Shown piece by piece: positions 1 to 54,537 of a DNA stretch of 54,537 nucleotides. Both the position numbers and the translations under genes were made by a program. Source of the stretch: Lentisphaerae bacterium GWF2_49_21 (GTDB lineage: Bacteria > Verrucomicrobiota > Lentisphaeria > Victivallales > GWF2-50-93); NCBI GenBank assembly GCA_001804805.1, contig MHBH01000081.1, positions 1-54,537 of the forward strand, read 5' to 3'. Below the pieces are notes generated by a model. That model saw only the letters and a program-made list of their open reading frames with translations, had not been told where the DNA came from and did no database searches. Position 1 is the stretch's first letter. Each line of letters begins with the position of its first letter.

Positions 1-1
1 T

Positions 2-523
2 CTTGTTATTGCGATCATAGCAATTCTCCTTGCGCTGCTGCTCCCGGCCCTCAAAGGGGCGAAGGACATGGCAAAAAACATGGTGTGCATGAACAATCTG
101 AAACAGGTCGGTCTGGCACTTCCCCTTTACGCATTGGACAACGACGGCTATGCGCCAAACTGGCCAATCTACAACAAGCTCGCAATTGCTATCACTGGAA
201 CGTACAAGGGCGGCAGCGGCAAGGATCTGGTTCTGACATGCCCTCTGCGCGGTAACTGGGGCGCTGCTTTGAGCTTCGGGGATTATAGGACGCCTACATG
301 GTTTGTGGACATCCCAAACTACAGAAGCTCGCAAATAATCTCGATCAAACAGCCTGACAACCATGTATTCTACGGGGAATGCTCCCTGAACGTATCCGGA
401 TTAATATGGGCCAATATCGACTGGCTGAGATACAGTAACCGGACGAATTTTGTTTTTGTCGATGGACATGTGATGATGGTGAACAGAAACAGTCAGAATA
501 CATTCAGGTGGACCAACAACTGA
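2..523 (+). CDS. Prepilin-type N-terminal cleavage/methylation domain protein (5' partial)
   Basis: The gene runs in from the left edge; the frame is open from base 2, before the first ATG at 68. The first residues ([20 protein letters not shown]) are the hydrophobic helix that follows the prepilin peptidase site in type II secretion/type IV pilus pseudopilins. [10 protein letters not shown] follows, as in the Planctomycetes/Lentisphaerae pseudopilin family. The C-terminus carries FVFVDGHV, the H-X9-DG-type signature of that family. The leader peptide with the cleavage glycine lies outside the window. Such proteins occur in large paralogous sets in Lentisphaerota, usually beside glycan-degradation genes; substrate or partner cannot be told. 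The stop is TGA at 521-523. Confidence 0.85.
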
Positions 524-524
524 T

Positions 525-545
525 AAATCAGAGCTGATTTAAATC
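525..545 (+). terminator. Weak hairpin after the pseudopilin gene
   Basis: AAATCA (525-530) and TGATTT (535-540) pair around GAGC directly after the stop codon. The stem is short and A/T rich and no long T tract follows, so terminator function is only a suggestion. Confidence 0.25.
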
Positions 546-786
546 TGAATAATAAAGGGAATCTCTAAAAATTGGCAATGTCGCCCCATGGGTTGCGGAT
601 TATTTTGGCTCAAAAATCTTCTTCATCAACTGCCCTTTCGGCCTAATTTTCGGCATAGTATTACTTTTCTGCTAAAACGGCCTTCTTAAATACTTTGGCG
701 ATTAAAATTTCAATAAACTGCCAAAGATCTATTGATATATCTACCATTATTATATATAATACAGCATATAACAGATAGGCGTATAC

Positions 787-1920
787 ATGCTTATTGGTGT
801 AAAAGAAAGAAAAGACCACAGTCCAATCTACTGCCAGATAGCTGAGTCCTTGCGGAACAAGATATTCTGCGGGGAATATGCACCGCTGTCCAGGCTTCCG
901 GCAGAGAATGTATTGTGTGAACTCTATAAGGCCAGCCGTGTAACGATAAGAAGCTCCCTCAAGAAGCTTGAGACCGAAGGACTCATCCACAGGGTAAACG
1001 GGAAAGGGACATTTGTTTCAGAGCTTAAAGGCAAGCAGCGCCAGATCATTCTGGTGCTTGACAGAGCCCCAAACGAGTTGCGGCATCTGCATGAGCTGGT
1101 CATGGGGGCGCTAGTCAAGGCGCAGGAGGACGGATTCAGCGTGCTGGTTTCGACCTGCGCCCAGTTCAGAGGCTTCCTTGAGGAGGCGATCCACAGCCCC
1201 GTCCGCCAGACCGGCGCCCTTCTCCTCCGTTGCCGCGAGTTCCATCTGGAGGACATAGCTTTCGCAGAGAAACACGGTATCCCCTGCCTTCTGGAAGGCT
1301 GCGAGCGCCTGAAGGGGCTCAACTGGCTGGCCGTCGACAATGAAGATGCCATGAGGCAGATCGTGGATCATCTTTATGGTTTGGGGATAAGGAGATTTGG
1401 GATATTCAACGCAAAAGTTACCGCCTCATGGTCGTCATTTGCGGAGCGTTACGATGCGACCATAAGACGTATTGCGGAACTCGGAGTTCCCAAAGAGGAT
1501 ATTGTCACAGTAACACTGCCTGCAAATTCTGATGTGGGCAGCCTCCCCTACTGTCTGACATCTGAGTTCTTCAAAAATGGAAATTCACCGGACGCGATAA
1601 TCGCTATGAACGACATTATTGCCGTGCAAGTCCTCAGATGGCTCGGAGATAACGGGTACAAGATTCCACACGAGATCGCAGTGACGGGCTTTGATGACGT
1701 CGATATCGCCAAATATGCAAATCCTCCACTCTCAACAGTCAGACAAAACTACTACGAGGTTGGCGGCGAAGCCGCAAGCCTGCTCCGCTCAATGATGGAC
1801 GACTTCGACAACAAGCGTGTGCATATCTCACGGAAGCTCCAACTGGTCATAAGGGAAAGCACTGCCGAAAGCTGCTTGCGCCCCGCACCCGCAAAAGATG
1901 GACCACTTTTAATTCCGTAA
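787..1920 (+). CDS. GntR-type HTH / LacI-type sensor transcriptional regulator
   Basis: This 377-residue protein joins two known modules. Residues ~10-75 are a GntR winged helix (PIYCQIAESLRNKI, then SRVTIRSSLKKLETEGLI and a GKGTFVS wing). Residues ~85-360 are a LacI/periplasmic-binding-like sugar sensor (NEDAMRQIVDHLYGLGIRRF; PDAIIAMNDIIAVQVLRWL; VTGFDDVDIAKYANPPLSTV). This is the AraR-like architecture, in which a sugar effector relieves repression. No strong Shine-Dalgarno precedes the ATG, but a TATAAT-like box lies near 755-762. It probably controls the downstream hydrolase-like and MFS genes; the sugar is unknown. Confidence 0.85.
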   Translation: MLIGVKERKDHSPIYCQIAESLRNKIFCGEYAPLSRLPAENVLCELYKASRVTIRSSLKKLETEGLIHRVNGKGTFVSELKGKQRQIILVLDRAPNELRHLHELVMGALVKAQEDGFSVLVSTCAQFRGFLEEAIHSPVRQTGALLLRCREFHLEDIAFAEKHGIPCLLEGCERLKGLNWLAVDNEDAMRQIVDHLYGLGIRRFGIFNAKVTASWSSFAERYDATIRRIAELGVPKEDIVTVTLPANSDVGSLPYCLTSEFFKNGNSPDAIIAMNDIIAVQVLRWLGDNGYKIPHEIAVTGFDDVDIAKYANPPLSTVRQNYYEVGGEAASLLRSMMDDFDNKRVHISRKLQLVIRESTAESCLRPAPAKDGPLLIP

Positions 1921-1957
1921 TCAGATGACGGCATTTCCATAATTTAAGGAGAGCTTG

Positions 1958-2095
1958 ATGAAAATATTTGAAGGCAACATGCACGGAATAGGACTCGGAG
2001 TCTGGCTCACAAACTTCAAGCACCCGCGCTTCAGTATAGTCGACGACTGGGACCGAAAACCGCTGAACGAGGAACTCATCAAAATCATATTCTGA
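1958..2095 (+). pseudogene. Short ORF resembling the N-terminus of a GH5 cellulase-like protein
   Basis: A 45-residue frame with a good Shine-Dalgarno (AAGGAGAG, 8 nt before ATG 1958). Its start, MHGIGLGVWLTNFKHPRF, resembles the conserved start of GH5-type glycoside hydrolases (G-x-N-L-G-G-W-L). The frame stops after about 45 codons, and the next gene begins with its own ribosome site only 20 nt later. It looks like a decayed or deleted hydrolase gene that kept its translation start. A genuine small peptide cannot be excluded. Confidence 0.4.
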
Positions 2096-2114
2096 CGTGA
2101 AGGAGGCTGCTCAT

Positions 2115-3731
2115 ATGCATATTTTCTCAATGACCTGCAAGGTTGATTCCGTCCTTGACCTGTTCTCTGCGGTGGAGGGACGCCGTACTGCGGTGAAGTG
2201 GTTTAAGGAACATCATATAAGCAAAGTCTACCTGGAAACCTACAGGCATAAACGCTATGCCGGGGCAGAACTTCTAAGGATCGTCAAAGATGACTTTACC
2301 GCCGCCGGACTTGAAGTCGCAGCCTGCATTACCACAACCCAAATGAGCAAAAGAGTGGCCACCTGGGGCATCACCACCTGTTTTACAGATCCTGCGGCAC
2401 ATGATTTTCTTCAGGAAGTCGTCAAACGCACCGCAAGTGTTTTCGACCTTATCATATTGGATGATTTCTTCTTCTCCTCTTGCATCTGCAGTTTTTGCGA
2501 GAAGGATAGAAATGGGAGAACATGGGGGGATTTTCGAACCGATCTACTTCTGAATATCGCCAGGGAAAGAGTCCTTTTGCCCGCTCGCGCTGTCAACAAG
2601 GATGTAAAACTCATCATAAAGTATCCTCTGTGGTACGAAGGCTATTATCGCGTTGGCTATGACGTACTGCGCGAAACAGAACTTTTCGATTACACTTGGG
2701 TAGGCACGGAGACACGTGAACCGGATAGCGGCGCGGCTGGGCGACGCCCCCAGACTTCGGCATCGTGGATTCAGGCTTGGATGAATGACGTGAGCAAAGG
2801 GAAATGCGGTGGCGCCTGGTACGATCCGATTGACACGAAACCGGAGACATTTCTCGAACAGGCTCGCCAGAGCATCATCGGAGGGGCAAGGGAAAGTCTG
2901 CTGCATTGTTACGATTACCTGGCAACGAGAACGCCAGGCCTTGCCATTCACGGGAAGGATCTGGAGATCAAAAATGGCCTGGCGGATGCCGAAGTTTTCA
3001 GAAATGAGGCGAACTCATTGCAGGTTCTGGCGGAGACGCTTTCCGAAATGCAGCCCTACGGCATCCTCCTGCCGAAAAAAGCCAATGACGATTCAGAAAA
3101 AGAAGCCTATCTGCCAAGTTTTGCGGGAATGCTGGGAATCCCAGTCGTTGCTTCCGCTTCTCTTAAAAACTCTGATGCTGTGTTCCTCGGTGCCCAAGCT
3201 GGAAATTTTAATGGGATCGATTCCTACATCGAAAACGCTTTAAGGGAGAACAAATCCCTCGTCGTAACCTCTAATTTCCTGAATATGATTAAGGCCGATT
3301 TATGCAAAAAACTGCTCTCCTCCTGCAAAGTTGTACAGGATGATGGGGAGAAAGTTTGCGTGAACGACATCAATGAATCACTTACTGTCCTGCATTGTCC
3401 TTCTGATCTTTGGGATCTGATGAGTCTGCAGCAGGACGAACTTGACAGGATGAGGAACAAATTGCTGAAGCCTTTCAGAATTGAATTTTTCGCGCCTTCA
3501 AGGGTCTCCCTGCACCTGTTCAAGTCGGAAAATTCCCTATGCGAGATCATTGAGAATTTCAATGATTTTCCTGTGAGCGTCTGCTTGAAATTCAACGGAA
3601 AAACAAAGCTTGTGAGAAGCTTGAAGCTGGTTCTGCCAAAAAAACAAAGCGCAACTCTTGCTGAAACGGATGCTTCATATTCTGTCAAGCTCAAACCGCG
3701 CTCTATGGCTCTTCTGTCCGCAATAGTATGA
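2115..3731 (+). CDS. Putative TIM-barrel glycoside hydrolase-like protein
   Basis: A 538-residue protein with no clear signal peptide. The start is ATG 2115, because AAGGAGG at 2100-2106 lies 8 nt upstream and would be inside the coding region of the alternative GTG at 2097. Residues ~1-300 alternate beta strands and helices like a (beta/alpha)8 glycosidase: KVYLETYRHKRY, FDLIILDDFFFSSCICSFC, LIIKYPLWYEGYYRVGYDVL and FDYTWVGTETREPD. The paired acidic residues in DLIILDDFFF sit where a strand-end catalytic acid would be. The last ~100 residues look like a small beta-sandwich. The family is not firmly recognised. It follows a sugar-sensing regulator and precedes a transporter, which suggests glycan catabolism. 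Confidence 0.55.
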   Translation: MHIFSMTCKVDSVLDLFSAVEGRRTAVKWFKEHHISKVYLETYRHKRYAGAELLRIVKDDFTAAGLEVAACITTTQMSKRVATWGITTCFTDPAAHDFLQEVVKRTASVFDLIILDDFFFSSCICSFCEKDRNGRTWGDFRTDLLLNIARERVLLPARAVNKDVKLIIKYPLWYEGYYRVGYDVLRETELFDYTWVGTETREPDSGAAGRRPQTSASWIQAWMNDVSKGKCGGAWYDPIDTKPETFLEQARQSIIGGARESLLHCYDYLATRTPGLAIHGKDLEIKNGLADAEVFRNEANSLQVLAETLSEMQPYGILLPKKANDDSEKEAYLPSFAGMLGIPVVASASLKNSDAVFLGAQAGNFNGIDSYIENALRENKSLVVTSNFLNMIKADLCKKLLSSCKVVQDDGEKVCVNDINESLTVLHCPSDLWDLMSLQQDELDRMRNKLLKPFRIEFFAPSRVSLHLFKSENSLCEIIENFNDFPVSVCLKFNGKTKLVRSLKLVLPKKQSATLAETDASYSVKLKPRSMALLSAIV

Positions 3732-3756
3732 CACGGCTCTGAATAGAAACTTTTAT

Positions 3757-5052
3757 ATGGAAAAATCAATGGATCCAACACCAGTGAAACATCCAGAGGC
3801 GGAGATCAACGCAACACTTTCTTCCTGCTGTGGATTCCTTGGAGAAGTCACGCTGACAGACAGTGCCATAATAATTCTTTTTGCAGGCATGCTGGGAGCA
3901 GGCGACATGTTTTCCATGATAACGACATCGCTACTCCCTCTTTTCAACGGAATATGCATAATCCCAATGGCGTGGCTGGCCGCCAGAATCGGCAGCAAGA
4001 AGCTCATAATAAGAGCATGCACACTGTCTGCAATTGCGTATTTCCTGGCCGTCTCCTCTCCGTTTTTCGGGAAGTGGGCATCCGCTGTTCTGCTGACGGC
4101 CATACTGCTTTTCGCCTTATGCCTTACGGGATTCATTGCCGGATGGTTCCCGATGCTTGATTCATTTCTTAGCCGGAAGAGGCGGCCGGTATTTTTCAGC
4201 AGAATGCGTTTTTCGCACCAGCTTACAGCGGTGCTTTTCCTGTTTCTCGTCGGTTTTGCCATAGGCAAGGAACCTTCGATATGGAAACTACAGCTGGTTC
4301 TCCTGATTGGTGCGATTGTCTTTACTGGACGCATATTTTTTATTTCCCGGATTCCAGTCTTTGACGCTCAAAAGAGAGAAGAATTGGGATTTAAGGACGG
4401 ACTTATGGCGGCGATCGGCAACAAGCCACTTGCAGGTTTTTCCATCTATCTGTTTGTTTTGAATCTGGCGGCATATGGAACTATCCCGCTTACAACCCTC
4501 TACCTTAAGAAACATTTGAACGCACCAGACAATGTAATCGTCATAATATCTGCAGTGGCCTTATTTGGAATGCTTCTGGGGTACTTCTTCTCCAACAAAA
4601 TCATAAGGCACATGGGGGTAAAGGACTCATTGTTGGCTTTTCATGTGTCTTTGGCGTTTACGAATCTGAGCCTGTTCTTCATTGGCAAAGGCAATGCAAT
4701 AACATATATCCTGATAGCAGGACTGCTGCTCATATACAGCTTTACAGTTGCGGCCGCTTCAATAGTGTCATCTTCCGAGATGATGGCGCTGGTCAAGTCG
4801 GACAACAAAATCATGTCAATGGCGTTCTGTGGCGCATTCTATTACGGCGGTTCCGGACTTTCACGCATGATCTCGTCGCTGATACTGGGAGCTGGACTGC
4901 TCTCTTCTGAATGGCATATTGGCACCATGAGAATATGCCATTACCAGACACTGTTCCTGATATACACCGTATTCATTGTTTTCGCGGCGACCTTCCTTAT
5001 TCTGGTTCCCGCGATATTTCCAAAAGGTGAATACATATATGACGTACACTGA
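3757..5052 (+). CDS. MFS transporter
   Basis: A 431-residue polytopic membrane protein with about 11-12 hydrophobic segments (IIILFAGMLGAGDMF, LTAILLFALCLTGFIAGWF, LVLLIGAIVFTGRIFFISRI, ILIAGLLLIYSFTVAAASIV, TVFIVFAATFLILVPAIF). The central loop after TM6 carries charged VFDAQKREELGFKDG, as in major facilitator two-domain carriers. It lies 25 nt after the hydrolase-like gene, probably in the same operon, and likely imports a sugar or glycoside product. Substrate specificity cannot be read from sequence. Confidence 0.75.
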   Translation: MEKSMDPTPVKHPEAEINATLSSCCGFLGEVTLTDSAIIILFAGMLGAGDMFSMITTSLLPLFNGICIIPMAWLAARIGSKKLIIRACTLSAIAYFLAVSSPFFGKWASAVLLTAILLFALCLTGFIAGWFPMLDSFLSRKRRPVFFSRMRFSHQLTAVLFLFLVGFAIGKEPSIWKLQLVLLIGAIVFTGRIFFISRIPVFDAQKREELGFKDGLMAAIGNKPLAGFSIYLFVLNLAAYGTIPLTTLYLKKHLNAPDNVIVIISAVALFGMLLGYFFSNKIIRHMGVKDSLLAFHVSLAFTNLSLFFIGKGNAITYILIAGLLLIYSFTVAAASIVSSSEMMALVKSDNKIMSMAFCGAFYYGGSGLSRMISSLILGAGLLSSEWHIGTMRICHYQTLFLIYTVFIVFAATFLILVPAIFPKGEYIYDVH

Positions 5053-5057
5053 ATTAT

Positions 5058-5174
5058 CCTATAGCGGCAATATGGATAAGCGGTCCGAGTTCCCGCATGC
5101 CTGAAAAGCTAATGAAAAAACATGTGGCATTGGTCAAGGAATACGCTGCTGAAATCAGTCTTAAATTTCTATAA
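5058..5174 (+). pseudogene. Remnant: C-terminal end of an IclR-family regulator
   Basis: An open stretch with no plausible start encodes PIAAIWISGPSSRMPEKLMK followed by an AAEIS-type helix and TAA at 5172-5174. This matches the conserved IclR effector-domain end (aaisisgPssR ... l...v...A.eis). The rest of the gene is missing, so this is a deletion remnant between the MFS and SDR genes. It implies the locus once had its own IclR regulator. Confidence 0.6.
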
Positions 5175-5194
5175 TATAAAGCAAAGGATCTGGT

Positions 5195-5914
5195 ATGAAC
5201 TTGAAAGGCATGAATGTTCTTGTAACCGGTGGTTCTGATGGATACGGATTCGGGATTGCGAAGGTACTTAAGGAAGCTGGTGCCAATATCTGGATAAGCG
5301 GACGGGACCAGTCAAAGCTTGACAAGGCGGCCGAAGCTCTTAATCTCCATACGATAAGGGCGGATGTTACTTCAGGTTCCGATTGGGATCGTGTTTTTAA
5401 AACTATTGGAGATCTGGATATTCTTATCAATAATGCCGGTTGCGGAGGCAGTATTGCTCCGGTATCGAAACAAAAAGATGAAGACATCATAAACACTATA
5501 AACACAAATCTTACCGGCGTGATTCTGGGCTGCCGACGCGCCGCCGGAATAATGACCGTGCGGCGGAAAGGTATGATTATCAATATTTCCAGCGTATGCG
5601 CCCTTTATGCCTGGCCAGGTTGGAGTGTTTATACGGCGGCCAAGGCGGGACTGGCAAAATTCAGCCACGGACTTTACACGGAACTCCGTCCGCATGGAGT
5701 GCGCGTGTGCTGTCTGACACCTTCATGGGGGCAAACTTCTTTTAACAAGACCGCTAATATTTCCGGAGCATCAGAGGATCCCGAATTGAGCAGGAAGTGC
5801 ATTTCACCGGATGAATTGGGAATTCTGGTAAAACAAATCATCGAGGTGCCTGACCATCTTGCGATTCTGGATATCAGCATACTGCCGATGATTCAGGATA
5901 TATCACCAATGTAG
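5195..5914 (+). CDS. SDR family NAD(P)-dependent oxidoreductase
   Basis: A 239-residue classical short-chain dehydrogenase/reductase. The Rossmann Gly motif is VTGGSDGYGFGIAK (residues ~9-22), the NNAG motif is at ~85, and the catalytic Ser-Tyr-Lys set appears as NISSVCALYAWPGWSVYTAAKAG. It probably oxidises or reduces a sugar or polyol hydroxyl. It precedes the FAD oxidoreductase gene by about 50 nt in the same direction, consistent with a stepwise sugar oxidation pathway. The substrate is unknown. Confidence 0.88.
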   Translation: MNLKGMNVLVTGGSDGYGFGIAKVLKEAGANIWISGRDQSKLDKAAEALNLHTIRADVTSGSDWDRVFKTIGDLDILINNAGCGGSIAPVSKQKDEDIINTINTNLTGVILGCRRAAGIMTVRRKGMIINISSVCALYAWPGWSVYTAAKAGLAKFSHGLYTELRPHGVRVCCLTPSWGQTSFNKTANISGASEDPELSRKCISPDELGILVKQIIEVPDHLAILDISILPMIQDISPM

Positions 5915-5961
5915 TAAATATTAATATTTTGCTGAACTTCTGCAATTACGGAGGATATGAA

Positions 5962-7896
5962 ATGATGGACGGAATTTGGATTGAGGCAGAGTCTTTTGAT
6001 ACACTTGGCGGCTGGGTAATTGATCAGCAGTCAATGGAGCAGATGGGGTCTGCATATATCATGGCGCACGGCATGGGCATACCCGTGCAGGACGCCGAAA
6101 CACTTTGTAGCATTCCTGAATCCGGTCGATGGACGGTCTGGGTTCGCACCCGCGATTGGACGGCGCCCTGGAAGCGTGGTACGTCGGGCGGTCGCTTCAA
6201 GATCAAGATTAATGGTAAGTTTCTGCCGAAGACATTAGGGACAAACGGTGTCCGGTGGGGTTGGCAAAAAGCAGGGACGGCAGCTTTTGAAAAAGGTGAA
6301 GTTAAAATCGCTTTGCATGACATGACCGGCTTCAATGGCCGCTGTGATGCGCTTTATTTGACGATGAAGCCGAACGAAGTGCCCGAGAATGACAAGCATA
6401 GGCTTGCCAATCTTCGGAGAAAGCTCCTGGATATCGTCTGCAAGGAAGAGCCCGTCGAATATGATTTAGCTGTTGTCGGTGGAGGAATAGCCGGTATTTC
6501 CACGGCGATAGCCGCAATGCGGACGGGTTCGAGAGTTGTCCTGATTCAGGACCGGCCCATCCTGGGAGGTTGTAACAGTTCGGAGATCCGCGTCGGTCTG
6601 GGCGGATTCGCCCATGTGGAACCGTATCCCAACTTGGGGAACGTTGTCACAGAAATTGCCCCCATTATGGGCGGCCCCGGGACTTATCCTGCGGAAATGT
6701 ATGAAGACGAACGTAAAAATAATATTTTTAAATTGCATTCCGATAGTCAATATAGACTTGTCTTGAACGAGCGTGTTATAGCTGTAGAGAAAGACAAAAA
6801 CGATGGACAGATAATTGATGTCATTATTGTCCGCAATGTGCGTACGGGAACCGAGACCCGTTACCGGGCCAGGTTATTCGCAGACTGTACAGGTGATGCC
6901 GTCATTGCAAGAATGATGGGGGCGGAAGTGATGTACGGGCGCGAATCCCGGACGTTTTTCAACGAATCTCTCGCTCCGGAAAAAGGCGATAATCAGGTAA
7001 TGGGGCTTTCGGTTCTATGGTATTCAAAAAAAGAGAACAAACCGACGACATTCCCCGATATTGACTGGGGTATTGTCTTCAATGAGGAAACCGCTTACTA
7101 TATCCGGGGTGGCGACTGGGAATGGGAGACCGGACAGTACCGCAACCAGGCCGAAGAAACGGAGTACATCCGCGATTATGGATTGATGGTTACTTATGCC
7201 AACTGGTCTTACTTGAAAAACCATTCGCGACGGAAAGCAGAATGGGCTAATGACACCATCGTATGGGTTTCTCCAATAGGCGGCAAGCGTGAAAGCTACC
7301 GTGTTGTTGGGGACTATGTATTGAATCAGAACGACATCGAAAATCATATCATTTATCCCGATGCGACAGGTGCGATTACATGGAATATCGATCTTCACTT
7401 TCCTGATCCGGAAAATGAAGCCAAGTTTAAAGAGCCGTTCCGATCCTGCGCCTATCATCGAGGGATAGTCAAACCCTATCCTGTGCCATATCGCTGCCTC
7501 TACTCCAAGGATGTGAAGAATCTCTTTCTCGGTGGTCGCCATATAAGCATGTCGCATGTCGCGTTCGCCAGCGTACGTGTGCAGCGCACACTGGGCATAC
7601 TCGGGGAAGTTATCGGCATGGCCGCAAGCATTTGCGCAAAGGAAAACGTCCATCCCAGGGACATTTATGAGAAGCATTTTGAAAAACTCAAAGGCATGAT
7701 GGAAATAGGCGTGATGAGCCCAGCCTATCACGCATATGGATGCGATGCTTCTGAATCGTATCATTTCAAAGATATTGGTTTTGTCAATATCACTCCGCAG
7801 TCCGTATCTAACGCCAATCAGCTTGATGACCCAGTACTGAAGCGGCGAGTCAAGGCATTGAAAGTTCAGCACAAACATGGGCGTCCAGGTCTTTGA
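5962..7896 (+). CDS. FAD-dependent oxidoreductase with N-terminal beta-sandwich domain
   Basis: A 644-residue protein. ATG 5962 is chosen because GGAGG at 5950-5954 lies 7 nt upstream; an upstream TTG frame adds nothing conserved. The first ~140 residues (IEAESFDTLGGWVIDQQSME ... GRWTVWVRTRDW) look like a carbohydrate-binding-type beta-sandwich. The FAD domain follows with YDLAVVGGGIAGISTAIAAM and GGCNSSEIRVGLGG, typical of the FAD_oxidored family (PF12831). RLFADCTGDAVIARMMGAE and NLFLGGRHISMSHVAFASVR complete the FAD site. No signal peptide is seen. It likely oxidises a glycan-derived compound together with the adjacent SDR. Confidence 0.85.
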   Translation: MMDGIWIEAESFDTLGGWVIDQQSMEQMGSAYIMAHGMGIPVQDAETLCSIPESGRWTVWVRTRDWTAPWKRGTSGGRFKIKINGKFLPKTLGTNGVRWGWQKAGTAAFEKGEVKIALHDMTGFNGRCDALYLTMKPNEVPENDKHRLANLRRKLLDIVCKEEPVEYDLAVVGGGIAGISTAIAAMRTGSRVVLIQDRPILGGCNSSEIRVGLGGFAHVEPYPNLGNVVTEIAPIMGGPGTYPAEMYEDERKNNIFKLHSDSQYRLVLNERVIAVEKDKNDGQIIDVIIVRNVRTGTETRYRARLFADCTGDAVIARMMGAEVMYGRESRTFFNESLAPEKGDNQVMGLSVLWYSKKENKPTTFPDIDWGIVFNEETAYYIRGGDWEWETGQYRNQAEETEYIRDYGLMVTYANWSYLKNHSRRKAEWANDTIVWVSPIGGKRESYRVVGDYVLNQNDIENHIIYPDATGAITWNIDLHFPDPENEAKFKEPFRSCAYHRGIVKPYPVPYRCLYSKDVKNLFLGGRHISMSHVAFASVRVQRTLGILGEVIGMAASICAKENVHPRDIYEKHFEKLKGMMEIGVMSPAYHAYGCDASESYHFKDIGFVNITPQSVSNANQLDDPVLKRRVKALKVQHKHGRPGL

Positions 7897-7920
7897 GCGA
7901 TGCTTTATTTTATTTTTCCC

Positions 7921-7967
7921 TTGACATGTTTCATTATTAATGATACGTTATTTCAACATTAATGAAA
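7921..7967 (+). promoter_or_regulatory. Promoter with two palindromic operators for the IclR operon
   Basis: A consensus -35 TTGACA (7921-7926) is followed after 17 nt by a -10-like TACGTT (7944-7949). A 19-nt palindrome with one mismatch, GTTTCATTATTAATGATAC (7928-7946), fills the spacer. A second related one, TTTCAACATTAATGAAA (7951-7967), covers the expected transcription start. Both share TTTCA...TTAATGA half-sites. This fits autoregulation by the IclR protein encoded 14 nt downstream. Confidence 0.65.
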
Positions 7968-7980
7968 CCGGGGGGGCAAT

Positions 7981-8721
7981 ATGATTCAGTCACTGGAAAG
8001 AGCGTTTGATATTTTAGAGTTGCTGGACTGTGCCGGGCCTGCTGGAATGGGTCTTCAGGATATTGGACGTGAGGTTGGGTTAAAGCTTCCAACTGTACAC
8101 AACATGCTTAAAACAATGACTTTCCTTGGTTATGTAACTCAGGATTCAAGCTCAGCAAAGTACCGCACTGGCGATAAGTTGCGTGCGTTGGGGATGCAAC
8201 TTGAAACTAAACGGGCCTTTTCTGAAGTAGCTGAACCGCTGGCACGGAGATTAAACAAAGACGTAAACGAAACTGTAACAGTTACGCTCTATGCCAACCG
8301 TACCTGGCATACACTGTTTCAGATTTACAGCGAGCAGGAACTGAGTGTGCGGGCTTCCTTGCCGGTAAACAAAAACCTATTTATAAGCGCTACCGGCAGG
8401 TGTATTTTAAGCGGACTGCCCAAAGGAGAGCTCGAAAAATATCTGAATACATCGGGAATGCCCCGAGAGGATTGGGACAATATTAATGATTTTGCGCATC
8501 TCAGGCAAGCTCTTGATAAAATAAAAGAACGCGGCTATGAAATATACAGAAGAAGGGGATCTCTTGGAATAGGCGTTCCTCTGCGTCTCGTAAAAAGAGG
8601 AATTGACGCTGCGATTGGCATATATATGCCGGAAAGCCGCTTCGAAGGCAAACACGGGGATGCCGTAATAAACGCCCTGCAAAACACAGCCGAAGAAATC
8701 CGCACCATCATGGAAAAATAA
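7981..8721 (+). CDS. IclR family transcriptional regulator
   Basis: A 246-residue regulator. The N-terminal winged helix spans residues ~1-65 (SLERAFDILELLDCAGPAGM, LQDIGREVGLKLPTVHNMLK). The C-terminal IclR effector domain shows FISATGRCILSGLP, RRGSLGIGVPLRL and AAIGIYMPESRFEGKHGDAV. The effector is probably a sugar acid or related metabolite. The gene is first in an operon with the AGE-type epimerase (20 nt downstream) and the DUF4434-like gene, and has palindromic operators over its own promoter. Confidence 0.9.
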   Translation: MIQSLERAFDILELLDCAGPAGMGLQDIGREVGLKLPTVHNMLKTMTFLGYVTQDSSSAKYRTGDKLRALGMQLETKRAFSEVAEPLARRLNKDVNETVTVTLYANRTWHTLFQIYSEQELSVRASLPVNKNLFISATGRCILSGLPKGELEKYLNTSGMPREDWDNINDFAHLRQALDKIKERGYEIYRRRGSLGIGVPLRLVKRGIDAAIGIYMPESRFEGKHGDAVINALQNTAEEIRTIMEK

Positions 8722-8741
8722 AATCCGGGAAAAGATTTTTA

Positions 8742-9908
8742 ATGAACGCTAATAGAGTTATTGAACGTTATAAATCTGAACTTCTGGAATATGTAACGCC
8801 ATTCTGGGAAAATAATTGCGTGGACACTGAATTCGGGGGATATTATTCTCTTCTCGACCGTGAAGGCAAACCTTTTAGCACAGACAAATATATGTGGATG
8901 CAATGGCGGATAGTTTATATGTTCGCTATTATGTACAAAACTGAGTATTCTCGTCCTGAATGGCTTGATATCGCTGAAAAAGGTTTTGATTTTTTGACCA
9001 AATATGGGAAAAAAACTGATGGCGGATACTATTTTGCCCTGAACAGGGAGGGGGTGCCTTTGCAGGAGGACTGCGGACAGTATACCATCTTCTCTGAAAG
9101 TTTTACAGCTCTCGGATCAGCCGCCCTATATAAGGCAACGGGAAATGAGAAATACAAAAATGAATCCCTTGCCGCGGCGAATATTTTCAAGCGCAATATT
9201 GAACGCTCAGTGGAAACTAAACTTGCCGGACAAACCAGACGTCGTACCTTCGGACATTACATGATATTAATCAATTTGTCCTATGTCATGAATGAATGTT
9301 TAGACACTGATGAATACAGTAGTGATATTGATTCATCCATTGAATCGGTCAGAGAATTCTGGAATGAAGATCTGGGATTGATGTTTGAAAACATAAATAT
9401 TGACGGTTCCTTTGACCTGGAATCCTGCGACGGACGTCTGATAAATCCGGGTCATGCGCTTGAGGCTATGTGGTTTATCATGCAGTATGCCGAGAAGAAA
9501 AAGGACACAGCACTGATGAAAGAAATCTGCATGCTGACTTCCAAAATTCTGGAATACGGATGGGACAAGGAATACGGCGGTGTTTATTACTTTAAAGATG
9601 CCCTTGACAGGCCGTTGCTTGAACCTAAAACCTGCTTGAAAATATGGTGGTCAAACAATGAAGCTGCTATAGCCGCGCTGTATGCCTTTAAACTTACAGG
9701 AGATCACAAATTTTATAACTGGTTTCTAAAGATTGATGAATGGAACTGGAAAAGTTTTCGCGATCCAGAGTTTCCCGAATGGTTTGCTTATACGGACCGC
9801 TCCGGCAAGCCGTGCCATTTTTTTAAAGGCAGCAACTGGAAGTCTTTTTTCCATCTTCCGCGTTATCTCTTGAATTCAATACAGCTTTTGGAAGCTGTGA
9901 ATAAATAA
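8742..9908 (+). CDS. AGE family epimerase/isomerase
   Basis: A 388-residue protein with the (alpha/alpha)6-barrel pattern of N-acylglucosamine 2-epimerases and related mannose isomerases. Recognisable family features are KYMWMQWRIVYMFAIMY near the N-terminus, INPGHALEAMWFIMQYAE with the catalytic His region, and LKIWWSNNEAAIAALYAF in the second half, plus the C-terminal HFFKGSNWKSFFHLPRYL. It should interconvert an aldose with its C2 epimer or the matching ketose in the cytoplasm. The sugar cannot be assigned. It lies between the IclR gene and the DUF4434-like gene with 20-nt gaps, so the three form one operon. Confidence 0.85.
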   Translation: MNANRVIERYKSELLEYVTPFWENNCVDTEFGGYYSLLDREGKPFSTDKYMWMQWRIVYMFAIMYKTEYSRPEWLDIAEKGFDFLTKYGKKTDGGYYFALNREGVPLQEDCGQYTIFSESFTALGSAALYKATGNEKYKNESLAAANIFKRNIERSVETKLAGQTRRRTFGHYMILINLSYVMNECLDTDEYSSDIDSSIESVREFWNEDLGLMFENINIDGSFDLESCDGRLINPGHALEAMWFIMQYAEKKKDTALMKEICMLTSKILEYGWDKEYGGVYYFKDALDRPLLEPKTCLKIWWSNNEAAIAALYAFKLTGDHKFYNWFLKIDEWNWKSFRDPEFPEWFAYTDRSGKPCHFFKGSNWKSFFHLPRYLLNSIQLLEAVNK

Positions 9909-9928
9909 CAATTAAAAGGATAAAACAA

Positions 9929-11797
9929 ATGGATTCCATGAATTTGACCTGCAACCCGGAACTCGACATAATATTTGTCCCGTTCAGCCCCATTTCCGAA
10001 ACTGATAAATTTGAAGTCAGGGTTCAGATAATGAACTCAGGAGATGAGTCTGAAATTGATATTGAAATCTATCTCGATGAAGCTTCAGAGTCTAATCTTT
10101 CATGGAGAGGAAAGGCCTTCGCGCAGAAAGGACGGTATGCCTTTGCACAATGTTTTCCAAATATTATTGGCAAATCAGGACAACATAAAATAATGGTCAG
10201 ATTCTCGAAAGACGGGAAAAATCGGCAGACTGTCAGCAAGGAATTCGAGGTAAGAACACATGCGCAAAACCTTATCGAAGGTTCTTTTATTATGTTCGGC
10301 CCGCCTGCCGGCAGGAAACCATGTTCACCATTTTACAATGTAAGAGAATTGACGGACGAACAGTGGAAAGAACAGATTGATTCTTTTAATGAGCTCGGAT
10401 TCAAAATGATTGTTCCAATGGCGACAGTACAGCTGGAAACCGTTTTGAATTTTAATGACTCGGATGGTGATAAATTAATGAAAGCCCACTATCCGTCGAA
10501 AATTTATCCGAAATCAGGAATAAAAGCCCATGACCCTGTAAAGGCGATATTCGAAACAGCCGAAAAAAACGGGCAAAAGATTCTTTTACCTTTCGGGTGT
10601 AATTACAGAATTTGCAAACACAGATTGGAAATTATGCGGGAACTTTGGGGGCGCTATGGACATTATAAATCTTTTTACGGCTGGTATCAGCCCTATGAAG
10701 TTCCTTTTCACTTATCAGGAGAGCTTTTTGCGACTTTTCTGAAATTGCTTGAAGAGGATAAAAAACTGATAAATGAGATTTCTCCGGCAAAGCCTCTGAT
10801 GGTCTCAGTTCTTTGCGGACAGGATGCCATAAACGACGCGGTAAGCATGATGCTGTCCAATGGTATGTGTAAAGCCGATATCATAACCCCCATGGATATG
10901 GTCGGCATGACAGGGCGTCCCGAGCAGTTAAAGATTAACTCACGTACTTTTTCCGTTTTGAGAGATGCTCTGAAAACAACAGCCATTCATCTATGGGGTA
11001 ATTGTGAATCTTTTGATCTCACCCCGACTCCTATCATCCCCAGATATAAAAATGGCGGTTTCGACGGTAAATCAGGTTTTATTCAGCAGATAGAAACCTT
11101 AAGGCCGTATTCTGAAAAACTTGTAACATTCATGGCTACAGGCATGTTTGCAAAACCCGGTCTGGAACCGGTTATAGGCGGAGAAAAGGCAGCGGAGCAA
11201 TATCGACGCTATAAAGACTATATGCAAAAGCCGCGTCCAGTCTATAAAAATATTGCCCGGGGACATCCATACACGAAGTCACAAATACCTGATTTCCCGG
11301 ATAATACTTTGCGTCTGCTGATCGATCCAAACCGCTACGGCTACATTCCTGATGAGAATAATTCATCGACAGATGGATATATAGCAGGAGGACGCTATGG
11401 AGGACGCTATGTGGACGCTAGCAAAATCTATGGTTATATCCTGAATGAAAGTAAAAAGTCCATAGATATAGAAGTTCTGTTTGACTTTGAAGCTCCTCAG
11501 CCAATCGATATGATCAGGGTTTCGGAATCTCCTCTGTCTCCTCATGCCGGTTTAGGAACTAACGACCCTGACGCTTCGCCGGATTATGTTAGCGTTGAAA
11601 CCGGCAACACGTTGAACGGAATGACCGAACATGGCAGACTTGACGCATTTGTAAACGGCTGGGCAAAAATATTATTTCCATCAACTGCAAAAAAGAGATT
11701 TGTGAAGTTAATTTTCCATAAGGAAATAAAAGCGAATTATCCCGACGGGTCACTGCTTCTGATAAATGAAATAGAGATTTGCAAAAAATACCAGTAG
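9929..11797 (+). CDS. DUF4434-like putative glycosidase with C-terminal jelly-roll domain
   Basis: A 622-residue protein without an obvious signal peptide. Residues ~1-110 resemble an Ig-like fold. The central part (GSFIMFGPPAGRKPCSPFYN, LTDEQWKEQIDSFNELGFKM, then GHYKSFYGWYQPYEVPF) matches the pattern of DUF4434-type TIM-barrel proteins, which are putative glycoside hydrolases; the Glu in GWYQPYEVPF is a candidate catalytic residue. The C-terminal ~150 residues (PIDMIRVSESPLSPHAGLGT ... KKRFVKLIFH) look like a discoidin-type beta-sandwich. It follows the epimerase by 20 nt. Assignment to the family is by motif recall only. Confidence 0.55.
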   Translation: MDSMNLTCNPELDIIFVPFSPISETDKFEVRVQIMNSGDESEIDIEIYLDEASESNLSWRGKAFAQKGRYAFAQCFPNIIGKSGQHKIMVRFSKDGKNRQTVSKEFEVRTHAQNLIEGSFIMFGPPAGRKPCSPFYNVRELTDEQWKEQIDSFNELGFKMIVPMATVQLETVLNFNDSDGDKLMKAHYPSKIYPKSGIKAHDPVKAIFETAEKNGQKILLPFGCNYRICKHRLEIMRELWGRYGHYKSFYGWYQPYEVPFHLSGELFATFLKLLEEDKKLINEISPAKPLMVSVLCGQDAINDAVSMMLSNGMCKADIITPMDMVGMTGRPEQLKINSRTFSVLRDALKTTAIHLWGNCESFDLTPTPIIPRYKNGGFDGKSGFIQQIETLRPYSEKLVTFMATGMFAKPGLEPVIGGEKAAEQYRRYKDYMQKPRPVYKNIARGHPYTKSQIPDFPDNTLRLLIDPNRYGYIPDENNSSTDGYIAGGRYGGRYVDASKIYGYILNESKKSIDIEVLFDFEAPQPIDMIRVSESPLSPHAGLGTNDPDASPDYVSVETGNTLNGMTEHGRLDAFVNGWAKILFPSTAKKRFVKLIFHKEIKANYPDGSLLLINEIEICKKYQ

Positions 11798-11844
11798 TCG
11801 ATGAAAGTATTATGTGATTTGGCCGCGGCAGCCCCCATTTCAAG

Positions 11845-11880
11845 AACAACTTTCCTAAAAGATAAGTTGTTTTTCTTCTC
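11845..11880 (+). terminator. Probable terminator of the IclR-AGE-DUF4434 operon
   Basis: AACAACTT (11845-11852) and AAGTTGTT (11864-11871) form an 8-bp stem with an 11-nt loop, followed at once by a pyrimidine tract (TTTCTTCTCTTC). The stem is low in G/C, so strength is uncertain. Confidence 0.45.
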
Positions 11881-11975
11881 TTCTTTCTTTTCTTCTGTCT
11901 TTGAGCGGAGAGGATTTCGATCTCCGAAGGAGACCCCGACGCTCATCCCGTTGGATTCCATGTCTTTCCTCTTCC

Positions 11976-12046
11976 TCATGCAACCCTCACTCCCCTGTAT
12001 ATTTCCATAGGAGTCATATATTCCAGGGCCTCATGTACCCGGGTGA
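11976..12046 (-). pseudogene. Remnant of an IS3/IS481-type transposase C-terminus
   Basis: On the minus strand the bases encode ITRVHEALEYMTPMEIYRGV followed by RVA and a stop. This is the classic end of rve-type transposases (RPHeALgy.TPaevY). An in-frame stop lies just upstream at 12051-12053 and no start or catalytic part is present. The rest of the gap 11,881-12,300 holds no gene I can support; a 47-codon minus-strand frame at about 12,110-12,250 has no recognisable features. Confidence 0.6.
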
Positions 12047-12300
12047 TTCTTCATGAAACTCCAATGCGTTTGATTTGTTCTACATTCATATTATATTCAT
12101 TCATGGTTAATTTGTGAATGCACTTACAGTAAAAAGGCATATGCTTTTATGACTATTGGCAGCGACATTCGATACGTTAAGGCTTTCCCGCGGATAGCGC
12201 GTCAGGGACGTTAAAGTCGGATTTCCCGAGTACCTGTCCAACTTCAATTGCATCTTACATCTTCCTTATGAAAGCGCTATTTATTCCTTGATTAAAACAA

Positions 12301-13161
12301 CTATTTGACTTTTATCCACTGCTTTTGTGTTTTTAAAGCTTCGATACCTGATGCCACAATTGCAGCAATCTCTATGGTTTCTTCACGCTTTACAGGAGAA
12401 ATCCTGCTGGAGAAAAATTCCAGCATTGCATTTATGAGATTAGGAAAGTAATCCGACATCTTATCCAGGGCAAGAGTATTATTCTCGCCGCAGGCGGAGA
12501 CGGCGAAAGGGATTCCAGGATTCAATGTGATTGTCGCACGTCTATCGTCATCATAGTCTATTACCATATGGTTTGTCGTCTGATTTCCACACTGCATTAC
12601 ATGCTTTGCGCCGATCCCCATCAGAGAGACAATCATTTCCACCTGATGTATGCTGTATTCTTCAAAACTGCGCCCACCACCGCGAGCACCCGCAAATAAT
12701 ACTTTCTGATTAAGGAAAACATCGTTTTTCGCATTTAGAATTTCTGTTCCAAAGCGCAAAGCGGAAGATGACATGAGAGGAGTATCAAACTTATCCGCCA
12801 ATTCAAAAAGCCTTTCAGCTGTAGCTCTATCCGGAGCGAAGGGCTTGTCAATATACACAGGCTTGCCGCTGCGCAGGGGTATTTGAGCCAAATGTTCGTG
12901 TACCTCCGGATTTGATGGAGCCAAAATGCAAATGACATCACAGTTTTCAACCACCTGTTCTATGCTTTTCCCCGCCGTTATTCCCATTGCCTGACACCAC
13001 TCATTCAGAGGCTTGCCGCCAGCCGGGGCTTGCTCCCAGGCAAGCGAAACCTCAAACTCACTGCTGAGATTCGAGGTTTTGAACCAATTCGGATAATTGT
13101 TGGCATGCCATTCATCGATAAACAAATCAATAAAACCAATCTTCTTTTTCATTTTCACCAT
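12301..13161 (-). CDS. Gfo/Idh/MocA family oxidoreductase (second copy)
   Basis: A 286-residue NAD(P)-binding oxidoreductase, shorter than the usual ~340-380. The N-terminal KKKIGFIDLFIDEWHANN replaces the usual GxGxxG start, so the nucleotide loop is atypical. CDVICILAPSNPEVHEHL and the EKP-like motif GKPVYIDKPFAPDRATAERL match the family. The catalytic domain is reduced. The start could be ATG 13161 or the in-frame ATG 13152. It is last in the minus-strand operon after another Gfo/Idh/MocA gene. Together they probably act on the same sugar or inositol derivative. Confidence 0.8.
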   Translation of the reverse strand: MVKMKKKIGFIDLFIDEWHANNYPNWFKTSNLSSEFEVSLAWEQAPAGGKPLNEWCQAMGITAGKSIEQVVENCDVICILAPSNPEVHEHLAQIPLRSGKPVYIDKPFAPDRATAERLFELADKFDTPLMSSSALRFGTEILNAKNDVFLNQKVLFAGARGGGRSFEEYSIHQVEMIVSLMGIGAKHVMQCGNQTTNHMVIDYDDDRRATITLNPGIPFAVSACGENNTLALDKMSDYFPNLINAMLEFFSSRISPVKREETIEIAAIVASGIEALKTQKQWIKVK

Positions 13162-13182
13162 ACCTTTATGTTTTAAATTTGC

Positions 13183-14208
13183 CTATTGTTTGATATTCAC
13201 CTTCCGCCCAGTCCTGCTGGATTCATACGCAGCCAATACTAACCGCAAAGTATTAATTCCGCTCTCAACCCCCGGTGTGAAAGCTTCTTTTGAATCAAGA
13301 TGGCTTGTAAAGTATTTCATCTCGTTTACCCATGCCGATGCGCTTGGCTTATGAATGAGGACAGTCTCGACCATGCTGGAGCTGCCATCCGGCGCGTTCC
13401 GTCCTTTAATCGCAGTAGCTTTGTTCTTGCCATAGTCACAGAATATCACACCGTTATCGCCCATTATTTCTATGCCTGTAAAACCCGAAGGAGATGTCCA
13501 ACCGCATTCGATATAGCCTAGGCATTTATCCTCGAATTCCATCACCGCCACAACATTGTCATCAACAGGAATATCTTTCCTCAGTGTTGCGACCTGTGCG
13601 TATATGCTTTGAACTGGAGATATAAACCACTGAACTATGTCAAATGCATGCACCGCCATATCCATCAATGCGCCACCGCCAGCCAATTCAGGCTTATAGA
13701 ACCAATCTGTCTTGGCCCACCCCGGTATCGGGCCGCAATGTGCAAAACGAACCCTAATCATATAAGGTTTCCCGATTTCTCCTGCCTCAACAGCTGCCTT
13801 GGCCGCTATATTGAGTTCATTGAAACGGTGAGAGAACCCGACCATTACACGGCGTTTATATTCCCGCGCTGTTTTTAAAATCGCATCAGCTTCATCCATA
13901 TTCAAGGCTATTGGTTTTTCAAGGAGCAAATCTGCCCCGGCTTTCATGCAGGCGATTGCGATTTCAGCATGGAATTTGTTCGGCGTGCAAATCGAAACAA
14001 CATCCAGTTTTTCCTTTGCCAGCATATCCTTGCAGCAACAGTACTCGCTTGTGAATTTCCATCCTCTATCCCTTACCATCCTGAGGCATTTTTCTTCCGG
14101 ATCGGCGACGGCCCCCAACTCACAGTTGCTGGCGGCAATATAGCCGGGGATGTGGCATGCCTGTGCAATTGCACCTGCTCCTATAACTCCAATTTTATAT
14201 TTCTTCAT
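13183..14208 (-). CDS. Gfo/Idh/MocA family oxidoreductase
   Basis: A 341-residue protein. Its start, KKYKIGVIGAGAIAQACHIP, contains the GxGxxA nucleotide loop. LDVVSICTPNKFHAEIAIAC and ADLLLEKPIALNMDEADAIL carry the EKP motif with the catalytic-site Lys. The C-terminal alpha/beta domain includes GGGALMDMAVHAFDIVQWF with the conserved substrate-site D-x3-H. Members oxidise or epimerise sugars and cyclitols with NAD(P). It lies between a sugar isomerase/epimerase gene and a shorter paralogue, 14 and 21 nt away, in a LacI-headed operon. Confidence 0.9.
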   Translation of the reverse strand: MKKYKIGVIGAGAIAQACHIPGYIAASNCELGAVADPEEKCLRMVRDRGWKFTSEYCCCKDMLAKEKLDVVSICTPNKFHAEIAIACMKAGADLLLEKPIALNMDEADAILKTAREYKRRVMVGFSHRFNELNIAAKAAVEAGEIGKPYMIRVRFAHCGPIPGWAKTDWFYKPELAGGGALMDMAVHAFDIVQWFISPVQSIYAQVATLRKDIPVDDNVVAVMEFEDKCLGYIECGWTSPSGFTGIEIMGDNGVIFCDYGKNKATAIKGRNAPDGSSSMVETVLIHKPSASAWVNEMKYFTSHLDSKEAFTPGVESGINTLRLVLAAYESSRTGRKVNIKQ

Positions 14209-14222
14209 GGTGGCTCCTCTCC

Positions 14223-15089
14223 TTAAAGTTTGTGTTCAATTATCTTATGCCTGAGAAACTCGCAGGCTTTCCATATGTCCTTGTCAGGATTCTCTCCGAC
14301 TTCCCTCTCAATTGTCAGGAAGCCGTCAAATCCGATTTCTTTCAGCGCCTTAAGATAGGCGTCCCAGTTAACCGTACCCTCACCAAGAGGAAGTTCGGCA
14401 AAAAGATCTCCGGTTTCAGCGACTAGATTCTCAAATCCTCCTTCTGCAAAGGCATCATAGACTTTTACCGGATCGCAATCCCGATAGTGCACACCGTCTT
14501 TCGCATGGGTATGTACGATATAATCCCCGAGCGTACGCACTGCATGTACAGGATCTTCATTTAATATCATTATCAGATTTGCCGGATCCAAGTTTACACC
14601 GAGACCTTTTGTTCCCGCATCGCATAAAAACTGTTTAAGCACTCTTGAAGACTCCGGACCTGTTTCTATGGCAACTACAACATTATTGTCTTTCGCATAA
14701 GCGCCGAGTTCCCGCAATGCCGCAAGCATGGTCTTGTAGATTTCATTGTCCTGGGATGATGGAATTACTCCGACATGCATCGTAACCACATTGCATCCAA
14801 GTTGTCTTGTCACATCTATGATCCGCATGCAGGTTTTTACGCGTCGTGGATTATCTCTGGCGACCTGGAATCCATGCCCTCCGAGGTCACCGCAGATTGC
14901 GGATATGCCTAATCCACAAGCGGCACAGTGTGCTTTCAGTTCAACACATTGCCGTTCGTCCATCATCAGGAGATCATAGTTCGCGCTACTGGCATATAAC
15001 TGCACGCCTTCCGCTCCCAACTCCGAAGACCTCTTTATACTCTCATAAAGCGGTCTTTTCAAACTATCAGATATCACTCCAATCTTCAT
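14223..15089 (-). CDS. Sugar phosphate isomerase/epimerase (AP endonuclease 2-like TIM barrel)
   Basis: A 288-residue xylose-isomerase-like TIM barrel. Features are MKIGVISDSLKRPLYESIKR at the N-terminus, GCNVVTMHVGVIPSS, VVAIETGPESSRVLKQFL, GLGVNLDPANLIMI, VHTHAKDGVHY and DGFLTIEREVGENP. The E, D, H and E at strand ends are the usual metal ligands of this superfamily. It probably performs an isomerase, epimerase or dehydratase step on the same substrate as the two following oxidoreductases, as seen in inositol and keto-sugar pathways. Confidence 0.85.
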   Translation of the reverse strand: MKIGVISDSLKRPLYESIKRSSELGAEGVQLYASSANYDLLMMDERQCVELKAHCAACGLGISAICGDLGGHGFQVARDNPRRVKTCMRIIDVTRQLGCNVVTMHVGVIPSSQDNEIYKTMLAALRELGAYAKDNNVVVAIETGPESSRVLKQFLCDAGTKGLGVNLDPANLIMILNEDPVHAVRTLGDYIVHTHAKDGVHYRDCDPVKVYDAFAEGGFENLVAETGDLFAELPLGEGTVNWDAYLKALKEIGFDGFLTIEREVGENPDKDIWKACEFLRHKIIEHKL

Positions 15090-15118
15090 GCCGTATTCAT
15101 CCTCCGTAAAACTGAATT

Positions 15119-16087
15119 TTACGCCGTATCCCTTATCACCAGCGACGGCGGAATCGCCTCACTCCCTTCATTTTTCCCATAAATCATGCTTACTAGCTTC
15201 TCCACCGCCCTCATCCCTTCAATCTTGAAATTTTGGCGAACAGTCGAAAGAGGGGGTTCGCTGTATTTGCATGATTCAAGATCATCATATCCAATAAGCA
15301 GAACATCCTTGCCGGGTTTTATTTTCATCTTCTTTAGAACTGACAGTATGGCAAACGCATTCACGTCTGTGTTTGCAAAAATTCCGGCTGGCCTGGACTT
15401 GCTCTTGAAATTACCTGTGAACGTCTTTTCGAAATCAGATATCTTGAACGGGATAGAAGATTCCCCTTTCTCATTCAATGCGCTGTTGAATCCCTCCGAG
15501 CGCTTCACGTATATGCTTTCCTCGGCGAAATAGGTTCCGCATTTCCTTGATATCAACCTTTCAGCAGCAAGGCATCCTCCACTGAAATCATCATTATAGA
15601 TTACAGGTATGTCCTTGAAGCCCTGATAACTGTTGAGAATTATTACGCATCCGCCTTTTGCGCGATAGTCCCGCAGGAGTCCAGCAATTTGAACATGTGT
15701 CGACGGATCAAAGGGATAGGTTATTATTCCAGATTTAGAAGCGGCTGCCCTGTCGATGAATTTTGCATACTCAGCATACGAAATACCAAAATGGAAACTC
15801 AGGGGGAAATCCAGCCCGGAAGCTTTCTGCGATATCCCGAACATAAGATCTGCAACAAGCCGGTTCGGGATTTCCGGAATGAACACCCCTATCGTTGAAT
15901 TCCTGCCACGTTTCAGGAACTCCGCCATCCTGTTGCGCTGATATCCCATTTCCCTGGACACCAGCTTTATTTCCCGGCGCAACTCCTTTGAAATATAGGC
16001 GTTCTTGTCAGGCTTGGGGTTGAGCGTCCGCGATACAACTGATATCGAAACCCCTGCCTTTTCAGCGATATCCTTGAGTCTGACCAT
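15119..16087 (-). CDS. LacI family transcriptional regulator
   Basis: A 322-residue regulator. The start is placed at ATG 16087 (MVRLKDIAEKAGVSISVVSR): AAGGA lies just upstream, VRLKDIA is the canonical LacI start, and the longer frame from 16129 would overlap the operator. The HTH spans ~4-50 and is followed by the hinge and an effector domain (NSTIGVFIPEIPNRLVADLM; PAGIFANTDVNAFAILSVLK; LLIGYDDLESCKYSEPPLST). It is the first gene of the operon with the isomerase and both oxidoreductases, so it should autoregulate and respond to the pathway's sugar. Confidence 0.92.
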   Translation of the reverse strand: MVRLKDIAEKAGVSISVVSRTLNPKPDKNAYISKELRREIKLVSREMGYQRNRMAEFLKRGRNSTIGVFIPEIPNRLVADLMFGISQKASGLDFPLSFHFGISYAEYAKFIDRAAASKSGIITYPFDPSTHVQIAGLLRDYRAKGGCVIILNSYQGFKDIPVIYNDDFSGGCLAAERLISRKCGTYFAEESIYVKRSEGFNSALNEKGESSIPFKISDFEKTFTGNFKSKSRPAGIFANTDVNAFAILSVLKKMKIKPGKDVLLIGYDDLESCKYSEPPLSTVRQNFKIEGMRAVEKLVSMIYGKNEGSEAIPPSLVIRDTA

Positions 16088-16122
16088 GGTATTTCCTTCT
16101 TGTAATGACCTGCGCATTTTAT

Positions 16123-16175
16123 TCGACAAACGTTTGTCGATATCCTTATTATATTTCAGTCCCGCACTATGTCAA
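16123..16175 (-). promoter_or_regulatory. Consensus promoter and LacI-type operator
   Basis: Read on the minus strand, TTGACA (16170-16175) and TATAAT (16148-16153) are both perfect consensus with a 16-nt spacer. Just downstream lies the perfect 18-bp palindrome TCGACAAACGTTTGTCGA (16123-16140), with the central CG typical of LacI-family operators. It covers the expected transcription start. Repressor binding here would block its own operon. Confidence 0.85.
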
Positions 16176-16310
16176 ATCACTTTTCATGAAATATTGAAAC
16201 TTTTCCCTTGTAGCGCAGAAGTTAGGAAGTACTCCAAGGGAACTTATGTCAGAAACATCTGCTATCACATGAGAAACCGTTTTATCTATAGGTAGGCTTT
16301 CAAGCCTGCG

Positions 16311-16721
16311 CCTTATTCCAAATTACGAGCAGGAAGCCATATTCTGGAAACCGGTTGTGGCGTTGGCGCTCAGCGTTAACCTTCCGAAAAACAATCCTGA
16401 TGTCTCGATTACTTCTTCTGTTGATATATCCGACATCTCCATTATAGACGCCAGGAGAAAAGCAATGGAAGAGGGATTGACCAATGTACAATTTTAACAG
16501 GGGATATCTTTAATTTGCGCTATGTCCATAACTCATTCGACCTCACTTTCACATGCTTCGTACTGGAACACTTCCCGCGCCCCGCAGAGGTGTTGAAGAT
16601 TTTGAAAAATCATTTGAGATCTAGCGGAACAATCACGGTCATTGAAGGAGATCATGTATCCGTCTTTTTTTATCCTCGCAGCGAAGCTGCCCACCGGAAA
16701 ATTCAGCATTTATTACAGTAA
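16311..16721 (+). pseudogene. Decayed SAM-dependent methyltransferase
   Basis: Three successive reading frames together spell one class I methyltransferase. The first is PYSKLRAGSHILETGCGVGA, with motif I and its SAM-binding glycines. Near 16371 the frame shifts to NNPDVSITS-VDISDISIIDA (motif II acidic residue), and near 16494 to LTGDIFNLRYVHNSFDLTFT (motif IV), then VLEHFPRPAEVLKILKNHL. Stop codons interrupt the intact frame at both shifts and the N- and C-terminal parts are missing. The gene is therefore broken by at least two indels. The stop is TAA at 16719-16721. Confidence 0.75.
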
Positions 16722-16832
16722 TGATATTAGCATGTTCCATCATCGATAATAACCTAATGCTATCTGTTATATACTATAAGGATAACTTTGCCAAGAGTGT
16801 TGAATTTGACATTATTTAATATATTGTGACAT

Positions 16833-17687
16833 ATGACGCTCTGGTTGACACATTTTGTAACGGTCAGGCCTATGGCATCGTTGCCAAGGCTCAGCGCAGT
16901 CTCCTGCGAGAGATATGACACCCCTTCCTATCGTTTCGAAGGAAGGCTGAGGAAGGCCGAGAGGCTCATGGTATTCCAGTACACCCTTTCCGGAGAAGGG
17001 CGTTTTATAGACGACAGGGGCATGCATCGGGTCACGCCCGGCAAGGGGTTCCTATGCGAAGTCTACAATACAACCGCTTCATATTTCTATCCTCCCGGCT
17101 CGGTAAGACCATGGGAATTCATATTTATCACCTTCTGCGGTGCCGCTGCCACCGGAATTGTGAAGGACATCGTACAAAGACACGGTTCCATTTTCGAACT
17201 CGATCCAGAATGCAAGCTGATGAAGCATCTCAAGGCATTCAGCGTGTATGACAGAACATCTGTCAGGATATCATCGTCAGCCGGAGCTTCCCTGGTCTTC
17301 GAACTGCTGATGACGCTGGATGGATCCAAGGAGTCTGCGGTCGCAAAGTCGTCCTCAAACCGGATCGTGTCTGAAGCCTGTACTATGATCGACGATGGGA
17401 TCGCTAGCGGAATTTCCGTGACAAGCCTTGCCAGAAAAATGACCATCTCACGTGAACATTTGACACGGCTCTTCAAGGCTGAGCTAGGACAGACGCCACA
17501 CAAGTACATTGCACGGCACAAGATACGTCTTGCATGTCGACTCCTTAAGGATTCCAACCTGAGCGGAAAGGTCATATGTGAACGCATCGGCGGAATCACA
17601 CACCAGCATTTTGTCCGCATGTTCAAAAATGAGTTCAAAATGACCCCCAGCCAGTTCAAGAAGACAGGCGTAATCCCGATGTGGTAA
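16833..17687 (+). CDS. AraC family transcriptional regulator
   Basis: A 284-residue protein. The N-terminal ~140 residues form an AraC-type cupin sensor (LMVFQYTLSGEGRFIDDRGM, TPGKGFLCEVY, YFYPPGSVRPWEFIFITFCG). The C-terminal double HTH spans ~185-275 (SVTSLARKMTISREHLTRLF, GQTPHKYIARHKIRLACRLL, KVICERIGGITHQHFVRMFK). No clear Shine-Dalgarno precedes ATG 16833; an in-frame ATG at 16872 is an alternative. The next gene is convergent and the methyltransferase upstream is dead, so its target is unclear. Confidence 0.85.
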   Translation: MTLWLTHFVTVRPMASLPRLSAVSCERYDTPSYRFEGRLRKAERLMVFQYTLSGEGRFIDDRGMHRVTPGKGFLCEVYNTTASYFYPPGSVRPWEFIFITFCGAAATGIVKDIVQRHGSIFELDPECKLMKHLKAFSVYDRTSVRISSSAGASLVFELLMTLDGSKESAVAKSSSNRIVSEACTMIDDGIASGISVTSLARKMTISREHLTRLFKAELGQTPHKYIARHKIRLACRLLKDSNLSGKVICERIGGITHQHFVRMFKNEFKMTPSQFKKTGVIPMW

Positions 17688-17732
17688 TTTCGACAAAGTT
17701 TGCTGCCGGAAAAGAGTTCCTCATGTCGCTCC

Positions 17733-17749
17733 TGGAAGTTCGACTTCCA
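17733..17749. terminator. Hairpin between convergent genes
   Basis: TGGAAGT (17733-17739) and ACTTCCA (17743-17749) pair around TCG between the convergent AraC gene and the activase gene. No T tract follows, so a terminator role is only likely from position. Confidence 0.35.
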
Positions 17750-17823
17750 AGAGGGGATCACTTCCAGGCAGCCACCGCCAGACACGACCTCCTTTCGCAA
17801 AGAGCAACACTGTCGTGGCGTAA

Positions 17824-18717
17824 TCAATTCATGATCCGTACCGGATAGCGGCTCAGCATTTTTGCGATTCCGGGAATGCGCGCTAGTGAAACGCCATGCG
17901 GCATCGTGTCCGGCGCGCCAATCGCCGCGTATTTACTCCGCGCAAGATCATGGCACGCCAGAAGTCGCACCCGGACCGGCCCATTTCGGAACCTCGCAAA
18001 GAACTCTCCGGCTTTCCGAATATCCTCTTCCGAATCGTTCCAGCCGGGCATGAGCGGCATTCGGATTTCTAGAGAAATTCCCTGCGCATCCAATTTTCGC
18101 AGATTTTCCAAAATTACTCCATTTGCCGAACCGGTACATTTTCGATGGACTTCCGGATCAATGCCCTTCACATCGAAAAGAACCAGATCCGTCCACGGCA
18201 AAACCCGTTCGAAATTTCGCCACGAAACATTTCCACACGTATCGAGAGCGGTATGAATGCCGCTCTCGTGAAGTTTCCGAAACAGCTCCGCGCAGAACTC
18301 CGGCTGGAGCAGAGGCTCTCCGCCGGAAAGCGTCACCCCACCGCCCGACGTTTCATAGAACATCCGGTCAGCCGTCAGAATCCGGAACGCCTCCGCCACT
18401 GTGATTTTCTGTCCGCAAATCTGCAACGCGCCAGAAGGACATGCCTCCGCGCATTTTCCACAGGCCGTACATCCCGCCCGATCCATGCAATGAATCCCGT
18501 TTTCGATCCGGTGCCGGGGACATACCTCCGCGCATTTTCCGCAGAGAATACACCGTGACGCGGTCAGCTCCAGTTCCGGTTCCCGATGGATCGTTTCGGG
18601 GTTGTGGCACCAGATGCACCGCAACGGGCAGCCCTTTAGAAACAATGTCGTCCGGATTCCCGGACCGTCATGTACCGCAAACGGTTTGATATCTGTATAA
18701 ATCCCTTCCGTTTCCAT
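17824..18717 (-). CDS. Glycyl-radical enzyme activating protein (radical SAM)
   Basis: A 297-residue activase that installs the glycyl radical on the neighbouring enzyme using SAM and a [4Fe-4S] cluster. ATG 18717 is chosen because it lies 2 nt after the stop of the upstream enzyme gene (translational coupling) and begins METEGIYTDIKPFAVHDGPG, the family start. The radical SAM motif is CPLRCIWC (C-x3-C-x2-C). Two ferredoxin-type clusters follow, CILCGKCAEVCPRH and CTACGKCAEACPSG, as in the clostridial/CutD-like activases but not in the short PFL activase. GGGVTLSGGEPLLQPEF is the SAM-binding GGE motif. Confidence 0.93.
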   Translation of the reverse strand: METEGIYTDIKPFAVHDGPGIRTTLFLKGCPLRCIWCHNPETIHREPELELTASRCILCGKCAEVCPRHRIENGIHCMDRAGCTACGKCAEACPSGALQICGQKITVAEAFRILTADRMFYETSGGGVTLSGGEPLLQPEFCAELFRKLHESGIHTALDTCGNVSWRNFERVLPWTDLVLFDVKGIDPEVHRKCTGSANGVILENLRKLDAQGISLEIRMPLMPGWNDSEEDIRKAGEFFARFRNGPVRVRLLACHDLARSKYAAIGAPDTMPHGVSLARIPGIAKMLSRYPVRIMN

Positions 18718-18719
18718 GT

Positions 18720-20873
18720 TCAGACACCCCTTCCGCTTGCTTCCGCTTGCACCAAATAGCTTTCCTGTTCGCTGCGGCTGAGATTGTTCCAGATGACGTT
18801 CCACCCGCAGACGCGGACTTGCAAATCCCGGTATTTTTCCGGATGCGCTTGCGCCTCCTTCAGCGTTGCGATACTGAATACATTGAAATGGATCGCATGT
18901 CCGTCGTGAAGGATGTATGTCAGCATCAATGCTCGCATAGCGTTGAGCCCGTCAGCCCCTGATACCGCCGAGGGATGCAGCATCACGTCGAGCGGAAAAT
19001 CGCCCATGAAATGCGTGGTGTCCAGCTTGAGCACCGACCGGATCGTCGCCGTGACCCCATTCCGGTTGGAACCCGGCTGGACGGAGATGTTCTTGGAAAA
19101 CTCTTCGCCGCTTCGGCGGCCGTCCGGTGTGGCTGGTGCAACCTGTCCCTGAGTAACAAAATTGAACGCGGAGTGCAGCGCCGTGGTATAGAATCCGCCG
19201 CGTCCATTCCGGCGACCATTAATTCGCATCACTGCGGTTTCGACCAGTTCCTGCATGATACGATCCGGCATCTCCCGGTCATTGCCGAATTTATCCGGAT
19301 CGTTCAGAATCAGCGTATGAAGTTCCTCGTACCCTTTCCAGTCGGCATCGAGCGCATTTCGGAACTCTTCCAGCGTGATTCGGTTCGTCTCGTACACGTA
19401 TTTCCGGATCATTGCAAGGGAATTTGTGGCGGTCGCCGGCCCCATCAGCCAGATGTTTGAATTATTGTAAACCGCCCCTTTTGCATACCCGTCAACTCCC
19501 TTTTCGAGACTGGACGCGCTGGTACCGGAAAAGAGCGGCGCGGGATTGACGCGGTCGAGATATTTTTCGAACCCGTTTGCAATCGTAATCGAATCATCGC
19601 AAAACGCTTCGACATTGTCCAGGCATTTCTGCATGAAATCATTGAACGACGGGAATTCCGTACTTTCCCGCATCGTTCTCAATACGATCAGCGGCAAACT
19701 GAGAATGATCGGAGCGGTCTCCACCGCTTTTCCTCGGACCGAATACTCGTAACATCCCTTGATGTCCGCCGTCCGCGCCTCCTCTTCCGAATACCCCGCC
19801 GCAATCATGGTTTTCCGGATGCACGGCTCGCCGACGAAAACGATGCTGCTGCGACCGCTCCGGATCAGGCTCAGCGCCTGATCGATAAAATCGCGCGGGG
19901 TATTTTCCGCGACCTTGATCTGAAGCTTCGGATCGTAAATACCCATCTTTCCGTACTCGTCCAGAATCAGGTACGACAGCTCGTTGATCACACTGGTGCC
20001 GTCCCGGTTCGTTCCGCCGAAATAGAACGGATGACCGACATAATAATGCATGGACGACACTTTGTGCATGAAATTGCGGAAAATCATCCGGACGTCCTGA
20101 CGGGTTAACGCGCCGGATTTCAGATTGCTGACATAGTATGGATAGAGCACGCGGTCGAGATTTCCGAAAGAACGCGTCTGGATACAATCCGCGTATTCCG
20201 AAAGCTGGAAATAAAGCCAGATCTGGAGCAACGCCTCATAAAACGTTTCGGCCGCGCCGTCGCGCAGATGTCGCAATGCTTCGGCAGTCTCCGCACCGCA
20301 GCCAGATTTTTCCGCACGGATGCAGATTCGATCCATCAGCCTTTGTACGGCCTCGTATTCTATCCGAACGGAAGAGAAAAAGTCTCTGTTTTCCGGCGTC
20401 ATTGCGCTTCCGACTCGTTCGAAAAAACGCTTTTCTGCTTCCTCAGCCCGAGCCTGAAGTCCGGAAAAACCTAAGGTAAGCACTGCATCCCAGTCGGGTA
20501 CGGTATGCCAGAAATCGAAAAAGAACTGAACTACTCCGGTCTCATCGAGTTTCTGCCGGTGCGGCAAGCTGTCCTTTAAAACGTTTTCGAACAGGCTTTT
20601 TTCCCAGATGGGCTGTATCGTCTTTTCAAACGGTTTGCGTCCCCATACTCCCAGCGTCACAAACAGATCTTGAGGCGAAGTAGTGATCCGCATATTGTCG
20701 AGAATATACGAAAACGCCTTGGCCTTGATCATCGTGTGCGAACTGTCCTTTTCCCGCTCCAACAACTGGAGAAGGCCCTCTTCGATGGCTTCCGCTGAAA
20801 GCCCCGTCTCAGGATTTCCAGGATTTTCGAAATCATGGTCCAGATATTGTTTGTCCAATTCAAAACCAGTCAT
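18720..20873 (-). CDS. Glycyl radical enzyme of unknown substrate (PFL/GRE superfamily)
   Basis: A 717-residue glycyl radical enzyme. The C-terminal radical loop is VRVCGWNVIW with the glycine at about residue 690, 27 residues from the end as in the family. The thiyl-radical cysteine is C374 in KGCYEYSVRG, with E376 in the position of the general base of GCVE-type dehydratases and lyases. Pyruvate formate-lyase has two adjacent Cys instead, so this is not PFL. The Tyr within GCYEY is unusual. AAAGGAG precedes the ATG by about 10 nt. Its activase is coupled downstream and an AraC gene is divergent. The reaction is probably an anaerobic C-C, C-N or C-O cleavage or a dehydration. Base composition looks richer in CG than the flanking genes. 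Confidence 0.88.
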   Translation of the reverse strand: MTGFELDKQYLDHDFENPGNPETGLSAEAIEEGLLQLLEREKDSSHTMIKAKAFSYILDNMRITTSPQDLFVTLGVWGRKPFEKTIQPIWEKSLFENVLKDSLPHRQKLDETGVVQFFFDFWHTVPDWDAVLTLGFSGLQARAEEAEKRFFERVGSAMTPENRDFFSSVRIEYEAVQRLMDRICIRAEKSGCGAETAEALRHLRDGAAETFYEALLQIWLYFQLSEYADCIQTRSFGNLDRVLYPYYVSNLKSGALTRQDVRMIFRNFMHKVSSMHYYVGHPFYFGGTNRDGTSVINELSYLILDEYGKMGIYDPKLQIKVAENTPRDFIDQALSLIRSGRSSIVFVGEPCIRKTMIAAGYSEEEARTADIKGCYEYSVRGKAVETAPIILSLPLIVLRTMRESTEFPSFNDFMQKCLDNVEAFCDDSITIANGFEKYLDRVNPAPLFSGTSASSLEKGVDGYAKGAVYNNSNIWLMGPATATNSLAMIRKYVYETNRITLEEFRNALDADWKGYEELHTLILNDPDKFGNDREMPDRIMQELVETAVMRINGRRNGRGGFYTTALHSAFNFVTQGQVAPATPDGRRSGEEFSKNISVQPGSNRNGVTATIRSVLKLDTTHFMGDFPLDVMLHPSAVSGADGLNAMRALMLTYILHDGHAIHFNVFSIATLKEAQAHPEKYRDLQVRVCGWNVIWNNLSRSEQESYLVQAEASGRGV

Positions 20874-20883
20874 AGTCGAATTC

Positions 20884-20967
20884 TCCTTTTTTATAGATTA
20901 TACCATCGGACCAGATTTTTCTGAATGTCTGAAACGGACAAAATCATGACTTTTTCAGTATTTTCAG
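20884..20967 (-). promoter_or_regulatory. Divergent control region of the glycyl radical enzyme and AraC genes
   Basis: On the minus strand TATAAT (20897-20902) and a weak TTCAGA -35 (20920-20925) are 17 nt apart. Two direct-repeat pairs lie around the -35: CTGAATGTCTGAA (20921-20933) and, in the opposite orientation, TTCAG twice with a 9-nt period (20954-20958, 20963-20967). Repeated half-sites upstream of a weak -35 are typical of AraC-type activation. Confidence 0.5.
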
Positions 20968-21020
20968 TTTGATTTTTCCATCTTCCAGATTAGTCTTAGG
21001 GAAACAGGGGAGACCATGCA

Positions 21021-21842
21021 ATGCCTCTTTCACATTTTGAAGAAATCGGACTTCTTCCCTTCTGCGGACAGATGGAACTGAAGTTCGTCAATTTTTTCTA
21101 CGGAACGAACTCCGGACGCTGGAAGAGCCGTCATCCGCACAATCGGCTCCTGTTTATTCTGGAGTCCGACGGCGCGAGTACGTTTGGAGATGACTCCTGC
21201 GTCCGTCATGCGGAACGTGGCGATTGGTTTCTGATTCCGCCGTTCCACGAAATACGTCACTACCACAACGAAACCATGCTCCACCTTTCAATCCACTTTA
21301 CGCTGTCGGTCTGCGGCGGGTTCAATCCGATGTCGAAAAATAATATGATTTTCAGTAACCGCGATCTGGTTATCGTAGATACCGTCATGGCGGAAATCCG
21401 AAAGAATGATATGCTGTCGCTTGCCGTAAGCGCGCAAGTCTGGTGCTGGACGGTTCTCCGCCGTGTACTACCGGAGATCACGGGCGCATCGATTTCAGCG
21501 ATCTATGCGAATCCGGTCTACGCGGAGCTGTTTGACTTTCTCTGGAAACACGCATCAGCCCAGACCAGCGTCGGAGATATGGCGACTTTCGCCAAAATGG
21601 GAAAGGAGTCCTTTGTCAAGAAATTCGTCCGCGATGCCGGAATTTCCCCCGGCAAATTCCTAGACCGTATCCTTACCGCCCACGCAGCGAAAATGCTCTC
21701 GGAAAACCGTTGTTCAGTCAAAGAAATCTCCGCCACACTTAATTTCTGCAGCGAATTCTATTTTTCACGTTTTTTTCGCAGACAGACAGACATGTCTCCG
21801 CGCGATTTCCGGAAACGCTTTTCCTCCCGTCCCGTTTCTTAA
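21021..21842 (+). CDS. AraC family transcriptional regulator of the glycyl radical enzyme locus
   Basis: A 273-residue regulator with an N-terminal cupin-like sensor (MELKFVNFFYGTNSGRWKSR, HAERGDWFLIPPFHEIRHYH) and a C-terminal AraC double HTH at ~175-265 (SVGDMATFAKMGKESFVKKF, GISPGKFLDRILTAHAAKML, SVKEISATLNFCSEFYFSRF). It is divergent from the glycyl radical enzyme gene across 147 nt that contain repeated half-sites. It should sense the enzyme's substrate. Its 3' end abuts a truncated insertion element. Confidence 0.88.
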   Translation: MPLSHFEEIGLLPFCGQMELKFVNFFYGTNSGRWKSRHPHNRLLFILESDGASTFGDDSCVRHAERGDWFLIPPFHEIRHYHNETMLHLSIHFTLSVCGGFNPMSKNNMIFSNRDLVIVDTVMAEIRKNDMLSLAVSAQVWCWTVLRRVLPEITGASISAIYANPVYAELFDFLWKHASAQTSVGDMATFAKMGKESFVKKFVRDAGISPGKFLDRILTAHAAKMLSENRCSVKEISATLNFCSEFYFSRFFRRQTDMSPRDFRKRFSSRPVS

Positions 21843-22029
21843 TGGCATGATGCGAAGTCCCAGGAATGGATCGTCCCGCAGGACCGGGCTTCATGACAGG
21901 AGCAAGCCCCGACTCCGAGCGGTTCTTCCATCTCATGAGCGTGGAAGTCCCCACACCGAGCCATCCCGCGCTTGTCATATAGGCTGTGCCAGATCCCTTC
22001 ATGATCCTCGCTATTTCCAATGATTCCAC
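21843..22029 (-). pseudogene. Truncated fourth ORF of the outer IS element
   Basis: From GTG 22029 the minus strand reads VESLEIARIMKGSGTAYMTS and then AGWLGVGTSTLMRWKNRSES with GLAPVMKPGPAGR. This is the N-terminal HTH and the KPGP linker that precede the catalytic part in some multi-ORF rve-type transposons. The family-like sequence stops around 21,880 and what follows is the reverse of the AraC 3' end. The catalytic part is missing. Confidence 0.5.
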
Positions 22030-22034
22030 TGCAT

Positions 22035-22371
22035 TTACCTTCCGATCATTTTTTTACCGGACTCAGCCCGCTCCAACCGGAACTGGAACGCCTTCTCCCG
22101 CAAATCCATCTCGCGGTGGAGCCGCTCGTTCTCCTTCTTCAGCCTTTCGTTCTCCGCAAGCAGGAGATCCGCAGGAGGCTCGGACACCGGAGCCGGAGGC
22201 CTCCCGTCCCTCCATGGCCTTCAGCATCGCCTCCAGCGCCCGTGCCTCCCACTTGTAGTAGACGTCCCTCGAGATCCCCAGCTGCGCAGCCGCCTCCGTG
22301 ACGCTCATCGCCCCCGAGCGCACCTTCATTACCATTTCCAGCATCTCTTTCGGATCCGCTTTCCCTGCCAT
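22035..22371 (-). pseudogene. Frameshifted IS accessory HTH/coiled-coil protein
   Basis: ATG 22371 has GGAGG five nt upstream. The frame reads MAGKADPKEMLEMVMKVRSG then an HTH (VTEAAAQLGISRDVYYKWEA). After MEGREA it moves into a nonsense frame. One nucleotide shift near 22,200 restores PPAPVSEPPADLLLAENERL and a Glu/Lys/Arg coiled coil ending at TAA 22035-22037. The total length is one base over a multiple of three, consistent with a single insertion. A programmed shift is less likely, since no slippery run is present. Confidence 0.65.
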
Positions 22372-22392
22372 ATACACCTCCCGGGACACAGG

Positions 22393-22734
22393 TCATCCCG
22401 GAGCACTTTCCGGCTGGACTCCCTTCTTCCTTGTTATCATGTCCAGCCTCTTCTCCAGCCGCGAAGGCCTCGGATCCGTCTTCCGATCCAGAAGTCTTTC
22501 CAGACGAGTTCCGAGCATCACCTTCTCCGTGCTCTGCCCCGTGTCCAACGCTCTAAACATACCCTCCAGGGCCTGGTTCTGCCAGATGTTCAGCTGCGTC
22601 CACTTGATCGTTAGCTCGCGGCATACCGCCGACGAGTTCTTCTTCTCCGTCCACAGTGTCAGCACCGCACGGCATTTCTCCGACGCGCTGAACGACCGGT
22701 GCATCTCCTTCTGTTCCTCTGTCTTCGTTGTCAT
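22393..22734 (-). CDS. IS accessory protein with helix-turn-helix (OrfA-like)
   Basis: A 113-residue basic protein from ATG 22734, which has AGGAG 7 nt upstream. FSASEKCRAVLTLWTEKKNS and VCRELTIKWTQLNIWQNQAL resemble the recruiter HTH of IS66/IS3 OrfA proteins. The gene starts inside the transposase gene and overlaps its last 182 nt in another frame. It probably binds element ends or regulates transposition. Confidence 0.6.
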   Translation of the reverse strand: MTTKTEEQKEMHRSFSASEKCRAVLTLWTEKKNSSAVCRELTIKWTQLNIWQNQALEGMFRALDTGQSTEKVMLGTRLERLLDRKTDPRPSRLEKRLDMITRKKGVQPESAPG

Positions 22735-23872
22735 ATAATATCTCCTCTGGTTTTTCTGTTTCCTTTCCATCGACACTCATGCTCATCTTCCCTTTGCCAG
22801 CCGTGAGAAGCACTGACCTCTCCCCGATCCTCCCGAAGAGATACAGGCTGCTGGCCGGTTTCCCGCGCAGCGCAAGCTCAAGCGCGTTCTCGGTTATTCC
22901 CTGTTCTATGGCCTTCCGCACTTCCCCTTGCACTTCGAAGAAGCGGTCCGCGGGACACAGCCCTCCTATGCCCTGGTGCGGACGCTGGTGGTTGTAGTAT
23001 TTCACCCAGAGAGCTACGCGCTCCCGGGCCGATTCGAAGGTCTCGAAGCGGGCGCGGTTCAGGAACTCGACGAGTATGGTTTTCCACAAGCGCTCGATCT
23101 TCCCCTTCGTCATCGGATGGTGCGGTCGGCTTTTTATGTGCCGCACGTGATCCTTCTTGAGCTCACGCTCGAACTTCGTGGTTCCCCTCCAGCTCGCGTA
23201 CTGGCGCCCGTTGTCCGTCAGCATCTCCTTTGGAACGCCATATTCCGTTACTGCCCGCCGGTAGACTTCGAGGACGGCATCCGCCGTCTGCGACATGTAC
23301 AGGCCAAGGCCTGTGATGTAGCGGGAGTAGTCATCGACGTAGCCGATCAGATATGCGTTCCTGTCTCCGAGCCGGAACGTGCAGATGTCCGCCTGCCACA
23401 TCTGGTTCGGCGTCGAACGCTCGAAAAAACGCGGCACAGTTATATTCCTCTTCCGTCTGGCCGCAGGTGCAGCATTCGGATTTGGAAGACCGGATTCAGA
23501 GATCACACGGCTCACGGTCCTGGGGCTCGCACCCATCATGAATATGCGCTTCAGAACGTCAGAGATCCTTTTGATCCCCCATTCGGGATTCTCACGCTTT
23601 AGCTTCTCGATCTTCTCCTTCACCGGGACTGCGATTTTCTTCCTGGGATTCTTCATCAGGATCCCGCCGATCTTCAGTCCGTTCTCTCCCTTCTGGAGAT
23701 ACGATTTCCTCCAATTGAATATCGTTGCGTCGGATATCCCGAACTCCGTCGAAAGGGACTTCAAACTGTGTCCGTCCTCGATATTGAGCTTGACAAGCTT
23801 CAGACGGGTTTCAAAATCGTACTTGAAGATATTTGGAGTTCGGCGCGACCCCCCATGGAGCATAGCTGTCAA
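22553..23872 (-). CDS. IS481/IS3-like DDE transposase, 5' end displaced by an IS4 insertion
   Basis: An rve-type transposase. The N-terminal HTH reads KYDFETRLKLVKLNIEDGHS. The catalytic triad is D in WQADICTF, D in EMLTDNGRQY and E in KGKIERLWKT. NHQRPHQGIGGLCPADRF is the usual C-terminal signature. The long tail (~80 residues) overlaps the next ORF. The original start is ATG 25645: its first 23 codons (25577-25645) are separated by the IS4 element, and removing the insertion plus one target copy restores the frame exactly, to about 458 residues. The present ATG 23872 is supplied by the IS4 inverted repeat, so a shortened protein could still be made. Confidence 0.85.
   Translation of the reverse strand: MTAMLHGGSRRTPNIFKYDFETRLKLVKLNIEDGHSLKSLSTEFGISDATIFNWRKSYLQKGENGLKIGGILMKNPRKKIAVPVKEKIEKLKRENPEWGIKRISDVLKRIFMMGASPRTVSRVISESGLPNPNAAPAARRKRNITVPRFFERSTPNQMWQADICTFRLGDRNAYLIGYVDDYSRYITGLGLYMSQTADAVLEVYRRAVTEYGVPKEMLTDNGRQYASWRGTTKFERELKKDHVRHIKSRPHHPMTKGKIERLWKTILVEFLNRARFETFESARERVALWVKYYNHQRPHQGIGGLCPADRFFEVQGEVRKAIEQGITENALELALRGKPASSLYLFGRIGERSVLLTAGKGKMSMSVDGKETEKPEEILYDNEDRGTEGDAPVVQRVGEMPCGADTVDGEEELVGGMPRANDQVDAAEHLAEPGPGGYV
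23850..23860. repeat. Target-site duplication, left copy
   Basis: CCCCCATGGAG directly abuts the left inverted repeat of the IS4 element and recurs at 25566-25576. It encodes part of LHGG of the interrupted transposase on the minus strand. Confidence 0.9.
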
Positions 23873-23904
23873 GCTAAGGGCTTATAGTGCTTGATGTAAA
23901 CACC

Positions 23905-24207
23905 TTACTTTATTTTGAATAGCCTCACATTAAGTTCCACTATCTGCTCGAGAGCCCACTTCGCTTTCTGATAATTGTCAATCATTCTTCTTACCGCCGC
24001 CACGCTGTCTTTTTCGACATACACCGTTCTGGTCTTATTGCCTTCTCCCTTGAAGGTGAGAAGATAACTCACTCTTTCCCCTTCTCCTTTTCTCCCTGCA
24101 TCCAGAACTACTTTGCTGACCGAGCCCTTAAGCATCTCCCCTGTTGCCGACAGCCTCGCCAGCTCCCTCTTGATTTTCTGTTGGATTCTTTTCTTCCCCT
24201 CTTGCAT
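23905..24207 (-). CDS. IS4 passenger protein (DUF6788-like)
   Basis: A 100-residue basic protein from ATG 24207 (MQEGKKRIQQKIKRELARLS). LKGSVSKVVLDAGRKGEGER, then YLLTFKGEGNKTRTVYVEKD, RRMIDNYQKAKWALEQIVEL and LFKIK give the pattern of DUF6788, small proteins found beside some IS transposases. The usual Cys pair in the middle of that family is not seen here. It is divergent from the transposase across a 25-bp palindrome. Its function is unknown. Confidence 0.6.
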   Translation of the reverse strand: MQEGKKRIQQKIKRELARLSATGEMLKGSVSKVVLDAGRKGEGERVSYLLTFKGEGNKTRTVYVEKDSVAAVRRMIDNYQKAKWALEQIVELNVRLFKIK

Positions 24208-24230
24208 TCTCCAGCCCAGCCTTTCTTTTA

Positions 24231-24255
24231 TATATAAGTATATTATACTTATATA
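24231..24255. promoter_or_regulatory. 25-bp palindrome between the two IS4 genes
   Basis: TATATAAGTATA (24231-24242) and its exact reverse complement TATACTTATATA (24244-24255) flank one central T. It lies between divergent genes and contains -10-like boxes on both strands. It is probably a shared bidirectional promoter or operator. Confidence 0.55.
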
Positions 24256-24269
24256 ACAAAGGAGGCCTC

Positions 24270-25016
24270 TTGTCAACAGTTGAAGTGGAAATGTCGCGCT
24301 TTTTTTCAAACAGGGAAATGGAGGCTCTTGCCAGAAGTACGGCGTTTGTAGAGAGGCGTTCGCCAATAACGGGCTTCAAATTCCTCGTCACCTTCACCAC
24401 GGGATTGCTGAACACGCCGGAAGGGACACTGGCGCAGCTTGCGGCTTTCCTCTCAGGCGCATGCCAGACTGCGGTATCGGCCCAGGCGGTCGACGAGCGG
24501 ATCAATACCATGGCCATGGAGTTCATGAGACAGTGCCTTCAAAAATCCATTTCCATGTCAAGACGCCCTCTGGATTTAGACGAGGGAGTCCTCGTCGGCT
24601 TCGATCACGTCTATGTCATTGACAGCACAAACTTCGAGCTTCACCCATCGCTCGCCGACATCTTCAAGGGAAACGGGGGAGGAGCGTCAAAGGCCTCGAT
24701 GAGAATACAGCTTGTGCTGGACTACCTGGAAGGGACGCTGCATGTCGAGATCGGGGATACCAAGCTTTCAGATCCAAAAACGCTTCACGACATCGTGGAG
24801 CGTCGTGGGCTGGACATGTCCGGAAACTGCCTCTACCTCTCGGATCTCGGCTATTTCAAGACATCAATGTTTGAGAAGATAGATGCCGTTCCAGGCCAGT
24901 ATTTCCTGTCGAAACTCATGTTTGGAGTGGGGATCGGGGATGAAAGCGGAGGACAGATCAACCTGCATGACATGTTAAAAAAAAGCTTCCCGACAATGTC
25001 GTCAACCAGAGGATAA
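24270..25016 (+). CDS. IS4-family transposase, N-terminal part (frameshifted)
   Basis: From TTG 24270 (AAAGGAGG lies 4 nt upstream; ATG 24291 is an alternative) the frame encodes FFSNREMEALARSTAFVERR, ITGFKFLVTFTTGLLNTPEG and the DDE-1 region VYVIDSTNFELHPSLADIFK, followed by NCLYLSDLGYFKTSMFEKID with the second Asp (YLSDLGYF). The frame ends soon after an A8 run at 24977-24984. Shifting -1 there continues directly into the next ORF, giving about 427 residues as usual for IS4 transposases. Confidence 0.85.
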   Translation: MSTVEVEMSRFFSNREMEALARSTAFVERRSPITGFKFLVTFTTGLLNTPEGTLAQLAAFLSGACQTAVSAQAVDERINTMAMEFMRQCLQKSISMSRRPLDLDEGVLVGFDHVYVIDSTNFELHPSLADIFKGNGGGASKASMRIQLVLDYLEGTLHVEIGDTKLSDPKTLHDIVERRGLDMSGNCLYLSDLGYFKTSMFEKIDAVPGQYFLSKLMFGVGIGDESGGQINLHDMLKKSFPTMSSTRG

Positions 25017-25030
25017 GGAAAGCAAACGAG

Positions 25031-25552
25031 GTGTCGGAAAGAAAAGGCGGAATAACAGATGCCTACAGGCTCTTCCTCCAATACGCGCTGTTCATAACGA
25101 ATCTACCTATGCAGTATGATGTCGGAATGCTCTTCGTCCTCTACAGGATCAGATGGCGGATCGAACTTGTCTTCAAAACATGGAAGTCGATACTGGCAAT
25201 CCACAAAATCAGGTCGGCAAAAAGCGAGCGGGTCATGTGCGAGGTCTATGGAAAACTCATCCTCGCCGCCCTGTCGTCCATGATGTGCGCAGCTGCAGAA
25301 GCATATCTTGACGGCGCAGTCATCAGCCTTCACAGAGCCATGCGCCACCTGAGAGTGGTTGCTGTGTCGTGGGCGCTCTCCATAATGGACGGACTTCTCT
25401 CGCACGCAAGGTTTCTGAACAAACTGAAGCAGGATATAGCGCGACTATGCAGAAAGCGGAGCCAGAAAAACAAAAAGACCATCGAGCAACTGTTAAAGGA
25501 GACTCTTTTCCCGAATAAGAAGAGGATACATGGATCAATCAGAAACTCTTAG
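25031..25552 (+). CDS. IS4-family transposase, C-terminal part (frameshifted)
   Basis: The homologous frame is open from the A8 run (K-K-L-P-D-N-V-V-N-Q-R-I-R-K) through GTG 25031. It contains YRIRWRIELVFKTWKSILAI, the Y-x2-R-W-x2-E-x3-K (YREK-like) signature of IS4 transposases carrying the third catalytic acid. The C-terminus is basic and ends just inside the right inverted repeat. It is unlikely to act alone; it needs the N-terminal half by frameshift. Confidence 0.8.
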   Translation: MSERKGGITDAYRLFLQYALFITNLPMQYDVGMLFVLYRIRWRIELVFKTWKSILAIHKIRSAKSERVMCEVYGKLILAALSSMMCAAAEAYLDGAVISLHRAMRHLRVVAVSWALSIMDGLLSHARFLNKLKQDIARLCRKRSQKNKKTIEQLLKETLFPNKKRIHGSIRNS

Positions 25553-25565
25553 CTTGATAGGTATG

Positions 25566-25576
25566 CCCCCATGGAG
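25566..25576. repeat. Target-site duplication, right copy
   Basis: CCCCCATGGAG directly follows the right end of the IS4 element and is identical to 23850-23860. Confidence 0.9.
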
Positions 25577-25645
25577 GGGCTTGTTCCCATTGGTAATGGG
25601 AATATCGTTGTTAGGTCTTTTTACTTCTTCTACTATCTCTTCCAT
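25577..25645 (-). pseudogene. Displaced N-terminal 23 codons of the outer transposase
   Basis: ATG 25645, preceded by AAGGAG, encodes MEEIVEEVKRPNNDIPITNG then NKP, and continues through the target duplication as LHGG. The same residues start the body of the outer transposase at 23860, in the same frame. This piece was cut off by the IS4 insertion. Confidence 0.85.
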
Positions 25646-25700
25646 ACTGACTTCTCCTTCTGTTAGTTCTTAAGGAGTGTCAGTAGGTTTCCTGTTTTAC

Positions 25701-26363
25701 CATCAACTCATTAACTGGTAATTAGCACAGTCAACCATGGCCGTCCAAAGTCCATATCGGAAAAGGATCTGGGTCTCATCGAGGGCAGGCTTGGAGAGTT
25801 GTGTAGGAAGTGAATTTTCAGGGAAAACTTACAGGAGCCTTATAAATAAAATGGGCATAATGAAAACGCGACATTGTGACACACTTGATCTGCGCAATGA
25901 GACATAATAGCTTGATATTGGCTTTGATGAATTTTCAACTTCAAGACTAAATTAGCCTCAGATTTATTGTTATTTCATAACTTGGCATAATTCCAGCTTG
26001 TTGTTTTCTCTATGTTCTTTGAAAATATTCTTGATGATCATTTCCAATCATCCTTCTCCTGTTTCGACAGGAATATATGTGGACAGCGGAAACGGTACGC
26101 CTATACATATTTCAATTGGTTGGGTATTCCCAAAATTCTTTTGAAGTGGTTAAGGAGTGATTCTTTCCTTGTTCCGGATCGAAAGATTGCCAAATGACTT
26201 GCCTCGAATTCATATGAATTGGATGAACAAGTTATTTTGACAAGCCAACGGTTCATGCGCCGGTTATTTCATGATAATAAATGAAGTTTCCTGCGCTTTC
26301 AAAAAGCACTAAATATTAGTGCTACGGCATTCAATAATTTAGGATAGAAAGGAGGTGATTAAT
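25701..26363 (+). other. Non-coding, hairpin-rich stretch upstream of the reverse transcriptase genes
   Basis: No convincing gene lies here. Structures seen are: TCCTGT/ACAGGA around a TTCG loop (26057-26072); ATATGT/ACATAT (26075-26110) enclosing a GC-rich interior; the 14-nt palindrome AATTCATATGAATT (26207-26220); and AGCACTAA/TTAGTGCT with a 3-nt loop (26305-26323). CTAAATTA (25947-25954) can pair with TAATTTAG (26335-26342), just before the small ORF. This is where a retron msr-msd RNA would be expected, but no single structure proves it. A short frame around 25,735-25,800 (HGRPKSISEKDLGLIEGRLG) has a weak MutL-like look only. Confidence 0.35.
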
Positions 26364-26630
26364 ATGGCAGATAAGCATCGCCCATCAAGAAGAAAGAGCA
26401 GATCAAGCTCAAAAGGCAGTGTGTCTACTAAGACATGCAACTTTCGAGTTTGGTGTAATGCCCGGTGGAGAGAGATTTTGGGATTTGCGGCATTGCTTGG
26501 AGTAATTGAGACCTGTCTTCAAAAGGCAGGCACAATCTTCGAGTATGTTGAAAAATTCATAAATTATCTCTTCATTTGTTTATATCTCCTTCAGAAGAGG
26601 AATCATATATATGTCAATAGCTCCTCCTAA
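26364..26630 (+). CDS. Small basic membrane protein preceding the reverse transcriptase
   Basis: An 88-residue protein not recognised as a known family. ATG 26364 follows AGAAAGGAGGTGAT, a 14-nt perfect match to the anti-Shine-Dalgarno 16S tail, 8 nt from GGAGG to ATG. Residues 1-24 are Ser/Arg/Lys rich (KHRPSRRKSRSSSKGS). Then come two hydrophobic segments, EILGFAALLGVIETCL and FINYLFICLYLL, probably membrane helices. It overlaps the reverse transcriptase start by 20 nt, so the two are translationally coupled. Position and shape fit an effector or accessory protein of a retron-type defence unit; this is inference. Confidence 0.6.
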   Translation: MADKHRPSRRKSRSSSKGSVSTKTCNFRVWCNARWREILGFAALLGVIETCLQKAGTIFEYVEKFINYLFICLYLLQKRNHIYVNSSS

Positions 26631-27483
26631 AAGCATCGAGGAGCTTGCGCGCCGTCTTGAAATGGACTGTGTCAAGCTTATCTCCATTTCTGTAAAAGCT
26701 CCATTACTTTATGGCAGAAAGGAAATCCCCCGAGAAGGGAAACCACCAAGAATCATTGAACCTCCACACAAGAATCTAAAAGAACTTCAAAGAAAATTGC
26801 TTGATACAACCTTAATTCACCTCAGATGTGACGACTCCCTGTTTGCCCGAAAAGGAACGAACACCGTTGATGCTGTCATTCCTCATATATCAAAACCAAT
26901 TCTTATAACGATGGATATTAAAAACTTCTTCCCAAGCGTATCTCATTTTCAAGTCAAGACCGCCTTAAAAAGCCGCGGTATTCCTGACGATGTTGCAAAA
27001 TTGATTACCAGATTGACAACTCACAGGCATCATCTCCCTCAAGGTGCGCCTACTAGCGTGGAGTTGGGGCGGCTTGTCATGCATCCTGTAGCCCTGGAGG
27101 TAAAGCGTGCTTTAGATGCGACAGGAACAAATTATGCCTTTTCAATGTATGTCGACGATGTTATAATTAGCGGACCCGTTGGTCTAAAACGCATGATAGG
27201 AATAATTTATAAAATCTATGAAAGACATGGCTTCAATTTAGATAAATCAATTAAAATGAGAACAATGCGTCTCGGTAAAGACGTTCAAGAAGCACTCGGA
27301 ATTCGAATTGACAGAGGGATAGAACCTGGAGAAGCTATTCGTTTAAAACTGGCTCACGCAAATAGTAATAGCAAAGAGCATAAGGGGCTTCGCTCATATG
27401 CTTCGCACCTGCAAAATAGAAATAAAAAATATTCGGAGAGGAAAAAGTGTAATGTTGGTGGTCGTTGCAAGTTGTGTCATTGA
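26611..27483 (+). CDS. Retron-like reverse transcriptase
   Basis: A 290-residue RNA-directed DNA polymerase. RT motifs in order are PPRIIEPPHKNLKELQRKLL (residues ~47-66), MDIKNFFPSV with D102, LPQGAPTS (Q144), and MYVDDVIISG with the catalytic D182-D183. Length and QGAPTS favour retron or Abi/DRT-type RTs rather than group II introns (no maturase or endonuclease) or diversity-generating RTs. The canonical retron NAxxH and VTG motifs are not clear; ALGIRIDRGIEP occupies the VTG position. So this is a divergent lineage. It is coupled to the small membrane protein upstream and sits in an integrase island. Confidence 0.85.
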   Translation: MSIAPPKSIEELARRLEMDCVKLISISVKAPLLYGRKEIPREGKPPRIIEPPHKNLKELQRKLLDTTLIHLRCDDSLFARKGTNTVDAVIPHISKPILITMDIKNFFPSVSHFQVKTALKSRGIPDDVAKLITRLTTHRHHLPQGAPTSVELGRLVMHPVALEVKRALDATGTNYAFSMYVDDVIISGPVGLKRMIGIIYKIYERHGFNLDKSIKMRTMRLGKDVQEALGIRIDRGIEPGEAIRLKLAHANSNSKEHKGLRSYASHLQNRNKKYSERKKCNVGGRCKLCH

Positions 27484-27664
27484 AAATAAGCTGATAACAG
27501 GCGTAGGGAAGCATTCGGGGCACACTTTTGCTATGGACTTTAAATTCCAGACTGAAAAGCGCATAGGTTTCAGCCCCAGACAATTGGAAAAATCCTAAAA
27601 TTCTGTCATTTCGCAGAGATTACAGAATCAGAGGTTGATGGTGGATTCACAAAAAAACATTTAT

Positions 27665-28441
27665 TCAATCCGCCTTTGACGTTTCTTTTAATAGTTCTCT
27701 TCCGGTAATCCTTGGGTTTCGTTCTTTAATCCGCGCATAATCTTCAAATGACAGAATCTTATCTGGAATGAACTTGTCAACGGTTCTACCGAGCAGGGAT
27801 TTCCTGATGGTCTTTTCACGCTTCAAGTCCTCCGGTGTCATCTCCTTGGAATATTTCAACTCCAAGGCGGTCAATGTTGCGACAGCGTCAATTTGCTTTG
27901 CCGCCTTCGCGTCCAAGGTTCCAGAACCCAAAGCCCATATCCTGCATGTCAGTTCACTGGAAACGACAACCTCCTTTTTGACAATTGACACCTTGAGATA
28001 CTTGACAAGAAGCCGGATGAACTCTTCAATGTTCCCATCGTTCTCGATTTCAAAACCAGCGCCAATGATCCAAAAACCTGACTCGCCTTTGCTGCCGGGC
28101 AGACTACCATCCGTCTGATTAATCTCTTGATATTCCTTCAAAGTGGACAACACCTGTTTTCGCTGGAGAATGTTCAGGTTGGAGAAAGTATCGATGAACT
28201 CCTGGACTTCGCCGGCAAAGCCCGGGATCATTGAGAGCGACACCGAATTCCGACTGAGATGCGGGAGGATCAGCGGATAGAGGTTCTCCCAGGCACCTCC
28301 TTCGATGTTTTCCGTGCGTCCGTCAAGCCATCTTGCCACGGTCGTATGAGCCACTCCAACCTTGAGACCGAACTGGTAAGGACTGCCGATTTTCTCTACT
28401 GCTGCTTTGATGGCTTTCCTGATATCATGGTCAATTTTCAT
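27665..28441 (-). CDS. HTH (XRE/phage repressor-like) protein of the integrase island
   Basis: A 258-residue protein from ATG 28441, with AGGAGG 6 nt upstream; the longer frame adds a non-conserved leader. Residues ~1-60 look like a phage-repressor-type HTH (IRKAIKAAVEKIGSPYQFGL, VGVAHTTVARWLDGRTENIE). The rest is not recognised: a mixed alpha/beta region (ESGFWIIGAGFEIENDGNIE) and a charged C-terminal helix. It is divergent from the excisionase-like gene and likely represses that promoter, as C1-type regulators do in mobile islands. Confidence 0.55.
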   Translation of the reverse strand: MKIDHDIRKAIKAAVEKIGSPYQFGLKVGVAHTTVARWLDGRTENIEGGAWENLYPLILPHLSRNSVSLSMIPGFAGEVQEFIDTFSNLNILQRKQVLSTLKEYQEINQTDGSLPGSKGESGFWIIGAGFEIENDGNIEEFIRLLVKYLKVSIVKKEVVVSSELTCRIWALGSGTLDAKAAKQIDAVATLTALELKYSKEMTPEDLKREKTIRKSLLGRTVDKFIPDKILSFEDYARIKERNPRITGRELLKETSKAD

Positions 28442-28639
28442 CCAAAACCTCCTGGTTTTCAAAAATAAATGAAAAATAATTGATGTCCAAAAAGGCACAA
28501 TAATGCATAACGATACTCAATAATCCACACATGTCAAGACTTAATAAAACTTAAGAAGCCATTATTCGCTGGCATCGCTGGCGAGGCATGACTATATTGT
28601 GCATCAATGTTCAATTATGAACATAAAAAGGAGGATGAC

Positions 28640-28981
28640 ATGATCAGCAGACAGACTTCCGAAATGGCGGCCAACTTCATCCGGACGCTCGAAAAATCCG
28701 GGACGGTCGACAAGGGCGAGAGCAGGGAATTTACGGCGCTCTGCAGGAAAATCGAACAGGACAAGGCAAGGGGAGAGGAAAGACAGCCGGTCGAAATCAA
28801 GCTGATTTCCAAGAGGAAAGCGGCAGAGATCCTTTCGGTTTCGGTAAAGACGGTTGACCGGCTGGGCGCTTCCGGAGCCTTGCAGAAAAGGATGATCGGC
28901 GGATCAGTCCGCTTCCTGATTGCCGATGTCTACAGCCTTGCCGGAATAAAGACTTCAGGAACTGAAGGCACAATTACATGA
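28640..28981 (+). CDS. Excisionase-like helix-turn-helix protein
   Basis: A 113-residue protein. ATG 28640 follows AAGGAGG (28628-28634) at 5 nt. The C-terminal half holds a MerR/excisionase-type HTH: LISKRKAAEILSVSVKTVDR, then GASGALQKRMIGGSVRFLIA. The N-terminal half is helical and charged. It overlaps the next gene by ATGA, and both lie between the divergent repressor-like gene and the integrase. It probably binds arm-type sites during excision. Confidence 0.7.
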   Translation: MISRQTSEMAANFIRTLEKSGTVDKGESREFTALCRKIEQDKARGEERQPVEIKLISKRKAAEILSVSVKTVDRLGASGALQKRMIGGSVRFLIADVYSLAGIKTSGTEGTIT

Positions 28982-29328
28982 TTATCGAAATTGAAGATTT
29001 CCGGGGAAATCCTGAATGTGCTGGGAAATTGTTCTGTGACGATGACGCGTTGTCATGGAGAGCAAAAGGGCTGATGGAATATCTCCTCCATATTATGAGA
29101 CAGGGGAAATTCCGAGTCGGACTTCCCGAGCTGACAGCTGCTTCAAGAGATGGGGAAAAGGCGACAAGGAGCGCGATCAATGAGCTGTTTGGCCGTGGAT
29201 ATATTACCCGTCGACAGGAAAGAGAGAACGGTAAATTCCTTGGAACAAGATATGTCTTATCCATGGTTCAAGGGGATTCCATGAAAGAAGAAACCAGTTC
29301 ACCGCATGCCGTCTTGCGGCAGACATGA
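28978..29328 (+). CDS. Winged-helix replication/DnaD-N-like protein
   Basis: A 116-residue protein whose ATG (28978) overlaps the previous stop as ATGA. LSWRAKGLMEYLLHIMRQGK, then RDGEKATRSAINELFGRGYI and TRRQERENGKFLGTRYVL match the N-terminal winged helix common in phage and plasmid replication-initiation proteins (l.w.akGl..yll.lp...v....l.....G...v..al.eL...Gyl.r...r). It is shorter than full initiators and may be a DNA-binding regulator. Confidence 0.6.
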   Translation: MIIEIEDFRGNPECAGKLFCDDDALSWRAKGLMEYLLHIMRQGKFRVGLPELTAASRDGEKATRSAINELFGRGYITRRQERENGKFLGTRYVLSMVQGDSMKEETSSPHAVLRQT

Positions 29329-29393
29329 TTATGCGTGGCAGACAGTTCGAAATCACATGGGGGAATGCAGGCACGGAAATACAGGCAAGGTTA

Positions 29394-29446
29394 GCTTTTG
29401 TACCCACAGGCGGTACAAAAGCGTTTACAGCCAGGGGCAAGCCCCT
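29394..29446. repeat. Two strong hairpins between the winged-helix and integrase genes
   Basis: GCTTTTGTACC (29394-29404) pairs perfectly with GGTACAAAAGC (29412-29422) around a 7-nt loop. AGGGGC/GCCCCT follows at 29433-29446. They lie between convergent genes. A terminator, integrase arm site or single-strand recombination site is possible. Confidence 0.5.
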
Positions 29447-29586
29447 TCGACCCCGGAATTGAAGAAAGCTTATAAAAACTGCATGAATCCTGTGGGATTT
29501 TAGAGGAAGTCGGGTGAGCCCAGGGGGAACAGCTCGACGAAGACTCTCAGAGATGCGGGAGTTGAAGAAGAGGGCGGTAATATCTT

Positions 29587-30909
29587 CTATGCAGTCAGTA
29601 TCTTCAATATTTCCTGTTCCTTCTCCGTCAAGTTTCCAGAAGATTTTATGAGTTCAACGGCTCTGGAAAGCCTGCTTTTCAACAGGGATTCTGGATTTTC
29701 AGAGGGCTGCTCTTTGACAACAATTCCATCTTCTGCAGAGGAAATCATTGGCAGGGCTGCAAATATCTTGCCTTTGACCTCATGAGTCAGATGCGTGTAA
29801 TAATCCTGGAGCGTCTTGACATCGTCCCCCATGACCTGTGAAAGAATCATCACCGGAACTCCTCTTGATGCCGCAAATGTCGCAAACGTATGGCGCAGCG
29901 AATGGAACCCGTACTGATTGGCCTTCCTCAGCCTCTGCCCTTTCCCCGAAACCTCGACGGTGGTTTCAAAGCCGTTATGGGTGAATACCTTCATGATCCC
30001 ATATCGGATGGAGGATTTTTCCTGGTAGAGCCTTGCAAGATTCGGCATGACAAAGCCATCTGTTCCACCGTCCCGCTGCTCCGCCTTTTTCAACTCCCTT
30101 GAAAGCATGGGATGGATTGGAATTTCGACCTCCCTCTGGATTTTCCTTGTCTTGACAGGGATGAGCCTGATGACATTCTGCTTGAATCTGACGCTGTCCC
30201 ATTTCAGCAATGCCGCATCGGCAAGCCTGAGCCCCGTCCACATGCCGATATTGAAGAGAAGCCTCATCTCCTCCTTGAATGGGATTGAAAGAGCCGGATC
30301 GTCGAAGGAGTTCAGGAGCTTCTCGACCTCCTCCTCCGTCAGCGCCTGCCTGGCGGTCATCCTGATCTTTTCCTTCCGCTTGATATTGTCACGGCACCAT
30401 ACGTTGTCGCGGAAACCCAGTACGATCCTGAAAATAAGATGCAGGGCTTTCACATGGTGGTTGAAGGTGTTCCAGCTGATCCCGTCAGCCCACAGCTTCC
30501 TCGCATACTCCTTTGCCATGTCCACGGTAATATCGTTGAGCAGCACCGCCTGAGGATAGTGTTCATTTGTCCATGAAGTAAATTTCTCCAAGCTCCTCTT
30601 GTAGTTCTTCAGCGTTCCGGGGCTCGAATTCGGACGGGACGGATCCCTCGTGTAGTTCTCCCATGCGGAACTGAGCCTGGCTTTCCTGTCGTTGAGCAGC
30701 CCCCTGGCCTCGGCGATATGGACCGCTATCTGGGCCTTCGTCCTTGCATCGATGGGTTTCAGGAATTCCCCGGCCTTTTCCTCCGCCGACCTGAAATCAC
30801 GGCACTTGAGGGAGATGACCTTGCGGCTCTCCCCTATGTCGTACTGGAGGTAGTAGACTCCTCCGCGCTTGAAGATGTGCCCCTGTCCTTTTGACCTTCT
30901 TTTACCCAT
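29587..30909 (-). CDS. Tyrosine-type site-specific recombinase/integrase
   Basis: A 440-residue integrase taken from ATG 30909 (GKRRSKGQGHIFKRGGVYYL); no strong Shine-Dalgarno is visible, and a TTG 28 codons upstream is the alternative. It has an N-terminal arm-type domain, a SAM-like core-binding domain (YKRSLEKFTSWTNEHYPQAV) and a catalytic domain. The catalytic residues are R in TGLRLADAALLKWD, H-x-x-R in FHSLRHTFATFAASRG and the tyrosine in LQDYYTHLTHE. It is the likely mover of the island; the island would end near mnmG. No tRNA attachment site is visible. Confidence 0.9.
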   Translation of the reverse strand: MGKRRSKGQGHIFKRGGVYYLQYDIGESRKVISLKCRDFRSAEEKAGEFLKPIDARTKAQIAVHIAEARGLLNDRKARLSSAWENYTRDPSRPNSSPGTLKNYKRSLEKFTSWTNEHYPQAVLLNDITVDMAKEYARKLWADGISWNTFNHHVKALHLIFRIVLGFRDNVWCRDNIKRKEKIRMTARQALTEEEVEKLLNSFDDPALSIPFKEEMRLLFNIGMWTGLRLADAALLKWDSVRFKQNVIRLIPVKTRKIQREVEIPIHPMLSRELKKAEQRDGGTDGFVMPNLARLYQEKSSIRYGIMKVFTHNGFETTVEVSGKGQRLRKANQYGFHSLRHTFATFAASRGVPVMILSQVMGDDVKTLQDYYTHLTHEVKGKIFAALPMISSAEDGIVVKEQPSENPESLLKSRLSRAVELIKSSGNLTEKEQEILKILTA

Positions 30910-31155
30910 GGTGGTTGAAATTATCAGCTCCTGTTTTATGTTGTCTTTGCATGTCGCCGGATCAAAGACAGATATTGCTTTATGCACACACAATAAGCAT
31001 ACAACAGGGAAACAGGCATGTCAAGAGCAAAAACGCCAATCCGATGATATATGAGGCTAAAATAACTTGTATAAACCATGAAGAGCAGGTCGGAAATAGA
31101 TTTATTTATATAGACTGGAAGCCTGTGCTGCATTGCTAGGACAATTGCCGTTGGT

Positions 31156-33012
31156 TCAGTGGGTATTCTTCTCGAAAATTCTCTTCAGGTGCACTTGGAG
31201 CAAAGTGATTTCGGCGGGAGTGACGCCGTCGATGCGGGTGGCCTGGGAAAGAGTTGAAGGAAGGATTTTTCCAAGTTTCATCCTGGACTCGTTCCTGAGT
31301 CCTAACACTGCATCATAGTTGAAATCAGGTGGAATCCTCCAGTTCTCAAGCTTCTGCAGATTCTTCACTGACTTCAGTTCGCGTTCGATATAGCCATGGT
31401 AATGCGCAGTGATGATAAGCTGTCGCTTGATCCGTGCGCTCTCGGGCTGTGAAACGTCAAGGCCGGGAAGAGGGAAGTCAATTTTGGCGTCGACATCTCC
31501 ACCGAGGGATTTCAGGTGATTAAGAATGGACTGCTTTTCGTGTTTCTCCTTGTGGAATCTTGCCTCTGTTTCCGCGAGCCTTCCAGAATATTTCATGAAC
31601 TTTGCGAACTTCGCAGATGAGAGCAGTCCGAGATCGTTCGCTATCCGGCATAGGCGCAGATCGGCGTTGTCCTGCCGCAGGATCAGCCTGTATTCGGCAC
31701 GGCTCGTGAAAAGACGGTACGGTTCGACAATTTCCTTGGTGACCAGATCATCGATCATTACACCGATGTAGCTTGTCTCCCTTCCGAATTCATAGGGTTC
31801 CTTGTCATTTGCGAATCTCGCGGCATTTAATCCGGCGATGAGTCCTTGTCCGGCAGCCTCCTCGTATCCGCTCGTTCCGTTGATCTGTCCGGCGAGGAAA
31901 AGGTTCGGCCATTTTTTCACGGCGAGTCCGCGGTTTATCTGGTCGGGGAATACGAAATCGTATTCGATGGCATAGGCGTAACGCGAGATTACGGCGTTCT
32001 CGAGTCCGGGGATCGAATGGATCATCTGCACCTGGACGTCAGTCGGAAGGCTTGTCGATATTCCGTTTATATAATATTCCTGGGTGAACTCTCCTTCCGG
32101 CTCGAGATAGAGGAGATGGGTCTCGTGGTGGGGGAATCTTACGACCTTGTCCTCGAACGAGGGGCAGTATCTTGTGCCGATGCCGGATATTTTTCCGCTG
32201 TACAAGGGGGATTTGTCCAGGTTCTTCCTGATTATTTCCGCGGTCTTCAATGTGCTTTTGACGAGAAAACAGGGCATTTCCTTTTTTACTGCGCGCGGAT
32301 AAGCGATGTCTTCCGGGAAATAGCTGAAGGATTCTTCGGGAGATTCGCTCTCCTGCACGATCATGTCCGAGAAATCGATGGTCTTGGCGAGGATGCGCGG
32401 AGGTGTCCCGGTCTTGAGCCGTCCGAGTTTGATCTTGAGCTGTTTTGAGAAGGCTTTTGAGAGTTCGGAAGATGGTGGATCTCCGGCGCGGCCGCCGGGG
32501 AAATTGAGAAGGCCGTAATGGAGTTTTCCTGAGAGGAATGTTCCGCTGCATACGACAACGCTTTTACATCTGAAATTTTCTTCGAGGTTGGTCCTGACTC
32601 CGCAGATTTTTTTATTTTCAATCAGGAACTCCGTGGTTTCAGCCTGGTGGATTATTAGGTTGGCTGCGTTTTCGAGCTCGAATTTCATGGCTCTCTGGTA
32701 GCAGACCTTGTCGCACTGTGCGCGGGGCGACCAGACGGCCGGACCTTTTCCGCGGTTGAGCATCCTGAACTGGATTGTCGCCGCATCAGTTATTTTACCC
32801 ATGGCTCCGCCGAGTGCGTCGATTTCCCGGACGACCTGTCCTTTGGCGATTCCGCCGATGGCCGGATTGCAGCTCATCTGGGCGATATGGTCCATGTTGA
32901 TGGTCAGGAGCAGGGTTCTTGCGCCAAGGCGTGCCGAGGCGAGGGCGGCCTCGCATCCGGCATGTCCGCCGCCGACCACGATCACATCATAGTTGTACTG
33001 GATTGAAGACAT
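31156..33012 (-). CDS. mnmG: tRNA uridine-5-carboxymethylaminomethyl(34) synthesis enzyme MnmG
   Basis: A 618-residue FAD protein that, with MnmE, modifies wobble U34 of certain tRNAs. DVIVVGGGHAGCEAALASAR is the FAD dinucleotide motif. CNPAIGGIAKGQVVREIDAL, MLNRGKGPAVWSPRAQCDK, RLKTGTPPRI and FLAGQINGTSGYEEAAGQG are family signatures. The C-terminal helical domain ends LLQVHLKRIFEKNTH. Length is typical. It is divergent from the TPR protein gene. Confidence 0.97.
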   Translation of the reverse strand: MSSIQYNYDVIVVGGGHAGCEAALASARLGARTLLLTINMDHIAQMSCNPAIGGIAKGQVVREIDALGGAMGKITDAATIQFRMLNRGKGPAVWSPRAQCDKVCYQRAMKFELENAANLIIHQAETTEFLIENKKICGVRTNLEENFRCKSVVVCSGTFLSGKLHYGLLNFPGGRAGDPPSSELSKAFSKQLKIKLGRLKTGTPPRILAKTIDFSDMIVQESESPEESFSYFPEDIAYPRAVKKEMPCFLVKSTLKTAEIIRKNLDKSPLYSGKISGIGTRYCPSFEDKVVRFPHHETHLLYLEPEGEFTQEYYINGISTSLPTDVQVQMIHSIPGLENAVISRYAYAIEYDFVFPDQINRGLAVKKWPNLFLAGQINGTSGYEEAAGQGLIAGLNAARFANDKEPYEFGRETSYIGVMIDDLVTKEIVEPYRLFTSRAEYRLILRQDNADLRLCRIANDLGLLSSAKFAKFMKYSGRLAETEARFHKEKHEKQSILNHLKSLGGDVDAKIDFPLPGLDVSQPESARIKRQLIITAHYHGYIERELKSVKNLQKLENWRIPPDFNYDAVLGLRNESRMKLGKILPSTLSQATRIDGVTPAEITLLQVHLKRIFEKNTH

Positions 33013-33240
33013 GGAAAATTGCCGATTGTTGATATCCGGTTACCGATTTGAAATTCGAGTAGAATATATAATTTGCGGAACTTTTTACCATAAGTATCGT
33101 AAAAACAAACGTGGTTTTAAGCTTGAATCCGGCGTTGAGCCGGCATGCCGCTGTTTTTGCCTTCCCATGGTTGAATAAAAGGACTTCTGAATTAACTTAT
33201 TGGGCTCAGAACAAATCTTGAATACCATGGAGAAAATTCA

Positions 33241-33873
33241 ATGAACAAGAAAAAAGAAGCCGAGAAGGAAAATATCATCGAGGAGACATATGATGAAATG
33301 ACCCAGTTCGAGGACTTTTTCGTCGCGCACTGGGAGAAGATACTGAACGTCGCAATCGCGATAGTCATTGCCTCCGCCGTCTATTTTGTATATTCAAAGA
33401 TAAGCGGCACGAAAGATATTGAGGCCTCCGCCGAATTCGCAAGGGCGAAAACCGTCCAGGAGCTCCAGAAGGCCATAGGATCCCATCCTTCCAATCCGTC
33501 CGCCAACTATGCCAGGCTCAAGATCGCAAAGCTTCTTGTGGCTGAGAAGAAATATGACGATGCCCTCAAGGCGTGCAGGGAGATAACTCAGGTTTCCGGA
33601 AGCGAGGAGGCTTACTGGCAGGCAAAACTGGACGAAGGATATATTCTCGAGCTGATGGGAAAGATGGATGAGGCTGCTGAGAGCTTTTCCAAGTTAGGTC
33701 CGGACATAAAGTTCCCGGTGAATGTCAGGAACGAAGCTTCTTATTCAGCCGGCAGGATTTTCCTTTCGAACGGGAAGAAGGACAGGGCCCTTGCGAGCCT
33801 GAAGTCGATCGATCTCTCGTCTCCCACCGTATGGTCCGAACAGGCTAAAGGGCTTCTGCGGAGAATTGACTGA
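33241..33873 (+). CDS. YfgM-like tetratricopeptide repeat membrane protein
   Basis: A 210-residue protein with a charged N-terminus (EDFFVAHWEKIL), one membrane helix (VAIAIVIASAVYFVYSKI, residues ~38-56) and TPR-like helices outside (ANYARLKIAKLLVAEKKYDD, AYWQAKLDEGYILELMGKMD, RNEASYSAGRIFLSNGKKDR). This matches the YfgM/PF09976 layout, where the protein is anchored near the Sec translocon. A Shine-Dalgarno-like GGAG precedes the ATG. It is followed by the pseudokinase gene. Confidence 0.75.
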   Translation: MNKKKEAEKENIIEETYDEMTQFEDFFVAHWEKILNVAIAIVIASAVYFVYSKISGTKDIEASAEFARAKTVQELQKAIGSHPSNPSANYARLKIAKLLVAEKKYDDALKACREITQVSGSEEAYWQAKLDEGYILELMGKMDEAAESFSKLGPDIKFPVNVRNEASYSAGRIFLSNGKKDRALASLKSIDLSSPTVWSEQAKGLLRRID

Positions 33874-33957
33874 AGTAAATATTCGCCGAATCTTTTATTC
33901 AGCGGATATTTACATGCAGAACTCCCCGGTGCATGAGTAAATTTGGGAATAAAACAT

Positions 33958-35010
33958 ATGCTTCAACAGCTTGTCCCCGGATATAAATTGAATGGAAGAT
34001 TTGAGATTCTCAGGCTGCACGGCAAAGGGAGTCTCGGGGACACGGTCTACATCGGAAAGCATCCGGAGCTGGAAAAAGAAGTTATAATACGGGTTATGCC
34101 GCCGGAAATGGCGGCCGGCACCGATGCAATCCAGCGTTTCATCCAGTCAGTCAGGCTCACCGCCGCCCTCAAGCACCAGAATATCCTTCCCGCATATGAT
34201 GCAGGAGATGAAAACGGGATACTTTATTTTGTCAGTGCATCCGAGACCGGCCTCTACCTTTCCGACTATATCAAGATGAAAGGCAAGCTTGAACAGGACG
34301 AAGCTGTGAAAATAATCATTGCCATTGCAGACGCCCTTAACTGCGCCTGGGATGAAAAGAAGATCCTGCACAGGAACGTGTGTCCTTCGACCATCCTGAT
34401 TGCTTCAGGCGTACATCCGATGCTGACCGATTTCGGGCTCGCGAAATCCTTTGAGCCCGGCAAGGACTCCCTCACTGTTACAGGTTTTGTGATCGGGAAT
34501 CCGCAGTATATGAGTCCCGAGCAGGCGCTGGGCGAGAGGGAACTGACCTTCCTTGCCGACATGTATTGTCTCGGGCTGGTGTTCTACGAGATGCTTGCCG
34601 GCCGTCCGGCCTTCGATTTCAAGTCGCAGGTGGAGCTCATGGACGCCCAGATGAACAGGGCGCCGAAGTCCCTGGCTAATTTTAATTCCAAGGTCTCCGC
34701 CGATTGTATTGCCATCATAAACAAGATGGTTGAGAAAGACAAGAAGAAAAGATATGAGACGTGGGCTGCGCTGATAAAGGATCTCAAGACTGTCCTGGCG
34801 GGGAAACCGCTTGCCGGCCAGGCCGCAAAGAAACTTGTGATGGGAAGGGAACCTTCGCAGAAGCCGGCGGCGCAGAAGTCCTTTGCCGCCACGCCTCCGG
34901 TACGTCCACCTAGGACATCTAGTCCGCTTCCTGCAATTATAATCACCGTGCTTGCGATGATTGTTATCATCCTTCTGGCAATTGTCGTCCTGAAGTATGC
35001 CGGCAAGTAA
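33958..35010 (+). CDS. Serine/threonine protein kinase-like protein, probable pseudokinase
   Basis: A 350-residue Hanks-type kinase fold starting at ATG 33958. The Gly loop GKGSLGDTVY (22-31) is intact and DFG is present (D158 in TDFGLAK). However, the VAIK lysine is Arg (VIIRV, R45), and the catalytic loop reads HRNVCPST (138-145) instead of HRDxKPxN. The catalytic Asp, its partner Lys and the Mg-binding Asn are all replaced. The activation segment FVIGNPQYMSPEQAL and the F-helix Asp (ADMYCLGLVFYEML) remain. The C-terminus has a Pro-rich linker and one membrane helix (LPAIIITVLAMIVIILLAIV). It is probably a signalling scaffold rather than an enzyme. Confidence 0.85.
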   Translation: MLQQLVPGYKLNGRFEILRLHGKGSLGDTVYIGKHPELEKEVIIRVMPPEMAAGTDAIQRFIQSVRLTAALKHQNILPAYDAGDENGILYFVSASETGLYLSDYIKMKGKLEQDEAVKIIIAIADALNCAWDEKKILHRNVCPSTILIASGVHPMLTDFGLAKSFEPGKDSLTVTGFVIGNPQYMSPEQALGERELTFLADMYCLGLVFYEMLAGRPAFDFKSQVELMDAQMNRAPKSLANFNSKVSADCIAIINKMVEKDKKKRYETWAALIKDLKTVLAGKPLAGQAAKKLVMGREPSQKPAAQKSFAATPPVRPPRTSSPLPAIIITVLAMIVIILLAIVVLKYAGK

Positions 35011-35045
35011 TATATTTCATATATAAACATGGAGGCTGGGATACA

Positions 35046-35747
35046 ATGAAGAATAAAAAGATAGTACTTAAGGATCCGGAGGCCCTGTTCAATGATTTCA
35101 CGAGGGAGGATCCCTGGCGTATTTTCAGGATAATGGCGGAATTTGTCGACTCGTTTGAAAAAATGAGCACACAGGGCCCGTTGATAACCGTTTTCGGATC
35201 CGCCCGGAAGAAACCAGATGACCGTGAGTACAAGGAGGCCGTCAAGATGGGCCGTCTCCTCGCGGAGAACGGTTATGGAGTCCTGACAGGCGGAGGTCCC
35301 GGGATCATGGAGGCAGCCAACAAGGGTGCGCATTCCGCTGGCGGAGTGTCCGTGGGGCTCAACATTGAACTTCCGATGGAGCAGGATGCTAATCCATATC
35401 TCTCCACACAGATCGATTTCCGTTATTTCTTCATAAGAAAAGTCAATTTTCTGAAATATTCTCTCGGTGTGATTGTCTTTCCGGGCGGCTTCGGCACACT
35501 TGACGAGATGCTTGAAACCCTGACGCTGCTGCAGACCAATAAGATAAACAAGATACCTCTCGTTATAGTCGGCGGGGATTTCTGGCAGCCTCTGGTCGAT
35601 TGGTTCGGGAGCACTCTGGTGGATGAAAAGATGATCCACAAGGAGGATCTCGGATTTTTCAAGCTGGTCGACTCTGCTGACGAGGCCATGCAGCACATCC
35701 TGTCCGTCCACAAGAAGGAAGGCCTTGTCCATACTGTCAAGAAATAA
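35046..35747 (+). CDS. LOG family protein (TIGR00730-type nucleotide phosphoribohydrolase)
   Basis: A 233-residue Rossmann-like protein with the two family motifs: TGGGPGIMEAANKGAH and FPGGFGTLDEMLE (PGGxGTxxE). Characterised members cleave cytokinin-type nucleoside 5'-monophosphates or AMP to base and ribose phosphate; older annotations as lysine decarboxylase are wrong. It lies 35 nt after the pseudokinase gene, with its own GGAGG-like site. Confidence 0.88.
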   Translation: MKNKKIVLKDPEALFNDFTREDPWRIFRIMAEFVDSFEKMSTQGPLITVFGSARKKPDDREYKEAVKMGRLLAENGYGVLTGGGPGIMEAANKGAHSAGGVSVGLNIELPMEQDANPYLSTQIDFRYFFIRKVNFLKYSLGVIVFPGGFGTLDEMLETLTLLQTNKINKIPLVIVGGDFWQPLVDWFGSTLVDEKMIHKEDLGFFKLVDSADEAMQHILSVHKKEGLVHTVKK

Positions 35748-35828
35748 CCGGATTGTCATTGAAATCACAATTGGAATATCATATAATTGATGCCAATTAT
35801 TTTTGCGAATGACCAAAGGGGACTTTAG

Positions 35829-38800
35829 ATGATCTTCAGTAGGAACAACCGGTGGGTGCCGCTTGTATCTTTTATACTGCTTTTCATGGGAATATCGTGT
35901 GCCGGATGTTTTTTCTACTACTTGACCGCAGTTGATTTCCACAGGCAGGCCCAGGATCAGATCTCATCCGTGGCCTCCATGAAGGTCAAGGAGCTTTTCG
36001 ACTGGAGGCAGGGACGGCTTGCAGTAGCTTTGGACTTGTCGGGCAGGAACGAACTTCTTGCCGAACTTGAGAAACTCATCAATGAACCCGAGCCCCAGCT
36101 CAAGGTGACTCTGAGGATGGAGCTCAACACCGTCGCCATGGCGAACGACTTCTCGTCATTCAGTATTTATGATGATTCATTCAACCTGAGGCTTTCATCC
36201 GGGATTGCCGGCAGTCCTGATTCCATTAAGGAACTAAAGGGGCAGATGCTGGAAGCGATGAAAAAAGGGCGTCCGCTCTTTTCTGATTTCCATTATTCGA
36301 ACGAGTCAGAACAGAACTGTTTTGATATGATTGTTCCGATCATGACGAAGAGGGAAGCAGGATACGCCAAATGCATTGGAGTCATACTCTTCACGGTCGA
36401 CCATTCCAAGTTCATAATGCCCCTTGTTCAGACCTGGCCGACTCCGACAGCAAGCGCAAAGATCATGATCGCCAGGTTCAAAGGCGAAGAAATATTGGTG
36501 ATGAATGAGCTTGATACTACAAAGAGCGCGTCGCTCAAATACAGCAGGCCAATAGGCGGCAAAAAAGATTCAGGGCTGACCGAGGAGACCAGGAACGAGG
36601 GGGTTTTTGAAGGATTTGACTACAGGGGCAGAAAAGTCCTAAGGGCTGTCAGGCGTGTGCCGGACTCGCCATGGTGCATAATCGCACAGATAGATACCGC
36701 TGAGATATATGAACCTCTTGTAGTCAGGGCCTGGGCCATGGGAGTGACATCACTTGCCCTGATCCTTCTTTGCTGGATAAGGTTGATTTTCTGGTGGAAC
36801 CAGGTGAAGACCGATTTGTACAAGCAGATGCTCAAGAACATCAAGGAGAAGGAGGACGCGGAAGCTTCGCTTAAACGGAGCGAGGATAGGATTTCCAAGA
36901 TAAACCAATGCCTCCTGAACCTTGGGAACAACTACAGTGAAAACGTGAACAGGCTGACGGCCCTCTGCGGCGAACTCACTGGAGCGACATGCGCATTGTA
37001 CAACAACCTTCAGGAGAAGACGCTCCATTCAGTGGGCCAGTGGAAGCCCCCGGCGGATTACAAGTCTGTCGACAACGCCGAAGGCCATTTGTGCTATGAT
37101 CTGATAAGAAGAGGTTCGGACCGGGACATCATGTTCGTCCCCAATCTCAAGAAGAGCCCCTATGCCAATACTGATCCGAATGTCAAGGCATATAATCTGC
37201 GTTCCTATGTCGGACATATAGTCAAGTGCGAAGGGCGTCCTGTCGGTTCTCTGTGCGTAGTTTTCCAGAATGAATTCACACCCGGCGAGTCCGACTACAA
37301 GCTCCTCGGGGTGCTGGCCACGGCCATAGGAAACGAGGAGAGGAGCCTGCTTTATGAGAAGGCTCTGACGGCGAGCATCGAAAGGTTCACGCAGATCGCC
37401 GACAATACAGGCGAATGGATATGGGAGATCGATGCCGATGGCCTGTTCACCTATTCAAACCCGGTCGTTCAGAACATATATGGATATAGGCCTGAAGAAC
37501 TCGTGGAGAAGAAATATTATCATGACTTCTTTGCGGCCGATGAAAAACCTAGGCTCCAAAAGGAGTTTGATGAAGCGGTCGCGAAAAGACTTCCTGTCAT
37601 CAAGTTCAACGGAGTGAACGTCCATAAGGAAGGCAGAAAGATATTTTCCGAATGTACGGCCGTCCCTTTCTATAATTCCCAGGGTGTTTTCATGGGATAT
37701 CGCGCCGTGGAATTCGATGTGACGGAGAGGAGGCAGCTCGATGAGGAGCGTCTCAAGGTCCAGACCTTGAAGACTGTTGAGATCCTTGCCAAGGGCATTG
37801 CCCATGACTTCAACAATCTTCTTGCATCGATCCTGGGCAATATTTCCGTTGTCAAGATGAAGCTTGATGAGGATCCCTCAACCCAGAAGATCCTTGACGA
37901 TGCCGAACACGCATGTATCATTGCAAGGAACCTTACCGGGCGTCTTCTGACTTTTACCAAGGAGGCCAAGACCGTGAAAAGGGCTCTGTCCATCACCGAG
38001 CTTATTAAAGATGCAGTCACTTTCGCGTTACGCGGGACAAACGTGGTCGCCGAATTCAATTTCGCTTCTGAAGACATAGACATCAATGCCGACGAGACGC
38101 AGATGAACCAGCTGATCAACAATCTTGTGATCAACGCTGTCCAGGCCATGCCTTTAGGCGGGAAGATCAGCGTATCCTGCTCCATTGAGGAAGTTTCAGG
38201 AAATGAAGTTCCTGGCATTAGTTTCGGGAAATACGTGAAGATGGTATTTAAGGACAATGGCAAGGGCATCAAGAAGGAGCATCTTGGCAATATTTTCGAT
38301 CCATATTTCAGCACGAAGGAGAAAGGAAGCGGACTTGGCCTGCCAACCAGCCTGACGATAGTGAAGAACCACAGGGGAACTATTCTGGTCGAGTCGAAAG
38401 AGGGGAAGGGCGCTTCCTTCTTTGTCTATATACCGCTCTCTGAAAATTACCCCACTGCCAGGTTTGTAATGGAAAAGGCACCGGCACCGAAGACCAAGTT
38501 AAAAGCCAGGATACTTGTAATGGACGATGAGCAGATGGTTCAGGACATGCTCAGGAGGCTCCTTGAATATTTCGGTTGCGAGACTGTGACGTCTTCCCAT
38601 GGCAGGGAGGCTTTGGACTTTTATAAGAAGGCAATGGACGCAGGCAAGCCTTTCAATTTGGTGATCATGGATCTTACCATACCGGGGGGAATGGGCGGAG
38701 AGGAAACTGTCATGGAGCTTCTCAAACTTGACCCCGATGCTAAAGCTATTGCTTCAAGCGGGTACAGCGTTGATCTTCCGGACTTCAAGGAGATTGGATT

Positions 38801-38873
38801 CAAGGCGATCGTAAACAAGCCTTACACTATTGGAGAGCTGGACAGGGTGATGAAGGAAGTACTGGGGGCGTGA
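35829..38873 (+). CDS. Hybrid sensor histidine kinase/response regulator
   Basis: A 1014-residue membrane-bound hybrid kinase. Order: TM1 (LVSFILLFMGISCAGCFFYY, ~10-32), extracytoplasmic Cache-like sensor (~35-295), TM2 (AMGVTSLALILLCWIRLIFW), coiled coil, GAF-like domain (~370-510), PAS (~520-640; EWIWEIDADGLFTYSNPVVQ), HisKA with H659 in AKGIAHDFNNLLASILGN, HATPase (NQLINNLVINAVQAMP; FKDNGKGI; GSGLGLPTS) and a C-terminal receiver with D948 in IMDLTIPGG and Lys in VNKPY. The HDFNN-type H-box is the NtrB-like class. The ligand is unknown; no partner regulator is adjacent. Confidence 0.93.
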   Translation: MIFSRNNRWVPLVSFILLFMGISCAGCFFYYLTAVDFHRQAQDQISSVASMKVKELFDWRQGRLAVALDLSGRNELLAELEKLINEPEPQLKVTLRMELNTVAMANDFSSFSIYDDSFNLRLSSGIAGSPDSIKELKGQMLEAMKKGRPLFSDFHYSNESEQNCFDMIVPIMTKREAGYAKCIGVILFTVDHSKFIMPLVQTWPTPTASAKIMIARFKGEEILVMNELDTTKSASLKYSRPIGGKKDSGLTEETRNEGVFEGFDYRGRKVLRAVRRVPDSPWCIIAQIDTAEIYEPLVVRAWAMGVTSLALILLCWIRLIFWWNQVKTDLYKQMLKNIKEKEDAEASLKRSEDRISKINQCLLNLGNNYSENVNRLTALCGELTGATCALYNNLQEKTLHSVGQWKPPADYKSVDNAEGHLCYDLIRRGSDRDIMFVPNLKKSPYANTDPNVKAYNLRSYVGHIVKCEGRPVGSLCVVFQNEFTPGESDYKLLGVLATAIGNEERSLLYEKALTASIERFTQIADNTGEWIWEIDADGLFTYSNPVVQNIYGYRPEELVEKKYYHDFFAADEKPRLQKEFDEAVAKRLPVIKFNGVNVHKEGRKIFSECTAVPFYNSQGVFMGYRAVEFDVTERRQLDEERLKVQTLKTVEILAKGIAHDFNNLLASILGNISVVKMKLDEDPSTQKILDDAEHACIIARNLTGRLLTFTKEAKTVKRALSITELIKDAVTFALRGTNVVAEFNFASEDIDINADETQMNQLINNLVINAVQAMPLGGKISVSCSIEEVSGNEVPGISFGKYVKMVFKDNGKGIKKEHLGNIFDPYFSTKEKGSGLGLPTSLTIVKNHRGTILVESKEGKGASFFVYIPLSENYPTARFVMEKAPAPKTKLKARILVMDDEQMVQDMLRRLLEYFGCETVTSSHGREALDFYKKAMDAGKPFNLVIMDLTIPGGMGGEETVMELLKLDPDAKAIASSGYSVDLPDFKEIGFKAIVNKPYTIGELDRVMKEVLGA

Positions 38874-38968
38874 TTGGATAATTGAGATTGGTTTTAAGTT
38901 TCAGGTGTTAAGTTTTAAGCTATGTTTTCAAACTCCCGCACTTTCGCACTCCAGAACTTTCGAACTTC

Positions 38969-39574
38969 TTATAACGGTCTTCTCCCGTGCAGTGCTGCCG
39001 CAATTGTCGCGGAATCAGCATAGGAGATGTCGGAGCCCGCAGGAAGCCCGTGGGCGAGGCGGGTCACATTGACATTTTTCTTCTTCAGCTCCTCGGCTAT
39101 GTAGATCGATGTCGCCTGACCCTCGACATCGTTGCTGAAGGCAAGTATGACTTCCTTCACCTTGTCAACGTCGATGCGCTTGAGAAGATTTTTTATGTTG
39201 AGGTCGTCTATCCCTTTTCCCTCAAGAGGGGACAGCTTTCCACCGATCACATGGTATACGCCTTTGAAAAGTCCGCTCTGTTCAATGTTGAATATCTGGA
39301 AAGATTCCTCGACGGCGCATATTATCGTCCTGTCGCGCGAGGCGCTTGAGCAGATCCCGCATGACGATCCTGCTGAGGAGAGATTGCCGCATTCGGGACA
39401 GAACGTGGTGTTTTTGCGAAGTTCGCAGACGGCGGTTCCAAACTCCGCGAGTTTTTCCGGCGGCCATTTCAGCATGGAGAAGGCCATCCTCTCGGCGGTC
39501 CGCCTGCCAACCCCGGGGAGTCCTTTCAGAAGGTTTATTAGATTTTGAAATCCTTCCGGATATTCGTGCTTCAT
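38969..39574 (-). CDS. recR: Recombination mediator RecR
   Basis: A 201-residue protein of typical length. It has the N-terminal HhH motif (LINLLKGLPGVGRRTAERMA), the zinc finger CPECGNLSSAGSSCGIC, and the Toprim domain (IICAVEESFQIFNIEQSGLF; LSPLEGKGIDDLNIKNLLKR). It loads RecA at gaps with RecO/RecF. It is the last gene of the ffs-dnaX-ebfC-recR block, 8 nt after ebfC, a widely conserved order. Confidence 0.97.
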   Translation of the reverse strand: MKHEYPEGFQNLINLLKGLPGVGRRTAERMAFSMLKWPPEKLAEFGTAVCELRKNTTFCPECGNLSSAGSSCGICSSASRDRTIICAVEESFQIFNIEQSGLFKGVYHVIGGKLSPLEGKGIDDLNIKNLLKRIDVDKVKEVILAFSNDVEGQATSIYIAEELKKKNVNVTRLAHGLPAGSDISYADSATIAAALHGRRPL

Positions 39575-39582
39575 ATGATCCT

Positions 39583-39909
39583 TTAGATGGAAAGGCCGGG
39601 AATGTCGATTCCACTGGTCACTCCAGCCATCTTTTCCTTGGATTTCATCTTTATCTGTTCAAGGGCGGAATTTACAGCGGACATGACATGCTCCTGGATT
39701 ATTTCAGGATCGGAGGTCTTGAGGCATTCATCCTTGATTGTGATACGCCTGACAGTAAAATCACCTCCGGCGACGGCTTCCACAAGCCCGCCGGCACTTT
39801 CCCCGCGGCCTTCAAGTTTCAAGATCTCATCCTGCACAGCAGCCATCTTCTTCTGCATCTCCTGCGCCTTCTGGAGGATATTCGCCATGTCACCAAGTTT
39901 CCCGAACAT
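39583..39909 (-). CDS. YbaB/EbfC family nucleoid-associated protein
   Basis: A 108-residue DNA-binding protein: MANILQKAQEMQKKMAAVQD then SAGGLVEAVAGGDFTVRRIT and LEQIKMKSKEKMAGVTSG give the typical helix - three strands - helix layout. It forms a tweezer-like dimer on DNA. It is located between dnaX and recR, as in most bacteria. Confidence 0.95.
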   Translation of the reverse strand: MFGKLGDMANILQKAQEMQKKMAAVQDEILKLEGRGESAGGLVEAVAGGDFTVRRITIKDECLKTSDPEIIQEHVMSAVNSALEQIKMKSKEKMAGVTSGIDIPGLSI

Positions 39910-39941
39910 ATTTAAATCCTTCGGTTAATAAGTTTGAACCA

Positions 39942-39960
39942 CCCTTCGACAAGCTCAGGG
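39942..39960. repeat. Interspersed repeat CCCTTCGACAAGCTCAGGG
   Basis: This 19-nt imperfect palindrome (CCCT...AGGG ends) lies in the dnaX-ebfC gap. I recall near-identical motifs as dispersed intergenic repeats in many environmental bacterial genomes. Only one copy was noticed in this window. Confidence 0.5.
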
Positions 39961-40031
39961 CAGACAGAACACACAGAAAAGAATTACAATTATCAAATTT
40001 CGAGTATCAAGCTGCCAGTATCAAGCAGTTC

Positions 40032-41819
40032 TCATCCCCTCACATCCACTATCTCTCCGTTGAAAAGTTCCGTTACAGTCTGTACGTATTTGTTTTCGCG
40101 GACTTTTTTCTTCACTTCGGCCAGATCCATCAGGTTCTGATGGGGCATCTCGTGCGGGGAGGTTATCCCGGTCTTTTTCTGGATATGTACGGATGCGTTC
40201 TTCTTTCCGGTTATCCTGTGGAGGCAGTTGTTGATCGTATGGATGTCACGGATGATCATCGCAACATGTTCCTCCTCGAATTCCTGATCGAAAAGTACAG
40301 TTAGTGTTTCATTCTCCCATTTTTCGGGCATTCCTTCCTGCATGTATATCTTGAGGAGCGGCCTGGTGGTGTGGTCTATCTCTGAAATTATCCTGTGCCA
40401 TATGGCTTCAGGCCCGAGGTTTTCCTGGACTTGAGGAGCTGGTAGGGGATTATGGACGACCGGTTTCGGGGCGGCAGGAACCGGCGGCGGCGGGGACGGG
40501 GCAGGTTCGGACTCTTTTTGGACAATTATCTCAGGTGCATCGTATGAGGACTGAGGTTCCTTTATGACGACTTGATGCCTTATTTCAGGCTGTCTGGCCG
40601 GTAAAGGGCTTTTTTTTTCAGCCGGTTGTGACGGAGGGGCCGGGATGTTTGGAATATTCAATGAACCTCCGGAAGAGAGGCTGTTGATTTTTGAGATCAG
40701 CTCCTCGATCTGGACGGCATGCGAATAGCGCATCGCCTTCAGGATTGTTGATTCGATGAACACCTGCTTGTTCAATACATCGCGGAGGGCTCTCCCGGCA
40801 GATGAAAGCTGTTCAAGAAGTCTTTCAATCTTCCTGAGATCAACATCCTTGCCGAGTTCCTTGAATCGGGCGACAGACTCCTCTCCGGTCTCGAGCACAG
40901 TCGCAGGATCGTCCAGGATCTTGCAGAGTTCAACGCCCCTGAGGCAGAAAAGCAGATCTTCGAAAAGCTTTTCAAGGTTCTTTCCGTGCCCGGCTATAGA
41001 ATGAATAAGCTTCACCACCGAGGTCTTGTCGTTTCCAAGGATCGCCGAAACGAGATTCTCCATCTCGGATTCTCCTGTCAGCCCGAACACCGAAAGCACA
41101 TGCTCCTCGGATATTTCTGCGTTGTCGGACGAGAAGAATGAGATCATCTGGTCGAGCAGGGACTGTGCATCGCGCATTCCTCCGTCGGCCGCCCTGGCGA
41201 TGGCTTCGATAGCGGGCCTTGATATTCTGACTTTTTCAGCCTCTGCTATTCTGGCGAGGGTGTCGGAGATCTGCTTGGTAGAGATCCTCTTCAAGTCGAA
41301 TCTCTGGCATCTTGAGACTATGGTCCCGATGACCTTGTGCGCTTCCGTAGTTGCGAAAAGAAATTTGACGTGTGGCGGAGGTTCCTCCACAGTCTTGAGC
41401 AGGGCGTTCCAGGCATTCGCGGAAAGCATATGAACTTCATCAATTATGTAGACTTTGTACCGGCTACTGACCGGAGCGTACATTGCCTCTTCGCAGAGAT
41501 TTCTGGCTTTGTCTACACCAGTATGGCTTGCGGCGTCCATTTCGATGAGATCAAGGCAACTCCCATCAACTATTGAGAGGCAGGACGGACACTTGCAACA
41601 AGGTTCTCCGGAGATGAGATTCGTGCAATTTAAAGCCTTTGCGAATATTCTGGCGATCGTTGTCTTTCCAATGCCGCGGGGACCGACGAAGAGATAGGCG
41701 TGGGCCGTGCGTCCCGACGAGAGTTCGTTCTGAAGCGTCTTTATGACATGTTCCTGCCCGATCACCTCGGAGAACTTCTGAGGGCGCCATTTTCTTGCTA
41801 TGACCTGATATTCTGACAT
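40032..41819 (-). CDS. dnaX: DNA polymerase III subunit gamma/tau
   Basis: A 595-residue clamp-loader ATPase. ATG 41819 (SEYQVIARKWRPQKFSEVIG) is the canonical start; the longer frame only translates an A/T-rich intergenic repeat. Walker A is GPRGIGKTTIARIF, the zinc site is CTNLISGEPCCKCPSC, Walker B/DExH is VYIIDEVHML, and sensor 1 is LFATTEAHKV. Domain III ends near residue 390, followed by a Pro-rich linker and a tau-type C-terminal domain. An A9 run at 40610-40618 in the linker could give a ~411-residue gamma form by slippage. The next genes are ebfC and recR. Confidence 0.96.
   Translation of the reverse strand: MSEYQVIARKWRPQKFSEVIGQEHVIKTLQNELSSGRTAHAYLFVGPRGIGKTTIARIFAKALNCTNLISGEPCCKCPSCLSIVDGSCLDLIEMDAASHTGVDKARNLCEEAMYAPVSSRYKVYIIDEVHMLSANAWNALLKTVEEPPPHVKFLFATTEAHKVIGTIVSRCQRFDLKRISTKQISDTLARIAEAEKVRISRPAIEAIARAADGGMRDAQSLLDQMISFFSSDNAEISEEHVLSVFGLTGESEMENLVSAILGNDKTSVVKLIHSIAGHGKNLEKLFEDLLFCLRGVELCKILDDPATVLETGEESVARFKELGKDVDLRKIERLLEQLSSAGRALRDVLNKQVFIESTILKAMRYSHAVQIEELISKINSLSSGGSLNIPNIPAPPSQPAEKKSPLPARQPEIRHQVVIKEPQSSYDAPEIIVQKESEPAPSPPPPVPAAPKPVVHNPLPAPQVQENLGPEAIWHRIISEIDHTTRPLLKIYMQEGMPEKWENETLTVLFDQEFEEEHVAMIIRDIHTINNCLHRITGKKNASVHIQKKTGITSPHEMPHQNLMDLAEVKKKVRENKYVQTVTELFNGEIVDVRG
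40610..40618 (-). promoter_or_regulatory. A9 slippery run in dnaX
   Basis: On the coding strand GAA-AAA-AAA-AGC contains nine consecutive A after codon 400. Shifting -1 meets TGA after 8 codons; shifting +1 meets TAA after 9 codons. Either way a product of about 411-412 residues results, lacking the tau domain. Confidence 0.6.
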
Positions 41820-41903
41820 TCGATATTTCCGATTTTCGATTTTTGGTTTCCGATTTTGAAATTGAAAATTGGAAATCGGAAATTGGAAATGATTTAAAGC
41901 CGC

Positions 41904-42016
41904 GGCCTGTCCCGACAGGAACACCTGCGGCGCCTGGTTTCATCGTAAGTAGCTGCTTGGTTCCCCATCTGACTCGTTAACGCGACTCCAGCGCACAGGG
42001 CCCGGCAAAACAGGCC
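41904..42016 (-). ncRNA. ffs: Signal recognition particle RNA, small bacterial type
   Basis: The minus strand carries the SRP tetraloop/symmetric-loop core as GTCAGATGGGGAACCAAGCA followed by GCTACTTACG, matching the conserved GGTCAGG..GGAA..AAGCAGC pattern. The ends pair: GGCCTGT (42010-42016 side) with ACAGGCC (41904-41910 side), giving a ~113-nt rod-like hairpin. It binds Ffh for co-translational targeting. Position directly upstream of dnaX is common for ffs. Confidence 0.88.
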
Positions 42017-42028
42017 ACGACGGTGTTA

Positions 42029-42034
42029 ATTATA
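42029..42034 (-). promoter_or_regulatory. -10 box of the SRP RNA gene
   Basis: A perfect TATAAT on the minus strand lies 12 nt upstream of the predicted RNA 5' end. No good -35 is seen at 16-18 nt (GTGCAA at best). Confidence 0.55.
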
Positions 42035-42101
42035 ATGTGATTTTAGGAAATTGCACCAGCAATAGGCAAAAAAACATGTTTTTTCCGGGGCGGAAAAAAC
42101 A

Positions 42102-42950
42102 TCAGCATGCCTTCGCAAAGTATTCGAGGAGCAGGATCAGCTCGTTCCGGAGGTTCTTTCTCTCCACTATCCGGTCGATCATCCCCTTTTTCATCAGGAA
42201 TTCAGAGGACTGGAATCCTTCAGGGAGCTTTGCCTGGGTGGTGTCCTTGATGACTCGCGGTCCAGCGAATCCGATAAGGGCCTTTGGCTCAGCCAAGGTG
42301 ACGTCGCCGAGGGAAGCGAAACTCGCAGTAACTCCGGCAGTCGTGGGATGGGTCATTATTACAATATAGGGAAGGTTAAGTTCGGCATGTTTCGCAAGCG
42401 CACCGCTTGTCTTGGCCATCTGCATTAGGCTGAGCATGCCTTCGTACATTCTGGCACCACCGCTTGCCGTTACGATCACAAGCGGGAGTCTTTTCGCGGT
42501 TGCAAGCTCTGTCAGCCTTGCGACCTTTTCTCCGACCACGGAACCCATACTGGCGCCGAGGAAGCGGAAATCCATTACGCCCAGTGCGAAATCCTTGCCG
42601 TTGAGCTTTGCGGTACCGCAGATTATCGCATCGTTCAGTCCTGTCTTTTCCTGGTTCTGCTGGAGCTTCTCGCTGTAGGCGGCGACGCCTTCGAATTTAA
42701 GAATGTCGACTGATTTCAAGGTGGAGTCGATTTCAGTGAATGTTCCCGGATCCGTAAGAAGCCCTATCCTGGCAGGGGCTGTCATTGAGTGGTGGAATGA
42801 ACAGGTCGGACATACGTTCAGGTTCTCCTCAAGCTGTTTCTTGAAGACGATCTCGTTGCAGTCCTTGCATTTGTCCCATATTCCGTGCGGTATCTCTTTT
42901 TTCTTTAGAGTCCCCATCCTTGAAGACTTCGATTTCCCAAATAATCCCAT
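42102..42950 (-). CDS. accD: Acetyl-CoA carboxylase carboxyltransferase subunit beta
   Basis: A 282-residue protein. The N-terminal zinc ribbon reads WDKCKDCNEIVFKKQLEENL ... CPTC. The crotonase-like carboxyltransferase fold shows DALGVMDFRFLGASMGSVVG (here ALGVMDFRFLGASMGSVVGE), VTASGGARMYEGMLSLMQMA and PYIVIMTHPTTAGVTASFAS. It transfers carboxyl from biotin to acetyl-CoA for fatty-acid synthesis together with AccA (not in the window). It starts 4 nt after the comF-like gene. Confidence 0.97.
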   Translation of the reverse strand: MGLFGKSKSSRMGTLKKKEIPHGIWDKCKDCNEIVFKKQLEENLNVCPTCSFHHSMTAPARIGLLTDPGTFTEIDSTLKSVDILKFEGVAAYSEKLQQNQEKTGLNDAIICGTAKLNGKDFALGVMDFRFLGASMGSVVGEKVARLTELATAKRLPLVIVTASGGARMYEGMLSLMQMAKTSGALAKHAELNLPYIVIMTHPTTAGVTASFASLGDVTLAEPKALIGFAGPRVIKDTTQAKLPEGFQSSEFLMKKGMIDRIVERKNLRNELILLLEYFAKAC

Positions 42951-42954
42951 GATA

Positions 42955-43692
42955 TCAACCTCTTGCCAATATGAGTATGTTTATTTCCTTCGCGCCGGCA
43001 TCGAGGAGAGCCGATGACGCAGACGAAAGAGTCGACCCGGTGGTCAGAACGTCGTCAACCAATAATATAACGCGGTTTCTGCAGATATCATCATCAATTG
43101 CAGAAAAAGCCCCTTTAAGATTCTTCCTGCGTTCCTTCCCGCTCATGTTCGCCTGTTTCGGGGTGCGTTTCACCCTTTTGAGGACTTTCTTCAAGGGGAA
43201 ACTCGTCTCTTCAGAAACGATCTGCGATATGAATTCAGCTTGGTTGTAACCCCTCATCCAGTACCTTGTCCAATGAAGCGGTACGGGAATTATGAAGTCT
43301 GGCCTGAGCCCGGATTTCTTCAGCAGTTCCGCGGCCAGGATTCCGAACGGCCTTGCGAGGGCGGCGTCGCTTTTGTATTTGAACCTGTGGAGGAGCTCCC
43401 TTCCATAATCCTCCATCCTCATCAGGGCAAGCGCCTTTTCCCAGTTGCGCTTCTCCTCCTTCAGGCATTTTCCGCAGACTTCGAATATGCCGTCGTTCTC
43501 CGCCCCGCATCCCGGACATGCCGGAGCTTTTACAAGCGGAAGCCGGCTGAAACAGTCTCCGCAAAATCCGGAACCGGACTCAGGCATGTTCTTCAGACAT
43601 CCGGGGCAGGGGAATGATACGAACTCGGATACGAACCGTTTCGCGAAATCCGCAATGCAGTTGTAGGACATGTTTTTCGAAAGTATTTCCAT
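42955..43692 (-). CDS. ComF family protein (phosphoribosyltransferase-like)
   Basis: A 245-residue protein with an N-terminal zinc-ribbon region (CPGCLKNMPESGSGFCGDCF; APACPGCGAENDGIFEVCGK) and a C-terminal type I PRTase fold. The PRPP loop is VILLVDDVLTTGSTLSSASS, and HWTRYWMRGYNQAEFISQIV is the ComF signature. ComF proteins act in DNA uptake with ComFA in Firmicutes; in other bacteria the role is unclear. It lies between mrr and accD. Confidence 0.9.
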   Translation of the reverse strand: MEILSKNMSYNCIADFAKRFVSEFVSFPCPGCLKNMPESGSGFCGDCFSRLPLVKAPACPGCGAENDGIFEVCGKCLKEEKRNWEKALALMRMEDYGRELLHRFKYKSDAALARPFGILAAELLKKSGLRPDFIIPVPLHWTRYWMRGYNQAEFISQIVSEETSFPLKKVLKRVKRTPKQANMSGKERRKNLKGAFSAIDDDICRNRVILLVDDVLTTGSTLSSASSALLDAGAKEINILILARG

Positions 43693-43703
43693 AAGAGTAT
43701 TTA

Positions 43704-43729
43704 GACAGGATTACAGGATTTTCAGGATT
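43704..43729. repeat. AGGATT-type interspersed repeat
   Basis: Three AGGATT units at 43707, 43715 and 43724 lie in the 29-nt gap between the comF-like and mrr genes and slightly into mrr's end. The 15-mer CAGGATTTTCAGGAT (43714-43728) recurs inverted at 52862-52876. Confidence 0.6.
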
Positions 43730-44576
43730 TAAATTCCTTGAAAAACGCTTCGTCAATATCAAAGGTTTTGCGAGGAATAAGGCCAAGTTCACAAGCCTCA
43801 AACATCTTTACGAGTTTATCACCATCAACAAGTTCTATTGCTGGAACGCCATCTCTTACAGCCTCTTTTCGTGCCTCTGAAGAAAATGATCCAGTCGTCA
43901 TGATTATTCCTTTGTCTGCTCTGCCAGCCATAGCTCCTCGGAAGTCACGGACTTGTGAAGGGGAAACAGTGCCAGTATAGCGCTTGCATTGAAAAAGGAC
44001 TTTGAAACTCACAACAGGATTTATCTGTAGGATGCCATGACCATCAATACCTCCGTCTCCCGATCGACCAGTGACCACGACTTGCTCAAACCCAGATTCT
44101 CTCAATAGTCTTTGACATATTCTTTCAAATCCGTCAGCAGATAGATTTTGCAAGACCTGCAACAGTTCAATCTTATAGGACTCAATTTTTATTGATTCTG
44201 TCTCGTCTGGAATAGATTCAACTTCATTCTTGTTGCTGTTTTTTTCAAATTGTGTATGAACTCTTTTAAAGAGTATATATACTTCTTCTGGATCAAGTTT
44301 CGCATTTCGTCCTTTGTCAGTAAGACTCCACACGCCTCTTCTTGAAGAATCGAGAAGGCCATCTTTTGCAAGATAGAATCTGGCCCATGCAATTTGATTT
44401 TTAACACGGGATTGGCCGTTTTGGTTTACTTCATTCTGTTCTTTCTCGGAAATTTTCAGTTTATCGATAACCTTATCAATTATTTCTGATGGTTTTGCTG
44501 AACCTCCTAATTCTTTCAAGATATCAAGGATTGGAATGGCATATTGAAGAAATTGAGGGCCTTTTTGCTTTGTCAT
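43722..44576 (-). CDS. Mrr-like restriction endonuclease (type IV)
   Basis: A 284-residue protein. The N-terminal winged helix is the Mrr_N type (FLQYAIPILDILKELGGSAK ... RVKNQIAWARFYLAKDGLLD, WSLTDKGRNA). The C-terminal PD-(D/E)xK nuclease domain shows FERICQRLLRESGFEQVVVT, GDGGIDG and the QCKRY catalytic motif, then VRDFRGAMAGRADKGIIMTT. Mrr proteins cut foreign, often methylated, DNA. It is embedded between tyrS and the comF-like gene in a housekeeping operon. Its A/T-richer coding sequence suggests later acquisition. Confidence 0.88.
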   Translation of the reverse strand: MTKQKGPQFLQYAIPILDILKELGGSAKPSEIIDKVIDKLKISEKEQNEVNQNGQSRVKNQIAWARFYLAKDGLLDSSRRGVWSLTDKGRNAKLDPEEVYILFKRVHTQFEKNSNKNEVESIPDETESIKIESYKIELLQVLQNLSADGFERICQRLLRESGFEQVVVTGRSGDGGIDGHGILQINPVVSFKVLFQCKRYTGTVSPSQVRDFRGAMAGRADKGIIMTTGSFSSEARKEAVRDGVPAIELVDGDKLVKMFEACELGLIPRKTFDIDEAFFKEFKS

Positions 44577-44615
44577 AATTGTCTTTGCTCCCCTCTTAGG
44601 TTTTTAGATACAAGA

Positions 44616-45902
44616 CTATTCTTCCAGGACTATTCTTCTGACGTTCTTTTTTCCGGCCTTGAGTATGAGTGCGTTTTTGGAGAAGTCTTCTTTTCTTACA
44701 GTGGCGTTCTCATCGCTTATGCGGGTGTCGTTTACGTATGCACCTCCGCCCTTGATAAGCCTTCGCGCATCACTGCTCGATGTGCAGAGGCCGGATTCTG
44801 TCATGAGTTTCACGATCCACATCCCCTTGTCTGCGAAGTTCGCAGAAGAGACCTTGTATGTCGGAAGATCGGCGATGGAGCCGGTGTCGGCGGAAATGCT
44901 TTTGATCGAGCTAGATGTTTCAATCTCGCCTTTGGGATCAGAGTATCCGAACTTCGAGCATGCGGCAAGATAAGCCTTGGTTGCGGCTTCCTGCCCGTGA
45001 GCGAGCTTTGTCGCTTCGAACGCGAGGATTTCCTTGGCGCGGTTTATAGCAGGAGCCTGCAGGGAGGCGAGACGTTCTATTTCCTCTACGGGAAGGACGG
45101 TGAAATATTTCAGCAGCTTTTCTACCTGGCTGTCATCAGTATTCCTCCAGAACTGGTAGTAGTCGAAAATAGAAGTCCTCTTCGGATCCAGCCAGACGGC
45201 CCCTGCGACAGTCTTGCCGAACTTCTCCCCGCTGTCATTGGTCAGCAGAGGCATGGTCATGCCATAGGCCTCGTTTGACGACATGCGCCTGACCAGATCG
45301 ACTCCGGCGACGATGTTGCCCCACTGGTCCTGTCCGCCGATCTGCAACGTGCACCTGTGCTCCTTGTTGAGTATGTAGAAATCGTATGCTTGGAGAAGCA
45401 TGTAGTTGAATTCCAGGAATGAAAGCCCGGTCTCGAGCCTGAGCTTCACAGATTCCGCGGTGAGCATCTTGTTCACGCTGAAACGGTGTCCGACATCCCT
45501 GAGGAAGTCTATGTAGAGCATGTTGCAGAACCAGTCGGCGTTGTTCACGAAGATCGCATTGCTGGTGTCGATGAAGCTCGCGAGCTGTTTTTTGATCGCG
45601 GCGGCATTCTCCGCGACCTTATCCTTGGACATTATCGGGCGCGCCTCCTGTTTGCCGGAAGGATCGCCGACCAGTGCGGTTGCGCCTCCGACAAGGACGA
45701 TCGGGATATTCCCGGCCGATTGGAGGTGGCGTATCGCCATGACAGGCAGAAGGTGTCCGACATGGAGGCTGTCGGCCGTCGGATCGAATCCGGCATAGAA
45801 TATATTCTTCCCCTTGTTGAGTATCTCGGGGATTTTTTCATCATCAGTCGTCTGATATATGAAATTCCGGTCCTTCAGCTCGCTGAAACAGTTGCTTGCC
45901 AT
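44616..45902 (-). CDS. tyrS: Tyrosine--tRNA ligase
   Basis: A 428-residue class I synthetase. The HIGH-type motif is ADSLHVGHLLPV, the tyrosine pocket includes DFYILNKEHRCTLQIGGQDQ, and the KMSKS-type loop is GEKFGKT. The C-terminal S4 RNA-binding domain is present (KGGAYVNDTRISDENATVRK). Length and KFGKT place it in the standard bacterial TyrRS group. No T-box was found in the 217 nt upstream. Confidence 0.96.
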   Translation of the reverse strand: MASNCFSELKDRNFIYQTTDDEKIPEILNKGKNIFYAGFDPTADSLHVGHLLPVMAIRHLQSAGNIPIVLVGGATALVGDPSGKQEARPIMSKDKVAENAAAIKKQLASFIDTSNAIFVNNADWFCNMLYIDFLRDVGHRFSVNKMLTAESVKLRLETGLSFLEFNYMLLQAYDFYILNKEHRCTLQIGGQDQWGNIVAGVDLVRRMSSNEAYGMTMPLLTNDSGEKFGKTVAGAVWLDPKRTSIFDYYQFWRNTDDSQVEKLLKYFTVLPVEEIERLASLQAPAINRAKEILAFEATKLAHGQEAATKAYLAACSKFGYSDPKGEIETSSSIKSISADTGSIADLPTYKVSSANFADKGMWIVKLMTESGLCTSSSDARRLIKGGGAYVNDTRISDENATVRKEDFSKNALILKAGKKNVRRIVLEE

Positions 45903-46143
45903 GTCTTTGTCCGATTCTGTATTTTTTTCGTAACTTAGGTTATAATCTAATGATTGAATTCCAAAAATAAAGCCTTGGAAGCGGCTTTGCTCTTCATTAT
46001 AAAGAATCTCCGGCCCGTCCGAAAGGCTATGGAGTCCGTCCGTAATACCCCGTTGTTTGCGGCCCGCCGCTTTAGGAGATTATTTATTTTTTGCGGAATC
46101 CTTGAACATGCAGTAGATTATGAGAATAATATTGGGAGGCCTT

Positions 46144-49008
46144 ATGAAAACCCGGTTCCTTCTTTCCATTTTTGTATTCTTCTTGTTGTTCAGCCTGAAC
46201 GCCCAGCAGAAAGCTGATTCACCCCAGGCGAAGCTCCGTGAATTCCAGCAGCTTCTGAAAGTTGCCAGGGAACAGGGAAAGGATACATCCGATGCTGAGA
46301 AGCTGGAGGCGAAATCAAGAAGTGCCGCACGTTCCGGGAAACAGGACGATGCATTGGAATTCATGGACAAGGCCGTCAAGCTCCTCAAGGCACAGACGGG
46401 AAATGTCCAGACAGTCATTCAGCCGAAAAAACAGCTGAGCGATGCTGAAAAGAAACCTGTCTTCATCATGCCGTTCACACACCATTATGCCGGTCCCGGA
46501 GGCTATTATGCTACCGCTGAGGAAGTCAGGAAGACGGCAACAGTGTTCCATGAGCTGAACATCCCCGGTACTTTGTTTTTCGACGGCATCCTCGTTGAAC
46601 GGCTTTTGAAGGAGGATCCCGCGATCTTCAAGGACATAAATGACTGGAAGCTTCCGCTTGGATATCATGGGGAGGAGACGCATGGCCCATATCCTGTTCC
46701 TTCCGATCTCGCAGTCGAGGCCTATAACCTGAAGGAGGCGCAGGGATACAATGGACAGGTTTCCCTGAATACCGGCAAGCCCTGGGATGAAGCTGTCCAG
46801 CAGGTGATCGACCGCTACACGCATCATCTTCCCTGGAAGGTGGACGAGAAGACGCGGATGCTCGAGCGGAATGAACCGGCCAGTCATGACAAGTCGAAGA
46901 TTGGCGGGCTCGCGCTTGTCCAGAAGACTTTTGGACGCGACGTGTCGATGATGCCAAGCCATGCTCTTGAAAATGCGCCGGAAGGTTTCGCATTCAGGAA
47001 AATGAGCACTTTCCAGTTTGACCAGCCGGCAATGCCGACAGCAGCCCATGCCCTGCGGATATTCCGTATCCAGGAGCTTGAGGAAAAGGCGATGAGCATA
47101 GCGGGCGATAATACCGGTGTATTCTGGTTCATGGGGCGGCTGACCTGTAAAGGCGCTAACGATAAGATTGGTGGGGAATGCGGTGGAAAGATTGGCGGTG
47201 TCCGCAGGGTCCTGGAATCGCTTGATCGCAGCGAACCCCGCATTCTGCTGATGGGATTCAGCCATGTCGACAGCGACGATGCTGCGGTCACCGTCAAATA
47301 CCTCAACAATGATTTCTTCCCGGCAAATCCCGGAAGCCGCTGGGTAAGTCCCGAATCTTTGCAGACGTGTATTGAAGGCGAAAAGGAATACGATCTTTCT
47401 CCAGAGGATCTGAAGGGCATTGCCGAATTCATTGTTTCTAACTGGAAGAACAGGCCGCCGGACTTCATCGAATCCAATGGACGAAACTTTTCCCTGTGCG
47501 ACGCATTCGAAGGGCTTGCAAGGGGGATTGTCAGGAAACATCTTGTCGATTCAGCAAAGGAGTCAATTCATATTGGGAGATTACTAGGTCCGCTTGTCGA
47601 GGACGATTCGCCACGCCTGACGAAGACGTGTGTGGTAACGGCGGATGATGTGGCTAAGGCAGCCCATCCTTTTACTGCTGAACTGAAAAAAGTGGGTGTG
47701 GAAGCAGAGTTTGTCCCAAAATCATTCATTGTTTCTGGCACCGGTATGAATCCTTCGGAATTCCTTTTTGCGATGGCGAAGGCTTATATGGCGAAAGCTG
47801 GAACTGAAAAGGTTTCTGTTGAGCCTTCAAGAATATTTCCTCCATATGCCGATGTGCTGGAACAGATTTTCAAGCCAAAGACGAAACAGCCGTTATGCTA
47901 TACCAAGGGGCAGTTGTGGACTGTCAAAGCGGCCAGGCTCAAGGGCAGCTCGGCGAAACCTGCCCAGGAAAATACGGAAGCTGTCCCTGTCATCACGGAT
48001 GCCGGAAAAATACTTATAGTCTTCTCCTCGAATCTCGAAAGCTCATCCGGCGGCGCCTACCGCGAGGACATAACTGGAACTGATCTTTATTCGGCAGTCT
48101 ATGATTTGAATGGCAACTCGATATCCCGCCTGAAAAGACTTACATCAAACGCAAACGAGGCTGAATGGTTTTCTGTATTGACACCTGACGCCGATTTCGT
48201 CCTCTACAACCGCACCGTGCCAAGGGACAAAGGTCCGGCTGTCAATGAGATCAGATATATAAATCTGAAAGATGGCAGTGATAATCTCTTGTTGAACAAC
48301 GCTCGTTTCCCGTGTGTATCGCCTGACGGAAAGACTCTGGCTTTTTCAGTGAGCGGGAGGGATGGGCATAAGATCTGCATTGCACCTTTGAACAAGTTGC
48401 AGAACCGCCTGAGTCTCGGAGACGCAGTGACGGTCGCCGACAGGAAGCAGGGCGGAGACAAGGTTGAGGATCCTTCATTCCTTCCTGATGCGAAGAAGAT
48501 GGTCTTCCATTTGAAGGAGGATAAGAATTCAGGAGCCGGACTCGGGATAATTTCCATTGACGGTTCAGGTTTTGAAAAACTCACGCCAACCTCAGGTTTC
48601 GGTCATGCAGCGGCCAGCCCGGACGGCAAATCAATCGTCTGTACGGTCTCCCGGAACGGGAAGCTTGCAATCATAAGCCGCGAAGGCGAGAGGTGGGGGC
48701 GGCCTGCTGATGTTGATTTGTCGACGGAGCCCCTGGACTATGTCAAATATGACGAGAGATTCAAGAATGTTGCGAGGGTCGCGCACAGCTATGTCGAGTG
48801 GGCTGGTGACAATAGGCTCCTCCTTACAAGCCATGGTTCGGATGGTTCAGGGAAGTTTTCATTCGCAAGGATCTTCCTCGTCGAACTCAAGCCCGACAGG
48901 AAAACTGTCTCTAGGATCTACGACCTCTCCGGTGTGATTGAAAAAAGTTCAGGAAAAAAGCAAAAGGACTTTTGTACTTCAGCGGGAAAGCTGGCGAGGG
49001 GTGATTAA
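46144..49008 (+). CDS. Secreted deacetylase-like / TolB-type propeller protein
   Basis: A 954-residue exported protein. ATG 46144 (GGGAGG at 46134-46139) gives a clean signal peptide, MKTRFLLSIFVFFLLFSLNA then QQK. Residues ~25-90 form a charged coiled coil. Residues ~100-400 recall the NodB-like polysaccharide deacetylase barrel (VFIMPFTHHYAGPGGYYATA, FHELNIPGTLFFDGILVERL, PLGYHGEETHGPYP), but a full D-H-H metal set is not evident. After a middle domain, the last ~320 residues contain TolB/WD40-like repeats (ARFPCVSPDGKTLAFSVSGR; EDPSFLPDAKKMVFHLKEDK; HAAASPDGKSIVCTVS). It may bind or remodel envelope glycans. Confidence 0.6.
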   Translation: MKTRFLLSIFVFFLLFSLNAQQKADSPQAKLREFQQLLKVAREQGKDTSDAEKLEAKSRSAARSGKQDDALEFMDKAVKLLKAQTGNVQTVIQPKKQLSDAEKKPVFIMPFTHHYAGPGGYYATAEEVRKTATVFHELNIPGTLFFDGILVERLLKEDPAIFKDINDWKLPLGYHGEETHGPYPVPSDLAVEAYNLKEAQGYNGQVSLNTGKPWDEAVQQVIDRYTHHLPWKVDEKTRMLERNEPASHDKSKIGGLALVQKTFGRDVSMMPSHALENAPEGFAFRKMSTFQFDQPAMPTAAHALRIFRIQELEEKAMSIAGDNTGVFWFMGRLTCKGANDKIGGECGGKIGGVRRVLESLDRSEPRILLMGFSHVDSDDAAVTVKYLNNDFFPANPGSRWVSPESLQTCIEGEKEYDLSPEDLKGIAEFIVSNWKNRPPDFIESNGRNFSLCDAFEGLARGIVRKHLVDSAKESIHIGRLLGPLVEDDSPRLTKTCVVTADDVAKAAHPFTAELKKVGVEAEFVPKSFIVSGTGMNPSEFLFAMAKAYMAKAGTEKVSVEPSRIFPPYADVLEQIFKPKTKQPLCYTKGQLWTVKAARLKGSSAKPAQENTEAVPVITDAGKILIVFSSNLESSSGGAYREDITGTDLYSAVYDLNGNSISRLKRLTSNANEAEWFSVLTPDADFVLYNRTVPRDKGPAVNEIRYINLKDGSDNLLLNNARFPCVSPDGKTLAFSVSGRDGHKICIAPLNKLQNRLSLGDAVTVADRKQGGDKVEDPSFLPDAKKMVFHLKEDKNSGAGLGIISIDGSGFEKLTPTSGFGHAAASPDGKSIVCTVSRNGKLAIISREGERWGRPADVDLSTEPLDYVKYDERFKNVARVAHSYVEWAGDNRLLLTSHGSDGSGKFSFARIFLVELKPDRKTVSRIYDLSGVIEKSSGKKQKDFCTSAGKLARGD

Positions 49009-49102
49009 AGGCATATTGGATTGTTAAACTGGGACTTCAGAGTTGCGGCTCGCAGTTTCATGGTATATTCTATTGAAGTTAAATATATAGGGGATTCCAT
49101 CT

Positions 49103-49834
49103 ATGAGAAATATTTTCCTTGCGGTCATCGCAATTCTATTTTTCTCCGGCTGTGCAGGTCTGATGCCGGTTGTCGACAAGAATTATGTTCCCGACATCAC
49201 GCTCCAGGAACTGGCGGAAAAGATGAAGAACACTGTCGATCCGAACGGCATCTACAGGAAGAGCACATCATACTATCTCAGGCAGGACATCAGAATCCAG
49301 GGTAGGAAAATCACCCTTGAAGTCATCTTCAAGGTGCCGAACAAGTCGAGGACCGTTGTTTCACTCGACAATAAGATCCTGAGCAAGACCGTATGCAATG
49401 GCGTAAGCGCCTGGAGCATCTCTGAGGAGGGGGCTAAGACCGAGATAAAAGGAGTAGACCTCGAGCGGCTGAAGCTGCTTGATGCCATGAGCGCACCGCA
49501 GGGGACAATCCTGGATGTCTTTGAGAAAGTCGAGTTTGCAGGAGAGGATAAAGTCTATGATTCCCCCTGCTATGTCCTGATATGCAGCCCTAAGCAGAAG
49601 GAAATCAGCCCTATCGCAATGTATGTCAGCAAGGGTGACTATCTGACAAGGAAGGTGATTACGTCAAAAGACGGGAATCCATATATCGCACAAATAAGGA
49701 AATATGCCCTTGTCAAGGGGGTCATGGTTGGTACGGAGACCGAGGTGGACATGAATGATGACGGCAAGTCGGAACTTATGGAACTCACCGACTACAAGCT
49801 CAACCTGGAGATACCTGACAAGGAATTCGAATGA
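49103..49834 (+). CDS. Outer-membrane-type lipoprotein (LolA/LolB-like fold possible)
   Basis: A 243-residue lipoprotein: MRNIFLAVIAILFFSGC is a signal peptide with lipobox FSGC (Cys17). The rest is rich in beta strands (TSYYLRQDIRIQGRKITLEV, NKSRTVVSLDNKILSKTVCN, ISPIAMYVSKGDYLTRKVIT), in the style of outer-membrane lipoprotein-sorting proteins. I do not recognise a specific family. It ends at a strong bidirectional hairpin shared with the convergent gene. Confidence 0.65.
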   Translation: MRNIFLAVIAILFFSGCAGLMPVVDKNYVPDITLQELAEKMKNTVDPNGIYRKSTSYYLRQDIRIQGRKITLEVIFKVPNKSRTVVSLDNKILSKTVCNGVSAWSISEEGAKTEIKGVDLERLKLLDAMSAPQGTILDVFEKVEFAGEDKVYDSPCYVLICSPKQKEISPIAMYVSKGDYLTRKVITSKDGNPYIAQIRKYALVKGVMVGTETEVDMNDDGKSELMELTDYKLNLEIPDKEFE

Positions 49835-49864
49835 TAAATTTTTCCAGGAGCTGGAAAAATTTAT
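49834..49864. terminator. Bidirectional terminator
   Basis: ATAAATTTTTCCAG (49834-49847) pairs perfectly with CTGGAAAAATTTAT (49851-49864) around GAG, a 14-bp stem whose A and T tracts provide U runs on both strands. It begins at the stop codon of the plus-strand lipoprotein gene and lies just before the end of the minus-strand gene. Confidence 0.85.
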
Positions 49865-49877
49865 GACCTTAAGGCAA

Positions 49878-50642
49878 TCAATTCAGCAGGAGCTGTGGAA
49901 TCCATTTTTGCTTTATCGTATCGAGTGTTCCGTCTTTCTTCATCTGCTCGAGGCATTTGTTCAGGCCGTCCAGCATCGCCTTGTCGTTTTTCCTGACAGC
50001 CCATCCGAGATGTTCTTCTGTGAGGGGGGTGAGAAGTGAAGTAAAGCTTGGACCCGACATTTCCCAGACCACGGGGGCGTCAATTATGAATATGTCGATT
50101 TTCCTGTCGGACAAGGCCTTTATGCCCTCATCGGTCTCATTGAACGGGAACTTGAGCGCCTTTGTGCATTTTGCAGCGACAAAGTAGTCTCCGGTAGTTC
50201 CCAGGATGTAGCCGATTTTCTTTTCGGTGGTCGTGATTTTTTCGATTGTGGAAAATTCGGAGATGTCAGGATTCCTGATCAGGGCCATCTGTCCCGCCCT
50301 TATATAAGGTGCGGTGAAATCCACTATCCTAGCGCGTTCAGGCGTAATTGTCATTCCGGACATTATCACATCGATCTTTCCAGCTTCGAGGGCGGGGATG
50401 AGATCGTTCCACTGGTATTCACAGATCCTGACTTTTGTACCAGTGATTTTCTCAAGCTGAGCCGCGAGATCGGGCTCTATGCCCTTGATCTGGTTTTCTT
50501 CCTTGAAGACGAGGGGCTTGAAGTTCGCCTCGAGTCCGACCTTGATCTCCTTCTTGTTGATCAACGCTGCTATCTCCTCGTTCTTCTGCGAGGCGCATCC
50601 GGAAATAAAAAGCGCCAGGATGGCTGATAGGATAAATCTCAT
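49878..50642 (-). CDS. Amino-acid-type ABC transporter substrate-binding lipoprotein
   Basis: A 254-residue protein from ATG 50642 (GGGGG 7 nt upstream; a longer frame lacks a signal). MRFILSAILALFISGCASQK is a lipoprotein signal with lipobox ISGC. The SBP_bac_3 fold follows: EIKVGLEANFKPLVFKEENQ, GIEPDLAAQLEKITGTKVRI, WNDLIPALEAGKIDVIMSGM, TITPERARIVDFTAPYIRAG, IGYILGTTGDYFVA and LNKCLEQMKKDGTLDTIKQK. It should bind a polar amino acid or similar. Permease and ATPase genes are not in the window. Confidence 0.92.
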   Translation of the reverse strand: MRFILSAILALFISGCASQKNEEIAALINKKEIKVGLEANFKPLVFKEENQIKGIEPDLAAQLEKITGTKVRICEYQWNDLIPALEAGKIDVIMSGMTITPERARIVDFTAPYIRAGQMALIRNPDISEFSTIEKITTTEKKIGYILGTTGDYFVAAKCTKALKFPFNETDEGIKALSDRKIDIFIIDAPVVWEMSGPSFTSLLTPLTEEHLGWAVRKNDKAMLDGLNKCLEQMKKDGTLDTIKQKWIPQLLLN

Positions 50643-50834
50643 TGCAATACCCCCATGGATTGATTGTTGTATATGAAAATAAACGTCTGAAATAAGGAAT
50701 TTCAAACTTCTCTGCGCATATTTGCATCTTTAGGTGATTCATGATGAGGCCGATAGGTTTTACCGGATGTGTATGCTACGACAGGCCAAGTCGCCTGACA
50801 AAAATAGAAAGATAAGTGACTATTATTTTGTTTC

Positions 50835-51287
50835 TCAACGGGGAATCTTAAATACTATCTTCCTGACCTTTGATTTCCTCCTGCCTGCGGTGATGCATGG
50901 CATGTGTCCGTCCTCCGGGAAGAAAACGACGAAGACAGAAGGTTCGAGCGTGATGAAATCCGTTTTGCCCCTGAGCTTCTGGAAATCCTTCTCCTTGTCG
51001 TACTTCGTGGCTTCAGTGCATGCGGATTTCGCAGATATTCCGGCCTTTTCGATTCCGGCGGCGATATACTGGACGTCTATATACTTCCGGTGGCACTCGA
51101 TGAATCCTTCCGACTCATCCTTGGTGAGATACTCCTGCACGAGGGCGAAAGTCCCGTTCCTACCGACCTCATGTCTGCCCAAGGCGAGCTTTGAAAGATT
51201 CTTGGTCGAAAGGAACCTGAAGACCTTCTTGAACTCGGGATGCACCGGGAAATAGATGGCGCCGTTCTTCAGTGTGTCTAGAATCAT
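50835..51287 (-). CDS. YhcH/YjgK/YiaL family protein
   Basis: A 150-residue cupin-like protein starting at ATG 51287 (MILDTLKNGAIYFPVHPEFK; AAGGAG 7 nt upstream). The motifs ALVQEYLTKDESEGFIECHR, then KYIDVQYIAAGIE and FVVFFPEDGHMPCI match the DUF386 family, whose His/Glu residues bind metal. Members are linked to sialic acid or other sugar handling and biofilm, possibly as anomerases. It is monocistronic here and divergent from the AbiE-like pair. Confidence 0.9.
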   Translation of the reverse strand: MILDTLKNGAIYFPVHPEFKKVFRFLSTKNLSKLALGRHEVGRNGTFALVQEYLTKDESEGFIECHRKYIDVQYIAAGIEKAGISAKSACTEATKYDKEKDFQKLRGKTDFITLEPSVFVVFFPEDGHMPCITAGRRKSKVRKIVFKIPR

Positions 51288-51352
51288 GAAAATACTCCTT
51301 CTGCTTCTCCCTGAATATAAGATCCCTGGGAAATAAAAACAAGCCATAGGGA

Positions 51353-51402
51353 TTGACAATGGCCCCTGTTATGATATAATACGCATAATCGACACATGTG
51401 TC
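51353..51402 (+). promoter_or_regulatory. Consensus promoter and operator of the AbiE-type pair
   Basis: TTGACA (51353-51358) and TATAAT (51375-51380), both perfect, are 16 nt apart. The perfect palindrome GACACATGTGTC (51391-51402) starts 10 nt after the -10 and covers the expected start site. AGGAG precedes the ATG at 51418. Antitoxin autorepression is likely. Confidence 0.8.
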
Positions 51403-51417
51403 TATTATAGGAGTTAT

Positions 51418-52179
51418 ATGATAAGCGGTGGTTCAATACATTACGTCGAGGAGTTCCACCTCCTCTTCCTCGCCCAGCTGAACCAGAAGCTGAACAGGAA
51501 GCACTATGCCCTGAAAGGCGGATGCAACATGAGGTTCTTCTTCCGGAGTCCTCGATATTCCGAGGATATCGATTTTGACGCCATAGGAATTGAAACACAC
51601 CAGCTCCAGGACAGGATTGGCGAGATATTCAAGTCAAAAGGATTCATGCAGATACTTGAGGCCAGAAAGCTCAGCATTGAAAACCTGCGGGAACACAAAC
51701 AGACTGAAACAACACAGCGCTGGAAAATGTCAATACACACTCCGTTCTCTGAGATTCCGCTGCCAACCAAGATCGAATTTTCAAAGAGGGGTACAGGAGA
51801 GGAATTAATATTTGAATCAATAGATCCCGAGATCGGTGCAAAGCACCAGATGCCTCCGCTTTTAATAAATCATTATCCACCGGAAACCGCCATGCTCCAG
51901 AAGACAAGTGCAATAATTTCAAGATCGACTGTCCAGGCACGGGACATTTTCGACCTGCATTTGCTAATTCAGCGCGGGGTGAAACCGGCCAATATAAGGA
52001 TAAAATTCACAGAGGAACAGCTTGAGATTGCGGAGAAGAACATAATGCTTGTGGATTTCAAGCTTTTCCAGAGCCAGGTTCTCGGATATCTCACCCCGGA
52101 ATATCAAGGGCAATATGATGACGAGTCTGCCTGGGACGACATCCGCTTGAAGTCAGTGGAGTTCTTAAAAGGCTCATAA
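51418..52179 (+). CDS. AbiEii/AbiGii-type nucleotidyltransferase toxin
   Basis: A 253-residue protein of the nucleotidyltransferase superfamily. YALKGGCNMRFFFRSPRYSE plus DIDFD is the LKGG...R-x-S-x-DiDl signature with the two catalytic Asp. EIPLPTKIEFSKRG gives the third acidic strand and TVQARDIFDLHLLI the conserved R-D-hydrophobic-DL motif. Characterised homologues transfer nucleotides to tRNA or other targets and cause abortive infection. The antitoxin-like gene follows by 15 nt. Confidence 0.9.
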   Translation: MISGGSIHYVEEFHLLFLAQLNQKLNRKHYALKGGCNMRFFFRSPRYSEDIDFDAIGIETHQLQDRIGEIFKSKGFMQILEARKLSIENLREHKQTETTQRWKMSIHTPFSEIPLPTKIEFSKRGTGEELIFESIDPEIGAKHQMPPLLINHYPPETAMLQKTSAIISRSTVQARDIFDLHLLIQRGVKPANIRIKFTEEQLEIAEKNIMLVDFKLFQSQVLGYLTPEYQGQYDDESAWDDIRLKSVEFLKGS

Positions 52180-52194
52180 TATACGGAGTTGACA

Positions 52195-52818
52195 ATGCAG
52201 CTTGTCAAAGCACATGCTGGAATTTTAAAGCTGGGCCAGACGGTTTTCAGCACATCTGACATTGCCGTATATCTTCAAGTTTCAGAATCGCATGCGAACA
52301 AGATGCTGAGCAGGTTGCGTGCTGCCGGGCTTCTTCTCCATATCCGCAGGGGGCTTTGGGGTATTCCCGGGAAAATAGATCCTCTTTCCCTGCCAGAACT
52401 GCTGACTTTCCCATACCCGGCCTATGTGTCGCTGCAGAGCGCGCTTTATTATCATGGGATCATCTCACAGATGCCTTCGATCATATACGCCGTGTCTCTT
52501 GCAAGGACTAGGAACTTTTCAACACCACTTGGAACTGTTTCCATCCATCACATAAAACCGGATTTCTTTTTCGGATACGAAAACTTCGGGACAGGAAAGA
52601 TTAAAATGGCATCGGCTGAAAAGGCTCTTTTGGATTTTATATACCTTGGTCCGGCAAAATCAAGAATTTTCAAGGCGCTTCCTGAATTTGAACTTGCCAG
52701 GGGATTCAAACGGACAAAAGCCCTGAAGATGCTCTCAGAAATAAAATCCGATAAAAGAAGGAATATGGTGATGAAGCGGTTCAGCCAGATGCTTGAAGGA
52801 TTGAATCATGATCTTTAA
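52195..52818 (+). CDS. AbiEi-type antitoxin / transcriptional regulator
   Basis: A 207-residue protein from ATG 52195 (GGAG upstream; the TTG 6 nt earlier is unlikely). It has an N-terminal winged helix (TVFSTSDIAVYLQVSESHAN, LSRLRAAGLLLHIRRGLWGI) and the AbiEi_4-like C-terminal domain (LPELLTFPYPAYVSLQSALY, then ASAEKALLDFIYLGP). It should repress the promoter at 51353-51402 and neutralise the toxin. Canonical AbiE operons have the antitoxin first; here the order is reversed. Confidence 0.85.
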   Translation: MQLVKAHAGILKLGQTVFSTSDIAVYLQVSESHANKMLSRLRAAGLLLHIRRGLWGIPGKIDPLSLPELLTFPYPAYVSLQSALYYHGIISQMPSIIYAVSLARTRNFSTPLGTVSIHHIKPDFFFGYENFGTGKIKMASAEKALLDFIYLGPAKSRIFKALPEFELARGFKRTKALKMLSEIKSDKRRNMVMKRFSQMLEGLNHDL

Positions 52819-52861
52819 AGGTTCCCTTAAATGAAAAATCCAATGTCCGTGATATATTAAT

Positions 52862-52918
52862 ATCCTGAAAATCCTGCCTGCCGCGCCGTAGCAATCAGGA
52901 CGGAGGCGGGTTATCCTG
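52862..52918. repeat. Interspersed repeat related to the one near mrr
   Basis: ATCCTGAAAATCCTG (52862-52876) is the exact reverse complement of 43714-43728. A GC-rich spacer and a second TATCCTGTC follow near 52913. It lies in the gap upstream of the response regulator gene. Confidence 0.6.
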
Positions 52919-52944
52919 TCAAAGATAAAATTGGAGTTCAAAAG

Positions 52945-53388
52945 GTGACGAAACATAAAGTACTGGTCATAGACGATGAATACACCCTGCTGAGGCTGGT
53001 GCAGATGCTCCTGTCGCGCAAGGGATATGACGTCACTGTCGCGCTGTCATCGCCCGACGGCAGGAACATGCTTACAAAGAACGGTCCTGTCGATGTAATA
53101 ATACTCGACCTCATGATGCCCAAGGAGAGCGGATTCGCATTCCTCGAATGGAAGGACGCTCAGCCCGAGGAGATCAAGAGGATTCCGGTGATAATAAACA
53201 CCGCCAAGAACATCAAGGAGGAGGAACTTGCATTCCTCCAGCCCCGGAGCGCCAAGATCGTGATGAAGGAAATGAATTTCACGGAGAACCTGACCGCCCA
53301 GATAGACTCCCTGTTCAAGGAGAAGCAGGAAACTGCACCAGCATCAACACCGCCGCCAGCGGCAACGCCCCTGCAGACACCCCCGTAA
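52945..53388 (+). CDS. Single-domain response regulator
   Basis: A 147-residue receiver-only protein starting at GTG 52945. VLVIDDEYTLLRLVQMLLSR holds the acidic pair, VIILDLMMPKESG the phospho-Asp, IINTAKN the Thr, and VMKEMNF the Lys (usual KP is KE). The C-terminal ~20 residues are a Pro/Ala/Thr-rich tail without an output domain. It may be a CheY-like relay partner of an unlinked kinase. Confidence 0.88.
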   Translation: MTKHKVLVIDDEYTLLRLVQMLLSRKGYDVTVALSSPDGRNMLTKNGPVDVIILDLMMPKESGFAFLEWKDAQPEEIKRIPVIINTAKNIKEEELAFLQPRSAKIVMKEMNFTENLTAQIDSLFKEKQETAPASTPPPAATPLQTPP

Positions 53389-53466
53389 GCTGAGACAAAA
53401 ATCCCAACTTCCAGACAATTCCCGTATTTCAAACTAAGATAAATAAAAGAACAGCTCTTGCGAGAT

Positions 53467-53491
53467 ATAAATTTTGTGCAACAAAATTTAT
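53467..53491. terminator. Bidirectional terminator
   Basis: ATAAATTTTGT (53467-53477) and ACAAAATTTAT (53481-53491) form a perfect 11-bp stem around GCA. It lies between the response regulator and the convergent GNAT gene and includes the GNAT stop codon. Confidence 0.75.
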
Positions 53492-53907
53492 TTCAGCAGC
53501 ATCGGGACATGTTTCTTCATTTTCTGGAAGCCTAGACGCTTGTAGAATTTTTCCGTGCCCGGCTGGGCGACAAGGCCTATCCAGTCGATTTTTTTCGAAC
53601 GAAGGTGTTTAACTATGGCTTTGATGATCTCTGCCCCGAGTCCGTTTCCCCGGTATTTTTTCAGCACAACCACGTCCTGGATGTAGGCATCGCTGCAGCC
53701 GTCGGAGATTCCTCGTCCCATCCCGATCATCTCACCATCACGGAATGCGGCCGCGAAACAGAAGGAGTCCTTGACGATCCTGTCCAGGAATGAAAGATTC
53801 TTCGAGAAGTCATCGCGCCACCATCCTGCGTCCTTGTAGAGACAGATGATGTCTTCCCGCTTTGCCTTGCGGAGGAACCGTATTTTGATGTCTGCAGATT
53901 TTTTCAT
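53488..53907 (-). CDS. GNAT family N-acetyltransferase
   Basis: A 139-residue acetyltransferase. SDAYIQDVVVLKKYRGNGLG then AEIIKAIVKHL is motif A with the acetyl-CoA pyrophosphate loop (R-G-N-G-L-G). WIGLVAQPGTEKFYKRLGFQ is motif B. The N-terminal part (YKDAGWWRDDFSKNLSFLDR) resembles GNATs that act on small amines. Its start overlaps the stop of the upstream gene as ATGA, so the two are coupled. The substrate is unknown. Confidence 0.9.
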   Translation of the reverse strand: MKKSADIKIRFLRKAKREDIICLYKDAGWWRDDFSKNLSFLDRIVKDSFCFAAAFRDGEMIGMGRGISDGCSDAYIQDVVVLKKYRGNGLGAEIIKAIVKHLRSKKIDWIGLVAQPGTEKFYKRLGFQKMKKHVPMLLK

Positions 53908-54356
53908 TTGGTGAAAATAGTTTTAAGCTGGGATATGCTCATGAAGATACGCTTCGGACCGTATTCGTTATTATACTCGAATTCCTCCCCGAACTCTTTT
54001 TTAATATCCGCATCCTTCGTGTCCGTAAATCCAGCAATGTAGATCCTGCTTCCATCAGGTTCCTGCCATTCTTTAAGGTTTGTGAAATATTCAGTTCCGC
54101 GGGCTTTGGCGATTTCATAGAATGCCCGCACGATGAACATGCTTGATCCGACGGATGATCCCATTTTCTCGTAGGTGAGCCTGATTTTCGATGTCTTGGC
54201 GTTGCGTTCAAGTTCAACGAGCTTCATCTTGCTCTTGGGATCGCCATAGTCCGCTGAGTCGATCTTAATCAATGGCATTGGGCCTTTATCCGCCTCGGCA
54301 CAGTAGATGGAGGAGGAGCATAAGCCCACAAGCAATAATACGATCATTATTTTCAT
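53904..54356 (-). CDS. Small exported protein of unknown function
   Basis: A 150-residue protein if started at ATG 54356 (AGGA upstream), giving a signal peptide MKIMIVLLLVGLCSSSIYCA with cleavage near AEA. The alternative ATG 54446 would add 30 polar residues before this helix, which is unlikely. The mature part has beta-rich stretches (SKIRLTYEKMGSSVGSSMFI, PDGSRIYIAGFTDTKD) and no recognised motif. It is coupled to the GNAT gene by ATGA. The remaining bases to 54,537 hold no gene I can support. Confidence 0.6.
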   Translation of the reverse strand: MKIMIVLLLVGLCSSSIYCAEADKGPMPLIKIDSADYGDPKSKMKLVELERNAKTSKIRLTYEKMGSSVGSSMFIVRAFYEIAKARGTEYFTNLKEWQEPDGSRIYIAGFTDTKDADIKKEFGEEFEYNNEYGPKRIFMSISQLKTIFTK

Positions 54357-54537
54357 TTTTATCCTGGCTTTCTTTGAACTTCCATGGTCTGGCAACGAAG
54401 CGAAGTTGCAAGAACCAGCATGGTTCTGGGATTTATTTTCTTTCATGCCTGTAATCAGGTTTTTTATTTACTAATAGTCTCATAATAATAACAAGTCATG
54501 CTGAAGCGTAAATTGTTTCAGGTGCTTGAAAAAAAGA

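Follow-up and report, generated by a model that had tools for sequence, protein, structure and literature searches.

Which reaction does the glycyl radical enzyme (GRE) encoded at positions 18720–20873 of contig MHBH01000081.1 from Lentisphaerae bacterium GWF2_49_21 catalyze, and on what substrate? A sequence-only reading of this stretch of DNA (54,537 nucleotides, hereafter the window) had singled the protein out as an orphan GRE with unusual active-site loops. The answer proposed here draws on the gene itself, its operon, its predicted fold, a clade of related proteins, and the gene neighborhoods of that clade.

The GRE gene and its loops

The gene is an uninterrupted, complete open reading frame on the reverse strand, whose 717-residue product matches both Pfam domains of the superfamily, PFL-like (PF02901, E 3.9e-80) and Gly_radical (PF01228, E 2.1e-19), and carries both the thiyl Cys and the radical Gly. 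The thiyl loop (DIKGCYEYSVRGK) contains Cys374-Tyr375-Glu376, and the radical residue, Gly690, lies in the loop RVCGWN. The GCYEY and VCGWN motifs that had first drawn attention are borne out by the reading frame, which reads GCYEYSVRG and RVCGWN. The window gene is an intact member of the oxygen-sensitive GRE superfamily.

The tyrosine between Cys and Glu is as unusual as had been claimed. In the alignment, the reference thiyl loops are GCVET in HypD (trans-4-hydroxy-L-proline dehydratase) and in PflD (8id0), GCVEP in glycerol dehydratase and CutC (choline TMA-lyase), and GCVLH in the arylacetate decarboxylase 7e7l, and the radical loop of the reference enzymes reads RVAGYS. Since Tyr is found in 58/64 members of the clade described below, the Cys-x-Glu (CxE) arrangement in 61/64, and the Gly-Trp pair of the radical loop in 64/64, the window motif is neither chance nor a sequencing error.

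The protein lies outside every characterized equivalog: its best subfamily model gives 271 bits against a cut-off of 678, and it reaches 264.8 bits on the HypD model NF043068 (cut-off 1100), 198.8 on the CutC model TIGR04394 (1050), about 167 on the decarboxylase equivalog models (1100–1150), and 56 on the pyruvate formate-lyase (PFL) model TIGR01255 (994). GREs present in the plasmid records searched are distant only, at ~25% identity.

Activase, regulators, and genomic surroundings

Two nucleotides separate the GRE stop codon from the ATG (at 18717) of the next gene on the same strand, the junction reading TGA-AC-ATG. This gene (17824–18717, reverse strand) encodes the cognate radical-SAM activating enzyme expected of the GRE superfamily, a 297-residue protein with a CX3CX2C motif, two 4Fe-4S ferredoxin motifs, and Pfam matches to Radical_SAM and Fer4. 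It scores 329 bits on the GRE-activase subfamily model TIGR02494 (cut-off 174) and below the cut-off of every equivalog model shown. In genome G018, a GRE/activase pair that is 71%/71% identical to the window pair is likewise adjacent.

An AraC-family regulator (21021–21842, forward strand; HTH_18/HTH_AraC) is transcribed divergently from the GRE and is probably the inducer-sensing activator of the operon. The 147-bp region between the two genes (20874–21020) contains, on inspection of the sequence, a TATAAT element and a ribosome-binding site resembling AAAGGAG, both ahead of the GRE start codon. A second AraC-family gene (16833–17687, forward strand; HTH match) is convergent with the activase, and its role in the GRE module is uncertain.

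The operon consists of the GRE and its activase only and lacks aldehyde dehydrogenase, aminotransferase, and sulfite-related genes. Shell genes of bacterial microcompartments, said earlier to be missing nearby, are absent from the whole 5.9-Mb assembly (PF00936), and the enzyme is not a microcompartment-associated GRE (GRM). The companion claim that no known substrate genes lie nearby is right for the GRE operon and needs qualifying for its wider surroundings: a sugar-catabolism island lies at 0.8–16 kb of the window, past the second AraC gene, and a close orthologue elsewhere sits among carbohydrate genes (below). The island encodes GntR/LacI-type, IclR, and LacI regulators along with MFS, SDR, FAD oxidoreductase, GlcNAc 2-epimerase-like, DUF4434, xylose-isomerase-like TIM barrel, and two Gfo/Idh proteins. 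It was rejected as part of the GRE operon on account of its separate regulators and the convergent AraC gene in between. The two GH32 genes of the genome lie outside this contig.

Immediately upstream of the GRE/AraC pair are transposase and insertion-sequence genes (21990–25552), which are consistent with an accessory, mobile region. Further along are a 290-residue reverse transcriptase (26611–27483, RVT_1), possibly retron-like, and a phage-type integrase (29587–30993).

Predicted fold

An AlphaFold2 model built from a 16-sequence alignment has a pLDDT of 85 and a pTM of 0.86. Its best PDB matches by Foldseek and VIA-align 2 are all GREs, with no close relative among them; diol/glycerol dehydratases, HypD, PflD, CutC, IseG/HpsG, and arylacetate decarboxylase align with VIA Z scores of ~36–43 at 19–26% identity. 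The ten-stranded barrel of the GRE fold is recovered in the model, with GRE matches extending across 615–702 residues at Z ~29–43, and the next structural matches are anaerobic ribonucleotide reductases at Z ~22. The structure, as predicted, confirms the superfamily rather than a specific function, and the protein clusters with no solved or characterized reference.

Distribution and phylogeny

Relatives at E≤1e-70 occur in 29/289 genomes of the window's phylum, and relatives at E≤1e-80 in 20/245 genomes of the Clostridia order that includes locus L007. No copy at E≤1e-60 turned up in the seven remaining genomes of the window's family, of which three belong to the same genus, and this suggests an accessory gene.

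In a maximum-likelihood tree, 64 proteins form a single clade (SH-aLRT 100, stem 0.52), a number that is a lower bound because members were collected by similarity to the window protein. HypD, glycerol dehydratase, PflD/8id0, CutC, arylacetate decarboxylase, and further outgroups fall outside it, as do the five other GREs of the window genome. The informative point of the tree is that the clade contains zero characterized references, the references being five structures/enzymes with the PflD/YbiW type represented by 8id0 alone; clustering with a characterized GRE of the same pocket did not occur. The window protein belongs to a fully supported subclade (support 100) of eight members, including those of loci L052 to L058. 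The clade, whose carriers are anaerobic and gut bacteria, frequently has several paralogues per genome and recurs in gut- and rumen-derived lineages. Given its size and paralogues, a conserved partner activase, and an AraC regulator, the label "orphan" does not fit.

Several observations concern GREs in and around the clade. The 3.1-Mb metagenome-assembled genome (MAG) of Clostridia bacterium RGIG7291 (locus L007) has 27–29 GRE candidates, 15 of which match the window protein at E≤1e-40, an extreme GRE expansion. In the same genome, another GRE lying close to one of the clade (L007:882–3071) has the loops DLCQDIN (Cys-Gln-Asp) and RLWGVS. A tandem of three clade GREs lies at L081:4779–12774. 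The five other GREs of the window genome (L001, L002, L003, L004, and L006) carry the odd thiyl loops GCIE, GCGE, TCVE, GCTE, and GCNE and lie on long branches. Lentisphaeria/Victivallales MAGs (L011–L019 minus L012 and L016) encode separate, shorter GREs of ~710 residues with GCNE and RVSGFSA loops; this group is tentatively the sister of the clade (SH-aLRT 94).

A literature search, which largely did not reach subscription papers, returned nothing on the clade, and the libraries searched hold neither a solved structure nor a curated functional model for it. In 2018 the GRE family numbered 14,288 sequences, many of them functionally uncharacterized (PMC6181972), so the clade may already figure in previous similarity networks as a cluster without a name. 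The novelty is at the level of the subfamily, the superfamily being known.

A clade-wide residue signature

In the alignment, nine residues are invariant in 64/64 clade members: Asp120, His123, Arg234, Lys316, Cys374, Asp629, Gln685, Gly690, and Trp691. Six more are nearly so (Glu226 in 59, Tyr375 in 58, Lys594 in 60, Asn595 in 62, Cys689 in 60, and Asn692 in 61), and position 376 is Glu in the 61 CxE members and Asp in two more. Among 20 GREs from outside the clade, Arg234, Lys316, Asp629, and Gln685 are found in none, and Trp691 in one. As a separate observation, the residue just before the radical Gly, Cys in most of the clade, is Ala, Ser, or Gly in other GREs.

The CxE motif is common to GRE eliminases, and in HypD its glutamate, Glu436, and His160 are both essential and lie 2.5 Å apart (PMC7077986). 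The clade carries the corresponding pair of CxE and partner His: Glu376 of the window protein aligns with HypD Glu436, and His123 aligns with glycerol dehydratase His164, while the correspondence of His123 to HypD His160 does not come from direct alignment because the HypD sequence used starts at residue 252. Arg234 occupies HypD position 280, two residues past the catalytic Asp278 on strand β-1. Since 4-hydroxyphenylacetate decarboxylase also has CxE, the motif alone is no proof of elimination.

Gene neighborhoods across the clade

Of the clade GREs, 38/65 have an activase gene no more than 1.5 kb away on their own strand, and a divergent AraC gene lies within 500 bp of 21/65, 16 of which have the activase too. 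At control loci from the same genomes, AraC-type proteins account for 6/272 open reading frames, and the linkage of activase and AraC to clade GREs holds against these controls. In high-GC loci, open reading frames were ranked by amino-acid composition to guard against shadow frames. No neighbors besides activase and AraC are conserved across the clade.

Carbohydrate genes recur around individual members. In L052, the 71%-identical orthologue, a single strand carries GRE, activase, AraC, GH32, PfkB kinase, and sugar transporter (Sugar_tr) genes in a run. Fructose was considered as the substrate from this GH32 and set aside, GH32 by itself being insufficient to identify a substrate. Elsewhere, the neighbors include GH78, a DUF4838/CBM9 protein, and GH39 (L053), GH28 (L054), GH94 and GH20 (L063), SASA or GDSL esterases (acetylesterases; L069, L072, L079, and L132), and GH42-type proteins in a second batch of loci. 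Several clade GREs adjoin housekeeping genes such as gyrA and EF-Ts. In the Pfam tallies of nearest neighbors, which cover the 25 commonest families per batch and undercount singletons in clade and control alike, carbohydrate families exceed random loci of the same genomes only modestly. The survey of homologous loci that had been proposed as a check thus yields two conserved partners and, for carbohydrate genes, an excess that is suggestive of a link to sugars, not strong. Taken together, the comparative neighborhoods point weakly to carbohydrate substrates.

Comparison with characterized GREs

The window GRE resembles the CxE eliminases yet belongs to none of the named ones tried; that it is not a standard CutC, glycerol, or hydroxyproline dehydratase, as first read from the loops, is upheld by the loops, models, residues, and tree. 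HypD (6vxc) is its best PDB sequence match (E 1.1e-60) and shares the whole fold, the thiyl Cys, the CxE Glu, the active-site His, the radical Gly, and a dedicated activase. The HypD residues with roles at the hydroxyproline site, D278, D339, S334, T645, and Y450 (PMC7077986), are however replaced by Q232, F283, Y278, A569, and I390, the loop is GCYE rather than GCVE, and HypD falls outside the clade. The best Foldseek matches are glycerol dehydratase (1r8w) and 1,2-propanediol dehydratase (5i2g), and equivalents of glycerol dehydratase His164, Cys433, Glu435, and Tyr339 are kept. In contrast, His281, Ser282, and Asp447, which we take to be glycerol contacts, are Q232, T233, and A387 in the window protein; these dehydratases also have no counterpart to R234 and K316, and shell genes are missing from the window genome.

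These two relatives bear on one alternative, namely a CxE lyase acting on a non-carbohydrate (an amino acid derivative, amine, sulfonate, or small diol) and merely housed in sugar-rich genomes. Their rank among the closest solved relatives speaks for it, as do the varied neighborhoods with their modest carbohydrate excess, whereas the absence of the substrate residues of both enzymes, the lack of shell genes, and an operon without aldehyde dehydrogenase, aminotransferase, or sulfite-related genes speak against it. We regard this alternative as unlikely.

Next come the PflD/YbiW anhydrohexitol-6-phosphate dehydratases (8id0, 8id7), which are likewise CxE GREs and have sugar derivatives as substrates. 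A second alternative is a dehydratase of sugar phosphates or anhydrosugar phosphates that works in the manner of these enzymes (on 1,5-anhydromannitol- or anhydroglucitol-6-phosphate). In its favor, 8id0, solved with 1,5-anhydromannitol-6-phosphate, is the second best PDB sequence match (E 2.8e-60) and among the top structural matches (Z 39.6); R234 and K316, both invariant, could provide a phosphate site, and a PfkB sugar kinase lies in the L052 gene run. However, 8id0 is outside the clade, has neither Arg at 234 nor Lys at 316, in keeping with the 20 non-clade GREs, and is just ~23% identical (about 21–24% for the two structures). We regard this reading as unlikely, too.

The remaining references are more distant. 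CutC shares the CxE eliminase fold (Z ~38) but lies far from the window GRE in the tree and its model cut-off is missed. A decarboxylase or a GRE that forms or cleaves C-C bonds, rather than an eliminase, is improbable: Arg234 and Lys316 could bind a carboxylate and one decarboxylase has CxE, but 7e7l lies elsewhere in the tree without the Glu, and the decarboxylase models score far below cut-off. PflB (pyruvate formate-lyase) shares the superfamily fold (Z ~32), but its adjacent Cys-Cys pair is absent from the window GRE, which has Cys-x-Glu instead; the early exclusion of PFL stands. A degenerate, non-catalytic paralogue, suggested by a loop unlike every reference sequence, is scarcely credible given that all catalytic residues are present and strongly conserved over 64 members and that so many have an adjacent activase.

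Proposed function and mechanism

The preferred reading, to which we give about even chances, is that the window GRE would be an inducible, stand-alone radical lyase/dehydratase of the CxE type, acting on a substrate derived from carbohydrate; that the substrate is sugar-derived in some form is probable. The catalytic residues and their conservation, the fold, the operon, and the clade are established directly. From these we infer an elimination reaction, a carbohydrate as substrate, and the parts played by individual residues, as follows.

The AraC protein would detect the substrate, or a sugar related to it, and switch on the GRE-activase operon. The activase, judging by its family, would use SAM and a 4Fe-4S cluster to generate a glycyl radical at Gly690. 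This radical would pass to Cys374, and the resulting thiyl would abstract hydrogen from a carbon that carries a hydroxyl in a small substrate of carbohydrate origin, with Glu376, paired with His123, removing or guiding a proton. A leaving group on the neighboring carbon, water or another O-linked group, would then be eliminated as in diol dehydratases. Arg234 and possibly Lys316 may bind the substrate through an anionic or polar group, and Tyr375, in place of the usual Val, probably reshapes the pocket floor. Since conserved downstream enzymes are absent, the product would presumably enter ordinary sugar metabolism.

A bolder version, which we consider doubtful, holds that the clade comprises carbohydrate-specific GREs with a reaction new to GREs and paralogues tuned to different glycans. 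Examples of such a reaction are the cleavage of a glycosidic or ester-linked C-O bond by radical elimination, or the deoxygenation of a sugar acid. Cys689 of the Cys-Gly-Trp-Asn loop might participate in such chemistry.

Significance

GREs run several defining reactions of gut anaerobes, among them those of choline, hydroxyproline, and taurine/isethionate, and many abundant GREs have no known function (PMC11574389). The present clade is a tractable target among GREs, with a clear residue signature, a self-contained operon, a candidate sensor, and recurrence in gut and rumen lineages. If its members do act on sugars, the anaerobic breakdown of glycans would gain a radical route.
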